Source of the DNA: Bacteroidales bacterium
GTDB taxonomy: Bacteria > Bacteroidota > Bacteroidia > Bacteroidales > UBA12170
DNA length: 45,413 bases
NCBI GenBank assembly: GCA_021157585.1
Contig: JAGGWH010000105.1
Location: 1 to 45,413 of the forward strand
Direction: 5' to 3'
The notes beneath the pieces are model-generated. The model had not been told where the DNA came from and made no database searches. It worked only from the letters and a program-made list of their open reading frames with translations. Shown in pieces: positions 1 through 45,413 of this stretch. The translations under genes and the position numbers were made by a program. Numbering within the stretch: position 1 is the first letter of the stretch; the number at the start of each line of letters is the position of its first letter.

Positions 1-392
1 ACACCCAAATATTTTGATATATATTTTTTATTTTTTTACTATAACTTAAAATTATCTAACGGATTATATATCTCCGTTTTTACATGCGTAATATTTTCGT
101 TGTTTTACTCGAACCGTGTTATAATAGCTTCTGAATCAAATTACACCGCTATCAGATAGTGTGTTGCAAAGCTATGCTTTGGTAGGCTAGTGTAAAAGTA
201 GTCTTATTTTTTGTTCTTTCCAAGGTTTTCTTAATTATATCTATATATAAACTATATATGCATAATTGAGGGCTAAAGTAGAGATATATCTTTTGACTAA
301 TCCACCGCTAAGCTTAATCAGAGATTAAGCTTGATTTAAAATACAATCTCCTGACCGAGCGAAGGATGAAAGATTAATATTAACCCTAATTT
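1..392. other. Gene-free left edge with small inverted repeats
   Basis: I see no convincing coding region here. It holds a possible terminator at 58-80, a small multi-branched inverted-repeat set at 141-195, and a perfect 10-bp inverted repeat (AAGCTTAATC, loop AGA, GATTAAGCTT) at 310-332. The last lies downstream of the minus-strand cupin gene, but no T-run follows it in that direction, so I do not call it a terminator. Confidence 0.6.
58..80 (+). terminator. Possible terminator of a gene left of the window
   Basis: A 6-bp stem (AACGGA at 58-63, TCCGTT at 73-78) is followed by a short T-run. It would suit a plus-strand gene ending outside the window. The stem is short, so confidence is low. 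Confidence 0.3.
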
Positions 393-869
393 CTATAATT
401 TAATTTTTAGTCTTTTCAGAATACTGCTGATGTAAGATGTACAATCATCATCACCTTCCGCAGGAGCCCATGGCGCAAAGTTTTTATCTATCGCAGCATT
501 ATAAGGACCATCTTTTACTTCATAAGCAACAGAGCCGGCTTCTAAACAAATAATAGTATGCCAGATTCGGGGAGCAATTTCGGCTCCATAATTTCCTTTT
601 CCGGCTTCTAAAATAATATGGTCGCTTATATTTCCGTTATCGTCAAACTCTACAACTAATATACGACCGCGTAAAACAAAAAAGGCTTCTACTTTATCAG
701 GATTCTCGTGTTTGTGAGGTTGAATATAAGTGTTTAACTCTAACGCATTTAACATGCGTTGTAGCCTTGCGTTATCTTCTTTATGGAAATTGAAATTCTG
801 TCTGCGACGCCGACTAATTTTTGCTTTGTCGGATGTTATAGAAATAAATTCTTCGTTAATCTTAATCAT
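393..869 (-). CDS. WbuC family cupin-fold metalloprotein
   Basis: A 158-residue single-domain cupin. Visible features are the basic RRRRQNFNFH stretch near residue 20, the metal-binding-like QPHKHENPDKVEAFFVLRG segment (residues about 50-68) and a later IWHTI histidine, in the order seen in the WbuC family. Family members often sit in surface polysaccharide clusters, but no such genes surround this one, and the reaction is not established. The ATG at 869 is one base from the stop codon of the upstream histidine kinase gene, so the two are almost certainly co-transcribed and perhaps translationally coupled. The family call is firm; the function is open. Confidence 0.82.
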   Translation of the reverse strand: MIKINEEFISITSDKAKISRRRRQNFNFHKEDNARLQRMLNALELNTYIQPHKHENPDKVEAFFVLRGRILVVEFDDNGNISDHIILEAGKGNYGAEIAPRIWHTIICLEAGSVAYEVKDGPYNAAIDKNFAPWAPAEGDDDCTSYISSILKRLKIKL

Positions 870-870
870 T

Positions 871-3045
871 CTATGATAATATTGGAAAGGTAAAAATAAC
901 TTTTGTCCCTACTTCTTTTTTGCTTTCAATTTTTATACTTCCCTCGTGTTTCTTTACAAACTCGTTTACCAAAACAAGTCCTAAACCACTTCCTTTTTCT
1001 CCCTCTGTTCCGGCATTAGTAAAATCACTTTCGATTTTAAATAATTTATCTATATCGTTTTCATCAATTCCAATACCATTATCTTCAACGATAATTTCGA
1101 TAAAATCCTTATCGTTCTTACTTATTGTTTTCCCTAAATAAATTTTAATCAGACCGTTTTTATGTGTGAATTTAACGGAATTACTAATTAAATTTCGGAT
1201 AATAGTTTTAAGCATATTTTCATCTGCTAATAACTTAATATCACTATTTATATTAACCAATATATCTATTTTTTTTGAAGACACGACTTCTGATAAAAGG
1301 TCAATAGTATTTTGAACTAAAGCTTTTAATTCGACTTCTGTAGGATTAAAAGATATCGTTCCATTTTGAGTGCGCGACCATTCTAAAAGGTTTTCAATCA
1401 AATTATACAGGTTTTTAATGCTTTTATAAATCAATTGTATAAACCGAGTCTTTTTTTCCTCTTCAATAGTTTCCGGGTATAGAGCTATTATCTCCGTTAG
1501 ACCTAAAAGACTATTAAACGGACCACGTAAATCATGAGCTAATATGGAGAAAAACTGATCCTTAGCAGCATTACTTTTACGCAAGCTAAGCTCAGATATT
1601 TTTAATGAATCTTCTAAAGCCCTTAAGTCTGTAACATCTTGAATAACAGATTCCACGAAAGGATTACCTTCGTTATCAATGTGTTTTTTACTGCTAAATT
1701 TAACTAATAATGGCTTTTCGTTTGTGTTTTTCCACAAAGTTTCACCCTCAATTCTATTAGACTTTTCTGAACTTAAATTATCTATAATCGTTTTGCGTTC
1801 CTCGGGCTTAACGTAAAAATCTTTAATATTATGAGTTTGTAATTCCTCCAAACTCTTACAATTTAGTAAATCTAAAAGCTTAGTGTTAGCTAATATAATT
1901 CTACCATCAAGTGTAGTTGTGATTATTCCTATATCAATTGTATTATAAATATGTTTATATCTCTCTTCACTTTCTGCCAATGCACCATGTTGGCTTTCTA
2001 TGGTTATATTTTTAAAATAGATTACATAAAATAATATAGTAATTATCAATACTAATAAGCTTCCGACAATTATAAGCGTAATAAAACTATTTATATATCT
2101 GTTGGAATAATTATCTGATGTATAAGATATTATATAGGCTACGTATTCCTTTTTAATATTAATAATGGGAATAAACGAAATCACATACTTACTTTTTTTA
2201 AGATTAACAAAAACAGAAAATGCCTGACTTTCGTTGAGTTTGTTTTGATATTTTTTCTTAATTATTCGGTCTAATTTTTCAAGTGTTTCTTTCGTGAAAT
2301 TTTCATCTGTATTATCATAATGCAAAAACTTTTTTTCTTCAACCCAATTATCGGAGAGCGCGCTTTTAACATAATTACTTTTCTCATCGTCAAACACGTT
2401 TTTGTCTAGTACCGATTTTTTAAGTATAAAAGCATAAACATTATTGGCTTGTTTATAAAGCATATCATTAACAGCCCCAAACGAGATACTGGTTTCAACT
2501 GTTCCTATATGTTTTCCTTTATATGACAGTGGGTATACAAAGCGAAAGCCATTATATATTTTACCATTTTCAAAACCTTGAACCGATATTTTTTTAGCAT
2601 TGGCTATTCTTACAGATTCTCTAACATCCGTTAAATCATCACCAAATTTTTCTGGCCTATGGAAACGCAAAAAACTTCTATTATCGGGTAAATGAAAATG
2701 AAGATACTTAATAGCATTGGTTTTAAGACCAAGATAAACAGGATTTAACACTTGATAGAGGCTGTCTCTTATTTCTGCTTGTCGCTTTTCGTTGCTTTTG
2801 TAGGCGCGACTGTATAATGATAGTACTTCGGGTTTATTTATTATTTGTTCAAAAACAATATCAGAAGCTAATTCATAGGTGTTAAAGATAGATTCGTAGC
2901 TGGTTTTTAGTTGTATGGTATAATCTTCTAATATATGATTCCGCTTAGATTTAAAGTTAATACTCCCAACTAAAATAAGAAGACTTTCTCCAACAAAAAA
3001 AGCCAATATAAATAACCACACTGTATTTTTATGTATCTTTCTCAT
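871..3045 (-). CDS. Membrane sensor histidine kinase (dCache_3-like sensor, PAS, HisKA, HATPase)
   Basis: A 724-residue sensor kinase. A membrane segment lies at about 10-28, a periplasmic sensor at about 30-315 and a second membrane segment at about 319-345. The sensor segments LHFHLPDNRSFLRFHRPEKF (115-134) and GFRFVYPL resemble double-Cache domains of the dCache_3 type. A PAS domain (about 357-478) follows. The phospho-acceptor is His504 in FFSILAHDLRGPFNSLLG; the ATP-binding domain has an N box (618-627, NLISNSVKFT), DNGIGID (655-661) and GSGLGL (685-690). No response regulator is encoded nearby, so it is an orphan kinase here. It heads a two-gene unit with the cupin gene. A -7 box (CAAATATA on the plus strand, 3073-3080) lies just upstream. 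Confidence 0.9.
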   Translation of the reverse strand: MRKIHKNTVWLFILAFFVGESLLILVGSINFKSKRNHILEDYTIQLKTSYESIFNTYELASDIVFEQIINKPEVLSLYSRAYKSNEKRQAEIRDSLYQVLNPVYLGLKTNAIKYLHFHLPDNRSFLRFHRPEKFGDDLTDVRESVRIANAKKISVQGFENGKIYNGFRFVYPLSYKGKHIGTVETSISFGAVNDMLYKQANNVYAFILKKSVLDKNVFDDEKSNYVKSALSDNWVEEKKFLHYDNTDENFTKETLEKLDRIIKKKYQNKLNESQAFSVFVNLKKSKYVISFIPIINIKKEYVAYIISYTSDNYSNRYINSFITLIIVGSLLVLIITILFYVIYFKNITIESQHGALAESEERYKHIYNTIDIGIITTTLDGRIILANTKLLDLLNCKSLEELQTHNIKDFYVKPEERKTIIDNLSSEKSNRIEGETLWKNTNEKPLLVKFSSKKHIDNEGNPFVESVIQDVTDLRALEDSLKISELSLRKSNAAKDQFFSILAHDLRGPFNSLLGLTEIIALYPETIEEEKKTRFIQLIYKSIKNLYNLIENLLEWSRTQNGTISFNPTEVELKALVQNTIDLLSEVVSSKKIDILVNINSDIKLLADENMLKTIIRNLISNSVKFTHKNGLIKIYLGKTISKNDKDFIEIIVEDNGIGIDENDIDKLFKIESDFTNAGTEGEKGSGLGLVLVNEFVKKHEGSIKIESKKEVGTKVIFTFPILS

Positions 3046-3072
3046 TTATACATTTGCAAAATATACATTGGT

Positions 3073-3080
3073 CAAATATA
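3073..3080 (-). promoter_or_regulatory. Candidate -7 box for the kinase-cupin unit
   Basis: Read on the minus strand this is TATATTTG, matching the Bacteroidota TAnnTTTG consensus, 28 bases upstream of the kinase start. I found no well-spaced TTG -33 element, so only the -7 half is supported. Confidence 0.4.
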
Positions 3081-3113
3081 ATTAAAAAATATAAATGTCC
3101 GTAAAGCACATAG

Positions 3114-3914
3114 TTAGAATAAACTCATTTGTTTAGATTCTAAATCAAGCAAGGATTGCTTTAGTTTAAGTCCGCCGGCATAGCCTGTTAAATCGCCTTC
3201 TTTACTTAGTACACGATGACAAGGGATAACAATCCAAATAGGATTACTGCTGTTTGCTAAACCTACTGCACGAGATGCTTTTTTATCACCAAGTTTACTG
3301 GCTATATCTCCATATGAACAGGTTTGTCCGTAGGGTATTTTTGCCAATCTATTCCATACTTTTCGTTGAAATTCAGTTCCTTTTAAGTGAACTTTAAGAC
3401 TAAAAGTTTTTCGCTTACCTTCAAAATAGCCCTCTAATTGATTGTTTACTTTTTGTGCTTGTTTACTAAGCTTTCCCTCTGAAGTGTTTTTATTCGTCGT
3501 CTTTAGATAAGTCAAACCAAAACCATTAAATCGTAATTCTAATTTACCTATTTTACTATCAATAACGACAGATTCAGATTCTTTTAGAAGCTCTTTAAGA
3601 ACTTTTTTAGTATTTGGTAAAATTTTTATCCCCTTTGGTAGAGACGAAATATTGTCATCTTCAGAAATAAAATAAGCCTTTTTATTTGCGGCAAAATAGA
3701 ATTGCACAATGGTATACAAATCTTTATCGACTTTAAAAATTAATAATGCAGATGTGTTATTAACAAGTTCGCGAAGTTGTGAGCCTAAATTAGTTTTACT
3801 TAATTGCTTAGGAACCGATATTAATTTAATACCATAATCATTTGTTTTGGCTTCAAGATCGAGTGGGACTTCCTGAAAACCATATAATGCCAATGCCGAA
3901 CCGGTGTTTATCAT
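3114..3914 (-). CDS. O6-methylguanine-DNA methyltransferase with a ~118-residue N-terminal extension
   Basis: The C-terminal half (about 120-266) is a methylated-DNA-protein cysteine methyltransferase: FQRKVWNRLAKIPYGQTCSY, then RAVGLANSSNP and the active-site IPCHRV with acceptor Cys232. The enzyme repairs O6-alkylguanine by irreversible transfer of the alkyl group to this cysteine. Stand-alone Ogt proteins are usually about 160-180 residues; here about 118 extra residues precede the core. They do not show the Cys4 zinc motif of Ada or an AraC-type helix-turn-helix that I can recognise, and no signal peptide is evident. The gene appears to have its own promoter (3934-3964). The catalytic assignment is strong; the role of the extension is unknown. 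Confidence 0.88.
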   Translation of the reverse strand: MINTGSALALYGFQEVPLDLEAKTNDYGIKLISVPKQLSKTNLGSQLRELVNNTSALLIFKVDKDLYTIVQFYFAANKKAYFISEDDNISSLPKGIKILPNTKKVLKELLKESESVVIDSKIGKLELRFNGFGLTYLKTTNKNTSEGKLSKQAQKVNNQLEGYFEGKRKTFSLKVHLKGTEFQRKVWNRLAKIPYGQTCSYGDIASKLGDKKASRAVGLANSSNPIWIVIPCHRVLSKEGDLTGYAGGLKLKQSLLDLESKQMSLF

Positions 3915-3933
3915 AAGTTAAATGCTGCAAGGT

Positions 3934-3964
3934 CAAAGTTAGTAGAATTATGGGGAAATAACAA
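3934..3964 (-). promoter_or_regulatory. Promoter of the methyltransferase gene
   Basis: On the minus strand a TTG (plus-strand CAA at 3962-3964) is followed after 20 bases by TAACTTTG (plus-strand 3934-3941). This fits the Bacteroidota -33/-7 arrangement and lies 19 bases before the start codon. Confidence 0.55.
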
Positions 3965-4051
3965 TATTAAATATCTAAGCAAATATAATTATAACACAAA
4001 AATATCAAGCCTTTTTAATTATGACAATATTATCTTTTGTTGGAGTATTTT

Positions 4052-5218
4052 TTAATTTACAAACTCGCTTAAATCCGATTGTAAAATGTATGCTAATTCT
4101 TTAAAGTTTTCCTCACGAGTTTCAGTAAATAAAAAACCAAATATCGGGTACTTTTTATAATCGAACTTTCTTAATTCCAATGGCTTTTCAAATTTAGCCA
4201 ATAGTTTTTCATAATCAAAAGATTTGATTTCCTCCGACTTTTTTCCGGTAGAATTATCTAATATTATCAACCCGAATAATTTTTCGGATTTTCCTCTTAA
4301 TATATCTTTCCAATCGGGCTTTAAATTTTGAAAGAAGGCAGCATAAGGATTAAAACCCCAGGCATAAGATGCTAAGTCGGCAGTAGTACAAAAGCCGCCA
4401 AAGCGAAGAGGGTTTACTTCAATTGGTATAAGCTTTCCTTTATCATCAACACGAACCTCAACATGCAAAGGGAAATTTTTTAAATTAATCAAGTTCCCGA
4501 GGTCATTTAAGAAATTTGTAAACGGAGACAAATATGTTTCCATAACAGATTTTGAAGTGGCATAAACACGATCGCTTACGTCGTTTACAGATGCAAACTC
4601 ATGTTTCATAATATTAAGAATTACCGCTTCGCCTTTTTCATTGTAATAGGCATCAAAAGCAAACTCTACTCCCTGAATATAACCTTCAATAATTAGTTCT
4701 GTACTATCTAAAACTTCTGAGGGGAAAAGGAGAGCAGCTTCTTGTATTTCTCTTTTCAGTTTTTCTTTTATTTTTGGCCATTCCTCATTGCTTTGAACAG
4801 GATATACCGCCAAACTAAAAAAACCAATAGCAGGTTTTATAATAAAAGGCTTAGGTAGATCCTCAATTATAATACTATCCAAATCTTTGGGTTTTACCGA
4901 TTTATAAAACATTTCGGGAAATAGCTTTTCTGTCAATTTTCTAAAAGCAAGCTTATTTTTAAACCAATTGATTTTTTCGTGTAAATCACTTTCTTTTAAA
5001 TGCTGTGCTATCCATTGAATAGCATTCTCCGAATTGGTGTAAATGCGTGCATTTGGGGTGTTCTTATAATATTGTACGGCTTCTTCAGTAGAAAATAATA
5101 GTGTTTTGGAGTCCAAATTTAATTCTTGGCTATATTCATTGTCTAATACAGGGAAATCAAATTTAGTTACTGTTTCTTTCAGATAATCAGAAACGTAGGG
5201 TTTGTCTAATATTATCAT
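4052..5218 (-). CDS. ATP-grasp domain protein
   Basis: A 388-residue protein with an ATP-grasp fold. The lysine strand KPFIIKPAIGFFSLAVYPV (about 133-151), a LIIEGYIQGVEFAFDAYYN segment (about 194-212) and the metal-binding HVEVRVDD...PIEVNPLRFGGF segment are all in family order. ATP-grasp enzymes ligate a carboxylate to an amine, thiol or imidazole through an acyl-phosphate. I cannot name the substrate, and neighbouring genes give no pathway. A -7 box (TACCTTTG on the minus strand, plus coordinates 5251-5258) lies 33 bases upstream, implying independent transcription. Confidence 0.8.
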   Translation of the reverse strand: MIILDKPYVSDYLKETVTKFDFPVLDNEYSQELNLDSKTLLFSTEEAVQYYKNTPNARIYTNSENAIQWIAQHLKESDLHEKINWFKNKLAFRKLTEKLFPEMFYKSVKPKDLDSIIIEDLPKPFIIKPAIGFFSLAVYPVQSNEEWPKIKEKLKREIQEAALLFPSEVLDSTELIIEGYIQGVEFAFDAYYNEKGEAVILNIMKHEFASVNDVSDRVYATSKSVMETYLSPFTNFLNDLGNLINLKNFPLHVEVRVDDKGKLIPIEVNPLRFGGFCTTADLASYAWGFNPYAAFFQNLKPDWKDILRGKSEKLFGLIILDNSTGKKSEEIKSFDYEKLLAKFEKPLELRKFDYKKYPIFGFLFTETREENFKELAYILQSDLSEFVN

Positions 5219-5558
5219 TGAAAATTATTCGTTTTAAATTTATGAGCTGACAAAGGTAATAATTTCAATGTATTTAGTGTTGAGTGATAAAAAACGGCAG
5301 GTTTTTCTTGTGTTCTATTTTCTTTGTATCACTAACTGTATTACACATAAAAGATTACAGATAACACAAAGTCCTAAAGTTACAGCATTGATTATTAATC
5401 TTTATAACCGACTATAAACCTATTTACTAGTGGAAGCTGTTTTTTGTATCTAAAATAATTTAAATTTGTCGGAATTTGTTTTTAAACAATAAAAAATATT
5501 TAATGTGCCAAGTCTTAAAATTTAAGGACGACTTGTGTCTATATAAAATTACATTCCG
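5219..5558. other. Divergent intergenic region
   Basis: This separates the ATP-grasp gene from the gamma-glutamyltransferase gene. It holds the candidate minus-strand -7 box at 5251-5258, a plus-strand -7 box TAAATTTG at 5461-5468, and an imperfect inverted repeat at 5509-5535 (CAAGTC and GACTTG arms) that would lie in the leader of the downstream transcript. Nothing coding was seen. Confidence 0.6.
5461..5468 (+). promoter_or_regulatory. Candidate -7 box for ggt
   Basis: TAAATTTG matches the TAnnTTTG consensus and lies about 90 bases upstream of the ggt start. The nearest TTG is only 14 bases upstream, so the -33 half is poor. Confidence 0.35.
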
Positions 5559-7265
5559 ATGAAAAAACTTAGCTATTTATTTTTGATTTTAATTACTTTT
5601 TCGTGCACATCAGGTCCGGAAAAACAGGTGAATCAATTGAATGTTAAACAGACTGTTGAAGCAAAAAACGGAATGGTAGCTACGGCTCATCCATTAGCAT
5701 CGGAAGTTGGGGCACAAATACTAAGGCAAGGCGGAAACGCTTTTGATGCTGCTGTTGCTGTTCAATTTGCTTTGGCGGTAGTTTATCCTCGTGCCGGAAA
5801 TATTGCCGGTGGTGGTTTTGCTGTTTACCGTAAAGCAAATGGAGAAACAGGGAGTTTAGATTTTAGAGAAAAAGCTCCGCTTACTGCAACTTACGACATG
5901 TATTTAGATGAAGATGAAAATGTTATACCAAAGTTATCTTCTTTTGGAGTGCTCTCTATCGGAGTTCCGGGTTCGGTTGACGGAATGATAGAATTGCATA
6001 AAAAATTAGGCTCTTTACCCTTCGAAAAACTTATTCAACCAGCCATTGATTTAGCAGAGAATGGATTTATATTAACGCAAAATGATGCTAAAAAACTGAA
6101 CTATTATCAGAAAGATTTTTTAAATGCCAATGATAGTACAACCTATTTTTTTAATGGAGGTAAATGGCAGGTAGGAGATAAAATTGTTCTTCCGGAATTA
6201 GCTCATACTTTAAAATTAATTCGCGATAATGGACGCAAGGGCTTTTATGCCGGAGAAACAGCGCAAGAAATGTTGGATGAAATACATTCAAGCAATGGAA
6301 TTATTAGTCAAGCCGATTTTGATGCTTACCATTCTATTTGGAGAAAACCTATTGAAGGTAAATACAAAGATTATAAGGTAATTTCTATGCCGCCACCATC
6401 AAGCGGAGGTATTGCTTTGCTTCAACTTTTAAAAGGAAGTGAGCAGTTTCGTTTTGCGGAATTTGGACATAATTCAACACAAAGTATACACTTGATGACA
6501 GAATTAGAGCGTCGTGTTTATGCTGATCGTGCAACTTATTTAGGCGATTCCGATTTTTATGATGTTCCTATAGATATGCTTTTAGACTCAGCTTATTTGG
6601 CAAATCGTTTTTCTGATATCCATTTGGATAGTAAAACAGATTCAAAGGATATAAAAGAAGGAAATGTTGAAATTATTGAAAGCATAGAAACAACACATTT
6701 TTCAATAGTTGATAAAGACCAAAATGCCATTGGTATTACTACAACTTTAAATGGTAATTTCGGCTCTAAAGTTTTTGTAGAAAAGTCGGGTTTCTTTTTA
6801 AATAATGAGATGGATGATTTTAGTGTAAAACCCGGTATTCCAAATCAGTTTGGTCTGGTAGGTGCCGAAGCTAATGCTATTGCGCCGGAAAAGAGAATGC
6901 TTAGTTCTATGACCCCTACAATACTTGAAAAAGACGGAAAACTGTTTATGGTGCTTGGAAGTCCGGGAGGAGCAACTATTATCACTGCCGTATATCAAAC
7001 TATTTTAAATGTGGTGGAATACGGTATGGATATGCAGCAAGCTGTGAATGCAAGCAAAACGCACCATCAATGGTTACCCGATCGTATTTTGTATGAAAAT
7101 AACGGTTTAGACTCTTTGGTTATCAAGCAACTGCAAAAAATGGGACATAAGATGGAGCCTCGGTCTGCTATTGGTAAAATGGATGCTGTTTTAATTTTAC
7201 CTGACGGAACAATGCAGGGTGGTGCCGATCCAAGAGGTGATGATACTGCTGTTGGAGTTAAATAG
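5559..7265 (+). CDS. ggt: Gamma-glutamyltransferase, lipoprotein form
   Basis: A 568-residue precursor that cleaves gamma-glutamyl bonds (for example of glutathione) or transfers the gamma-glutamyl group. The N-terminus MKKLSYLFLILITFSCTSG is a lipoprotein signal with a likely lipidated Cys16, placing it in the envelope. The family features are all present: AAVAVQFALAVVYPRAGNIAGGG, then LDFREKAP, then the autoprocessing and nucleophilic threonine Thr378 in TTHFSIVDK, and later SSMTPTILEKDG and GSPGG. Cleavage before Thr378 would give large and small subunits. Length matches the family. It is a single-gene unit with no evident terminator but a repeat cluster immediately downstream. Confidence 0.94.
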   Translation: MKKLSYLFLILITFSCTSGPEKQVNQLNVKQTVEAKNGMVATAHPLASEVGAQILRQGGNAFDAAVAVQFALAVVYPRAGNIAGGGFAVYRKANGETGSLDFREKAPLTATYDMYLDEDENVIPKLSSFGVLSIGVPGSVDGMIELHKKLGSLPFEKLIQPAIDLAENGFILTQNDAKKLNYYQKDFLNANDSTTYFFNGGKWQVGDKIVLPELAHTLKLIRDNGRKGFYAGETAQEMLDEIHSSNGIISQADFDAYHSIWRKPIEGKYKDYKVISMPPPSSGGIALLQLLKGSEQFRFAEFGHNSTQSIHLMTELERRVYADRATYLGDSDFYDVPIDMLLDSAYLANRFSDIHLDSKTDSKDIKEGNVEIIESIETTHFSIVDKDQNAIGITTTLNGNFGSKVFVEKSGFFLNNEMDDFSVKPGIPNQFGLVGAEANAIAPEKRMLSSMTPTILEKDGKLFMVLGSPGGATIITAVYQTILNVVEYGMDMQQAVNASKTHHQWLPDRILYENNGLDSLVIKQLQKMGHKMEPRSAIGKMDAVLILPDGTMQGGADPRGDDTAVGVK

Positions 7266-7287
7266 GATTCTTTGAATATTATTTCTC

Positions 7288-7517
7288 ACTAAGTCGCTAA
7301 GAGTCGTCAAGATTTTATTGGAGGTTTTTTTCGACCAAATTTTCTTTGTGTCTCTGCGCCTTTGCGTGATATTTTTCCTTAGTGATTTTGTGACTCTGTG
7401 GTTTCTTTTTACCGCTAAGACATCAAGCCACTAAGATTTTTATTTCTTCTCTGTTTTTCCTTTGTGACTCCGTGTCTCTGTGGTTTATTTTTCACCACCA
7501 AGCCAAAAGGCACTAAG
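7288..7517. repeat. Cluster of imperfect inverted repeats (CTTTGTG / CACTAAG type)
   Basis: Six related ~25-base units are packed in 230 bases. Three are CACTAAG-type (7288-7312, 7411-7435, 7494-7517) and three are CTTTGTG/CTGTGGT-type (7344-7368, 7378-7402, 7459-7484). Each type is roughly the reverse complement of the other. Pairs such as 7378-7435 and 7459-7517 can fold into long imperfect hairpins. Similar CTTTGTGNCTCTGTGGT-like interspersed sequences are, as I recall, common in intergenic DNA of Bacteroidota and other phyla. No coding potential is apparent. Confidence 0.6.
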
Positions 7518-7566
7518 TTTTTATATTTCTTTAAAATAAATCTAAATTTCGTTTTAGCAAAAAAAG

Positions 7567-7580
7567 CTTCCAATTGGAAG
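7567..7580. promoter_or_regulatory. Perfect 14-bp palindrome, possible operator of ior
   Basis: CTTCCAATTGGAAG reads identically on both strands. It covers the TTG (7574-7576) that could serve as the -33 element of the ior promoter, so a dimeric regulator bound here would be placed to block or alter initiation. Confidence 0.45.
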
Positions 7581-7592
7581 TAAATTTTATTG

Positions 7593-7600
7593 TAATTTTG
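7593..7600 (+). promoter_or_regulatory. Candidate -7 box of the ior operon
   Basis: TAATTTTG matches TAnnTTTG. A TTG lies 16 bases upstream within the palindrome. Initiation near 7606 would give a leader of about 100 bases before iorA. Confidence 0.5.
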
Positions 7601-7613
7601 TACAAAATCCTTA

Positions 7614-7690
7614 GGGGCGGGGATGCTCGATAAAGACACTTTCGAGAAGTTAAAAAATGCCCACAAGAAATCTCAAAATAGTTTTGAGAT
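7614..7690 (+). promoter_or_regulatory. Possible structured 5' leader of ior
   Basis: The predicted leader holds a G-rich start (7614-7622), a hairpin at 7626-7646 (CTCGA and TCGAG arms, extendable with a bulge) and a perfect 9-bp hairpin at 7670-7690 (ATCTCAAAA, loop TAG, TTTTGAGAT). A GGGC (7615-7618) could pair with GCCC (7659-7662) to enclose the first hairpin. No T-run follows the second hairpin, so it is not a simple terminator. It does not match a riboswitch class I can recall. Confidence 0.35.
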
Positions 7691-7700
7691 CACGAAATAA
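7623..7700 (+). CDS. Possible 25-codon leader ORF upstream of iorA
   Basis: An ATG directly after a G-rich stretch opens a 25-residue frame (MLDKDTFEKLKNAHKKSQNS followed by five residues) that stops nine bases before the iorA start. It could be a leader peptide or the fortuitous reading of a structured leader. It resembles no family I know. Confidence 0.2.
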   Translation: MLDKDTFEKLKNAHKKSQNSFEITK

Positions 7701-7709
7701 CTTTTACCA

Positions 7710-9338
7710 ATGCAAAAATTATTATTGTTAGGTGCTGAGGCTATCGCTCAGGGCGCTATTGATGGTGGTATGTCTGGTGTTTATGCATATCCTGGTACTC
7801 CATCGACCGAAATAACAGAATATGTACAGCATTACGAATTAGCAAAAGAAAGAAACATTCACAGCAAATGGTCAGTCAACGAAAAAACGGCTATGGAATC
7901 AGGTTTGGGAATGTCTTATGCTGGTAAAAGAGCCATGGTTTGTATGAAGCACGTAGGCTTAAATGTAGCTGCAGATGCTTTTATGAATTCGGCTATTACC
8001 GGAACAAATGGCGGATTATTGGTTACTGTTGCCGACGATCCTTCCATGCACTCTTCTCAAAATGAGCAAGATTCTCGCTATTATGGCAAATTTGCTCAAA
8101 TCCCAATCTTAGAACCTGCCAGTCAGCAAGAAGCTTATGATATGGCTTATGTCGGCTTTGAGATGTCTGAACGCTTTCGTGTTCCTATTTTAATTCGTAT
8201 CACAACCCGATTGGCACATTCACGTGCTGCCGTTGAAAGAAAAGTTTTACTTGATCAAAACTCAATTAGTCTTCCTTCTAATCCACACCAATTTGTACTC
8301 TTGCCTAATTTTGCTCGAGTTCAGTATAAAGGTCTTTTAAATAGTTTTTCCGGATTTATCGAAGGTTCAGAAGTTTCACCTTTTAATGAATATAGAGATG
8401 GTGAAGATAAGTCGCTTGGTATTTTAGCCTGTGGTTTATCTTATAATTATTTGATGGAAAATTTCCAGAATAAACCCTTGAAATATCCATTATTAAAGAT
8501 TGGTCAATATCCTATGCCTCGTTCAAAAGTTGAAAAATTAATGAATGAATGCGATGTGGTTTTAGTTTTAGAAGATGGTTATCCGATGATAGAAGAGGTT
8601 TTAAAGGGATATACCGCTAAAGAAAATATCAAAGGGCGTCTCGATGGTACTATTCCTCGCGATGGTGAATTAAACCCAAATATCGTTGCGCAAGCACTTG
8701 GTTTTGAAGAAAAGAAAAAAGATTTACTCAGCGATGCCGATTTAAAAGAACTTTTAAAAGCTCGGCCACCCGCAATGTGTACGGGCTGTGGTCATATCGA
8801 TGCTTATAATGCTTTAAATGAGGCTTTAAGTGAGTATTCAGCCGGTCGTGTTTTTTCTGATATTGGATGTTATACTTTAGGAGCTTTGCCGCCATTCAAC
8901 GCTATTAATTCTTGTGTTGATATGGGAGCCAGTATTACTATGGCTAAGGGAGCTGCTGATTCCGGACTTATTCCGGCGGTGGCTGTTATTGGCGATTCTA
9001 CTTTTACTCATTCCGGAATGACCGGCTTAATTGATGCAGTAAATGAAAGCTCACCTATAACGATTTTAATTTCAGATAATTTTACAACAGGAATGACAGG
9101 CGGACAAGATTCTGCTGCTCTTGGTAAGCTTGAAGATATTTGTGAAGGTATTGGTGTTGATCCTGCACATATCAAGGTTTTTGTTCCGATGAAGAAAAAT
9201 CACGATGAAATGGTGAGGATAATTCGAGAAGAATTAGCTTATGATGGCGTTTCAGTGGTTATTCCTCGTCGCCAATGTATTCAAACTACACGCAATGTAG
9301 AACTGAATAAACGAATTACAGAATTAAACCTTCGCTAA
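7710..9338 (+). CDS. iorA: Indolepyruvate:ferredoxin oxidoreductase alpha subunit, without C-terminal ferredoxin domain
   Basis: A 542-residue thiamine-diphosphate subunit. With IorB it oxidatively decarboxylates aryl pyruvates (from tryptophan, phenylalanine and tyrosine) to acyl-CoA, reducing ferredoxin. The N-terminal pyrimidine-binding domain carries YAYPGTPSTEITEY and WSVNEKTAMESGLGMSYAG. The C-terminal TPP domain carries RPPAMCTGCGH (Cys357, Cys360), GDSTF (428-432) and the magnesium loop ending DNFTTGMTGGQ. Archaeal-type IorA proteins are over 600 residues and end in a two-cluster ferredoxin domain; this protein stops after the TPP domain with no Cys cluster. iorB follows after 19 bases. 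Confidence 0.92.
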   Translation: MQKLLLLGAEAIAQGAIDGGMSGVYAYPGTPSTEITEYVQHYELAKERNIHSKWSVNEKTAMESGLGMSYAGKRAMVCMKHVGLNVAADAFMNSAITGTNGGLLVTVADDPSMHSSQNEQDSRYYGKFAQIPILEPASQQEAYDMAYVGFEMSERFRVPILIRITTRLAHSRAAVERKVLLDQNSISLPSNPHQFVLLPNFARVQYKGLLNSFSGFIEGSEVSPFNEYRDGEDKSLGILACGLSYNYLMENFQNKPLKYPLLKIGQYPMPRSKVEKLMNECDVVLVLEDGYPMIEEVLKGYTAKENIKGRLDGTIPRDGELNPNIVAQALGFEEKKKDLLSDADLKELLKARPPAMCTGCGHIDAYNALNEALSEYSAGRVFSDIGCYTLGALPPFNAINSCVDMGASITMAKGAADSGLIPAVAVIGDSTFTHSGMTGLIDAVNESSPITILISDNFTTGMTGGQDSAALGKLEDICEGIGVDPAHIKVFVPMKKNHDEMVRIIREELAYDGVSVVIPRRQCIQTTRNVELNKRITELNLR

Positions 9339-9357
9339 CTCTAAAATTATAAAAAAA

Positions 9358-9936
9358 ATGAAAACAGATATTATATTAGCAGGTGTTGGCGGACAAGGAA
9401 TTTTATCCATTGCAGCTACTATAGGAATGGCTTGTATAGCTAATAATTTACATATAAAACAAGCCGAAGTTCATGGTATGAGTCAGCGTGGTGGTGCTGT
9501 TCAATCGCACTTTAGATTGTCTTCCGATCCTATTTCTTCCGATTTAATCCCAAAAGGGAAAGCGGATATTATTCTTTCGGTTGAACCAATGGAAGCTTTG
9601 CGTTATCTTGACTTCCTGAAGCCCAACGGATGGATAGTTACCAATACCACCCCTTTTGTAAATATTACTAATTATCCTGAAATCGAAACAGTTTTAAATA
9701 AGCTAAAAAGCAGAAAAAATACTGTTCTTCTTGATGCTGATAAAATTGCAAAAGAACTTGGTTCTGCCCGTTCTTCAAATATTGTGATTTTAGGTGCTGC
9801 CAGTCCCTTTATCGATATTCCTTATAAATCTCTTGAAGAAGCAATTAAGGAAATATTCTTACGCAAAGGCGATAAAATAATTAACGTAAATATAAATGCT
9901 TTAAAAGCAGGACGTGAATTTGCAGAAAAACAATAG
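9358..9936 (+). CDS. iorB: Indolepyruvate:ferredoxin oxidoreductase beta subunit
   Basis: A 192-residue gamma-type 2-oxoacid:acceptor oxidoreductase subunit. It begins with the family's IILAGVGGQGILSIA loop and the HGMSQRGGAVQSHFRL segment that helps bind CoA and contact the alpha subunit. Length matches stand-alone IorB. It contains no iron-sulfur motif, so neither subunit here shows a visible cluster site. It is translated from the same transcript as iorA, and a strong terminator follows at 9954-9990. Confidence 0.92.
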   Translation: MKTDIILAGVGGQGILSIAATIGMACIANNLHIKQAEVHGMSQRGGAVQSHFRLSSDPISSDLIPKGKADIILSVEPMEALRYLDFLKPNGWIVTNTTPFVNITNYPEIETVLNKLKSRKNTVLLDADKIAKELGSARSSNIVILGAASPFIDIPYKSLEEAIKEIFLRKGDKIINVNINALKAGREFAEKQ

Positions 9937-9953
9937 AGATTAAACAAATGAAT

Positions 9954-9990
9954 AAACAAAGACTTGAAAAATATCGAGTCTTTGTTTTTT
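9954..9990 (+). terminator. Rho-independent terminator of ior
   Basis: A perfect 11-bp stem (AAACAAAGACT at 9954-9964 with AGTCTTTGTTT at 9977-9987), extendable by two pairs, merges into a T-run. Confidence 0.8.
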
Positions 9991-10129
9991 TATATCTAAT
10001 TCGGCTTAATTGCTAATTTTAAAATTTTGTTAAAACCTTTTATTGTATAACCTATTTCACTAAGTTTGTGTGAAAAATAACTTTTAAATAAAACATTATT
10101 AATCTCATCCTTTTGTTTAGTACAGCACA

Positions 10130-10162
10130 TATCGTTGCATCATTCGTTAACGAAAAACGATA
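10130..10162. promoter_or_regulatory. Nested palindrome upstream of the M16 protease gene
   Basis: A perfect 12-bp palindrome TTCGTTAACGAA (10143-10154) is flanked by 7-bp inverted arms TATCGTT (10130-10136) and AACGATA (10156-10162). It ends 32 bases before the start codon, where an operator or a leader hairpin could act. Confidence 0.4.
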
Positions 10163-10194
10163 AACTAAATCTCTAGATTTTAAAATTAATCTTT

Positions 10195-13005
10195 ATGAAA
10201 AAAACAATTTTAATTTTAATCAATGTCTTTTTCCTTTCGGGAATAATATTTGCTCAAGATATTGATTTAACACAAAAAGTTCCTTTCGATCCCGAAATAA
10301 GGACAGGAACACTGGAAAATGGACTTACTTATTATTTAAAACATAATGAAGAGCCTAAAGAAAGGGCTAGTTTTTATATGATTCAAAACGTAGGTGCATT
10401 ACTCGAAAATGATAACCAAAATGGTCTTGCTCATTTTCTTGAGCATATGGCTTTTAACGGAACAGAGCATTTTGAAGGCAAAGGAATCTTAAATTTTCTT
10501 GAAAAGAACGGCGTTGCTTTTGGGTCAAATATAAACGCTTATACCTCTTTTGCTGAAACGGTATATAATTTAAGTGACGTTCCAACTACAAAACCGGGTT
10601 TAGTTGACAGTTGCTTATTGGTTCTCCACGATTGGTCAGACTATTTACTTCTTACTGATGAAGAACTTGATGCCGAACGGGGCGTAATTTCAGAGGAATG
10701 GAGAACACGCAGAAATGCGAGTTTTCGTATTCGTGCTCAAATGTTTCCTGTTTTATTTAAAGGCTCAAAATATGCTGTTCGCGATGTAATTGGTGATCTT
10801 GATATTATAAATAATTTCGAATACGAAACGATTCGTAATTTTTACCACGATTGGTATCGTACCGATCTTCAGGCTATTGCTGTTGTTGGTGACTTTGATT
10901 TGGATGAAGTAGAAGCTAAGGTCATAGAGCTTTTCTCTGAAATTAAAGCCGTTGATAATCGTCGCGAACGCGAAGGCTATACAATTCCCGAACATGACGA
11001 AACCTATTATGTCCTCGCAACTGACGAGGAAGCATCTCAATCTTCTATCAGCATTTATATTGTGCGTGAGAACAAAGACGAGCAGGAAAAAACATTGAAT
11101 GATATGCGTGAAATGTATATCACAGATTTATATAATACTATGTTTAGGATGCGTATTTCTGAACTATTGCAAAAAGGAACTCCTCCATTTATTATTGGGA
11201 GTAGTTCAAATGGTGGATTTGTCCGTCTGTATGATGCATATTCTATAAATGTTGTTGCTAATCCAAACAAGGAAGATGTCGCTTTGGAAGCTATCTTGAC
11301 AGAAACAGAAAGAGTAAGACGATATGGCTTTGTTGAAACCGAATTGGAAAGAGCAAAAACAAACTTCCTTACACAAATGGAAAGTGCGTATAAGCAAAAA
11401 GATAAAATATCAAACGATCGTTATGCCCGTGAAATCCAACGTTATTTCTTAACAAAGGAGCCTACTCCCGGTTTTGATTTCGAAATGGATTTTATGAAAA
11501 AAATTATTCCGGAAATTACTGTGGAAGAAATAAATGCTAAAGCTAAAGAATGGATAGTTGATAAAAACAGAACTATTGTTATTTCAGGTCCCTCAGAAGG
11601 TGTTACGCATTTAACCGAAGCAGAAGCTCTTGCTATTATGGAAAAAGTAAAGCAGGCTGAAATTGCTCCTTATGTTGATGAAGCAGCAGCAGCCTCTTTA
11701 ATCTCTGAAGATTTGAAAGGCTCAAAAATCATTTTCTCTAAAAAACTTCCTGCTTTTAATGCTGTTGAATGGAAATTAGGTAACCGTGTAAAAGTTGTTT
11801 TTCGTCATGCCGATTATGAAAAAGACAAGGTTAGCATACGCTCTTTTAGTAAAGGTGGAAGTTCTCTTTTTGGAGATAAATACGTGCCTTCTGCTATGAT
11901 GGTAAATGAATTTGTAAATGCCTATGGCGTTGGCAAATTTGATGCGATTAGTTTACGAAAAATGCTTACAGGTAAAAAAGTAGAAGTTAGTCCAAGCTTG
12001 GGCGATTTAACAGAAGGAATTAACGGCACTTCAACACCTAAAGATATTGAAACCATGTTGCAATTGGTTTATCTTTATTTTGAACAACCACGCTTTGATG
12101 CTGATGCACATAATGCACTTAAAGGCAGATATGCAGCTTATATGGCTAATTTAGCTAACAACCCTCAAAAAATTATGCAAGACTCTTTGAGTATGATTTT
12201 AACAGATTATAATTCAAGGACAAGAATAATGAATACCGAATTTTTTGACGAAGTAAGTATTGAACTTATTGAAGAAATGTACAAAGACCGCTTTAAAGAT
12301 GCAAGCGATTTCACTTTCTTTATTGTGGGTAATATTGATGAAAAAACACTAAAACCTCTTGTTGAAAAATATTTGGGTTCTCTTACCGATATCAAGCGTG
12401 AAGAAACATGGAAAGATAACCATGTGAATGCACCCGAAGGAAGAACCGAGAAAGAGATTGAAATCAATTTTGCTACTCCAAAAACTAATGTAAATGTAAT
12501 TTACACAAAGGATTTTGAATATACTCAAAAGAATCGTTTGGGATTATCTATAATCAAAGCAGTTTTAGACCTTCGTTATACCGAAACTATTCGTGAAGAA
12601 GAAGGCGGAACCTATGGCGTGGGTGTGAGAGTACAAACTTCTCATTATCCGGAAAGTGAAGCCACGCTTTCTATGTATTTCGATTGCGATCCTAAAAAAG
12701 CAGATCATTTAAAATCTCTTTTGTATAAGGAAATAGATAAAATTATTGCGGAAGGTCCTACGGCCATTGATTTAGATAAGAGCGTGAAAAATATGCTAAA
12801 AATACGCGAGCAATCTAAATTGCATAATCAATATTGGTCATCAGCACTTTATAATTATTATTATCACGGTATTAATACAGATGACCCTGCTAATTATGAA
12901 GATATTCTAAAGGCTTTTACTATTGAAGACATCAAAGAAATTGCAGCGGAATTTTTTACTGATGCTGATGAAATTGATGTGATTTTTAAACCTGAATCAG
13001 AATAG
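10195..13005 (+). CDS. M16 family zinc metalloprotease, exported
   Basis: A 936-residue pitrilysin-type protease with two M16 repeats. The signal peptide MKKTILILINVFFLSGIIFA ends before QDIDL, predicting periplasmic location. The inverted zinc motif is HFLEH (His80, Glu83, His84) in GLAHFLEHMAFNGTEHF, with a third ligand expected near residue 160 in the EELDAERGVISEEW segment. The second half holds the REEEGGTYGVGV segment typical of the inactive partner domain. Length fits one-chain M16B-like proteins of this phylum. It likely degrades peptides in the periplasm; the substrate is unknown. It stands alone between two terminators. Confidence 0.92.
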   Translation: MKKTILILINVFFLSGIIFAQDIDLTQKVPFDPEIRTGTLENGLTYYLKHNEEPKERASFYMIQNVGALLENDNQNGLAHFLEHMAFNGTEHFEGKGILNFLEKNGVAFGSNINAYTSFAETVYNLSDVPTTKPGLVDSCLLVLHDWSDYLLLTDEELDAERGVISEEWRTRRNASFRIRAQMFPVLFKGSKYAVRDVIGDLDIINNFEYETIRNFYHDWYRTDLQAIAVVGDFDLDEVEAKVIELFSEIKAVDNRREREGYTIPEHDETYYVLATDEEASQSSISIYIVRENKDEQEKTLNDMREMYITDLYNTMFRMRISELLQKGTPPFIIGSSSNGGFVRLYDAYSINVVANPNKEDVALEAILTETERVRRYGFVETELERAKTNFLTQMESAYKQKDKISNDRYAREIQRYFLTKEPTPGFDFEMDFMKKIIPEITVEEINAKAKEWIVDKNRTIVISGPSEGVTHLTEAEALAIMEKVKQAEIAPYVDEAAAASLISEDLKGSKIIFSKKLPAFNAVEWKLGNRVKVVFRHADYEKDKVSIRSFSKGGSSLFGDKYVPSAMMVNEFVNAYGVGKFDAISLRKMLTGKKVEVSPSLGDLTEGINGTSTPKDIETMLQLVYLYFEQPRFDADAHNALKGRYAAYMANLANNPQKIMQDSLSMILTDYNSRTRIMNTEFFDEVSIELIEEMYKDRFKDASDFTFFIVGNIDEKTLKPLVEKYLGSLTDIKREETWKDNHVNAPEGRTEKEIEINFATPKTNVNVIYTKDFEYTQKNRLGLSIIKAVLDLRYTETIREEEGGTYGVGVRVQTSHYPESEATLSMYFDCDPKKADHLKSLLYKEIDKIIAEGPTAIDLDKSVKNMLKIREQSKLHNQYWSSALYNYYYHGINTDDPANYEDILKAFTIEDIKEIAAEFFTDADEIDVIFKPESE

Positions 13006-13027
13006 GTTTTAAATATTTTTATTAAAC

Positions 13028-13070
13028 AACAAGGGCTTATAGTTAATTCTACAAGCCTTTGTTTGGTTTT
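13028..13070 (+). terminator. Terminator of the M16 protease gene
   Basis: A 9-bp stem (CAAGGGCTT at 13030-13038 with AAGCCTTTG at 13053-13061, one G-T pair) is followed by a T-rich stretch. Confidence 0.6.
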
Positions 13071-13078
13071 GGGAAATT

Positions 13079-13490
13079 TTAATTTAAAGTGAAGGATGTA
13101 CAAAATTCATGATCGCCATACATAATCTCATCATAATGTTCTTGAGTGATATATTGCGGTGTATATTCTCCCCCTTGTGCTTCAAGCTGACCTAAAAATC
13201 CGCGTAAATGATTACGAGAGCCGCAATCTAAAAAGTCAAAAACGGAGATTATATCTGCATTTTGAGTGTTTTCAAGATATTCTTCTAATTCGTAAATATC
13301 TACATCTTCAATAGTGCAACCAACTTTTTTCTTCCATCATATAATGCATCATTTCTAATTCTGCCGTAGTTAACTCTACTTCAACAGCTGTTTCTCCCAT
13401 AATTTCTACTGTATCATCATCTTTGCTACAGGATAAAACAACCAAGCCTAATAGCATAAAAAGAGGGATTGCAGTCTTTAATTTCTTCAC
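13079..13490 (-). pseudogene. DUF2202 lipoprotein gene with internal deletion and frameshift
   Basis: The minus-strand reading starts at 13490 with a clear lipoprotein signal (MKKLKTAIPLFMLLGLVVLS then Cys21) and runs LTTAELEMMHYMMEEK, the opening of a DUF2202 (ferritin-like) domain. It then leaves frame and stops at 13308. In another frame, starting in the same A-run (about 13325-13331), the sequence continues KVGCTIEDVDIYELEEYLEN, then FDFLDCGSRNHLRGFLGQLE and YTPQYITQEHY, to a stop at 13079. That is the conserved second half of DUF2202. The middle of the domain (the ARDVY helix and the NIA..E..HM helix, roughly 60 residues) is missing. This indicates a deletion that also shifted the frame. 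A 60-residue truncated peptide could still be made. Confidence 0.75.
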
Positions 13491-13586
13491 AATATTTATT
13501 TTTTATATTTAGGTATTACGATACTAAAATGCGTGCCAAAAAATCAAAGGGCTTAAAAAATTTATAAAATTATTTTTAAATATCTG

Positions 13587-13619
13587 TTGTTTTAAATTTT
13601 GATTATAAGTGTATTTTTG
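13587..13619 (+). promoter_or_regulatory. Promoter of the DUF3078 gene
   Basis: TATTTTTG (13612-13619) is a perfect -7 box 25 bases before the start codon. The best TTG lies at 13587-13589, 22 bases upstream, slightly longer than usual spacing. Confidence 0.5.
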
Positions 13620-13644
13620 CACCTAAATATTTAAATAAAAAACA

Positions 13645-14508
13645 ATGAAAAAATTATTAATCACTTTTAGCGCATTTATATTTTCGCTTAGTATTTTTGC
13701 TCAAGCGGACACTACTTATTGGAAAACTGAAGGCGATTTTTCAATACAATTTAATCAGGTAAGTTTTAGCAATTGGGCTACCGGAGGCGATAATTCCTAT
13801 GCCGGTGTAATAGGCCTTAACTACAGCTTTAATTATGCTAAAGACAAATCTACTTGGGATAATAAATTGATACTTGCTTATGGAATGCAAAGTCTTGATG
13901 GAGACCTTAGAAAAACAGAAGATAAAATTGATTTTTCCAGTAAATACGGACGTAAAATAAACGATAAAATCTATTTCGGAACTTTGTTTACTTTGAAAAC
14001 ACAATTTGCAAATGGATATAATTATCCTAATACAACAGATTATATATCACAGTTTGCCGCTCCCATTTATATTGGAATAGGGCCCGGAATTGATTTTAAG
14101 CCTAATAAGTTTTTGTCTATATTTGTCTCTCCTGCTACGGTACAATGGGTAATTATTTCAGATACTTATCTTTCTAATTTAGGCGTTTTTGGAAATGCTC
14201 CGGGCGAAAATGTTAGAACTCAATTTGGTGCTGCTGTTAAACTGCAGTTTAAAAAGGATATTGCTAAAAATATAAATCTTGATACTAAAGTCGAGTTATT
14301 TTCAGATTATCTTAACAACCCTCAGAATATTATTATCAATTGGGATGTAATATTAGACATGAAAGTAAATAAACTTATTTCGGCAAAAATTACTACGGGA
14401 TTAATTTACGATCATAATATAATTATTATGGATGACGCTGGAAATCCTTTAGGCCCCAGAACTCAATTTAAAGAAATGTTTGGAGCAGGATTATCAGTTA
14501 AATTCTAA
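13645..14508 (+). CDS. DUF3078 family outer-envelope protein
   Basis: A 287-residue exported protein. The signal peptide MKKLLITFSAFIFSLSIFAQ precedes a body rich in alternating aromatic strands, typical of a small outer-membrane beta-barrel. The segment QVSFSNWATGGDNSYAGVIG (38-57) and the following WDNKLILAYGMQ match the DUF3078 pattern as I know it. The C-terminus ends in GAGLSVKF, a plausible barrel-terminal strand. Function of the family is unknown. It has its own promoter and terminator. Confidence 0.82.
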   Translation: MKKLLITFSAFIFSLSIFAQADTTYWKTEGDFSIQFNQVSFSNWATGGDNSYAGVIGLNYSFNYAKDKSTWDNKLILAYGMQSLDGDLRKTEDKIDFSSKYGRKINDKIYFGTLFTLKTQFANGYNYPNTTDYISQFAAPIYIGIGPGIDFKPNKFLSIFVSPATVQWVIISDTYLSNLGVFGNAPGENVRTQFGAAVKLQFKKDIAKNINLDTKVELFSDYLNNPQNIIINWDVILDMKVNKLISAKITTGLIYDHNIIIMDDAGNPLGPRTQFKEMFGAGLSVKF

Positions 14509-14530
14509 TAACTATTAAAAAAATAGATTT

Positions 14531-14562
14531 AGCCTGAATCGTTTTTAGATTCGGGCTTTTTT
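14531..14562 (+). terminator. Terminator of the DUF3078 gene
   Basis: A 10-bp stem (AGCCTGAATC at 14531-14540 with GATTCGGGCT at 14548-14557, one G-T pair) is followed by a run of T. Confidence 0.8.
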
Positions 14563-14577
14563 ATATCAAACAATATG

Positions 14578-14585
14578 TATTTTTG
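14578..14585 (+). promoter_or_regulatory. -7 box abutting the DUF4271 start
   Basis: TATTTTTG ends six bases before the ATG at 14592. If used, transcription would begin at or next to the start codon, giving a leaderless message or pointing to the internal Met36 (14697) as the true start. No TTG is well placed upstream. Confidence 0.35.
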
Positions 14586-14591
14586 TAGCCG

Positions 14592-15368
14592 ATGATTCAA
14601 AAAGATAGCGTAAATACAAGTTTATTGCCTAAAGAGCTTTCTATAGGTAAAAGTAGTGATAGTATTTCGCATTTCTTTACTAATAACTCTAAGGTTGAAA
14701 TGCTGGAGATTAAGCGATTAGAATACGAGACTATTCCTTTATGGATTCATCTTAGCCTTTTCTTTTGGGTCATTGTCATAATAATTGCTCGTCAATCATA
14801 TACACTTCGTTTGCGCCAGATTTTTATAGCTTTTCTAAAACCAAAACAAATAAAACAATTACATCGTGAGGGTAACTTGCTTAAACAGATTTTTCCTGCT
14901 CTTTTGTTACTTTTGTATGCTTTTGTAATTTCATTATTTACATTCTTATTCCTAAATCAGCATTTTATACAATCGTTTTATTTCTCTTCAGGAGAAGGTT
15001 TTTTGTTTTTGTATACAGCTGTAATTTTATACCATCTGCTAAAATTTATTACTATTAAATTTTTCGGAATATTGTTTGACACAGGCTCGTTAAGTACTCT
15101 TTATTTGTTAGATCATTTTGTGTTTTACATAAGTGGAGGAATTGTCCTTTTCCCATTAATTATTTTATATATTTATTCTGAAATACAAGCGTTTTTATAT
15201 CTTGCTGTAATTGTGTTAATTACTTTGTGGGTATTTCGTATAATTAGGGCTGTTTTTATAGGATTAGACTGTATAAATTATTCACGGTATTATTTATTTT
15301 TATACCTTTGCACGCTCGAAGTATTACCTATTTTTTTATTGTATAAACTATTTTTTCAGTTTATGTGA
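14592..15368 (+). CDS. DUF4271 family integral membrane protein
   Basis: A 258-residue membrane protein with a soluble N-terminus of about 48 residues and five to six hydrophobic segments from residue 50 onward (for example IPLWIHLSLFFWVIVIIIA and IFPALLLLLYAFVISLFTF). It matches DUF4271, a Bacteroidota family commonly found upstream of hemD. hemD follows after 42 bases and rnpA after that, forming an apparent operon. The biochemical role is unknown. The start is uncertain: a -7 box ends six bases before this ATG, so Met36 (MLEIKRLEYETIPLWIH) is an alternative. Confidence 0.8.
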   Translation: MIQKDSVNTSLLPKELSIGKSSDSISHFFTNNSKVEMLEIKRLEYETIPLWIHLSLFFWVIVIIIARQSYTLRLRQIFIAFLKPKQIKQLHREGNLLKQIFPALLLLLYAFVISLFTFLFLNQHFIQSFYFSSGEGFLFLYTAVILYHLLKFITIKFFGILFDTGSLSTLYLLDHFVFYISGGIVLFPLIILYIYSEIQAFLYLAVIVLITLWVFRIIRAVFIGLDCINYSRYYLFLYLCTLEVLPIFLLYKLFFQFM

Positions 15369-15410
15369 TAAAAATGGTAAAAGTGCTGTTGTATAATTAA
15401 ATTTTTATCC

Positions 15411-16163
15411 GTGAAATTTAAAAACGTATTAGTCTCGCAACCTAAACCTGCTGATGTAGAGAAATCGCCTTATTATATTCTTGCAAAGAAATATAGGGTA
15501 AATATTGATTTTCATAAATTCATTAAAATTGAAGGTGTTAAAGCTATTGATTTTCGTAAGGATCGTATCCCTATTTTAGATCATACTGCTGTTATCTTTA
15601 CCAGTCGTAATGCTGTTGACCATTTCTTTCGTTTATCTAAAGAGATGAGAGCGGAGATCCCCGATTCTATGAAATATTTTTGTGTTTCAGAAGCAATAGC
15701 TTTTTATCTTCAGAAATATGTACAATATCGTAAACGTAAGATTTTTTATGGTCGTCAGAGTTTTGCACAACTATTAGAAATTATTGTAAAGCATAAAACC
15801 GAGAATTTTTTATTGCCTTGTTCTGATGTTTCAGAGAAAGATTTATCGCAAATACTTAAAGACAATAAAGTTAAACACAGCAAAGCTGTAATGTATCAAA
15901 CCGTGTCGAGCGATTTGTCAGATATTGAAATTGATAAATATGATTTACTCGTATTTTTTAGTCCTTCCGGACTGAAATCGTTATTTGCTAACTTTCCCGA
16001 TTATAAACAGGGCGATACTCTAATTGCTGGTTTTGGTCCGGCAACTTGTAAAGCTGTTAGGGAATCGGGCTTGAAATTAAGTATAGAAGCTCCTACTAAA
16101 ACAGCACCCTCTATGACTATGGCTATAGAGCAATATATTGAGAAATTAATGAAGACAAAATAA
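15411..16163 (+). CDS. hemD: Uroporphyrinogen-III synthase
   Basis: A 250-residue HemD-fold protein that would cyclise and invert ring D of hydroxymethylbilane to uroporphyrinogen III in heme synthesis. The Bacteroidota N-terminal signature is present: MKFKNVLVSQPKPADVEKSP, then ITSR-like IFTSRNAVDHFF, and later the LVFFSPSGLKSLF segment with an AGFGPATCKAV turn before the C-terminus. The start is a GTG at 15411; no in-frame ATG lies close enough to give the conserved N-terminus. It sits between the DUF4271 gene and rnpA (27 bases apart). HemD sequences diverge widely, so the name rests on the pattern and neighbours. Confidence 0.85.
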   Translation: MKFKNVLVSQPKPADVEKSPYYILAKKYRVNIDFHKFIKIEGVKAIDFRKDRIPILDHTAVIFTSRNAVDHFFRLSKEMRAEIPDSMKYFCVSEAIAFYLQKYVQYRKRKIFYGRQSFAQLLEIIVKHKTENFLLPCSDVSEKDLSQILKDNKVKHSKAVMYQTVSSDLSDIEIDKYDLLVFFSPSGLKSLFANFPDYKQGDTLIAGFGPATCKAVRESGLKLSIEAPTKTAPSMTMAIEQYIEKLMKTK

Positions 16164-16190
16164 GGGATCTTCATAACAAAGACCCTAAAA

Positions 16191-16574
16191 ATGTATACCC
16201 TTAATAAAAAGGAACGTCTTAATAGTAAAATAAATATTCATCGCCTTTTTGAGCATGGATCATCGTTTTTTAGCTACCCTTTTAAAGTTTACTATAATTT
16301 TGAAGAAATTCAAGAGGTAAGTCCAAGAGCTTCTGTTCTTTTTAGTATTGGAAAAAAACAATTCAAGCTTGCGGTAGACAGAAACCGTATAAAAAGATTA
16401 TGCCGAGAATCTTATCGTTTAAATAAATCTTTATTGCTTGATATTCTTGAAGAAAAACATATAAAAGCAGAGGTTGCTTTTGTTTATGTAGGAAAAACAA
16501 TACCTGATTTTCAAGATTTAGAAGCTAAAATGCAAAAGGCACTCCGACAATTATCACTTATTAAGCATAAATAG
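16191..16574 (+). CDS. rnpA: Ribonuclease P protein component
   Basis: A 127-residue basic protein that assists the RNase P RNA in removing 5' leaders from pre-tRNA. The N-terminus TLNKKERLNSKINIHRLFEHG and the RNR motif in FKLAVDRNRIKRLCRESYRL (residues about 59-78) are diagnostic. Length fits. It is last in the DUF4271-hemD-rnpA group; rpmH, its usual partner in many bacteria, is not adjacent, which is normal for this phylum. No clear terminator follows before the convergent SQR partner gene. Confidence 0.93.
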   Translation: MYTLNKKERLNSKINIHRLFEHGSSFFSYPFKVYYNFEEIQEVSPRASVLFSIGKKQFKLAVDRNRIKRLCRESYRLNKSLLLDILEEKHIKAEVAFVYVGKTIPDFQDLEAKMQKALRQLSLIKHK

Positions 16575-16607
16575 GAAAGCTATCCTGTAGATTTTGTATA
16601 TAATTGA

Positions 16608-16778
16608 TTAAGAGTGACCTCTAACAACCATCAACATAATTTTTAAGTTCAGTTTAAAGAATTGATAAACTTGATAGAAAAAATTGCGACGCCAATGCAT
16701 AGTCCATTTTGATGGTCGTGTAGCAAAAGCCTGTCCGGAATACGGAGTATTTTTTAATCGATCGTGTATATTAGTCAT
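16608..16778 (-). CDS. Small basic protein paired with the SQR-like flavoprotein
   Basis: A 56-residue protein beginning MTNIHDRLKNTPYSGQAFAT, continuing RPSKWTMHWRRNFFYQVYQF and ending in a hydrophobic segment (FFKLNLKIMLMVV) and RGHS. The ATG at 16778 gives an 11-base gap after the upstream gene; a more upstream start at 16811 would overlap it and adds an unconserved-looking tail, so I prefer 16778. It is basic with a C-terminal stretch that could be amphipathic or enter the membrane. The tight spacing suggests it works with the flavoprotein, perhaps at the membrane. I do not recognise a named family. Confidence 0.6.
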   Translation of the reverse strand: MTNIHDRLKNTPYSGQAFATRPSKWTMHWRRNFFYQVYQFFKLNLKIMLMVVRGHS

Positions 16779-16789
16779 AATCTTATTTT

Positions 16790-18247
16790 TTATTCGGGAA
16801 TTAAAGACCAACCAAATTTTCCTTTGGCTTTATAAAGAAACATATAATGCATAAAAAGTTTCATCCAATGTCCGGCTAATCCAACAACACCAACGGTTCT
16901 TGAGATGTCCCTTCCGTATTCCGGATATTTATTCCAGTCGGGAACAATTGGTGAAACAGTCATAGTAGCTGCCTGTCCGGTAAAAGGACCATATCCTGCA
17001 GAAACAATACAAGCAGCACCCATCTTAGCCATAGTAGCATGGTGAGGATGTCCGCCTTTTCCTGTTTTGATACGATAAACTACATTTTGAGCAACAATTT
17101 TTCCAATTACACCCGATGGCATACCTGTTCTTGGTGGTGTTGGAAATATAGGTGTTCCGTTTTTACTTTTCTGAGGTTTAGACATGCCATGAGGAGGAGC
17201 AAATGCAATCCCGCTAGCGTATAGATTGTCGTATGCCGGACTTTGGTAAATTAAAGGCCAATCCGATGCCAACCATTCTTCAAATGGTTTACCTGAATAA
17301 TCAGCATCAACTTTCATCATTCCGTTAGCAGCAAAAACAGTATTTGTTATATCATCTCCGGCGTTATTAAATGCTTTCATATCCGCACCCTTAAATCCGG
17401 GAATTAACATTGCATAATCAAATTCTTGCTCTAAATATTCGCCTTCTAAATTCTCGTAAAATGCTTTTCCTTCTTCTACTTTATAAACTCCGGCACGCTT
17501 AATCCAGCGAATACCATATTCAGCTAAAATAGATTCTGTGAAAATTTTAGTAGGTGTAATATAGCCTCCACGCTTAATGTAAGCACCACCCATACCAAAA
17601 TCGCCCAACTCATATTCATTACTAATCCATACGATATCAGCTAACTTATTTAGTTTGCGTTTATTTACTTCAAAAGCAATGTTTAAAGCATATTCAAAAG
17701 CAGCACCCTGACAAGTAGCAAGTCCATGACCTGTTCCTATAAGGAAAGTTTGGTGTTCTCCATTCTCCATCTTTTCTAGAGCCAACTGAAGATTTTTCCA
17801 AGCATGTTCAGCATGGTCGTAAGTACATACCGATTGGGTGAATTTATCAGGTCCTAAACCTTCTGTAGCTGCAAAATTTAGTTTTGGTCCGGTAGAATTT
17901 ATCAAGAAATCGTAAGTAACATTTTCTTCAAGACCTTGTTTCCCTTCTTCGACATAGCGTATTTTTACATAAGGACTTTCGATTTCATTATCGCCTTCGG
18001 GATGAATAGAGATTCCCATAGCTTGTTTATAAACAATTCCTTTTTTATCATAAACAGGCTTTAGTTTGAATTTTACCTGATCAGGTTTCATTAAGCCTAC
18101 GCCCACCCAAATATTTGATGGTACCCACTGATAGTGGCTGTTTGGACTCACCATGATTATATCGTGTTTTTTACCCAACAGTTTTTTTAAATACATAACA
18201 GCAGTATGACCGGAAACTCCGGCACCTAAAACTAAAACTTTCGCCAT
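16790..18247 (-). CDS. Sulfide:quinone oxidoreductase-like FAD protein
   Basis: A 485-residue NAD(P)/FAD-dependent flavoprotein of the SQR branch. The N-terminal dinucleotide fold is VLVLGAGVSGHTAVMYLKKL; a TGHGLATCQGAAFEYA segment and the late SGIAFAPPHGM...PPRTGMPSGVIGKI region follow. Three cysteines sit where SQRs carry redox-active ones: Cys141 (SVCTYDHAEHAW), Cys179 (ATCQGA) and Cys413 (GAACIVSAG). A C-terminal region (HWMKLFMHYMFLYKAKGKFG) is suitable for monotopic membrane contact. It would oxidise sulfide and reduce quinone. NADH dehydrogenase-2-like or other flavoprotein activity remains possible, but the three cysteines favour SQR. It has its own promoter (18322-18351). Confidence 0.85.
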   Translation of the reverse strand: MAKVLVLGAGVSGHTAVMYLKKLLGKKHDIIMVSPNSHYQWVPSNIWVGVGLMKPDQVKFKLKPVYDKKGIVYKQAMGISIHPEGDNEIESPYVKIRYVEEGKQGLEENVTYDFLINSTGPKLNFAATEGLGPDKFTQSVCTYDHAEHAWKNLQLALEKMENGEHQTFLIGTGHGLATCQGAAFEYALNIAFEVNKRKLNKLADIVWISNEYELGDFGMGGAYIKRGGYITPTKIFTESILAEYGIRWIKRAGVYKVEEGKAFYENLEGEYLEQEFDYAMLIPGFKGADMKAFNNAGDDITNTVFAANGMMKVDADYSGKPFEEWLASDWPLIYQSPAYDNLYASGIAFAPPHGMSKPQKSKNGTPIFPTPPRTGMPSGVIGKIVAQNVVYRIKTGKGGHPHHATMAKMGAACIVSAGYGPFTGQAATMTVSPIVPDWNKYPEYGRDISRTVGVVGLAGHWMKLFMHYMFLYKAKGKFGWSLIPE

Positions 18248-18321
18248 AATAAAATCAATTTAGTTTTTCGTTTTTTAGGTATTTGATTACCTATATATTG
18301 TTGCTCATTTTGAGCTATTTA

Positions 18322-18351
18322 CAAAGCTACATATATTTTTCACTTTAGCAA
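18322..18351 (-). promoter_or_regulatory. Promoter of the SQR-like gene
   Basis: On the minus strand TTG (plus-strand CAA 18349-18351), a 19-base spacer and TAGCTTTG (plus-strand 18322-18329) form a textbook Bacteroidota promoter about 75 bases upstream of the start codon. Confidence 0.65.
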
Positions 18352-18437
18352 ATAATAAAAATAAAAAAGGCAAAATGAAATCTCTAAAAAGTATTTAAGA
18401 AAAATAGATACCTTTAAAGTCTGTTTAGATAATCAAT

Positions 18438-18752
18438 ATGGAAATAAAAAAAAATCTTGGACTTATATTTATTTTTACCTTGTTTCTTTCTTTAACGGGA
18501 AGTTTTAGTTCTTGCAAATCTTTACATTTGGATCATGCATCCCGTATGGAAAAAAAGGCTATTCGTTCGGCAGAACGTAGTAAACGAAAAGCCAATAGAA
18601 AATTTACCAAACAGTATGATAAAAAGTATAAACACCAAACTAAGATACAAAACGAACAACAGCGTAATATGATAAAACAAAGTCGGAAAAAACCTAAAAA
18701 TATGGGGAAACGCAGGCGTAGCTTTTTCTTATTTCGCTGGTTGGGTATTTAG
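18438..18752 (+). CDS. Small basic putative lipoprotein
   Basis: A 104-residue protein with a hydrophobic leader (IKKNLGLIFIFTLFLSLTGS) followed by FSSCKS, a plausible lipidated Cys26. The mature part is strikingly basic, with many Lys, Arg and Gln (for example KRKANRKFTKQYDKKYKHQT) and ends KRRRSFFLFRWLGI. Small basic lipoproteins of this kind recur in the phylum but I cannot assign a function. The ATG at 18438 is the only one that gives the leader. It is divergent from the SQR-like gene. Confidence 0.6.
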   Translation: MEIKKNLGLIFIFTLFLSLTGSFSSCKSLHLDHASRMEKKAIRSAERSKRKANRKFTKQYDKKYKHQTKIQNEQQRNMIKQSRKKPKNMGKRRRSFFLFRWLGI

Positions 18753-18813
18753 TTTAAATAAACTCAAGCTTTTTCCTGTTATTTTATTTAACTTTACACC
18801 TTAAAATTATAAA

Positions 18814-19317
18814 ATGGACGATTTTATTTATACGCTTTTATTTGTTGGATGGATAGTTTATAGTATTTATTCTGCCGTGAAAAAAAATAAGGCTAAAGTA
18901 AATAGCTCTCAAAGCCCACCTTCTCCAACATCTGAGTCTTCAGATATTATTGATAATGTTCTAGAATCTATGTTTCATCAAGAAAAACCTTCAACGGCTT
19001 CTGTTGCTCCTCATCCTTATTCGGAGGGTGATTTTGAAGAAGAAATTCTTGATACTTATCAAAATCAGGAAGAAGTATCTGATTATGAGGAAACAGATTA
19101 TTTAGATACTGTTCCTGAAGCAGATGTAGAAAGCAAAATTGACACTTATTCAGGAACCGATAATGTAGAACCCTCTATTATTTTTGAAGAAGAAAAGAAT
19201 GAAATACAAAAATCGGCAATTGATGATAATGAGGAGGATAAAAACACTAACTCTTTAGACTTTGATTTACGCCAGGCTGTTATTGCGCAAGCAATTTTAG
19301 AAAGACCATATGAATAG
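18814..19317 (+). CDS. Membrane-anchored acidic protein, unknown function
   Basis: A 167-residue protein. One N-terminal membrane segment (DFIYTLLFVGWIVYSIYSAV, residues 3-22) is followed by a short basic stop (KKNKAK) and a long, low-complexity acidic cytoplasmic-type tail rich in Glu, Asp and Ser, closing with FDLRQAVIAQAILERPY, a probable short helix. No recognised domain. Its layout suggests a membrane-tethered adaptor. It lies 61 bases after the small lipoprotein gene and is followed by a hairpin terminator. Confidence 0.6.
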   Translation: MDDFIYTLLFVGWIVYSIYSAVKKNKAKVNSSQSPPSPTSESSDIIDNVLESMFHQEKPSTASVAPHPYSEGDFEEEILDTYQNQEEVSDYEETDYLDTVPEADVESKIDTYSGTDNVEPSIIFEEEKNEIQKSAIDDNEEDKNTNSLDFDLRQAVIAQAILERPYE

Positions 19318-19367
19318 TATAAGCGGTTTGCTTACGTTTAATTATGAATATTAAACCCTCTTATATT

Positions 19368-19395
19368 AAAGCTTAAATTTTAAGCTTTTGTTTTG
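19368..19395 (+). terminator. Terminator before the sigma factor gene
   Basis: An AT-rich hairpin with arms AAAGCTTAA and TTAAGCTTT around 19368-19388 is followed by TTGTTTT. The stem is low in G+C but the T-run is good. Confidence 0.5.
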
Positions 19396-19441
19396 TAACC
19401 GAAAGCACTATTTTCCGTCCTATAAATGAAAACCAGGCAAA

Positions 19442-20023
19442 ATGGCTTTTAAAGATGATAGTTTTTACATAGAGGAGGTGCTTAAAGGCAACAGCAGTGC
19501 GTATGCTCCTCTTGTTGAAAAGCATAAAGGAATGGTTTATACCATTTGCTTTAGAATTGTCAGAAAAGCCGAAGAAGCCGAGGAGTTGGCACAAGATACT
19601 TTTTTAAAAGCCTTTGATAAATTAGATAAGTTTAGAGGAGATGCCAAATTTTCGACTTGGTTATACAGAATAGCTTATAATGCGGCAATTTCAATGACTC
19701 GCAAACGTAGGTTAGAAGTTCATGCACTTGATGATTTTGTTATTTCAAATTATTCGGAAGATGATATACGTGAGGATTTGGATGCTGTTGATGCTGAAGA
19801 GCAACAAAAAATGCTTCAAACAGCTTTGCGTACTTTATCCGACGATGATTATTTAATTATTAATCTCTTTTATTTAAAAGAATTATCGGTTAATGATATT
19901 AGTTCAATAACAGGATTGTCGGCAGCTAATGTGAAAGTAAAATTACATCGTATTAGAAAAAAACTGTATGTTAAGATGCAAGAAGACTTAGTGAAAAATG
20001 AAGAGATTGTAAACAATTTATAA
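19442..20023 (+). CDS. RNA polymerase sigma-70 family factor (ECF type)
   Basis: A 193-residue two-domain sigma factor. Region 2 spans about 18-85 with AEELAQDTFLKAFDKLDKFR and the aromatic FSTWLYRIAYNAA core that melts the -10 DNA; region 4 (about 120-180) includes LYLKELSVNDISSITGLSAA-like text (FYLKELSVNDISSITGLSAA) and KVKLHRIRKKL, a helix-turn-helix for -35 recognition. There is no region 3, as in ECF factors. It directs transcription of a regulon not identifiable from the window. The next gene, 98 bases away, encodes a small membrane protein that could be its regulator. Confidence 0.9.
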   Translation: MAFKDDSFYIEEVLKGNSSAYAPLVEKHKGMVYTICFRIVRKAEEAEELAQDTFLKAFDKLDKFRGDAKFSTWLYRIAYNAAISMTRKRRLEVHALDDFVISNYSEDDIREDLDAVDAEEQQKMLQTALRTLSDDDYLIINLFYLKELSVNDISSITGLSAANVKVKLHRIRKKLYVKMQEDLVKNEEIVNNL

Positions 20024-20121
20024 ATTTGTAATGATGCAAAGAGTTATTATCGAGATTTTATAATACAGCAAAGGAATTAATAACTACTTACATCTTATCG
20101 TTAAGGTAAAATTATCAAAAG

Positions 20122-20586
20122 ATGAAAACGATAGAAAAAACAGAAGGATATCAGGAGGTTGATCAAGACACTTTTTTAAAGTCATTGTTTAATGAAAATT
20201 ATCTATTGTCGCCTTCTTTGAATTTTACAGCCAATATTATGGCTAATGTTCAACAAAAAGAGAGCTTAGCATCAGAGTATAGCGTTAGTGCCGTAGGTAA
20301 AAAAATTACTTTCTTAATCTTTGGCTTAATTGCTCTTATTAATCTAACTGTGGTGTTTATCATTTGGCCTTATATTTCTGTTTGGCTACCTGAAGAGGGG
20401 ATTATTCGCTATTTATTGGAGAATGTAAATACGATATTTTTAGATTATGTTATTCGTATTTTTACTCGTACTTTTTCTTTGTCCTTAATATTTATTATTG
20501 CATTAGCATCATTCTCATTATTTGGCATTGATGATATTTTAAGAAAACGTTTCCGTATTTTACAGAACAACGGTTTTATGTTTTAA
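20122..20586 (+). CDS. Two-helix membrane protein, possible partner of the sigma factor
   Basis: A 154-residue protein. An N-terminal soluble part (1-60) is followed by membrane segments at about 62-82 and 117-136 and a short basic tail. The N-terminal region contains DQDTFLKSLFNENYLLSPSL, then FTANIMANV, reminiscent of short helices that membrane regulators use to hold sigma factors, but it lacks the zinc-binding HxxxCxxC of ZAS anti-sigma proteins. The role as anti-sigma factor is inferred only from position. It lies 39 bases before the MATE gene and may share its transcript. Confidence 0.55.
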   Translation: MKTIEKTEGYQEVDQDTFLKSLFNENYLLSPSLNFTANIMANVQQKESLASEYSVSAVGKKITFLIFGLIALINLTVVFIIWPYISVWLPEEGIIRYLLENVNTIFLDYVIRIFTRTFSLSLIFIIALASFSLFGIDDILRKRFRILQNNGFMF

Positions 20587-20625
20587 AAATCATATTTTGT
20601 CTCGAAGGAAAATCTAAATTGCAAT

Positions 20626-21960
20626 ATGAAAGAAGGCGTTCCCTCGTATAATAAAATTTGGCAGGTTTCTTATCCTATAATTCTAAGCTTACTTGCACAA
20701 AATATTATAAATGTTATTGATACAGCCTTTTTAGGTCGAGTGGGAGAGGTTGAATTAGGGGCTTCGGCTATTGCCGGATTATTTTATATTGCGATTTTTA
20801 TGTTGGGTTTTGGTTTTAGTAACGGAACTCAAATAATGATTGCTCGCCGAAATGGCGAAAAAAAATTCAAACAAATAGGGAGTATTTTTGATCAATCAGT
20901 TTACTTTTTTCTACTGTTAGCGCTGATTATTTTTACGTTTGTTTATTTCTTTGGCTCTCCTGTTTTAAAACAAATTGTTTCTTCCGATAATATTTTTCAA
21001 GCCTCAAAAGCCTATTTGAATATCCGTATTTGGGGTATATTCTTTGCTTTTGGAAACTTGGCTTTTAGAGCCTTATTTGTTGGTGTAACCAAAACAAAAG
21101 CTTTGGGATACAGTGCTGTAATTATGGCTGTTACAAATATTATTTTTGATTACCTATTTATTTTTGGTGAGTACGGATTCCCACAAATGGGTATCGCGGG
21201 AGCCGCTTTAGCAAGCATAATAGCAGAAGCTGTTTCTTTAGTATTTTTTGTTTTTTATGCCCGCATCACTCTTAACTTTAAAAAATGTCAGTTGTTTCGT
21301 TTTCCTAAAATCGACTTTATTATTATAAAAAGTACTTTGTCGATATCTACTTATATTATGGTGCAATATTTTTTATCTGTTGCTACTTGGTTTATGTTTT
21401 TTGTAATTATAGAACAAATGGGAGAACGATCATTAGCTGTTTCAAATATAGTACGAAGTATTTATATGATTTTGGTTATTCCTATTATGGGATTAAGTAC
21501 GGCAACAACAAGCTTGGTAAGTAATGCTATTGGCGAAGGCTTTACCGATAGCGTAATGAGTATTATTAATAAAATAGTAAAAATAAGTCTCTTTAGTATT
21601 ATTCCATTCATCTTACTTATTTGGTTGATTCCCGGATTATTAATTAAAATATATACCGACGATCCCGGCTTGATTGCCGATACGCTTACTTCGCTTTATG
21701 TTATTAGTGGTGCAATATTAATTTTTGCCGTTGCCTTTGTTGTTTTTAGTGGGGTAAGTGGAACGGCAAATACTAAAACAGCTCTTGGAATAGAGGTGGT
21801 TACATTAGTTTTTTATATTTCGTATTTGTATTGGATAGTAATTTTGCGTAATGTGGATGTCGCTATTGCGTGGACTTCAGAATATGTTTATATGTCGGGG
21901 CTTAGCCTGTTTAGCTATTGGTATTTGATAAAAGGAAATTGGCGACAAAAAAAGATATAA
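20626..21960 (+). CDS. MATE family efflux transporter
   Basis: A 444-residue membrane protein of about twelve helices. The N-terminal pattern (IWQVSYPIILSLLAQNIINV followed by IDTAFLGRVGEVELGASAIA) is typical of MATE cation-coupled exporters, as is the mid-protein GIAGAALASIIAE segment and the second-half MGLSTATTSLVSNAIGEG. It would export cationic compounds or metabolites; substrate unknown. Its stop codon directly abuts the stop of the convergent ispE gene with no spacer. Confidence 0.9.
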   Translation: MKEGVPSYNKIWQVSYPIILSLLAQNIINVIDTAFLGRVGEVELGASAIAGLFYIAIFMLGFGFSNGTQIMIARRNGEKKFKQIGSIFDQSVYFFLLLALIIFTFVYFFGSPVLKQIVSSDNIFQASKAYLNIRIWGIFFAFGNLAFRALFVGVTKTKALGYSAVIMAVTNIIFDYLFIFGEYGFPQMGIAGAALASIIAEAVSLVFFVFYARITLNFKKCQLFRFPKIDFIIIKSTLSISTYIMVQYFLSVATWFMFFVIIEQMGERSLAVSNIVRSIYMILVIPIMGLSTATTSLVSNAIGEGFTDSVMSIINKIVKISLFSIIPFILLIWLIPGLLIKIYTDDPGLIADTLTSLYVISGAILIFAVAFVVFSGVSGTANTKTALGIEVVTLVFYISYLYWIVILRNVDVAIAWTSEYVYMSGLSLFSYWYLIKGNWRQKKI

Positions 21961-22773
21961 TTAAAAATTTAACCAATAATATCGATAGCGTTCGGGTAAT
22001 TTTATAACAATTTTTTCAGAAAAAAAAGCATATATCCCTGAACCGCTTCCACTCAGGGATACGTAGATTGCTCCCTTTTGATAAAGTTTTTCTTTTATTT
22101 CTGCTAAAAGAGGGAAATCGGTAAATATTATATTTTCAAAATCATTTTTTAAAAGCTGCTTCCAATTTTTAATAGGTTTTTTAAGAACGTCTTTGGGTAG
22201 ATTGTAATGTGTCTTTACTGTAACTTTATCATAAGTATTTTTGGTAGAAATAGAAATATCGGGAATTATTAATAAGAGCTTTAAGGGATTTAAGTTTAGC
22301 TTAAAAGGTTTTAAAAGTTCGCCTCTTCCTTTTGCATATTGTGTTTTTTGTATTAAAAAAAACGGACAATCGCTGCCAATTTTTAAGGCTAATTTTATTA
22401 AAGCATTCCGGTTAATGTTGAGATGAAAAAGCCGATTGATAGCCAAAAGAGTATGAGCCGCATCAGAACTTCCGCCTCCTAAGCCTGCTCCACTTGGAAT
22501 CTGTTTGTGCAAATGAATTTTTATACTTGGAAAAGTATAGTGTTTTCGTAGAATAAGTACTGATTTCCAAACTAAATTGTCTTCGATTGATATATCGAGC
22601 GGAAAGCCTGTAAGTTTTAATTCGTCCTTATTTTGATTGGGATTTTCGATAATCTCTAAAATATCATAAAGTTTTATGGGCGATAAAAGACTCTCGATAT
22701 TATGATATCCGTCAATACGTTGATTTAAAATGGCTAAACCTAAATTTATTTTGGCATAAGGAAACCAAAGCAT
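21961..22773 (-). CDS. ispE: 4-diphosphocytidyl-2-C-methyl-D-erythritol kinase
   Basis: A 270-residue GHMP kinase phosphorylating CDP-methylerythritol in the MEP route to isoprenoids. The start is set at ATG 22773, giving MLWFPYAKINLGLAILNQRI, the conserved IspE N-terminus; an upstream start at 22842 would add 23 residues without homology and overlap the preceding gene. The ATP-binding motif PSGAGLGGGSSDAA and the C-terminal SLSGSGSGIYAFF glycine loop are intact. It is one base downstream of the small membrane protein gene, so the two are co-transcribed. Confidence 0.93.
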   Translation of the reverse strand: MLWFPYAKINLGLAILNQRIDGYHNIESLLSPIKLYDILEIIENPNQNKDELKLTGFPLDISIEDNLVWKSVLILRKHYTFPSIKIHLHKQIPSGAGLGGGSSDAAHTLLAINRLFHLNINRNALIKLALKIGSDCPFFLIQKTQYAKGRGELLKPFKLNLNPLKLLLIIPDISISTKNTYDKVTVKTHYNLPKDVLKKPIKNWKQLLKNDFENIIFTDFPLLAEIKEKLYQKGAIYVSLSGSGSGIYAFFSEKIVIKLPERYRYYWLNF

Positions 22774-22774
22774 A

Positions 22775-23206
22775 CTAATTGTGTTTTTCTTTAGAGGAAT
22801 GGTGATGCTTCTTTTTTCGTTTACGTTTATTAATATGGTCAATACCCATTCTTCTTAAAGAAGAATAACGAGTTAAATCAAATTTTACATCGCGTAATAA
22901 ACGCCAGTTCTTTTGCCATTGTTGCTCTTCCTTATAATTTATCAGCGTCTTTATAAAATACGACAATCCAACAATAAATCCGGCTATTGCCAGATAAACC
23001 ATCTCGCGTATATCACTAGAACCGTAAGACTTTGAAATTAAAATAGGTTCAAAAAGTAAGGAATAAAATAGAAGATAAGTAAAAATAAGCAGTCCTAAAT
23101 ACATAGTAAAAGTGAATACATTATAAGTGTATCTTTTTAACGTATTTATATTACGTTGTTTTTTACGGGCTTTATAACGTGACTTCTTGCTGGAATGACT
23201 CGACAT
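22775..23206 (-). CDS. Small membrane protein, unknown function
   Basis: A 143-residue protein with strongly basic termini (SSHSSKKSRYKARKKQRNIN at the start, KRKRKKKHHHSSKEKHN at the end) flanking two membrane segments (about 31-52 and 68-86). The Lys/His-rich tail is notable and could bind nucleic acid or metal, but this is speculation. It is upstream of, and one base from, ispE. No family recognised. Confidence 0.6.
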   Translation of the reverse strand: MSSHSSKKSRYKARKKQRNINTLKRYTYNVFTFTMYLGLLIFTYLLFYSLLFEPILISKSYGSSDIREMVYLAIAGFIVGLSYFIKTLINYKEEQQWQKNWRLLRDVKFDLTRYSSLRRMGIDHINKRKRKKKHHHSSKEKHN

Positions 23207-23329
23207 AAAAACTCTATTTATTTAAATCAAAAATACATAATTATTTAAGACAGATATAATAATTCTTATTGTAAATTGTCCGGATGCTATTTTGAGTCGC
23301 ACCGCGAATAAAAGATAAACGGCATTATC

Positions 23330-23359
23330 TTGTCCATATCCACAATTCCATTATTTTTG
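23330..23359 (+). promoter_or_regulatory. Promoter of the C69 dipeptidase gene
   Basis: TTG (23330-23332), a 19-base spacer and TATTTTTG (23352-23359) match the Bacteroidota consensus exactly, 36 bases before the ATG at 23396. This also argues against translation starting at the TTG itself. Confidence 0.75.
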
Positions 23360-23395
23360 TATTCATTATCGAAAATAATTAAAACACAATTGAAT

Positions 23396-25135
23396 ATGAA
23401 GAAAAATTTATTCGTGCTAATGACAGCTATTCTGATGTCTATTACCACAATTAATCAGTCAAATGCTTGTACCAACTATTTGATTACAAAAGGTGCTTCA
23501 ACCGATGGCTCTACTATGATTTCTTATGCGGCCGATTCACATGTTTTATTCGGAGAATTATACCATTGGCCGGCTGCAACTTGGGCAGATGATGCCATGT
23601 TGGATGTTTATGAATGGGATACTGGAAAATATCTTGGGGCTATCAAGCAAGCTAAACAAACCTATAATGTAGTAGGAAATATGAATGAATACCAGGTTGC
23701 TATTGGTGAAACAACTTATGGCGGACGTAGTGAATTACACGATCCAAATGCTATTATGGATTATGGTAGTTTGATATATATTGCGTTGCAACGTTCAAAA
23801 TCTGCTCGTGAAGCAATTAAAAATATTGCCGATTTAATGGATAAATACGGCTATTATAGTTCCGGCGAATCTTTTTCTATTTCGGATGCCAATGAAGTTT
23901 GGATTATGGAAATGATTAGCAAAGGAAGTGTTGAAACAGGTGCTGTTTGGGTAGCTCGTATGATTCCTGATGGTTATGTTAGTGGTCATGCTAATCATGC
24001 TCGTATTGGAACTTTTCCAAAAGCCGATGGAAAAACCAGTATTACATCTAAAAATTTAGATAAAATATTTGATACTAAAATTACAACTGTATATGCTTAT
24101 GATGTGATTGATTTTGCTCGTAAAATGAAATGGTATAAAGGAAAAGATAAAAACTTTAGTTTTTCTGAAACTTATGCTCCTGTCGATTTTGGTGGTGCTC
24201 GTTTTTGCGAGATCCGTGTTTGGTCTATGTTCGATCAGCTTGTTGACAATATGGACGACTATTGGGAATATGCAAAAGGAAATATTGAACATGGCGATAA
24301 ATTAGCCAATGGCGATAAAAATGTTGATGGATATGCAACTAACCGCATGCCTTTGTGGATAAAGCCAAATAAAAAAGTTAGTGTTCAAGATATGATGCAT
24401 TTTATGCGTAATCACCTCGAAGGAACTGAATTAGATATGAGTAAAGATGTTGGAGCAGGACCTTTTAACGTTCCTTATCGTTGGCGTCCACTGACTTGGG
24501 AAGTAGAAGGAGAGTCTTATTGCAACGAACGCGCAACAGCTACTCAACAAACAGGATTCTCTTTTGTAGCTCAATCGCGCTCTTGGTTACCCAACGAGAT
24601 AGGCGGTATATTTTGGTTTGGTGTTGATGACGCATCAAGTTCTGTATATATTCCAATGTATTCCAGCATAACAAAAGCCCCACATACTTTTGAAAGAGAC
24701 AATGGTAAAATGATGGTTTGGAGTGATGACGCTGCTTTTTGGGTGTTTAATCAATTAAGTAATTTCGCTTATACTCGTTATAATACAATTCATCCTGAAA
24801 TTGCAGAAAAGCAAAAAGCCTTTGAAGATGGATTTGTTGCTGCAACTAAAGAAGTGGATAAGGTTGCTCTTACTCTTTTAGAGAAAGATACAAAAACGGC
24901 AGTAGAATACCTTACCAATTATTCTTGTACCGAAGCCGATAAGGTAACTTATGCTTGGAAAGAGTTTTACCACTACTTATTTATGAAGTATATGGATGGT
25001 AATATTAAAACAGCTGATCCCGGAAAACAAAATCCTAAGTTAAAACAACCAGGTTATAGTAAAGAATTTTTAAAACAAATTGTTGACGAAACTGGTGATA
25101 AATTAAAAATGCCAAAAGAAAAAGGCGGTCACTAA
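23396..25135 (+). CDS. C69 family dipeptidase, exported
   Basis: A 579-residue N-terminal nucleophile hydrolase. The signal peptide (MKKNLFVLMTAILMSITTIN plus QSNA) is followed by Cys25, which becomes the new N-terminus and catalytic nucleophile in ACTNYLITKGASTDGST, as in PepD/dipeptidase A. Supporting segments are GETTYGGR and SGESFSISDANEVWIMEM. The enzyme would release dipeptides in the periplasm or outside. The ATG at 23396 is chosen because it opens directly onto the signal peptide and lies downstream of a clean promoter that overlaps any earlier start. A terminator follows. Confidence 0.92.
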   Translation: MKKNLFVLMTAILMSITTINQSNACTNYLITKGASTDGSTMISYAADSHVLFGELYHWPAATWADDAMLDVYEWDTGKYLGAIKQAKQTYNVVGNMNEYQVAIGETTYGGRSELHDPNAIMDYGSLIYIALQRSKSAREAIKNIADLMDKYGYYSSGESFSISDANEVWIMEMISKGSVETGAVWVARMIPDGYVSGHANHARIGTFPKADGKTSITSKNLDKIFDTKITTVYAYDVIDFARKMKWYKGKDKNFSFSETYAPVDFGGARFCEIRVWSMFDQLVDNMDDYWEYAKGNIEHGDKLANGDKNVDGYATNRMPLWIKPNKKVSVQDMMHFMRNHLEGTELDMSKDVGAGPFNVPYRWRPLTWEVEGESYCNERATATQQTGFSFVAQSRSWLPNEIGGIFWFGVDDASSSVYIPMYSSITKAPHTFERDNGKMMVWSDDAAFWVFNQLSNFAYTRYNTIHPEIAEKQKAFEDGFVAATKEVDKVALTLLEKDTKTAVEYLTNYSCTEADKVTYAWKEFYHYLFMKYMDGNIKTADPGKQNPKLKQPGYSKEFLKQIVDETGDKLKMPKEKGGH

Positions 25136-25145
25136 AACTTAATTA

Positions 25146-25184
25146 AGTCAGGGTTTCACTCTAAATGAAACCCTGACTAATTTT
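25146..25184 (+). terminator. Terminator of the C69 dipeptidase gene
   Basis: A perfect 13-bp stem (AGTCAGGGTTTCA at 25146-25158 with TGAAACCCTGACT at 25166-25178) ends in a short T-rich tail. Confidence 0.7.
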
Positions 25185-25206
25185 ACATTTGAAGTGATAG
25201 AAAAAA

Positions 25207-25240
25207 GAAAGCCCTTGAAAATTAATTCAAGGGCTTTTGT
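25207..25240. terminator. Bidirectional terminator between the C69 gene and gldG
   Basis: A perfect stem (AGCCCTTGAA at 25210-25219 with TTCAAGGGCT at 25226-25235) has an A-run on its left and a T-run on its right. It can stop both the plus-strand dipeptidase transcript and the minus-strand gldFG transcript. Confidence 0.75.
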
Positions 25241-25246
25241 TGTTTT

Positions 25247-26998
25247 CTATTTAACCGTATATCTCACTTTTTTGATATAGGTCAATATTAGACCTAAAAA
25301 AAGCATTAAAATCAAAGGAGTAAAAACATTAAATATCTGAATAAGAATTTTATTCTTTTCCACTTTGTTTTTGTCGAGCAGGCGTAAAGTAATTTCTCGT
25401 GATCGGATATTTATAAGTCCATTATCCTGACAAAGGTAATTCATAGCATTTATTATAAAATCTTTGTTTCCATAGGTTCGTCTTGTAAACTGATCGAAAC
25501 CCAAAGGCAAAGGATAATGCTGATTATAATGTATTTGATTTTTAATTATATCGCCATCGGCACTTACCAGCATGCTTGTTTTTTCACTCTCATTTTTTCT
25601 TGGTGGAAGGCTAAATTTATCTTTTAAAGCAGGAGTAATTCTATTAGCAAACAGGCTCTTAAACCGTCCGTCTAAAAGCACCACAACGTCTTGAGGAGGA
25701 GCTTGGTAATTAGCCGCATCGGGTTGCTCTTCCAATAAAGCCAAATCAATAACAGCAGGCGTTGCCACCAATCGCGAATAAAGTGAAGACTTTAATAAAA
25801 TAGTTTTTTTAACATTATTCACAGCTACTGTATCTAAAGTAGAAGGAAATTCCGTCATTATACTATTCAAATTTCGTACAATAGGATGCTGCGATTGCGG
25901 CATTAAAACCGGAAAATATAACCAAGGAAGCAGCTCTTGTTGGGCTTGTTTACCAATCATTCCTGTTACAATGGGAATAGAACGGGAATTAAGATCGAGT
26001 AATAAATTACTGTTTAAACGCACTCCGTATTTAAATAATTGATCGTCTAAATTAAGCTCGTTTTTAAGAGCAACTGTTTGACTGCTATTTTTTAAACTAT
26101 CCATATTTGCAATAACAGGATCAATCAGCCAAAAAACTTTTCCACCATGCATTATGTATTGATCAATAACATATTTGTCACTTTCGGAAAATGCTTTAGT
26201 GGGTTGTGCAATAATTAAAGCATCTATTATAGGTTTATCCAATACTTTTTGGGTAATGGTATCAACGGCAAACACACTACTCATTCTACCATCTATTCTC
26301 AAACTACCCAAGATATAAAATTCGTTTAAAGATTTAACTATATCTGCAACGTAAGCGCCTTTTAACTCGCCATGCCCATCTAAAAAAGCGACAGTAGGTT
26401 TTTTATTATCTTGTATTTTCAGCAAAGCCGATGCTAAGTTAAATTCAAGCGTTTCCACAGAATTATTTAGTATTCGTTCCGGAGACACTCCCATTTGTGT
26501 ATTCAGTAATTCAATGGGAATCTCGTAACCCTTATACTCCAAAATAATCCCCGGGAAAATTAATATCTGACTATTGCCATCTTTTTTATTTACGTGTAAA
26601 TTGGTTGGTTGCAGCCCTTTTTTAACAAGTTCCTGAATTAATGTTTCGCGTTTTTTGTTATCGGCTATGCCTGTAGGATTTATGAAAGTATATTCTATAT
26701 AATGACTATGAGCCTTAAACTCTTCCAACATATCTTGGGTTTCGTTACGCAATCTTTTGAAACCTGCCGGAAAATCACCTTCTAAATACACTTTAAAATA
26801 AGCATAATCATCTAATTCTTTGAGCATTTGAATAGTGGCATCCGAAAGAGTATATCTTTTTTCCTGAGTAAGATCAAAGCGCAAATAAACTTGAGATACT
26901 ATTAGGTTTATTAGAAAAATAGCCACTATTCCAATGAAAAGTCGGATTAAACTTTTTTTCTTGTTTTTCCTCGTTTGATATTTCTTTTTATCTACCAT
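25247..26998 (-). CDS. gldG: Gliding motility ABC transporter-associated protein GldG
   Basis: A 583-residue protein. A basic N-terminus and first membrane segment (LIRLFIGIVAIFLINLIVSQVY, about 17-38) precede a large extracytoplasmic region with RFDLTQEKRYTLSDATIQML, typical of the GldG/ABC_transp_aux family, a TVAFLDGHGEL strand and a C-terminal membrane helix (about 553-575). With GldF (permease) and GldA (ATPase) it forms an ABC complex required for gliding in some Bacteroidota. It overlaps gldF by seven bases. No gldA is in the window. Confidence 0.9.
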   Translation of the reverse strand: MVDKKKYQTRKNKKKSLIRLFIGIVAIFLINLIVSQVYLRFDLTQEKRYTLSDATIQMLKELDDYAYFKVYLEGDFPAGFKRLRNETQDMLEEFKAHSHYIEYTFINPTGIADNKKRETLIQELVKKGLQPTNLHVNKKDGNSQILIFPGIILEYKGYEIPIELLNTQMGVSPERILNNSVETLEFNLASALLKIQDNKKPTVAFLDGHGELKGAYVADIVKSLNEFYILGSLRIDGRMSSVFAVDTITQKVLDKPIIDALIIAQPTKAFSESDKYVIDQYIMHGGKVFWLIDPVIANMDSLKNSSQTVALKNELNLDDQLFKYGVRLNSNLLLDLNSRSIPIVTGMIGKQAQQELLPWLYFPVLMPQSQHPIVRNLNSIMTEFPSTLDTVAVNNVKKTILLKSSLYSRLVATPAVIDLALLEEQPDAANYQAPPQDVVVLLDGRFKSLFANRITPALKDKFSLPPRKNESEKTSMLVSADGDIIKNQIHYNQHYPLPLGFDQFTRRTYGNKDFIINAMNYLCQDNGLINIRSREITLRLLDKNKVEKNKILIQIFNVFTPLILMLFLGLILTYIKKVRYTVK

Positions 26999-27723
26999 TT
27001 TCTTCGACTTAAAAGGGTGTGAGTAAATAAAAGAAACAAAGCTGTCAGGCTAATAAAATATATCAAATCGCGTAAGTCAATAACTCCACGGCGAATGGAT
27101 GTATAATGCGCCTGTATTCCTAAGGATTGTACAAACAAATCAAAATTTCCGAATAAATCGAGAGAATAAATTATCTCAAATCCCAAATAAGCAAAAGCAG
27201 AAATGCTAATACCAATTATAAAAGCGATAATCTGGTTGTCGGTAATAGCCGATGAAAATAATCCAATGGCCACAAAAGCCGAAGCCAAAAATATTAAACC
27301 AATATACGACCCCCAAATAATTCCTAAGTCTAAGTTTCCATAGGGAAAACCAAGCCAATAAACACTCAAAACATAAATTAAACTGGGAATTATGGCTATA
27401 ATAACTAAGCTTAATCCTGCTAAGTATTTTGCTCCTATTATTTGCAAATCGTTTAGCGGACGAGTAAAAAGCAATTCAATAGTTCCTGTTTTTTTCTCTT
27501 CTGAGAACATTCTCATGCTTATGGCAGGAATTAAAAATAGAAATACAAAAGGAGCTAACATAAAAAACGGATCGAGGTTAGCATAAGCAAAATCAAGGAT
27601 ATTGTATTCTGTAGGAAAAACCCATAAAAACAAACCCGTAATAAGTAAAAACACCAAGATTACAACATAACCAATTAGTGTATTTAAAAAAGCTGCTATT
27701 TCTTTTTTGTATAGTGCAAACAT
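26992..27723 (-). CDS. gldF: Gliding motility ABC transporter permease GldF
   Basis: A 243-residue ABC-2 type permease with six membrane helices. The N-terminus MFALYKKEIAAFLNTLIGYV and the segment SMRMFSEEKKTGTIELLFTR (about 69-88) are typical of GldF and NosY-like permeases. It is the membrane channel of the GldAFG complex; its ATPase must be encoded elsewhere. The gene begins 23 bases after the SAM hydrolase-like gene and overlaps gldG, so the three form an operon. Confidence 0.9.
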   Translation of the reverse strand: MFALYKKEIAAFLNTLIGYVVILVFLLITGLFLWVFPTEYNILDFAYANLDPFFMLAPFVFLFLIPAISMRMFSEEKKTGTIELLFTRPLNDLQIIGAKYLAGLSLVIIAIIPSLIYVLSVYWLGFPYGNLDLGIIWGSYIGLIFLASAFVAIGLFSSAITDNQIIAFIIGISISAFAYLGFEIIYSLDLFGNFDLFVQSLGIQAHYTSIRRGVIDLRDLIYFISLTALFLLFTHTLLSRRKW

Positions 27724-27746
27724 GAAAACTACAATCTTTTTGCGCT

Positions 27747-28529
27747 TTAAGTAAGTACTTCTATTCGTATTACATCATCAATTCCTAAGCCCAACAAACC
27801 ACTTGCTTTTCCTTTGTTTATAGAAATTTCGAGATAGTTTTCCGAATCGAAAAGAGCTAATAATTCACCCTCACTAACATCCATATACGATTTGCTAATA
27901 TTGGTGATTTCGTAGCTTCCGGCACGTAACAGAATCTTAAATTCCCTCCCTTTAACAACTTCTTTAAACGAATCTTCAGTAATATTGGTAATCACATTCT
28001 GATAACTATCTATATAAATAACTTTTCCTTTTATCAGATTAGTTTCTATAACGGGTTTAAACGATATTTTATTAGTTAAAAACTCTCTTTTTTCACCAAG
28101 AAGCATAATATCGTTACCTTCAATTAAATGCATAGCCGCCTGAACAAACACATCTTTAGTCGAAAATGAAAAACGGTTGGAAGTTTGTATAATATCAAGC
28201 TCAATGATTAGTTCCGGAGTTTCGTCAAACATTAAAGCAAAAACACCATTGTCGGCACCAATAAAATAATGCTTGTTATATTTAATTAAAACATGCGGCA
28301 TTTCTATAGACGCTTCGGTATTTACACCTACAATGTGAATAGTCCCTTCAGGAAAATTTTTATAAGCACTTTTTAAAATAAAGGAAGCTTGATTCAAATC
28401 GAAAGGAGGTATCTGATGCGATATATCAATTAATGTAACCTCAGGAATACTGCGTAAGAAAGCCCCTTTAACAGAAGCCAAATAATGATCTTTAAGACCC
28501 CAGTCTGATGTTAGTGTAATAATTGACAT
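27747..28529 (-). CDS. SAM hydrolase / SAM-dependent halogenase family protein (DUF62)
   Basis: A 260-residue DUF62 protein. The N-terminal signature IITLTSDWGLKDHYLASVKG, the DISHQIPPFD loop and the ADNGVFALMF segment match bacterial SAM:hydroxide adenosyltransferases, which split S-adenosylmethionine into adenosine and methionine using water; fluorinases and chlorinases are a small offshoot. Nothing here points to halogenation. It heads the gldF-gldG operon. A -7 box (TACATTTG on the minus strand, plus 28562-28569) lies 32 bases upstream. Confidence 0.87.
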   Translation of the reverse strand: MSIITLTSDWGLKDHYLASVKGAFLRSIPEVTLIDISHQIPPFDLNQASFILKSAYKNFPEGTIHIVGVNTEASIEMPHVLIKYNKHYFIGADNGVFALMFDETPELIIELDIIQTSNRFSFSTKDVFVQAAMHLIEGNDIMLLGEKREFLTNKISFKPVIETNLIKGKVIYIDSYQNVITNITEDSFKEVVKGREFKILLRAGSYEITNISKSYMDVSEGELLALFDSENYLEISINKGKASGLLGLGIDDVIRIEVLT

Positions 28530-28910
28530 TTGCTTAAATTTTATGTACGAAATTTTGTTTTCAAATGTACATTAATTTTATTATCCATAAAAATACTTAA
28601 ACGCATAAAAAATTAAACTTTTAGTATGGTTGTTACTTAATTAAGTAATCTATTTACACACTCATAATACAATACATTTGTTGTTCTTGTATAAAAAAAC
28701 AAGCCAAAAAATCTATTCTCATAAACTCTTTTTAATAAGCCAAGCTCGGTATAAAGAATATTTTACAAATTTTCTCCGGTAAATCATTATTTTTCAGAAA
28801 TTTGCTATGGTTTTATAATAATTGGAATACCGTTAATGAGCTATTTAAGGTTTTCTCTTATTAGTCGTTTTTAATCGTTATAATATCTGTAAACAATTAA
28901 TAATATTTCT
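28530..28910. other. Divergent intergenic region between DUF62 and phoH
   Basis: An AT-rich spacer with no coding potential that I can support. It contains a minus-strand -7 box (28562-28569), a perfect 16-bp palindrome (28633-28648) and a plus-strand -7 box TACATTTG (28673-28680). The long stretch from 28681 to the phoH start shows no recognisable motif. Confidence 0.6.
28633..28648. promoter_or_regulatory. Perfect 16-bp palindrome upstream of phoH
   Basis: TTACTTAATTAAGTAA is identical on both strands and lies 25 bases before a TACATTTG -7 box (28673-28680), a position suited to an activator or repressor dimer. No cognate regulator can be named. Confidence 0.4.
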
Positions 28911-29876
28911 ATGGGAGAAAAAATACTTAGTGTTAAAGGTTACGATCCGCTATCAATCTTCGGTATTAACGAGAATAATTTAGAAGTTATTCGTAGTTTA
29001 TTTCCACAACTAAAAATAATTGTTCGTGGTGAAATGATTAAAGTTATAGGTTCTGATAAATCAGTTAAAACTTTTGAAAATTATTTTGATCAGGTTTTAT
29101 TACATTTTGAACAGTTTCAATCAATTTCCGAATCCGACCTTAAAATGCTTGCTGATAAAGATATTAAAGTAGGAGAAAAAGCACTTCCTAATGATGTTTT
29201 AGTGCATGGAAGAAATGGCGCTCAAATTAAAGCACGAACAGAAAATCAGAGAAAAATGGTAGATTCGGTTAATAATAACGATTTAACTTTTGCCATTGGT
29301 CCTGCCGGAACAGGAAAAACATATACCGCTGTTGCTCTTGCTGTTAGAGCATTAAAAAACAAAGAAGTTAAAAGAGTTATTTTAGCTCGTCCGGCAGTAG
29401 AAGCCGGCGAAAATTTGGGGTTTTTACCCGGCGATATGAAAGAAAAACTCGACCCTTATATGATGCCTCTTTATGATGCATTACGCGATATGTTACCCGC
29501 ATCCAAGCTGGAAAAATATTTAGAGGATGGAACTATTGAAATTGCTCCTTTGGCATATATGCGTGGTCGAACACTGGATTATGTTTTTGCCATTCTTGAT
29601 GAGGCACAAAATGCCACACAAAATCAACTAAAAATGTTCTTAACACGAATGGGGAAAACGGCAAAATTTATAGTCACTGGAGATATTACACAAATAGATC
29701 TGCCAAAAAAACACCATTCGGGTTTGGTTCAGGCAACTAAAATCTTAAAAAATATTCCAAACATTAAAATAGTGGTCTTAAACAATAGCGATATTGTACG
29801 TCATCCCTTGGTTGGAAAAATAATAGACGCCTATAAAACAGAAGAAACCCAAATGGGATTTCATGCTAAATTATAA
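28911..29876 (+). CDS. PhoH family P-loop ATPase
   Basis: A 321-residue PhoH-like protein. A short N-terminal RNA-binding-like region (about 20-70, KH-like) precedes the ATPase: Walker A GPAGTGKT (130-137), then RPAVEAGENLGFLPGDMKEK and the Walker B VFAILDEAQN, with the FIVTGDITQIDLP sensor segment. The family hydrolyses ATP, with links to RNA metabolism and phosphate starvation, but the precise role is unsettled. purC follows after 194 bases. Family call firm, function loose. Confidence 0.92.
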   Translation: MGEKILSVKGYDPLSIFGINENNLEVIRSLFPQLKIIVRGEMIKVIGSDKSVKTFENYFDQVLLHFEQFQSISESDLKMLADKDIKVGEKALPNDVLVHGRNGAQIKARTENQRKMVDSVNNNDLTFAIGPAGTGKTYTAVALAVRALKNKEVKRVILARPAVEAGENLGFLPGDMKEKLDPYMMPLYDALRDMLPASKLEKYLEDGTIEIAPLAYMRGRTLDYVFAILDEAQNATQNQLKMFLTRMGKTAKFIVTGDITQIDLPKKHHSGLVQATKILKNIPNIKIVVLNNSDIVRHPLVGKIIDAYKTEETQMGFHAKL

Positions 29877-30070
29877 AAAACAAAAAGTGATAATTCATTG
29901 ATAATATATATCTTTACATTTTAAAAAAGCTCAAAATATATAAATAATTATAATGAGACGGGCATATATAAATTATCGTTTACTACAAAGGGTAATGGTT
30001 GTTTTTCACTTGCTATTTCTTCCGAATAATCGGAATCGCTTATCTGTCCAGAACATAAAATTATAAACAG

Positions 30071-31015
30071 ATGAACACTATTGTTAAATCAGATTTTAAT
30101 TTTCCGGAATTAACCAATGTATATAAAGGCAAAGTTCGCGATGTATACACTATTCGAGAAGAGTTATTAGTTATGTTGGTTAGCGATCGTATATCAGCCT
30201 TTGATGTAGTTTTACCCAAGGGAATACCGTATAAAGGGCAGGTTTTAAATCAGATAGCATCAAAATTTTTAGATGCTACTGTCGATATTGTTCCAAATTG
30301 GAAAATGGCCACCCCAGATCCTATGGTTACTGTGGGAATACAATGCGAACCCTTTCCAATAGAAATGATTATCAGAGCCTATTTAACCGGATCTTCGTGG
30401 CGTTCTTACAAAAATGGAGCTCGCGAAATTTGTGGTATTCCAATTCCCGACGGTATGCGCGAACATCAGCGTTTTCCAGCTCCAATTATTACTCCAACAA
30501 CCAAGGCAGAACAGGGTGCTCATGATGAGGATATTTCAAAAACCCGCATCTTACGAGGTGGATTAGTATCGCCCGAAGATTATGCTTTACTTGAAAAATT
30601 TACCACAAAACTTTTTGAACGAGGTAGTCAAATGGCAGAAGAACGCGGACTTATTTTGGTTGATACTAAATACGAATTTGGGAAAAAGGACGGTAAAATT
30701 TACTTGATTGATGAAATCCACACTCCCGATTCTTCTCGATATTTCTATAAAAACGAATACGAAGAACGTTTTGCTAAAGGCAAAAATCAAAAACAACTTT
30801 CTAAAGAATTTGTGCGCGAATGGCTGATGGATAATGGATTCCAAGGTCGTGATGGTGATATAATGCCCGAAATGACAGATGAATTTATTACCTCTGTTTC
30901 CGAAAGATATATTGAACTATACGAACAAATTACCGGTGAAAAATTTGTAAAAGCAGATACTTCAGATATTTTAGCACGTGTAGAAAAAAACATTCTTTCT
31001 TATCTGAAGAAATAA
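30071..31015 (+). CDS. purC: Phosphoribosylaminoimidazole-succinocarboxamide synthase
   Basis: A 314-residue SAICAR synthase of the longer class, joining aspartate to CAIR with ATP in purine synthesis. Visible motifs: [28 protein letters not shown], the [17 protein letters not shown] substrate loop, LVDTKYEFG and [12 protein letters not shown]. The start at 30071 gives the usual short N-terminus. A small inverted repeat (TTCCGA and TCGGAA, 30020-30035) lies in the upstream spacer. A terminator follows. Confidence 0.94.
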
Positions 31016-31041
31016 AATACCAAAATATCAAGAAAAACGTT

Positions 31042-31080
31042 ATAAAAGCTCAGATGAAATATCTTCGTCGGAGCTTTTAT
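31042..31080 (+). terminator. Terminator of purC
   Basis: Arms ATAAAAGCTC (31042-31051) and GAGCTTTTAT (31071-31080) pair perfectly, and the intervening bases extend the stem (GATGAA with TTCGTC). An AT-rich tail follows. Confidence 0.65.
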
Positions 31081-31140
31081 ATTTATCTTATAATTAAAAG
31101 TCGAAAAATTGATTATTATTGTCGCTAAAATATACCCGGA

Positions 31141-33456
31141 ATGAAATACACCACACTTATTATACTTTTTCTTTTTCAAACTTATTTTCTTTCAGCTCAA
31201 AATATTCCTCTTGGTCATTGGCGCGACGAACTACCTTACAGCCAGCTTACATCTATTACAGAATCAGAAGATTTTGTATACGCCGCTACACCCTACAGCA
31301 TCCTCAGTTTCCATAAAAAAGAAGCGGTACTCGATCGTATTTCTAAAGTGAATGGCTTGAATGATTTCGGGATTAGTACCATTCGTTATAATCCGGAATA
31401 CAAAACACTGTTTATTGCTTATACCAATGCTAATATTGATTTAATAAAAAACGGAGAAATTGTAAATCTATCTGATATAAAGCGAAAAACCATTTTAGGT
31501 AATAAAACCATTAATGATATTTTCTTTATTAATCAGTTTGCTTATTTATCTTGCGGATTTGGAATAGTGGTTGTTGATATTGAGCGCGAAGAAATAAAAG
31601 ACACCTATTATGTTGGAGAAAATGGAGAAAATGTTGAGGTTTTTGATTTAGATGTTTTAGACGGAGAATTTTTTGCAGCAACGGAAAACGGTATTTACCG
31701 AGCAAATATCGATAATCCAAACTTAGCAAATTTCAATAATTGGATTAAGCTAACTCATTTGCCTTTTCAGGATGCTCCCTATAATCATATTGTGGCTTTT
31801 CAGGATGAGCTTGTTGTAAATAGGTTTACTAATAGCTCTAAAGATCAGATGTTTGCCATAACATCAAACTCGTGGAAGGAAATGATATCCCCTATTAACG
31901 ATAAGGTTTTAAATCTTGATGTTAGTAATGATAAATTATTATGTTCACATAAATATTCTTTAGGGATTTTTAATTCCGATTTTTCATTTGATCGTAAAAT
32001 ATATACTTATGGCGAAGGCTTTGAAATAACTCTTCAGCCTAATGCTGTTCTTACTTCTTCTGACGGGAATTATTATATAGCCGATAGAGCTCAGGGCTTA
32101 GTTAGTTCTCCGGATTTACAGCATTTTCAGAGTCATATTTTAAATGGACCACGTACTACAAAAGTTTTTGATATGTCTGTTGTAGGATCAAAAGTTGTAG
32201 TTGCTGCCGGAGGCAGAACCGATTCTTATGGGAATGTGTATATGAAAGACGGCATTTTTACTTATACAGATGGCTTTTGGACTAATTATTACAAGGGCAA
32301 TGTACCCGCTTTAGACACAGCTTACGACTTTGTTTGTGTTGATATAAATCCTAATAATCCCAACGAATATGCCGTTGGAACTTGGGGGAAAGGATTATAC
32401 ACTTTTGATGAAAACGGTTTTGTAGAAGCATATGGAAGACATAATAGCAGTTTAACTCCCAATTCTATCTACAGTCATATTATGCGTTTGGGTGGTGTTG
32501 CCTACGATTCTAAAAATAATTTATGGGTAGCTTCCGCTGAATCTAATGCTCTTTTGCATAAGCGTGAACCTTCAGGAGAGTGGACTCCCTTTGAATTTGG
32601 TGCTTGGAGTTCATACAACATAAAAGATATGTTGGCAGATAATAGAGATTATTTGTGGATGTCGGTACGTATAGGCGGAGTATATTCACTTTTAGTATTT
32701 GATGAAAGTCGGCCAACAGGTCAACAGCTTAAAGGCTTGAGTACGGCTGTTGGAAGTGGAAATATACCCGGAACTATGGTATTGTCTTTAGCTTGCGATT
32801 TAGATGGCGAAATGTGGATAGGAACGGATAAAGGTATAGGTGTTATTTATCAAGCAGAGAATATTTTTTATGGAGGAGATTATGATGCTCAAAAAATTAT
32901 TGTAGAACGCGATGGTTACGCTCAATATTTGCTCGATAAAGAGAAAGTAAAAACCATAGCTGTTGATGGTGCTAACCGTAAATGGATAGGAACAGAAAGG
33001 GCAGGAGTATTTTTACTTTCTGCCGACGGTCAGGAAGAATTGCTTCATTTTACAACAGAAAATAGTCCGTTGTATTCTGATAATATCACACAAATTGGAA
33101 TAAATGATGATGGCGAAGTATATATTGGAACCGATCAGGGTTTGATTGTTTATAAAGGAACGGCAACCAAAGGAGAAGAAGAAAATATTTTTGCAGATGT
33201 TTATGCTTATCCCAATCCCGTGCGACCAGATTATGTAGGTCCAATTGCCATTAAAGGTTTAAGTCGAGATGCTTTTATAAAAATTACAGACATCAGCGGA
33301 CGCTTGGTAAATGAAATTAGATCTGATGGCGGTCAAGCTATTTGGAGTGGCAATAACCTACAAGGAGATCGTGTGCAAACAGGTATTTATTTAGTTTTTA
33401 TTGCTAATACCGACGGCTCAGAAAGCATAGTAACAAAAATTATGTTTATACATTAA
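31141..33456 (+). CDS. porZ: PorZ-like type IX secretion beta-propeller protein
   Basis: A 771-residue exported protein. The signal peptide MKYTTLIILFLFQTYFLSAQ precedes repeated propeller blades; the first reads HWRDELPYSQLTSITESEDF, then YAATPYSILSF and RISKVNGLNDFGIS, the PorZ N-terminal pattern. Later blades carry WIGTDKGIGVI and YIGTDQGLIVY two-component-regulator-propeller motifs. The last ~80 residues (VYAYPNPVRPDY..., ISGRLVNEI, GIYLVFI) are a T9SS type A sorting domain. In Porphyromonas PorZ belongs to the surface attachment complex with PorU, PorV and PorQ. It stands alone here. Confidence 0.87.
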   Translation: MKYTTLIILFLFQTYFLSAQNIPLGHWRDELPYSQLTSITESEDFVYAATPYSILSFHKKEAVLDRISKVNGLNDFGISTIRYNPEYKTLFIAYTNANIDLIKNGEIVNLSDIKRKTILGNKTINDIFFINQFAYLSCGFGIVVVDIEREEIKDTYYVGENGENVEVFDLDVLDGEFFAATENGIYRANIDNPNLANFNNWIKLTHLPFQDAPYNHIVAFQDELVVNRFTNSSKDQMFAITSNSWKEMISPINDKVLNLDVSNDKLLCSHKYSLGIFNSDFSFDRKIYTYGEGFEITLQPNAVLTSSDGNYYIADRAQGLVSSPDLQHFQSHILNGPRTTKVFDMSVVGSKVVVAAGGRTDSYGNVYMKDGIFTYTDGFWTNYYKGNVPALDTAYDFVCVDINPNNPNEYAVGTWGKGLYTFDENGFVEAYGRHNSSLTPNSIYSHIMRLGGVAYDSKNNLWVASAESNALLHKREPSGEWTPFEFGAWSSYNIKDMLADNRDYLWMSVRIGGVYSLLVFDESRPTGQQLKGLSTAVGSGNIPGTMVLSLACDLDGEMWIGTDKGIGVIYQAENIFYGGDYDAQKIIVERDGYAQYLLDKEKVKTIAVDGANRKWIGTERAGVFLLSADGQEELLHFTTENSPLYSDNITQIGINDDGEVYIGTDQGLIVYKGTATKGEEENIFADVYAYPNPVRPDYVGPIAIKGLSRDAFIKITDISGRLVNEIRSDGGQAIWSGNNLQGDRVQTGIYLVFIANTDGSESIVTKIMFIH

Positions 33457-33502
33457 ATTGTATAAAATCGAATATTATTCCTCAAATAAAAAGAAATATT
33501 AT

Positions 33503-33994
33503 TTATATTCCTTTTAGCTCTTTAGCATTAAAAGTAAGCGGTAGTAAATCGGAAATACCATTAATTATTTGAACCTTCCCTCCGGGTTCAGATAAAATAA
33601 CGCGCATCTTTAGTTTATAAAGATGTTCATATTCTGCCATTACTTGGCGACAAGAGCCACAAGGGGCAAGAGGTGCAGTAAATTTAATCTGATCTGAATC
33701 TACAGCAATTGCAATAGCCAACATAGGAGTATTGGGATAATTAGCAGAAGCATAGTACATAGCAACACGTTCGGCACATAAACCGGAAGGATAAGCTGCA
33801 TTTTCCTGATTATTTCCCGTTACAATCTTACCATTTTCTAATAAAACAGCAGCACCAACACGAAATTGAGAATAAGGAGCATAAGCTGATTTACAGGCTA
33901 TCTGAGCTTTATTAAGTAATTCTCTATCCGAAGTATTTAATTCATCGAAACTCTGATAATCTTCTATTTCAATAATATGTTTTATTTTTTTCAT
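33503..33994 (-). CDS. cdd: Cytidine deaminase
   Basis: A 163-residue homotetrameric-type cytidine deaminase converting (deoxy)cytidine to (deoxy)uridine in pyrimidine salvage. The zinc site is complete: Cys73 and the catalytic Glu75 in GLCAERVAMYYA, Cys112 and Cys115 in APCGSCRQVMAEY. The substrate segment YAPYSQFRVGAAVLLENG is conserved. About 20 residues precede the usual start, common in this phylum. It lies 95 bases downstream of purA on the same strand with its own -7 box (TAACTTTG on the minus strand, plus 34056-34063). Confidence 0.94.
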   Translation of the reverse strand: MKKIKHIIEIEDYQSFDELNTSDRELLNKAQIACKSAYAPYSQFRVGAAVLLENGKIVTGNNQENAAYPSGLCAERVAMYYASANYPNTPMLAIAIAVDSDQIKFTAPLAPCGSCRQVMAEYEHLYKLKMRVILSEPGGKVQIINGISDLLPLTFNAKELKGI

Positions 33995-34055
33995 CAGTAT
34001 CCTTTAAGTAAATGCAAGCAGATAAAAACTCTGTGTTTATACCGTTTGCGGGGCG

Positions 34056-34063
34056 CAAAGTTA
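34056..34063 (-). promoter_or_regulatory. Candidate -7 box for cdd
   Basis: Minus-strand TAACTTTG, 62 bases before the cdd start and inside the purA-cdd gap. No well-spaced -33 element is visible. Confidence 0.4.
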
Positions 34064-34089
34064 CAAAAAACCAAGTAATTCCCGAATAA

Positions 34090-35385
34090 TTATTTATTAC
34101 GGAATAATGTTTGCGTTCTATCAGGACCAACAGAAATTATAGAAACAGGAACTTCAGCTTGCTGTTCAATATAGGTGATATAATCCATAAGGCTTTGAGG
34201 TAAATCTTCAACTTTCTGAATTTTACTAATATTTGTTTTCCAACCTTTAAAAGATTTATATGCAGCTTGTAATTTAGAATCGTTTATTTCATAAGGGAAA
34301 TAGTCTATTTTTTGCTCACCATAATTATATTCATCACAAATATTTATAGTCTCAAATTCATCCATTACATCGCCTTTGGTAATAATCAAATCACTAACTC
34401 CATTAAGCATAATGGCATATTTTAGTGCGGGTAAATCGAGCCATCCGCAACGTCGTGGACGACCGGTAGTTGCGCCAAATTCATGTCCTGCTTTTCGCAA
34501 GTCTTCTCCAATTTCATCAAATAATTCGGTTGGGAAAGGACCATTTCCTACACGAGTACAATAGGCTTTAAAAACTCCAAATACACGACCTATCTTTTGT
34601 GGTGCAACACCCAAACCGGAACATACGCTGCTAACAATAGTGTTTGATGAGGTTACAAAAGGATAACTTCCAAAATCAATATCTAACATTGTACCCTGAG
34701 CGCCTTCTGCTAAAACAGTTTCGCCTGCTTTTAATGCCGAGTTAATAAAGTGTTCACTATCTACGAGCGTTATTGATTTTAGAGTATCTAAAGCCTCCAT
34801 CCAGCCTTTTTCATATTCTTTAAATGATTTTCCGTCAATTTGAAAATTATCTAAATCGAAATTGTAATTATTAACTATTTCAAAATGTTTTTCTCTTTTC
34901 TGATTATACCTCTCTTCAAAATTATCCAACAAAATATCTCCAACTCGTAAGCCTGTCCTACTAATTTTGTCGGTATAAGTCGGGCCTATTCCTTTTAATG
35001 TTGATCCAATTTTATTTCCTTCTTTGGATTCTTCGTAAACAGCATCGAGCAGGCGATGAGTTGGTAAAATTAGATGTGCTTTTTTAGAAATATACAAATT
35101 CAGTAAAGGGTTTATTCCACTAACTTTTAATTTTTCTATTTCTTGCTTAAAAACATACGAATCTATTATTACTCCATTTCCAATTAAATTTTTGGTTTTA
35201 GAGTGAAAAATTCCGGAAGGAATAGTGTGTAATACATGCTTTTGTCCGTTAAACTCAAGTGTATGACCGGCATTAGGTCCGCCCTGAAATCTGGCAATAA
35301 TATCGTATTTAGGAGTGAAAACATCTACTATTTTACCTTTTCCTTCATCGCCCCATTGCAAACCTAAAAGAACATCAACCTTCAT
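34090..35385 (-). CDS. purA: Adenylosuccinate synthase
   Basis: A 431-residue enzyme making adenylosuccinate from IMP, aspartate and GTP. Diagnostic segments: the P-loop-like QWGDEGKGK (10-18), GGPNAGHTLEFNGQKHVLHT, then GIGPTYTDKISRTGLRVGDI, EGAQGTMLDIDFGSYPFVTS and TTGRPRRCGWLDL. Length is normal. Upstream lies a hairpin (35432-35455) and a -7 box (TATATTTG on the minus strand, plus 35466-35473), giving a leader of about 75 bases. Confidence 0.95.
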   Translation of the reverse strand: MKVDVLLGLQWGDEGKGKIVDVFTPKYDIIARFQGGPNAGHTLEFNGQKHVLHTIPSGIFHSKTKNLIGNGVIIDSYVFKQEIEKLKVSGINPLLNLYISKKAHLILPTHRLLDAVYEESKEGNKIGSTLKGIGPTYTDKISRTGLRVGDILLDNFEERYNQKREKHFEIVNNYNFDLDNFQIDGKSFKEYEKGWMEALDTLKSITLVDSEHFINSALKAGETVLAEGAQGTMLDIDFGSYPFVTSSNTIVSSVCSGLGVAPQKIGRVFGVFKAYCTRVGNGPFPTELFDEIGEDLRKAGHEFGATTGRPRRCGWLDLPALKYAIMLNGVSDLIITKGDVMDEFETINICDEYNYGEQKIDYFPYEINDSKLQAAYKSFKGWKTNISKIQKVEDLPQSLMDYITYIEQQAEVPVSIISVGPDRTQTLFRNK

Positions 35386-35431
35386 CTATTATTATTTTTT
35401 ACCTAAAAAGGCGTTATTAAAAAAATTAAAT

Positions 35432-35455
35432 AAAAGTCTGAAAAATACGACTTTT
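35432..35455 (-). promoter_or_regulatory. Hairpin in the purA leader
   Basis: Arms AAAAGTC (35432-35438) and GACTTTT (35449-35455) lie between the candidate purA -7 box (35466-35473) and the start codon. In the minus direction the next bases are T-rich (TTTAATTTTTTTAAT), so an attenuator is possible though the stem is weak. Confidence 0.3.
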
Positions 35456-35560
35456 AAAAGCGAAACAAATATAAGGATAATATGTGGTACGAATTCAGCT
35501 TATTTTTTAGAAAAACAAACTCTCCGGCAAGGAGCAAATGGAATACTAATATGAAATCTT

Positions 35561-35585
35561 TTGATTTTTATTTTGTAAAAATCAA
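35561..35585 (-). terminator. Hairpin downstream of the Fur-family gene
   Basis: A perfect 10-bp AT-rich stem (TTGATTTTTA at 35561-35570 with TAAAAATCAA at 35576-35585) begins ten bases after the stop codon of the regulator gene. No T-run follows the stem in the minus direction, so termination is only possible, not clear. Confidence 0.3.
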
Positions 35586-35594
35586 GCTTGTTAA

Positions 35595-36083
35595 TTAAGG
35601 ATGCTTAACTGTTGCAACTCTTGCAGCTGCGGCTTTTTTTGTATTACAGCTTCCGTAAAAAGTAAGGGAATGACTGCTGATGGTAACACCTAAAAGTTTT
35701 TCAACCGAGTCTTTAATTTCCTGTAGGCGTGGATCGCAAAATTCTAAAACAGAACCATCATCAAGACAAATAAAATGGTCATGTTGGCTAAATTTAAATG
35801 ATTTCTCAAACTGTGCGCAATTATTTCCAAATTGATGTTTGGTAACTAAATTACACTCCAAAAGCAATTCCATGGTATTATATAGGGTAGCTCTACTCAC
35901 TCTATACTTATTGTTTTTCATGGTTACATAAAGAGCCTCAATATCGAAATGACCATCAGTATTGTAAATTTCTTTTAAAATAGTATAACGCTCAGGTGTT
36001 TTTCGCTGTCCGTTTTTTTGTAAAAATTCTGTAAAAACTTTCTTAACAGCTTCGTAAGTTTCTTTTGTATTCGTGCTCTTCAT
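35595..36083 (-). CDS. Fur family transcriptional regulator with degenerate CxxC motifs
   Basis: A 162-residue Fur-fold regulator. The winged-helix DNA-binding half includes [16 protein letters not shown], then GHFDIEALY (His45) and the recognition segment [17 protein letters not shown]. The metal/dimer half has [15 protein letters not shown] (His101, His103) and [11 protein letters not shown]. Structural-zinc Fur proteins carry two CxxC pairs; here they read C106-L-D-D and C146-N-T-K, so the second cysteine of each is missing, while an extra Cys116 appears. Regulatory metal ligands look retained. Its target metal or signal is therefore unclear (Fur, PerR or Zur type). A possible box lies upstream at 36113-36131. 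Confidence 0.87.
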
Positions 36084-36112
36084 TCGCTTTTTATTGTTGA
36101 ATTAACGCCCCT

Positions 36113-36131
36113 TTGATAAGAATCATTATAA
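36113..36131. promoter_or_regulatory. Possible Fur/PerR-like box upstream of the regulator gene
   Basis: TTGATAAGAATCATTATAA is a partial dyad resembling the GATAAT/ATTATC half-sites of Fur and the PerR box, 30 bases before the regulator's start codon. Autoregulation is an inference. Confidence 0.35.
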
Positions 36132-36345
36132 CGCTACACATTCATCTTATTCAAATTAACAAATACTTTTGCGATTACTAGAATTTAATCGTGGGCATAA
36201 AGATATGAATTTTTTTTTATTTGGATTAATTACAAATAACTAATTTCTGATCAACAAATAATGCGATATAAATCAACTATTTTGCTCACAAAAGTGACAT
36301 TAAAAAATAAATACAGTTAGTTCCAATTGCGCTTGTAGTTTTTTT

Positions 36346-36353
36346 TAATTTTG
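36346..36353 (+). promoter_or_regulatory. -7 box abutting the next gene
   Basis: TAATTTTG ends four bases before the ATG at 36358; a TTG lies 16 bases upstream at 36327-36329. If used, the message is leaderless or starts translation at the internal Met19 (36412). Confidence 0.4.
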
Positions 36354-36357
36354 AACT

Positions 36358-37491
36358 ATGAATCTTTATAAGCTTCCTCGTTCTACTAAATTATTCTCCC
36401 GTAAAAAACATATGCAAAAACATAAATTGCCAAAAAGGAAACAAATAACTATTCGCGACATAATAAATAATTACCGTTTATATCGTGCCGATTTACGCAA
36501 ATACAAAGCACAAAAGAAATATCAAAAAGCGATACAAAAAAAACAATTACAAGAAGAAAGAAAAAACAAAACCGACAATCCATTTTATCAACTACTTTTT
36601 TCAAAAGAACACAGTAGAAAGATAGTAATGGACGCGGAAGGAAATATTTTATATCGCCCTAACAATCTAAATTCTTTCTTACATATATTAAATTCCACTC
36701 TCAGTTTTTTAGTCGCATATATTTTAATTTATATGCTTTATCAGTTTGCGGTGATGTTTACGGCATCATTTCAAGAAATTTACGGTACACTTTATTACTA
36801 TAAGCTGGATTTTAATGCCCACTCCAGTAATTGGACTAGATTAAATATTATTGCTGTTACCTTGTCCGGTCCTTTAATTTCTTTAATTGTTGGCTTATAC
36901 TCCTACAACTATCTGTTTTTCAAAGCTCGTAATTATTATTCACTACGTTTATTTTTTTATTGGACAGGATTACTGGGAATAGCTTATTTCTTTGCCGCTT
37001 TCATTTCGGGAGTAATTACAAATAAAGGCTTTGGCTTTGTGCCCTTATGGTTGTTTTGGAACGATTTTACAAAATTCTTTTTCGCGCTTATTTCTTTAGT
37101 AAGTTTAATACTTATTGGTTACTATTCTGCAAGCAGGCTGCAAGCCACTTCAAACAATAGTTTTAGAATACAAAAAGAAAATCGAGCTTTATTTTTTCTA
37201 CATCAAACACTACTCCCCTATATTTTAGGTTCTTCAATAATATTTTTAATAAAAATACCAAATAATCAGGCGTATGAAACTTTAGTTTTAGTTTTTGGGA
37301 TTTTATTAAGCGGCTCTGTATTATTTAACTTAAAAGCCCCCGATTATCCATTTTTTAAAACAAATAAAAGAGCACTCTTAAACTTTCCTTTATTATTGTT
37401 TGCCTTTGTAATACTTTATAGTTGGCGTACTTTTTTAGCAGATGGTCTTTACGTTGTCATTAAGTTCTTAATTGAAATTACTCCCTTATAA
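36358..37491 (+). CDS. Polytopic membrane protein, unknown function
   Basis: A 377-residue protein. A very basic soluble N-terminus of about 110 residues (rich in Lys, Arg and Gln, for example YKAQKKYQKAIQKKQLQEER, likely helical) precedes about seven membrane segments from residue 116 on. The stretch NWTRLNIIAVTLSGPLISLI resembles membrane-embedded protease folds of the M50 kind, but I see no HExxH zinc motif, so protease activity is not supported. The start may be the ATG at 36412, because a -7 box ends four bases before 36358. The ArsC-like gene follows after 11 bases and is probably co-transcribed. Confidence 0.6.
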   Translation: MNLYKLPRSTKLFSRKKHMQKHKLPKRKQITIRDIINNYRLYRADLRKYKAQKKYQKAIQKKQLQEERKNKTDNPFYQLLFSKEHSRKIVMDAEGNILYRPNNLNSFLHILNSTLSFLVAYILIYMLYQFAVMFTASFQEIYGTLYYYKLDFNAHSSNWTRLNIIAVTLSGPLISLIVGLYSYNYLFFKARNYYSLRLFFYWTGLLGIAYFFAAFISGVITNKGFGFVPLWLFWNDFTKFFFALISLVSLILIGYYSASRLQATSNNSFRIQKENRALFFLHQTLLPYILGSSIIFLIKIPNNQAYETLVLVFGILLSGSVLFNLKAPDYPFFKTNKRALLNFPLLLFAFVILYSWRTFLADGLYVVIKFLIEITPL

Positions 37492-37502
37492 ATTATCAAA
37501 AT

Positions 37503-37862
37503 ATGAAAAAAGTATATACGCTTTCCACCTGCGATACCAGCAAAAAAATACTAAAGCTATGCAATATCACTAATCTGTATTTTGAAATCAAAGATATCAA
37601 GACCTCTTCTATTACTCAAACAGAACTCGAAGAAATGCGTTCTTTTGCCGGATCTTACGAAGCACTATTTAGTCGCCGTTCTCGAAAATACAAGAGTATG
37701 GGTTTAAAAGATGTAGTACTAAAAGAAGACGATTATAAACGGCTTATTTTACAAGAATACACATTCTTAAAACGACCTGTAATTATTGATAATGATAAAA
37801 TTTTTATCGGTAACAGCAAAGCGAATATAGAGAGATTATTAAAACATATGACTGATAATTAG
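37503..37862 (+). CDS. ArsC/Spx-family thioredoxin-fold protein
   Basis: A 119-residue protein of the ArsC-like family. Cys10 in YTLSTCDTSKKILKLC sits at the active-site position of arsenate reductases, followed by IKDIKTSSITQTELEEMRSF and FSRRSRKYKSMGLKD, then the proline segment FLKRPVIIDNDKIFIG. The motif is CDTS, not the CxxC of Spx. The classical ArsC arginine triad is not clearly preserved, so arsenate reduction is doubtful. It follows the membrane protein gene closely. Its stop overlaps the stop of the convergent DUF3109 gene by four bases. Confidence 0.75.
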   Translation: MKKVYTLSTCDTSKKILKLCNITNLYFEIKDIKTSSITQTELEEMRSFAGSYEALFSRRSRKYKSMGLKDVVLKEDDYKRLILQEYTFLKRPVIIDNDKIFIGNSKANIERLLKHMTDN

Positions 37863-38443
37863 CGGTTTAACACCTCATCATATCTACCTGAATTTACTTC
37901 TTCTTCTAATGTTTTATACCAGTCTTTTCCGTATTTGCGGATAAGTGGCTCTTTTAAAAATTCGTAAACAGCTATTTTTTCCTTTTTTCCTTTTATACGA
38001 GCTAAATCGCAAATATCCCAATGGTGATAATTTACCGCTTCAAAATCTTTATATTCAGTAATTCTGATAGGATATAAAGAGCAGGAAATAGGTTTTATAT
38101 TTGGTATTGCTTTATCTCGATAAGCTTTTTCTATAGCACAAAGCGCAATATTATTCTCAAAATAAACAAAAGCACATTCCCTATCATTTACCAAAGGCGT
38201 TACTAATTCTCCATCTTCATCATAATCGTAAACGCCATTTTTCTTTATTACTTCCCTCCCCTTATCTGTCATATAAGGTAGGATTCTATCTATATAATCT
38301 TCGAGCTGACTAATCTCATCAACATCTAATGGAGCTCCTGCATCTCCTTCAACACAGCAGTCACCATGACATTTTGATAAATCACAGCTAAATTGCTTTT
38401 TAATTACTTCTTCTGAAATGATTGTATTCCCTATTGAAATCAT
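37859..38443 (-). CDS. DUF3109 family cysteine-rich protein
   Basis: A 194-residue soluble protein. Its cysteines cluster as in DUF3109/YkgJ-like putative metal- or cluster-binding proteins: FSCDLSKCHGDCCVEGDAGA (Cys20, 25, 29, 30), then ECAFVYFENNIALCAIEKAY, KPISCSLYP and WDICDLA. The pattern suggests zinc or iron-sulfur binding; function unknown. A -7 box (TACTTTTG on the minus strand, plus 38448-38455) ends four bases before the ATG, so the message could be leaderless. Confidence 0.82.
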   Translation of the reverse strand: MISIGNTIISEEVIKKQFSCDLSKCHGDCCVEGDAGAPLDVDEISQLEDYIDRILPYMTDKGREVIKKNGVYDYDEDGELVTPLVNDRECAFVYFENNIALCAIEKAYRDKAIPNIKPISCSLYPIRITEYKDFEAVNYHHWDICDLARIKGKKEKIAVYEFLKEPLIRKYGKDWYKTLEEEVNSGRYDEVLNR

Positions 38444-38447
38444 GCGG

Positions 38448-38455
38448 CAAAAGTA
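38448..38455 (-). promoter_or_regulatory. -7 box abutting the DUF3109 start
   Basis: Minus-strand TACTTTTG lies four bases upstream of the start codon, the third such arrangement in the window. Confidence 0.35.
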
Positions 38456-38568
38456 GTTTTTTTTGAGAAGAGAAAATTATAATAATAGGAATTGATTTTT
38501 AAAGATTAACAGTTATTTCTTTTTAGACTACAACAAAACACAAAGAATAGAATACATCAATTAATTTG

Positions 38569-38576
38569 TACATTTG
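38569..38576 (+). promoter_or_regulatory. Candidate -7 box for the nucleotidyltransferase gene
   Basis: TACATTTG, 17 bases before the ATG. No TTG at the expected distance. Confidence 0.45.
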
Positions 38577-38593
38577 CGCAAAATAGCAAAAAA

Positions 38594-39505
38594 ATGAACA
38601 AAAAACCCACTCTACTTATTTTGGCCGCCGGTATTGGTAGTCGTTATGGCGGATTAAAACAACTCGACAAAGTCGGGCCAAATGAAGAAACCATTATAGA
38701 TTATTCTATTTATGATGCTATTCAAGCTGGTTTTGGAAAAGTTGTTTTTGTTATTCGCGAAAATATTGAAGCCGATTTCCGTGCCTTTTTCGACGAAAAA
38801 CTTAAAGGGAGAATAGAAGTGGAATATGTTTTTCAAGAAATCCATAAAATACCTGCTGGTTTGAGTTTTAACATAGAAAGAGTAAAACCTTGGGGTACGG
38901 GACACGCTGTTTTAATGGCAAAAGATGCAATTAAAGAAAATTTTGCCGTTATCAATGCCGATGATTTCTACGGCAGAGAAGCCTACCAAACCTTAGCAGA
39001 TTATTTTAAAACAGAAGACAGAAGCGATACCGATTATTGTATGGTTGGTTATGAGTTAAAAAATACTCTTTCTGAAAACGGATATGTGTCTCGTGGGCAA
39101 TGCAAATCTGACAAAAATAATTTTCTGCTTGACGTAATAGAACGAACTCATATTGAACGTAAAGATGATACTATTGTTTTTCAAGACGAGAATGGAAATC
39201 ACATTAAACTTAAAGAAGATACTTTAGTTTCAATGAATTTTTGGGGATTTACTCCTTCGTATTTTGAATTCTTAAATGAGAAATTTAGTCGTTTTATTCC
39301 CGAAAATGCAAATAATTTAAAAGCCGAATTTTATATCCCATCCGTAGTAAACGATCTTATTGAAGAGAAGCGTGCACGCGTTAAAGTTTTACATTCAAAA
39401 GCTAGTTGGTTTGGTGTAACTTATAAAGAGGACAAGGATAGTGTTATGAAAAATATCCAACAGCTAATCAGTTCTGGAAAATACCCTGTAAAACTTTGGT
39501 ATTAA
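38594..39505 (+). CDS. Sugar-phosphate nucleotidyltransferase-like protein
   Basis: A 303-residue NTP-transferase. The nucleotide-binding signature LILAAGIGSRYGGLKQLDKV (8-27), the PWGTGHAVLMAKDAI segment and INADDFYGREAY (metal-binding Asp pair) are clear. Such enzymes couple a sugar phosphate to an NTP. I cannot name the sugar. In related genomes a phosphotransferase gene often accompanies this family; none is present here. A promoter lies just upstream and a weak terminator downstream. Confidence 0.82.
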   Translation: MNKKPTLLILAAGIGSRYGGLKQLDKVGPNEETIIDYSIYDAIQAGFGKVVFVIRENIEADFRAFFDEKLKGRIEVEYVFQEIHKIPAGLSFNIERVKPWGTGHAVLMAKDAIKENFAVINADDFYGREAYQTLADYFKTEDRSDTDYCMVGYELKNTLSENGYVSRGQCKSDKNNFLLDVIERTHIERKDDTIVFQDENGNHIKLKEDTLVSMNFWGFTPSYFEFLNEKFSRFIPENANNLKAEFYIPSVVNDLIEEKRARVKVLHSKASWFGVTYKEDKDSVMKNIQQLISSGKYPVKLWY

Positions 39506-39552
39506 AAGCTTTTAGGCTTTTCTTTCCTTATCATTGTATAATATTTCTCACC

Positions 39553-39582
39553 TTAAAAACTACTGAGAAAAGCAGTTTTTAA
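39553..39582 (+). terminator. Possible terminator after the nucleotidyltransferase gene
   Basis: A perfect 9-bp AT-rich stem (TTAAAAACT at 39553-39561 with AGTTTTTAA at 39574-39582), 48 bases after the stop codon. Confidence 0.4.
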
Positions 39583-39629
39583 CTCTTATATTTTTCATTT
39601 TCTATAATCGATTATTCGCTTATTTATTG

Positions 39630-39637
39630 TAAGTTTG
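39630..39637 (+). promoter_or_regulatory. Candidate -7 box for the EF-G paralogue
   Basis: TAAGTTTG, 49 bases upstream of the start codon. The -33 element is not evident. Confidence 0.35.
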
Positions 39638-39686
39638 TCAGCCTTGTTGAAAAGACAATTTTTAATCTACTCAAATACAATAAAAT

Positions 39687-41822
39687 ATGAAAGTTTATCA
39701 AACAAATGAAATCAAAAATATTGCTCTCATTGGAGGGGCCAAAAGCGGTAAGACCTCTTTAGCCGAAGCAATGCTTTTTGAAGGTAAAGTGATAAACAGA
39801 AAAGGTAATGTTGATGATAAAAATACTGTTTCTGATTATCGTGAAATCGAATTAGCAAAACAAAATTCTGTTCACACTACTTTAATGTATACCGAATATG
39901 ATGGTACTAAAATAAATATTTTAGACACTCCCGGTTTTAATGATTATGTAGGTGAACAAATTTCTGCTTTATCAGTGGTTGAAACCGCGGTTTTAGTTAA
40001 TAATGCAACTGTAGGCGTTGATGCTACAACAGAAAACGCATGGCGTCAAGCAGAAAAAACAAATACTCCTGTTTTATTTGTCGTCAATCAACTCGACCAA
40101 GAAAAGGCCAATTTCGATCAGGTAGTTACTCAATTAAAAGACTATTTTGGCGATAAAGTATCTATTGCTCAATATCCTGTAAATACCGGAGAAGGTTTTA
40201 GCAGTATCATCGACTTAATGCTGATGAAAATGCTTAAATTCTCAAAAGATGGTGGCGCACCGGAAATTTTAGATATCCCAGCCGATGAATTGGAAAAAGC
40301 CGAAGAGTTACACCTGTCATTAATAGAAAATGCTGCTGAAGGTTCGGAAGAATTAATGGAAAAATATTTTGAGTCCGACACTCTAAGTATTGAAGAAATG
40401 CGCGAAGGAATTCGTTTAGGTATGCGTACACGCGCTATCTTCCCTCTCTTTGCTATTTCTGCAAAAGAAAATACTGGTGTTACTCGTTTATTGGAATTTA
40501 TTAAATTTAGTTGTCCCACACCAAATGGTGTTGCCGGCGAACGCAAATCATCCAGCGGAAAAATATTTAATGCAAATCCCGACGATCCTACCAATTTATT
40601 TGTATTTAAAACATCTATAGAGCCTCACTTAGGCGAAGTTTCCTACTTTAAAGTATATGGTGGAGCTGTTGAAGAGGGCATGGATTTAATAAATACGCGT
40701 TCGGAAAATAAAGAACGTTTATCGCAATTATTTATTATTGTCGGTAAAAACAGAGAAAAAGTATCTAAGGTTTGTTCCGGAGATATTGCTGCTACAATTA
40801 AATTAAAAGATACTCGTACTAACGATACTTTGGCTAATCCAAAAGCTTCAGAAGAGGCATTATCGCCTATCGATTTTCCTGAACCAACCATTCAAATGGC
40901 TGTTAAAGCAATAAGCTCTTCCGATGACGAAAAAATGGGTAGTATTCTTAACGAAATGCATAAAACAGATCCTACTTTGCATGCCGGATTATCAAGGGAA
41001 TTACGCCAAATGATTATCCAAGCGCAAGGAGAATTGCATTTAAATACCGTAAAATGGTATTTCGATAATATCCATAATATCGATATTGAATTCTTTGCTC
41101 CAAAAATTCCTTATCGCGAAACAATTACTAAATCTGCTCGTGCCGATTACCGACATAAAAAACAATCAGGAGGTTCAGGTCAGTTTGGTGAAGTACATAT
41201 GCACATTCAGCCTTATGTAGAGGGAATGTCTGATCCAACAGATTTTCCTATTAGGAATAAAGAAGAGCATGATCTTCCTTGGGGTGGTAAATTATTATTC
41301 CATAACTGTGTTGTCGGGGGGTCTATTGATGCTAGATTTATGCCTGCTATCTTAAAAGGAATTATGGAACGTATGGAACGTGGTCCTTTAACAGGCTCTT
41401 ACGCTCGTGATATAGCTGTTTACATTTATGATGGTAAAATGCATCCTGTTGATTCAAACGAAATCTCTTTTAAACTGGCCGGGCGTTTTGCTTTTATTAC
41501 AGCATTTAAAAATGCTAAACCTAAGATTATGGAACCTGTTTATGATGTTGCAACACGTCTCCCTGAAGAAATGATGGGTGCTGCAATGACTGATTTACAA
41601 AGTCGTCGTGCCATTATTATGGGAATGGAAGCCGATGGTAAATATCAGGTAATACGTGCTAAAGTACCTTTGGCCGAAATGCATAAATATGGTACAACTT
41701 TAAGCTCTATTTCTTCGGGTAGAGGTACTTATTCGATGAAATTCGATGCTTATAACCAAGTGCCTTCCGATGTTCAAGACAAGCTGCTTAAAGCTTACGA
41801 AGAAGAGCAAGAAGAAGAATAA
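39687..41822 (+). CDS. Elongation factor G-like GTPase (EF-G2 type paralogue)
   Basis: A 711-residue translational GTPase with all EF-G domains. The GTPase domain has G1 GGAKSGKT (16-23), G3 DTPGF and a G4 reading NQLD instead of NKxD. Domain II begins near residue 300 (DPTNLFVFKTSIEPHLGEVS), domain IV carries SGGSGQFGEVHMHIQPYVEG, and domain V ends the protein. Switch I differs from canonical EF-G (no RGITI). This pattern matches the second EF-G type in many bacteria, whose role is unclear (ribosome recycling or non-canonical). Neighbouring ribosomal genes are absent, supporting the paralogue reading. Confidence 0.87.
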   Translation: MKVYQTNEIKNIALIGGAKSGKTSLAEAMLFEGKVINRKGNVDDKNTVSDYREIELAKQNSVHTTLMYTEYDGTKINILDTPGFNDYVGEQISALSVVETAVLVNNATVGVDATTENAWRQAEKTNTPVLFVVNQLDQEKANFDQVVTQLKDYFGDKVSIAQYPVNTGEGFSSIIDLMLMKMLKFSKDGGAPEILDIPADELEKAEELHLSLIENAAEGSEELMEKYFESDTLSIEEMREGIRLGMRTRAIFPLFAISAKENTGVTRLLEFIKFSCPTPNGVAGERKSSSGKIFNANPDDPTNLFVFKTSIEPHLGEVSYFKVYGGAVEEGMDLINTRSENKERLSQLFIIVGKNREKVSKVCSGDIAATIKLKDTRTNDTLANPKASEEALSPIDFPEPTIQMAVKAISSSDDEKMGSILNEMHKTDPTLHAGLSRELRQMIIQAQGELHLNTVKWYFDNIHNIDIEFFAPKIPYRETITKSARADYRHKKQSGGSGQFGEVHMHIQPYVEGMSDPTDFPIRNKEEHDLPWGGKLLFHNCVVGGSIDARFMPAILKGIMERMERGPLTGSYARDIAVYIYDGKMHPVDSNEISFKLAGRFAFITAFKNAKPKIMEPVYDVATRLPEEMMGAAMTDLQSRRAIIMGMEADGKYQVIRAKVPLAEMHKYGTTLSSISSGRGTYSMKFDAYNQVPSDVQDKLLKAYEEEQEEE

Positions 41823-41844
41823 ACACTTTTTCTTTTCAATAATA

Positions 41845-41878
41845 AAACCCCGATTGTACTTTTCAGTTGGGGTTTTTG
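41845..41878 (+). terminator. Terminator of the EF-G paralogue gene
   Basis: AAAACCCC and GGGGTTTTT arms (41845-41852 and 41870-41878) close a hairpin with further partial pairing inside, followed by T. Confidence 0.7.
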
Positions 41879-41955
41879 TATAATTTATTGACTTGTTAGG
41901 GCTATTTTATGCACTTTTGTACAACCAAATTTTTAACACAAAAAATTAAAATAAT

Positions 41956-43263
41956 ATGATAAATATTAGACTCTCTGTTGATGCCGCAAAATCATTTGTT
42001 TCTTCAGCACAGATTAATGCTTTTCAAGGCAAGGTAAGTGATGCTCAGAAGGCACTTATTGAAAAAACAGCTGCAGGAAATGAATTCCTAGGCTGGGTGG
42101 ATTTGCCCTCTTCTATTGAAGATTCTTTCCTAGATGATATTATAGCTCAAGCTAAAACAATTGCTCAAAAAGCCGAAGTGTATGTTATAATCGGGATTGG
42201 AGGATCTTATTTGGGTGCTCGTGCCGTTATAGAAGCGCTACAACATCATTTTAGCTTGATGATGCCCGGAAAATATCCGCAAATAATTTATGCTGGTCAG
42301 AATATTAGTGAAGACTATCTATCTGATTTAATGGAGATACTTGATAAAAAAGATTATGCAGTAAGTGTTATTTCAAAATCAGGAACAACAACTGAGCCGG
42401 CACTTGCTTTTCGTCTGATCAAAAATCATTTGGAAAAAAAATATGGGAAAGCCGAAGCGGCAAATCGTATAATTGCCATTACAGATAAAAAACGAGGTGC
42501 TCTTAAAATATTAGCCGATAAAGAGGGCTATAAAACCTATGTCGTTCCGGATAATGTTGGAGGAAGATATTCCGTTTTAACGCCGGTTGGACTTTTACCT
42601 ATTGCGGTAGCAGGCTACGATATTAAAAAGCTCGTTGCTGGAGCCAGAGAAATGGAGGCTTTTCTGAAATCCAATACGGAAATAGAAACTAATTCCGCAA
42701 TGCTTTATGCCGCTACTCGTAATGCATTATATAAAGAGGGGAAAACCATCGAAATAATGGTGAATTACGAACCCCGTTTATATTTTTTAAGTGAATGGTG
42801 GAAACAGCTTTATGGTGAAAGCGAAGGCAAAGAAGGAAAAGGGATTTTTCCCGCAGCAGTGAGCAATACAACAGATCTTCACTCTATGGGACAATATATT
42901 CAAGATGGTAAACGTAGCTTATTTGAAACCGTTTTGTCAATCGAAAATAGTCGTAAAACATTAGCCATTCCTAACGATAAAGAAAACCTTGACGGTTTGA
43001 ATTATCTCTGTAATAAAAGCATAACAGAAGTAAACCAAGGTGCAGAAGAAGCAACACGACAAGCTCATACAGATGGCGATGTGCCAAATCTTCGGATTTC
43101 GATTCCGGAAATCAATGAAGAAAACCTTGGACAGCTACTTTACTTTTATGAATTTGCTTGTGGTTTAAGTGGATATACTCTTGGCATTAATCCATTCGAT
43201 CAACCTGGAGTTGAAGCTTATAAAAGAAATATGTTTACTATTTTAGGAAAGTCGGGTTATTAG
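41956..43263 (+). CDS. pgi: Glucose-6-phosphate isomerase
   Basis: A 435-residue short bacterial-type PGI interconverting glucose-6-phosphate and fructose-6-phosphate. Motifs: VYVIIGIGGSYLGARAVIEA, the sugar-phosphate loop SKSGTTTEPALAFRL, VGGRYSVLTPVGLLPIA and QLYGESEGKEGKGIFPA with the catalytic Glu. The length and the C-terminal PFDQPGVEAYKRNMF segment fit. It is monocistronic, bounded by the EF-G terminator and a very strong terminator of its own. Confidence 0.95.
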   Translation: MINIRLSVDAAKSFVSSAQINAFQGKVSDAQKALIEKTAAGNEFLGWVDLPSSIEDSFLDDIIAQAKTIAQKAEVYVIIGIGGSYLGARAVIEALQHHFSLMMPGKYPQIIYAGQNISEDYLSDLMEILDKKDYAVSVISKSGTTTEPALAFRLIKNHLEKKYGKAEAANRIIAITDKKRGALKILADKEGYKTYVVPDNVGGRYSVLTPVGLLPIAVAGYDIKKLVAGAREMEAFLKSNTEIETNSAMLYAATRNALYKEGKTIEIMVNYEPRLYFLSEWWKQLYGESEGKEGKGIFPAAVSNTTDLHSMGQYIQDGKRSLFETVLSIENSRKTLAIPNDKENLDGLNYLCNKSITEVNQGAEEATRQAHTDGDVPNLRISIPEINEENLGQLLYFYEFACGLSGYTLGINPFDQPGVEAYKRNMFTILGKSGY

Positions 43264-43310
43264 ATTACGGATACCCTTATTTTTGTAATTTACTTATATT
43301 AAGTAATTTG

Positions 43311-43356
43311 AATGTGATTTTAAGCCTGTATAAAGGCTTAAAATCACATTTTTTTT
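43311..43356 (+). terminator. Strong terminator of pgi
   Basis: A perfect 17-bp stem (AATGTGATTTTAAGCCT at 43311-43327 with AGGCTTAAAATCACATT at 43334-43350), six-base loop, then a T-run. Confidence 0.85.
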
Positions 43357-43426
43357 GGATAGAGTTTTCCAAGTTATGCTGTTAGTAAGTATCGCTATAC
43401 CGAATTCTCAAAATTTGATTTTTAGC

Positions 43427-43434
43427 TAAGTTTG
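43427..43434 (+). promoter_or_regulatory. Candidate -7 box for the T9SS mini-protein gene
   Basis: TAAGTTTG, about 55 bases before the start codon. The nearest TTG is only nine bases upstream, so the -33 half is missing. Confidence 0.35.
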
Positions 43435-43489
43435 TTTCTGTTGAGGTAAAATTTGGCAAAATGCTAAATTTCAAACTAAAATTATACAA

Positions 43490-43957
43490 ATGAAACGACT
43501 AGTATTGCTATCAATTTTAAATCTCTTTTTATTATCGAATAATAATGCACAAGAAGTTATAACAACAGCCGGAGATTATTATTTAGCTCCCTCAGGCTCT
43601 TTAAGCTGGACATTTGGTGAAACGATAACAGAGACTTTTTCGACTGGAATAAACGCCTTGACCCAAGGGTTTAATCAATCACAGTTATCGGCAACAGCTA
43701 CTTACCAACTCCCCACTTTAGATTTTAATATTAAAGCATATCCAAATCCAACATCCAATTTTATAATATTAGAAACGGATAAAATTCGCAAACTGGAATA
43801 TCAAGTTTTCAATCAACAAGGCAAACTTATAATCCAATCTGAACTGTCTGATTTTCAAACAAAAATAGATTTTCAAGAGCTTATTCCCGCCATATATATC
43901 ATTAAAATATTTGAAAATAATATTCCTCTTAAACAATTTAAAATTGTTAAACAATAA
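43490..43957 (+). CDS. Small secreted protein with T9SS type A sorting domain
   Basis: A 155-residue protein. The signal peptide MKRLVLLSILNLFLLSNNNA precedes a short region with AGDYYLAPSGSLSWTFGETI and ALTQGFNQSQ, a motif common in small Bacteroidota surface proteins. Residues about 80-155 form a sorting domain: FNIKAYPNPTSNFIILETD, then LEYQVFNQQGKLI and IPAIYIIKIF. The sorting tail would direct export through the type IX system and attachment to the surface. Only some 60 residues lie between signal and tail, so the cargo is minimal. A repetitive surface protein gene follows 82 bases later. Confidence 0.82.
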   Translation: MKRLVLLSILNLFLLSNNNAQEVITTAGDYYLAPSGSLSWTFGETITETFSTGINALTQGFNQSQLSATATYQLPTLDFNIKAYPNPTSNFIILETDKIRKLEYQVFNQQGKLIIQSELSDFQTKIDFQELIPAIYIIKIFENNIPLKQFKIVKQ

Positions 43958-44039
43958 ACTTACAAAACTGAAAATATTCACTAAGCGAGACACCAAAATC
44001 AGCTGCGACTTTAACTTATCGAATTAAATAACAATACAT

Positions 44040-45413
44040 ATGAAAAAAATTACTCTACTATTTTTCGCTCTTTTATTACAATTTCAACTCTTTGCACAAA
44101 ACAGTCCTGGATTTAAATACCAAGCCCTTGTTCGCGATGACAATGGGGTAGTTCTAACAAAGCAAGCGGTAAGTCTCCAGATTAGTTTAATGCAGGGCAT
44201 TCCTAATGGATCTGCTATTTATTCTGAAACCTTTTTGACTGAGACAAATGACTTTGGTCTTATCAATCTGACCATTGGACAAGGCGAAACCGCTGATGAT
44301 TTTATGGCTATCGACTGGGCTAATGGTCCGTATTTTATTGAAATTGCAATGGATATTCATGGAGGTGTCGACTATCAGCTTTTTGGGATAAGCGAACTAA
44401 TGTCTGTTCCTTATGCGCTTCATGCTAAAACGGCAGAATCTGTTGAAAACTTAACTATCACCGAATCAGATCCTGTTTTCTCTGCTTCCGTTTCATCCCA
44501 TATTACAGCTAATGATACAACAAACTGGAATGCTGCTTTTGCTTGGGGAAACCATCAAAGTATGGGATACGTGACTTTAGATGGAGTTGAGACACTTACA
44601 AATAAAACATTAACAACACCTATTATTTTTGAGCCTATCGGTATAGAAAAAGCTGATGTTGGCTTGGGAAATGTTGATAATACAGCAGATAGCTTAAAAC
44701 CCATAAGCAAAGACACCCAAGCAGCTTTAGATTTAAAAGAGGATTTAATAAACAAAAGTACAGACGAACTCCTTTCAGAGAACTCGGATACTTTATACCC
44801 TTCTCAAAAAGCAATAAAAACTTATGTTGATACAAAAAGCAATGCTGTTGAAACAGCATTAGATGAGGAGATTGCTCGTGCTACCGCTGCGGAAACAGTA
44901 AATGCTACGGCCATTTCCGATGAAGAGAGCAGAGCTTTAGCTGCAGAGGAAATCATTACAACCGCCCTTACGGATGAAGTTGCTCGTGCAATAGGAGCTG
45001 ATACAACACATACAAATGCAATTACAGCAAATGCAATAGCTATTGATGAGGAAGTTTCCCGAGCTATTGGTGCGGATACTACTAATACGAATGCCATTTC
45101 AAGCGAAGAAGCAAGAGCTTTAGCTGTCGAATCTAATCTTGCAGCCGATATTGCAACTACAAATACAGCTCTTGCAGATGAAACTTCTCGTGCTATCGCT
45201 GCGGAAGCAGCAAATACTACTGCCATTTCCGATGAAGAGAGCAGAGCTTTAGCTGCAGAGGAAATCATTACAGCCGCCCTTACGGATGAAGTTGCTCGCG
45301 CAATAGGAGCTGATACAACACATACAAATGCAATTACAGCAAATGCAATAGCTATTGATGAGGAAGTTTCCCGAGCTATTGGTGCGGATACTACTAATAC
45401 GAATGCCATTTCA
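44040..45413 (+). CDS. Tail-fibre-like repetitive surface protein (3' end outside window)
   Basis: An open frame of 458 codons starts at ATG 44040 and runs off the window. The signal peptide MKKITLLFFALLLQFQLFAQ is followed by an N-terminal domain common in Bacteroidota surface proteins (GFKYQALVRDDNGVVL, NDFGLINLTIGQG, YFIEIAMDIHGG, then MSVPYALHAKTAE). A fibre-like section follows (GLGNVDNTADSLKPISKDTQ, LYPSQKAIKTYVDTK), like phage tail-fibre sequences. From about residue 270 it is built of ~18-residue repeats of the DEESRALAAE/DEVARAIGAD type ending NAI, likely a coiled-coil stalk. A 192-base block recurs with a 312-base period. Whether it ends in a peptidase S74 or T9SS domain cannot be seen. 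Confidence 0.8.
   Translation, partial: MKKITLLFFALLLQFQLFAQNSPGFKYQALVRDDNGVVLTKQAVSLQISLMQGIPNGSAIYSETFLTETNDFGLINLTIGQGETADDFMAIDWANGPYFIEIAMDIHGGVDYQLFGISELMSVPYALHAKTAESVENLTITESDPVFSASVSSHITANDTTNWNAAFAWGNHQSMGYVTLDGVETLTNKTLTTPIIFEPIGIEKADVGLGNVDNTADSLKPISKDTQAALDLKEDLINKSTDELLSENSDTLYPSQKAIKTYVDTKSNAVETALDEEIARATAAETVNATAISDEESRALAAEEIITTALTDEVARAIGADTTHTNAITANAIAIDEEVSRAIGADTTNTNAISSEEARALAVESNLAADIATTNTALADETSRAIAAEAANTTAISDEESRALAAEEIITAALTDEVARAIGADTTHTNAITANAIAIDEEVSRAIGADTTNTNAIS
44910..45413 (+). repeat. Near-identical direct repeat inside the fibre gene
   Basis: The block 44910-45101 recurs at 45222-45413 with period 312 bases (104 codons). By eye I count only two mismatches in 192 bases, both at single positions. 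The flanks to the left are also similar but diverged. The second copy is cut at the window edge, so more copies may follow. Confidence 0.85.

Follow-up and report, generated by a model that had tools for sequence, protein, structure and literature searches.

Introduction

The closest described relatives of the fiber protein reported here are the mosaic adhesive trimer (MAT) fibers of Bdellovibrio bacteriovorus, which, according to PMC10769870, have a signal peptide, a β-rich N-domain of about 130 aa, a fiber, and exchangeable tips. S74 and lectin-like folds are given there among the tips, and the surface element that is bound by the N-domain awaits identification according to the same paper. 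For proteins secreted through the T9SS, the type A sorting domain (CTD) is carried by PorV, and PorU/PorQ/PorZ removes the CTD and anchors the cargo to anionic LPS (A-LPS) (PMC12618676, PMC10994853, and PMC9950754). In the type B system (PMC12618676), the secreted protein has the CTD and its partner is a shuttle.

Here we describe a pair of adjacent genes, one encoding a mini-protein with a T9SS type A CTD and the other a fiber protein with a MAT-like N-domain, whose recurrence across the phylum suggests that the tiny protein carries the fiber or ties it to the cell surface. Among the matches listed from the full-text literature, a body of text with most subscription journals and bioRxiv outside its scope, we found no description of this pair. 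Candidate precedents were rejected: the "two novel tandem genes" of PMC9950754 are polysaccharide genes, PMC9478572 names a tail fiber only in a reference, and the piggyback transport of PMC9251779 is that of peroxisomes, not of the T9SS.

The Mini-Protein and the Fiber Gene

The stretch of DNA that was analyzed (the window; 45,413 nucleotides) is the entire contig C105 of a Bacteroidota-type genome of 183 contigs, and its relevant features are collected in table 1. The genes around the pair resemble housekeeping and gliding/T9SS genes, and no virion genes were noticed among the window translations read. The gliding/T9SS-associated genes GldG, GldF, and PorZ are thus present in the same window as the pair; the T9SS components found in this genome are SprA (contig C65), PorV (contig C94), and PorZ itself. 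The hairpin downstream of pgi would set that gene apart from the pair. The gap between the mini-protein gene and the fiber gene measures 82 bp, and no terminator-like site was found between them on the + strand.

Table 1.— Features of the Window, in Order of Position
Feature	Position	Strand	Basis
GldG and GldF, gliding ABC transporter genes	25247-27723	-	Both above NCBIfam cut-offs
PorZ, A-LPS delivery protein of the T9SS attachment complex	31141..33456	+	NF052228, 639.9 bits (cut-off 260)
Terminator-like hairpin 3' of pgi	43310..43351	+	Stem of 18 pairs with a loop of 6 and a T tail; fits the consensus but does not prove a terminator
Mini-protein gene, 155 aa	43490..43957	+	ORF list; TIGR04183 and PF18962 matches
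Mini-protein signal peptide, residues 1-20, cleavage before Gln21	43490..43549	+	By inspection
Mini-protein conserved core, residues 21-66, motif SLSWT.GE...T......LTQGF.Q	43550..43687	+	Profile/alignment comparison
Mini-protein T9SS type A sorting domain (CTD), residues 83-155	43736..43954	+	TIGR04183, PF18962
Fiber gene, 458 aa present, open at contig end 45413	44040..45413	+	ORF list
Fiber signal peptide, residues 1-19, ends FA|Q, without lipobox	44040..44096	+	By inspection
Fiber N-terminal β domain, residues 20-135	44097..44444	+	Distant relative of Bdellovibrio MAT N-domain (NF053851)
TESDPxF..NW..A..WGNH segment, common to phage tail fibers	44445..44582	+	PHROGs, phage matches
Phage minor-tail/tail-fiber-like segment, residues 200-251	44637..44792	+	PHROGs
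Ala/Thr/Glu-rich stalk, repeats of 312 bp (104 aa), the contig ending within the second copy	44838..45413	+	Repeat comparison

The mini-protein passes as a T9SS type A cargo, with a Sec signal peptide (for its cleavage site see the "Q-rule" paper, PMC5837995) and a type A CTD that scores above cut-off with both TIGR04183 (43.1 bits, cut-off 23) and PF18962 (residues 84-145; 38.8 bits, cut-off 27). Pfam and NCBIfam gave no family for it beyond these matches to the CTD. Only 62 residues separate the signal peptide from the CTD, which bears out the figure of about 60 given in an earlier reading of the DNA made from its letters alone (the sequence-only reading). In the structural model, the CTD is of high confidence (pLDDT blocks 93-97) and the core, which is small and β-rich, of moderate confidence only (about 57-81). 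A fold search of the PDB with this model returned nothing below an E-value of 0.001, generic β-sandwiches being the top matches; the CTDs of mirolase (rank 6), RemA (7), NucA (19), and RemZ (23) follow at E-values of 0.005-0.024, and with a further one at rank 43 these make up the solved T9SS CTDs, a resemblance that is weak by E-value. The core also precedes the CTD of larger proteins adjoining fibers (L068 and L131). At the first of these loci (G022:C197), a long protein with CUB-like repeats, as judged by eye, has a C-terminal core and CTD and lies directly 5' of a collagen-like fiber gene; it comprises at least 642 aa, being cut by the locus, in an open frame of 1419 aa.

The signal peptide of the fiber protein runs straight into the β-rich N-domain, as is required of a MAT fiber. 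The NCBIfam model of the MAT N-domain (NF053851) matches 86 of 86 Bacteroidota N-domains at E≤1e-3, with a best value of 6.3e-14. The domain of the window, included among these, reaches 33-33.6 bits, under the curated cut-off of 60, and we therefore regard it as a distant relative and not as a filed member of the MAT family. Its model is β-rich, with pLDDT blocks of 91-98 over model residues 11-100, and a fold search with it gave no convincing solved relative, the best being the neck of phage XM1 (E-value 2.6e-4, TM-score 0.34 by query). No PHROGs match at E≤1e-3 falls on the N-domain; tail-fiber and minor-tail matches to PHROGs lie at residues 136-251, and weaker ones beyond. In the stalk, two 249-nt repeat copies are 94% identical. 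The sequence-only reading had described a secreted protein combining a surface domain, a phage-fiber-like part, and a repeat stalk, a description upheld by the N-domain, the PHROGs matches, and the 312-bp repeats. A constant N-domain with variable tips, as in MAT fibers, is also seen among 80 relatives, and the window fiber looks to work like a MAT fiber.

Because the contig ends at 45413, the C-terminus of the fiber is absent from the window, and its other half was looked for elsewhere in the genome at the DNA and protein levels. The sole S74 match of the genome (39.7 bits) lies on another contig, C71, near the end of a fiber-like ORF of 435 aa that runs off the contig and is open at its end. 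This ORF has YadA-head repeats and S74, with no sorting domain among its Pfam matches (only YadA_head and S74), and it matches phage tail-fiber families of the PHROGs. It is probably the second half of the window fiber gene, because its genome has one match to the fiber N-domain profile and one to S74, and because a congener (G007) offers a parallel: one N-domain match, and on its contig C63 a fiber half with S74 that begins in stalk repeats of the window style. The last 400 bases of C105 and C71 have no 15-mer in common, the genes downstream of C71 and of the congener's C63 differ, and in genome G010 there is no matching C-terminal half. For the S74 chaperone that the sequence-only reading suggested seeking beyond 45413, the support is indirect: the genome has a single S74 match, on a fiber-like ORF whose connection to the window gene is a probable one.

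In a further genome, G005, an S74-like fiber protein (by eye; L168, G005:C247) adjoins apparently phage-tail-type genes, and the genome has no match to the MAT-type N-domain profile; this is perhaps a prophage-style fiber within the same genus.

Linkage of the Pair across Relatives

The same 60 relatives were searched with the core and the fiber N-domain profiles, and all rows were counted. Of 68 cores, 44 have a fiber match on the same strand within 1 kb downstream, against a rough chance expectation of 0.05, although linked matches are favored in this count, since the core profile (alignment A6: the window and 70 of 87 cores) was built largely from fiber-linked cores. The median distance from core to fiber is about 390 bases. 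No fiber follows directly after the remaining 24 cores, and 10 of these lie within 6 kb of one. By genome, both partners occur in 33, only the core in 1, only the fiber in 6, and neither in 20; fiber matches are thus found in 33/34 core-positive genomes versus 6/26 core-negative ones (Fisher 1e-9). The fiber-positive genomes without a detected core, 6 of 39, are G001, G006, G014, G027, G041, and G054. Fiber matches exceed core matches by 136 to 68, these being matches and not genes, and the 136 include a few short fragments as well as six matches that share an open frame (G026:C598). No core lies directly upstream of 92 of the 136, and tandem groups of fibers occur behind a single mini-protein, for example at G034:C4.

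The open frame with six matches (G026:C598:2696-4969, - strand; 917 aa) has the MAT-type N-domain match six times over, as if the docking domain itself were repeated. Tandem clusters of at least three fiber genes were also seen at L124, L146, and L130, with no mini-protein core detected in the locus.

A second set consisted of 80 named loci (1.22 Mb), fetched via the fiber domain. Ninety-four of their 100 fiber domains were counted, six with less than 1.2 kb upstream being dropped and two of the 94 being fragments in L133, and 62 of these have a core and a CTD within 1 kb upstream. Two further fibers are preceded by divergent mini-proteins (L147 and L157; by eye), and of the fibers without an upstream core some follow another fiber and some have unrelated neighbors. 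Conversely, a fiber lies within 1 kb downstream of 63 of the 68 cores in these 1.22 Mb, and CTD proteins without a detected core have a fiber within 600 bases of the end of their CTD in 7 of 50 cases, two of the seven being the divergent mini-proteins just named. In a third set of 29 loci, which are the best-scoring matches to the window mini-protein and not a random draw, a fiber is next in 22, not in 6, and has no room in 1. As judged by eye, one of these six has a convergent fiber (L053) and another follows an S74-type protein (L055), and in the others (L057, L062, L069, and L073) there is no fiber within a flank of about 1.5 kb.

The pairing of mini-protein and fiber is not due to chance. 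The adjacency survey finds a linkage that is strong and reciprocal (44/68 cores and 62/94 fibers), which disposes of the doubt, raised in the sequence-only reading, that the partner genes might not be linked elsewhere. Among genomes with a mini-protein/CTD query match, 129 of 168 have fiber matches, versus 2 of 30 without such a match (G148 and G160). CTD proteins are abundant across these genomes. SprA was tried as a marker of T9SS loss and set aside: it is present in 188 of 198 genomes and therefore discriminates weakly, and one of the ten SprA-negative genomes (G136) has a fiber. The records that hold named pairs have Bacteroidales, Flavobacteriales, and other names in their titles, among them Reichenbachiella, a genus of the order Cytophagales, and the pair is also found in Flavobacterium soyae, F. 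aquicola, and Reichenbachiella faecimaris. No natural fusion of core and fiber N-domain was found among the loci examined.

Co-Divergence of the Partners

Distances between cores and between N-domains are correlated over 114 adjacent pairs (Mantel r 0.68), a set in which one genome may occur under both a named and an unnamed label. Shuffling of partners within multi-pair genomes (21 genomes, 47 pairs) reaches this value in 26 of 5000 trials. The CTD alone gives 10 of 5000 in the same shuffling and so co-diverges with the fiber as clearly as the core does, which indicates that the pairs stay together and does not thereby show contact of core and fiber; co-divergence would also be expected if the pair were simply inherited as a unit. 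The alignments comprised the window with 78 of 87 mini-proteins (A3) and the window, L021, and 84 of 120 fiber regions (A4).

Of the 88 pairs that could be classified (26 of the 114 being unclassified), 85 agree in subtype, with two-way motifs that were picked after inspection of the alignments: cores with "QGVQQ" pair with fibers having "MSYQ" by 40 to 2, and cores with "QGF.Q" with "F.YQ" by 45 to 1. Within four genomes (G154, G062, PHDB, and G127) both subtypes are present and correctly matched; in G171, one of the two pairs violates the rule.

Distribution of the Sorting Tag

A CTD model (E<0.1) matches 79 of 79 mini-proteins, from which it was built, versus none of 85 full-length fibers; TIGR04183, as an independent check, matches 78 of the 79. 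The 85 exclude eight fibers truncated where a contig or locus ends, domains of less than 95 residues, repeats in the same protein, and cases without a suitable Met. By crude rules, 83 of the 85 begin in a signal-peptide-like manner, and a lipobox-like motif occurs in none of them and in 2 of 79 mini-proteins. Pfam was run on 80 of the 85 (alignment A5, five fibers of over 1300 aa being left out) and gave 18 families in all, with collagen in 23, Lcl_C in 18, Fib_succ_major in 12, and S74 in 12. A T9SS tail is absent from these 18 families, and no anchor family is found among the Pfam matches of the 80 fibers or among those of the C-terminal halves on C71 and on C63 of G007. The T9SS domain that the sequence-only reading had also suggested seeking beyond the contig end finds no support in the 85 full-length relatives, and without such a domain an adaptor is needed all the more.

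Proposed Mechanism and Alternatives

On the most economical reading, the mini-protein would supply in trans the surface anchoring that the fiber is missing, and possibly its export too. We give a rough probability of 0.55 to the mini-protein being the physical partner of the fiber, exporting it, anchoring it, or both. The two genes would then form a surface-adhesin unit of a fiber and its T9SS partner. The fiber itself would be a secreted adhesin, probably a trimer, made up of a stalk, a tip that can be exchanged, and an N-terminal docking domain that stays constant. Both proteins would be exported by Sec, and the core of the mini-protein would bind the N-domain of the fiber. The type A CTD of the mini-protein would engage PorV/SprA and cross the outer membrane, after which the PorU/PorQ/PorZ complex would cut off the CTD and join the mini-protein to A-LPS, so that the fiber would be held at the surface. 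One mini-protein may serve several fibers with different tips; fibers outnumbering cores, and standing in tandem behind one mini-protein, are what would be expected of such a dock. Several results count against this reading: the 92 of 136 fiber matches and the six fiber-positive genomes lacking an upstream or any detected core, the 24 of 68 cores not placed before a fiber, the four mini-protein loci with no fiber in the flank, the fibers of G148 and G160, and the moderate confidence of the core model.

The least certain step is the crossing of the outer membrane by the fiber, which the mini-protein may carry over as its passenger or may only catch outside once it has taken a different path. 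Export in trans, with a tagless, trimeric, MAT-like fiber passing the SprA pore as passenger and then being LPS-anchored, is a possibility that we put forward tentatively. Rather doubtful is anchoring alone, a sub-case of the same partnership, in which the fiber would reach the surface independently and its N-domain would be captured outside by the T9SS-exported, LPS-linked mini-protein. It draws on the same linkage data, and the 136 fiber matches to 68 core matches, together with tandem groups such as that at G034:C4, suit a shared surface dock. Bdellovibrio is not known to have a T9SS, and since MAT fibers occur there, a route other than the T9SS must exist in that organism. The Bacteroidota fibers, however, show no other outer-membrane export feature, with no lipobox-like motif in 85 and no Pfam anchor family in 80.

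Outside the partnership of mini-protein and fiber, the two could be independent surface proteins kept together by joint expression or horizontal transfer without any contact. The pairs do travel as units, these genomes are rich in CTD proteins, and mini-proteins and fibers exist without a partner in reach, yet this is unlikely given that adjacency is 63/68 for cores and 7/50 for CTD proteins without a detected core, that subtypes are matched in the four genomes holding both, and that the fibers are without any detectable surface tag. It is very unlikely that the mini-protein serves fiber biogenesis, acting in the periplasm as a chaperone of the N-domain trimer or by donating a strand to it, with the CTD serving only to dispose of the mini-protein afterwards: the core is small and β-rich and the mini-protein gene comes first in the pair, but a dedicated export tag would be wasteful on a periplasmic chaperone, and the core is found on larger CTD proteins too (L068 and L131). 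The sequence-only reading had proposed the mini-protein as an adaptor for assembling the fiber; the adaptor part is retained here as what the sequences suggest, and nothing specific supports a role in assembly as distinct from export or anchoring. A prophage or phage-derived tail-fiber module in place of a cellular adhesin is hardly credible, since the TESDP/WGNH and minor-tail segments match phage fibers but the N-domain is without a PHROGs match, the phage matches (37 records, none covering 80% of the query) begin at residue 91 or later in the 30 listed, both proteins have signal peptides, and the neighbors in the window look like housekeeping genes.

The pair bears on a question stated as open for Bdellovibrio in PMC10769870, namely how MAT-type fibers are attached to the surface of their owner. 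A distant relative of the MAT N-domain with a conserved, tagged neighbor, also present in named strains, makes this question directly testable. If the fiber rides on the mini-protein, the list of T9SS substrates must include CTD-less proteins, which CTD-based inventories miss. Export in trans, if true, would mean that the T9SS can secrete a protein piggyback, and a surface receptor would thereby be identified for an N-domain of the MAT type.

Comparison with Known Systems

Phage tail fibers, among them those of Synechococcus, Alteromonas, and Maribacter phages, have TESDP/WGNH repeats as the window fiber does, but the phage matches listed do not reach its N-domain. The window fiber differs from the MAT fibers of Bdellovibrio in that its host belongs to the Bacteroidota and in having a T9SS mini-protein as partner. 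With the type B cargo and its PorP/SprF shuttle (PMC12618676), the pair shares the genetic linkage of a T9SS substrate to a dedicated partner; here, however, it is the partner that has the CTD, and the fiber is apparently without one. With the type A cargo proteins RemA, RemZ, and NucA (PMC10994853), the mini-protein shares the signal peptide and type A CTD, but unlike them it is nearly without a passenger, and what is presumed to be the functional cargo forms a polypeptide of its own.
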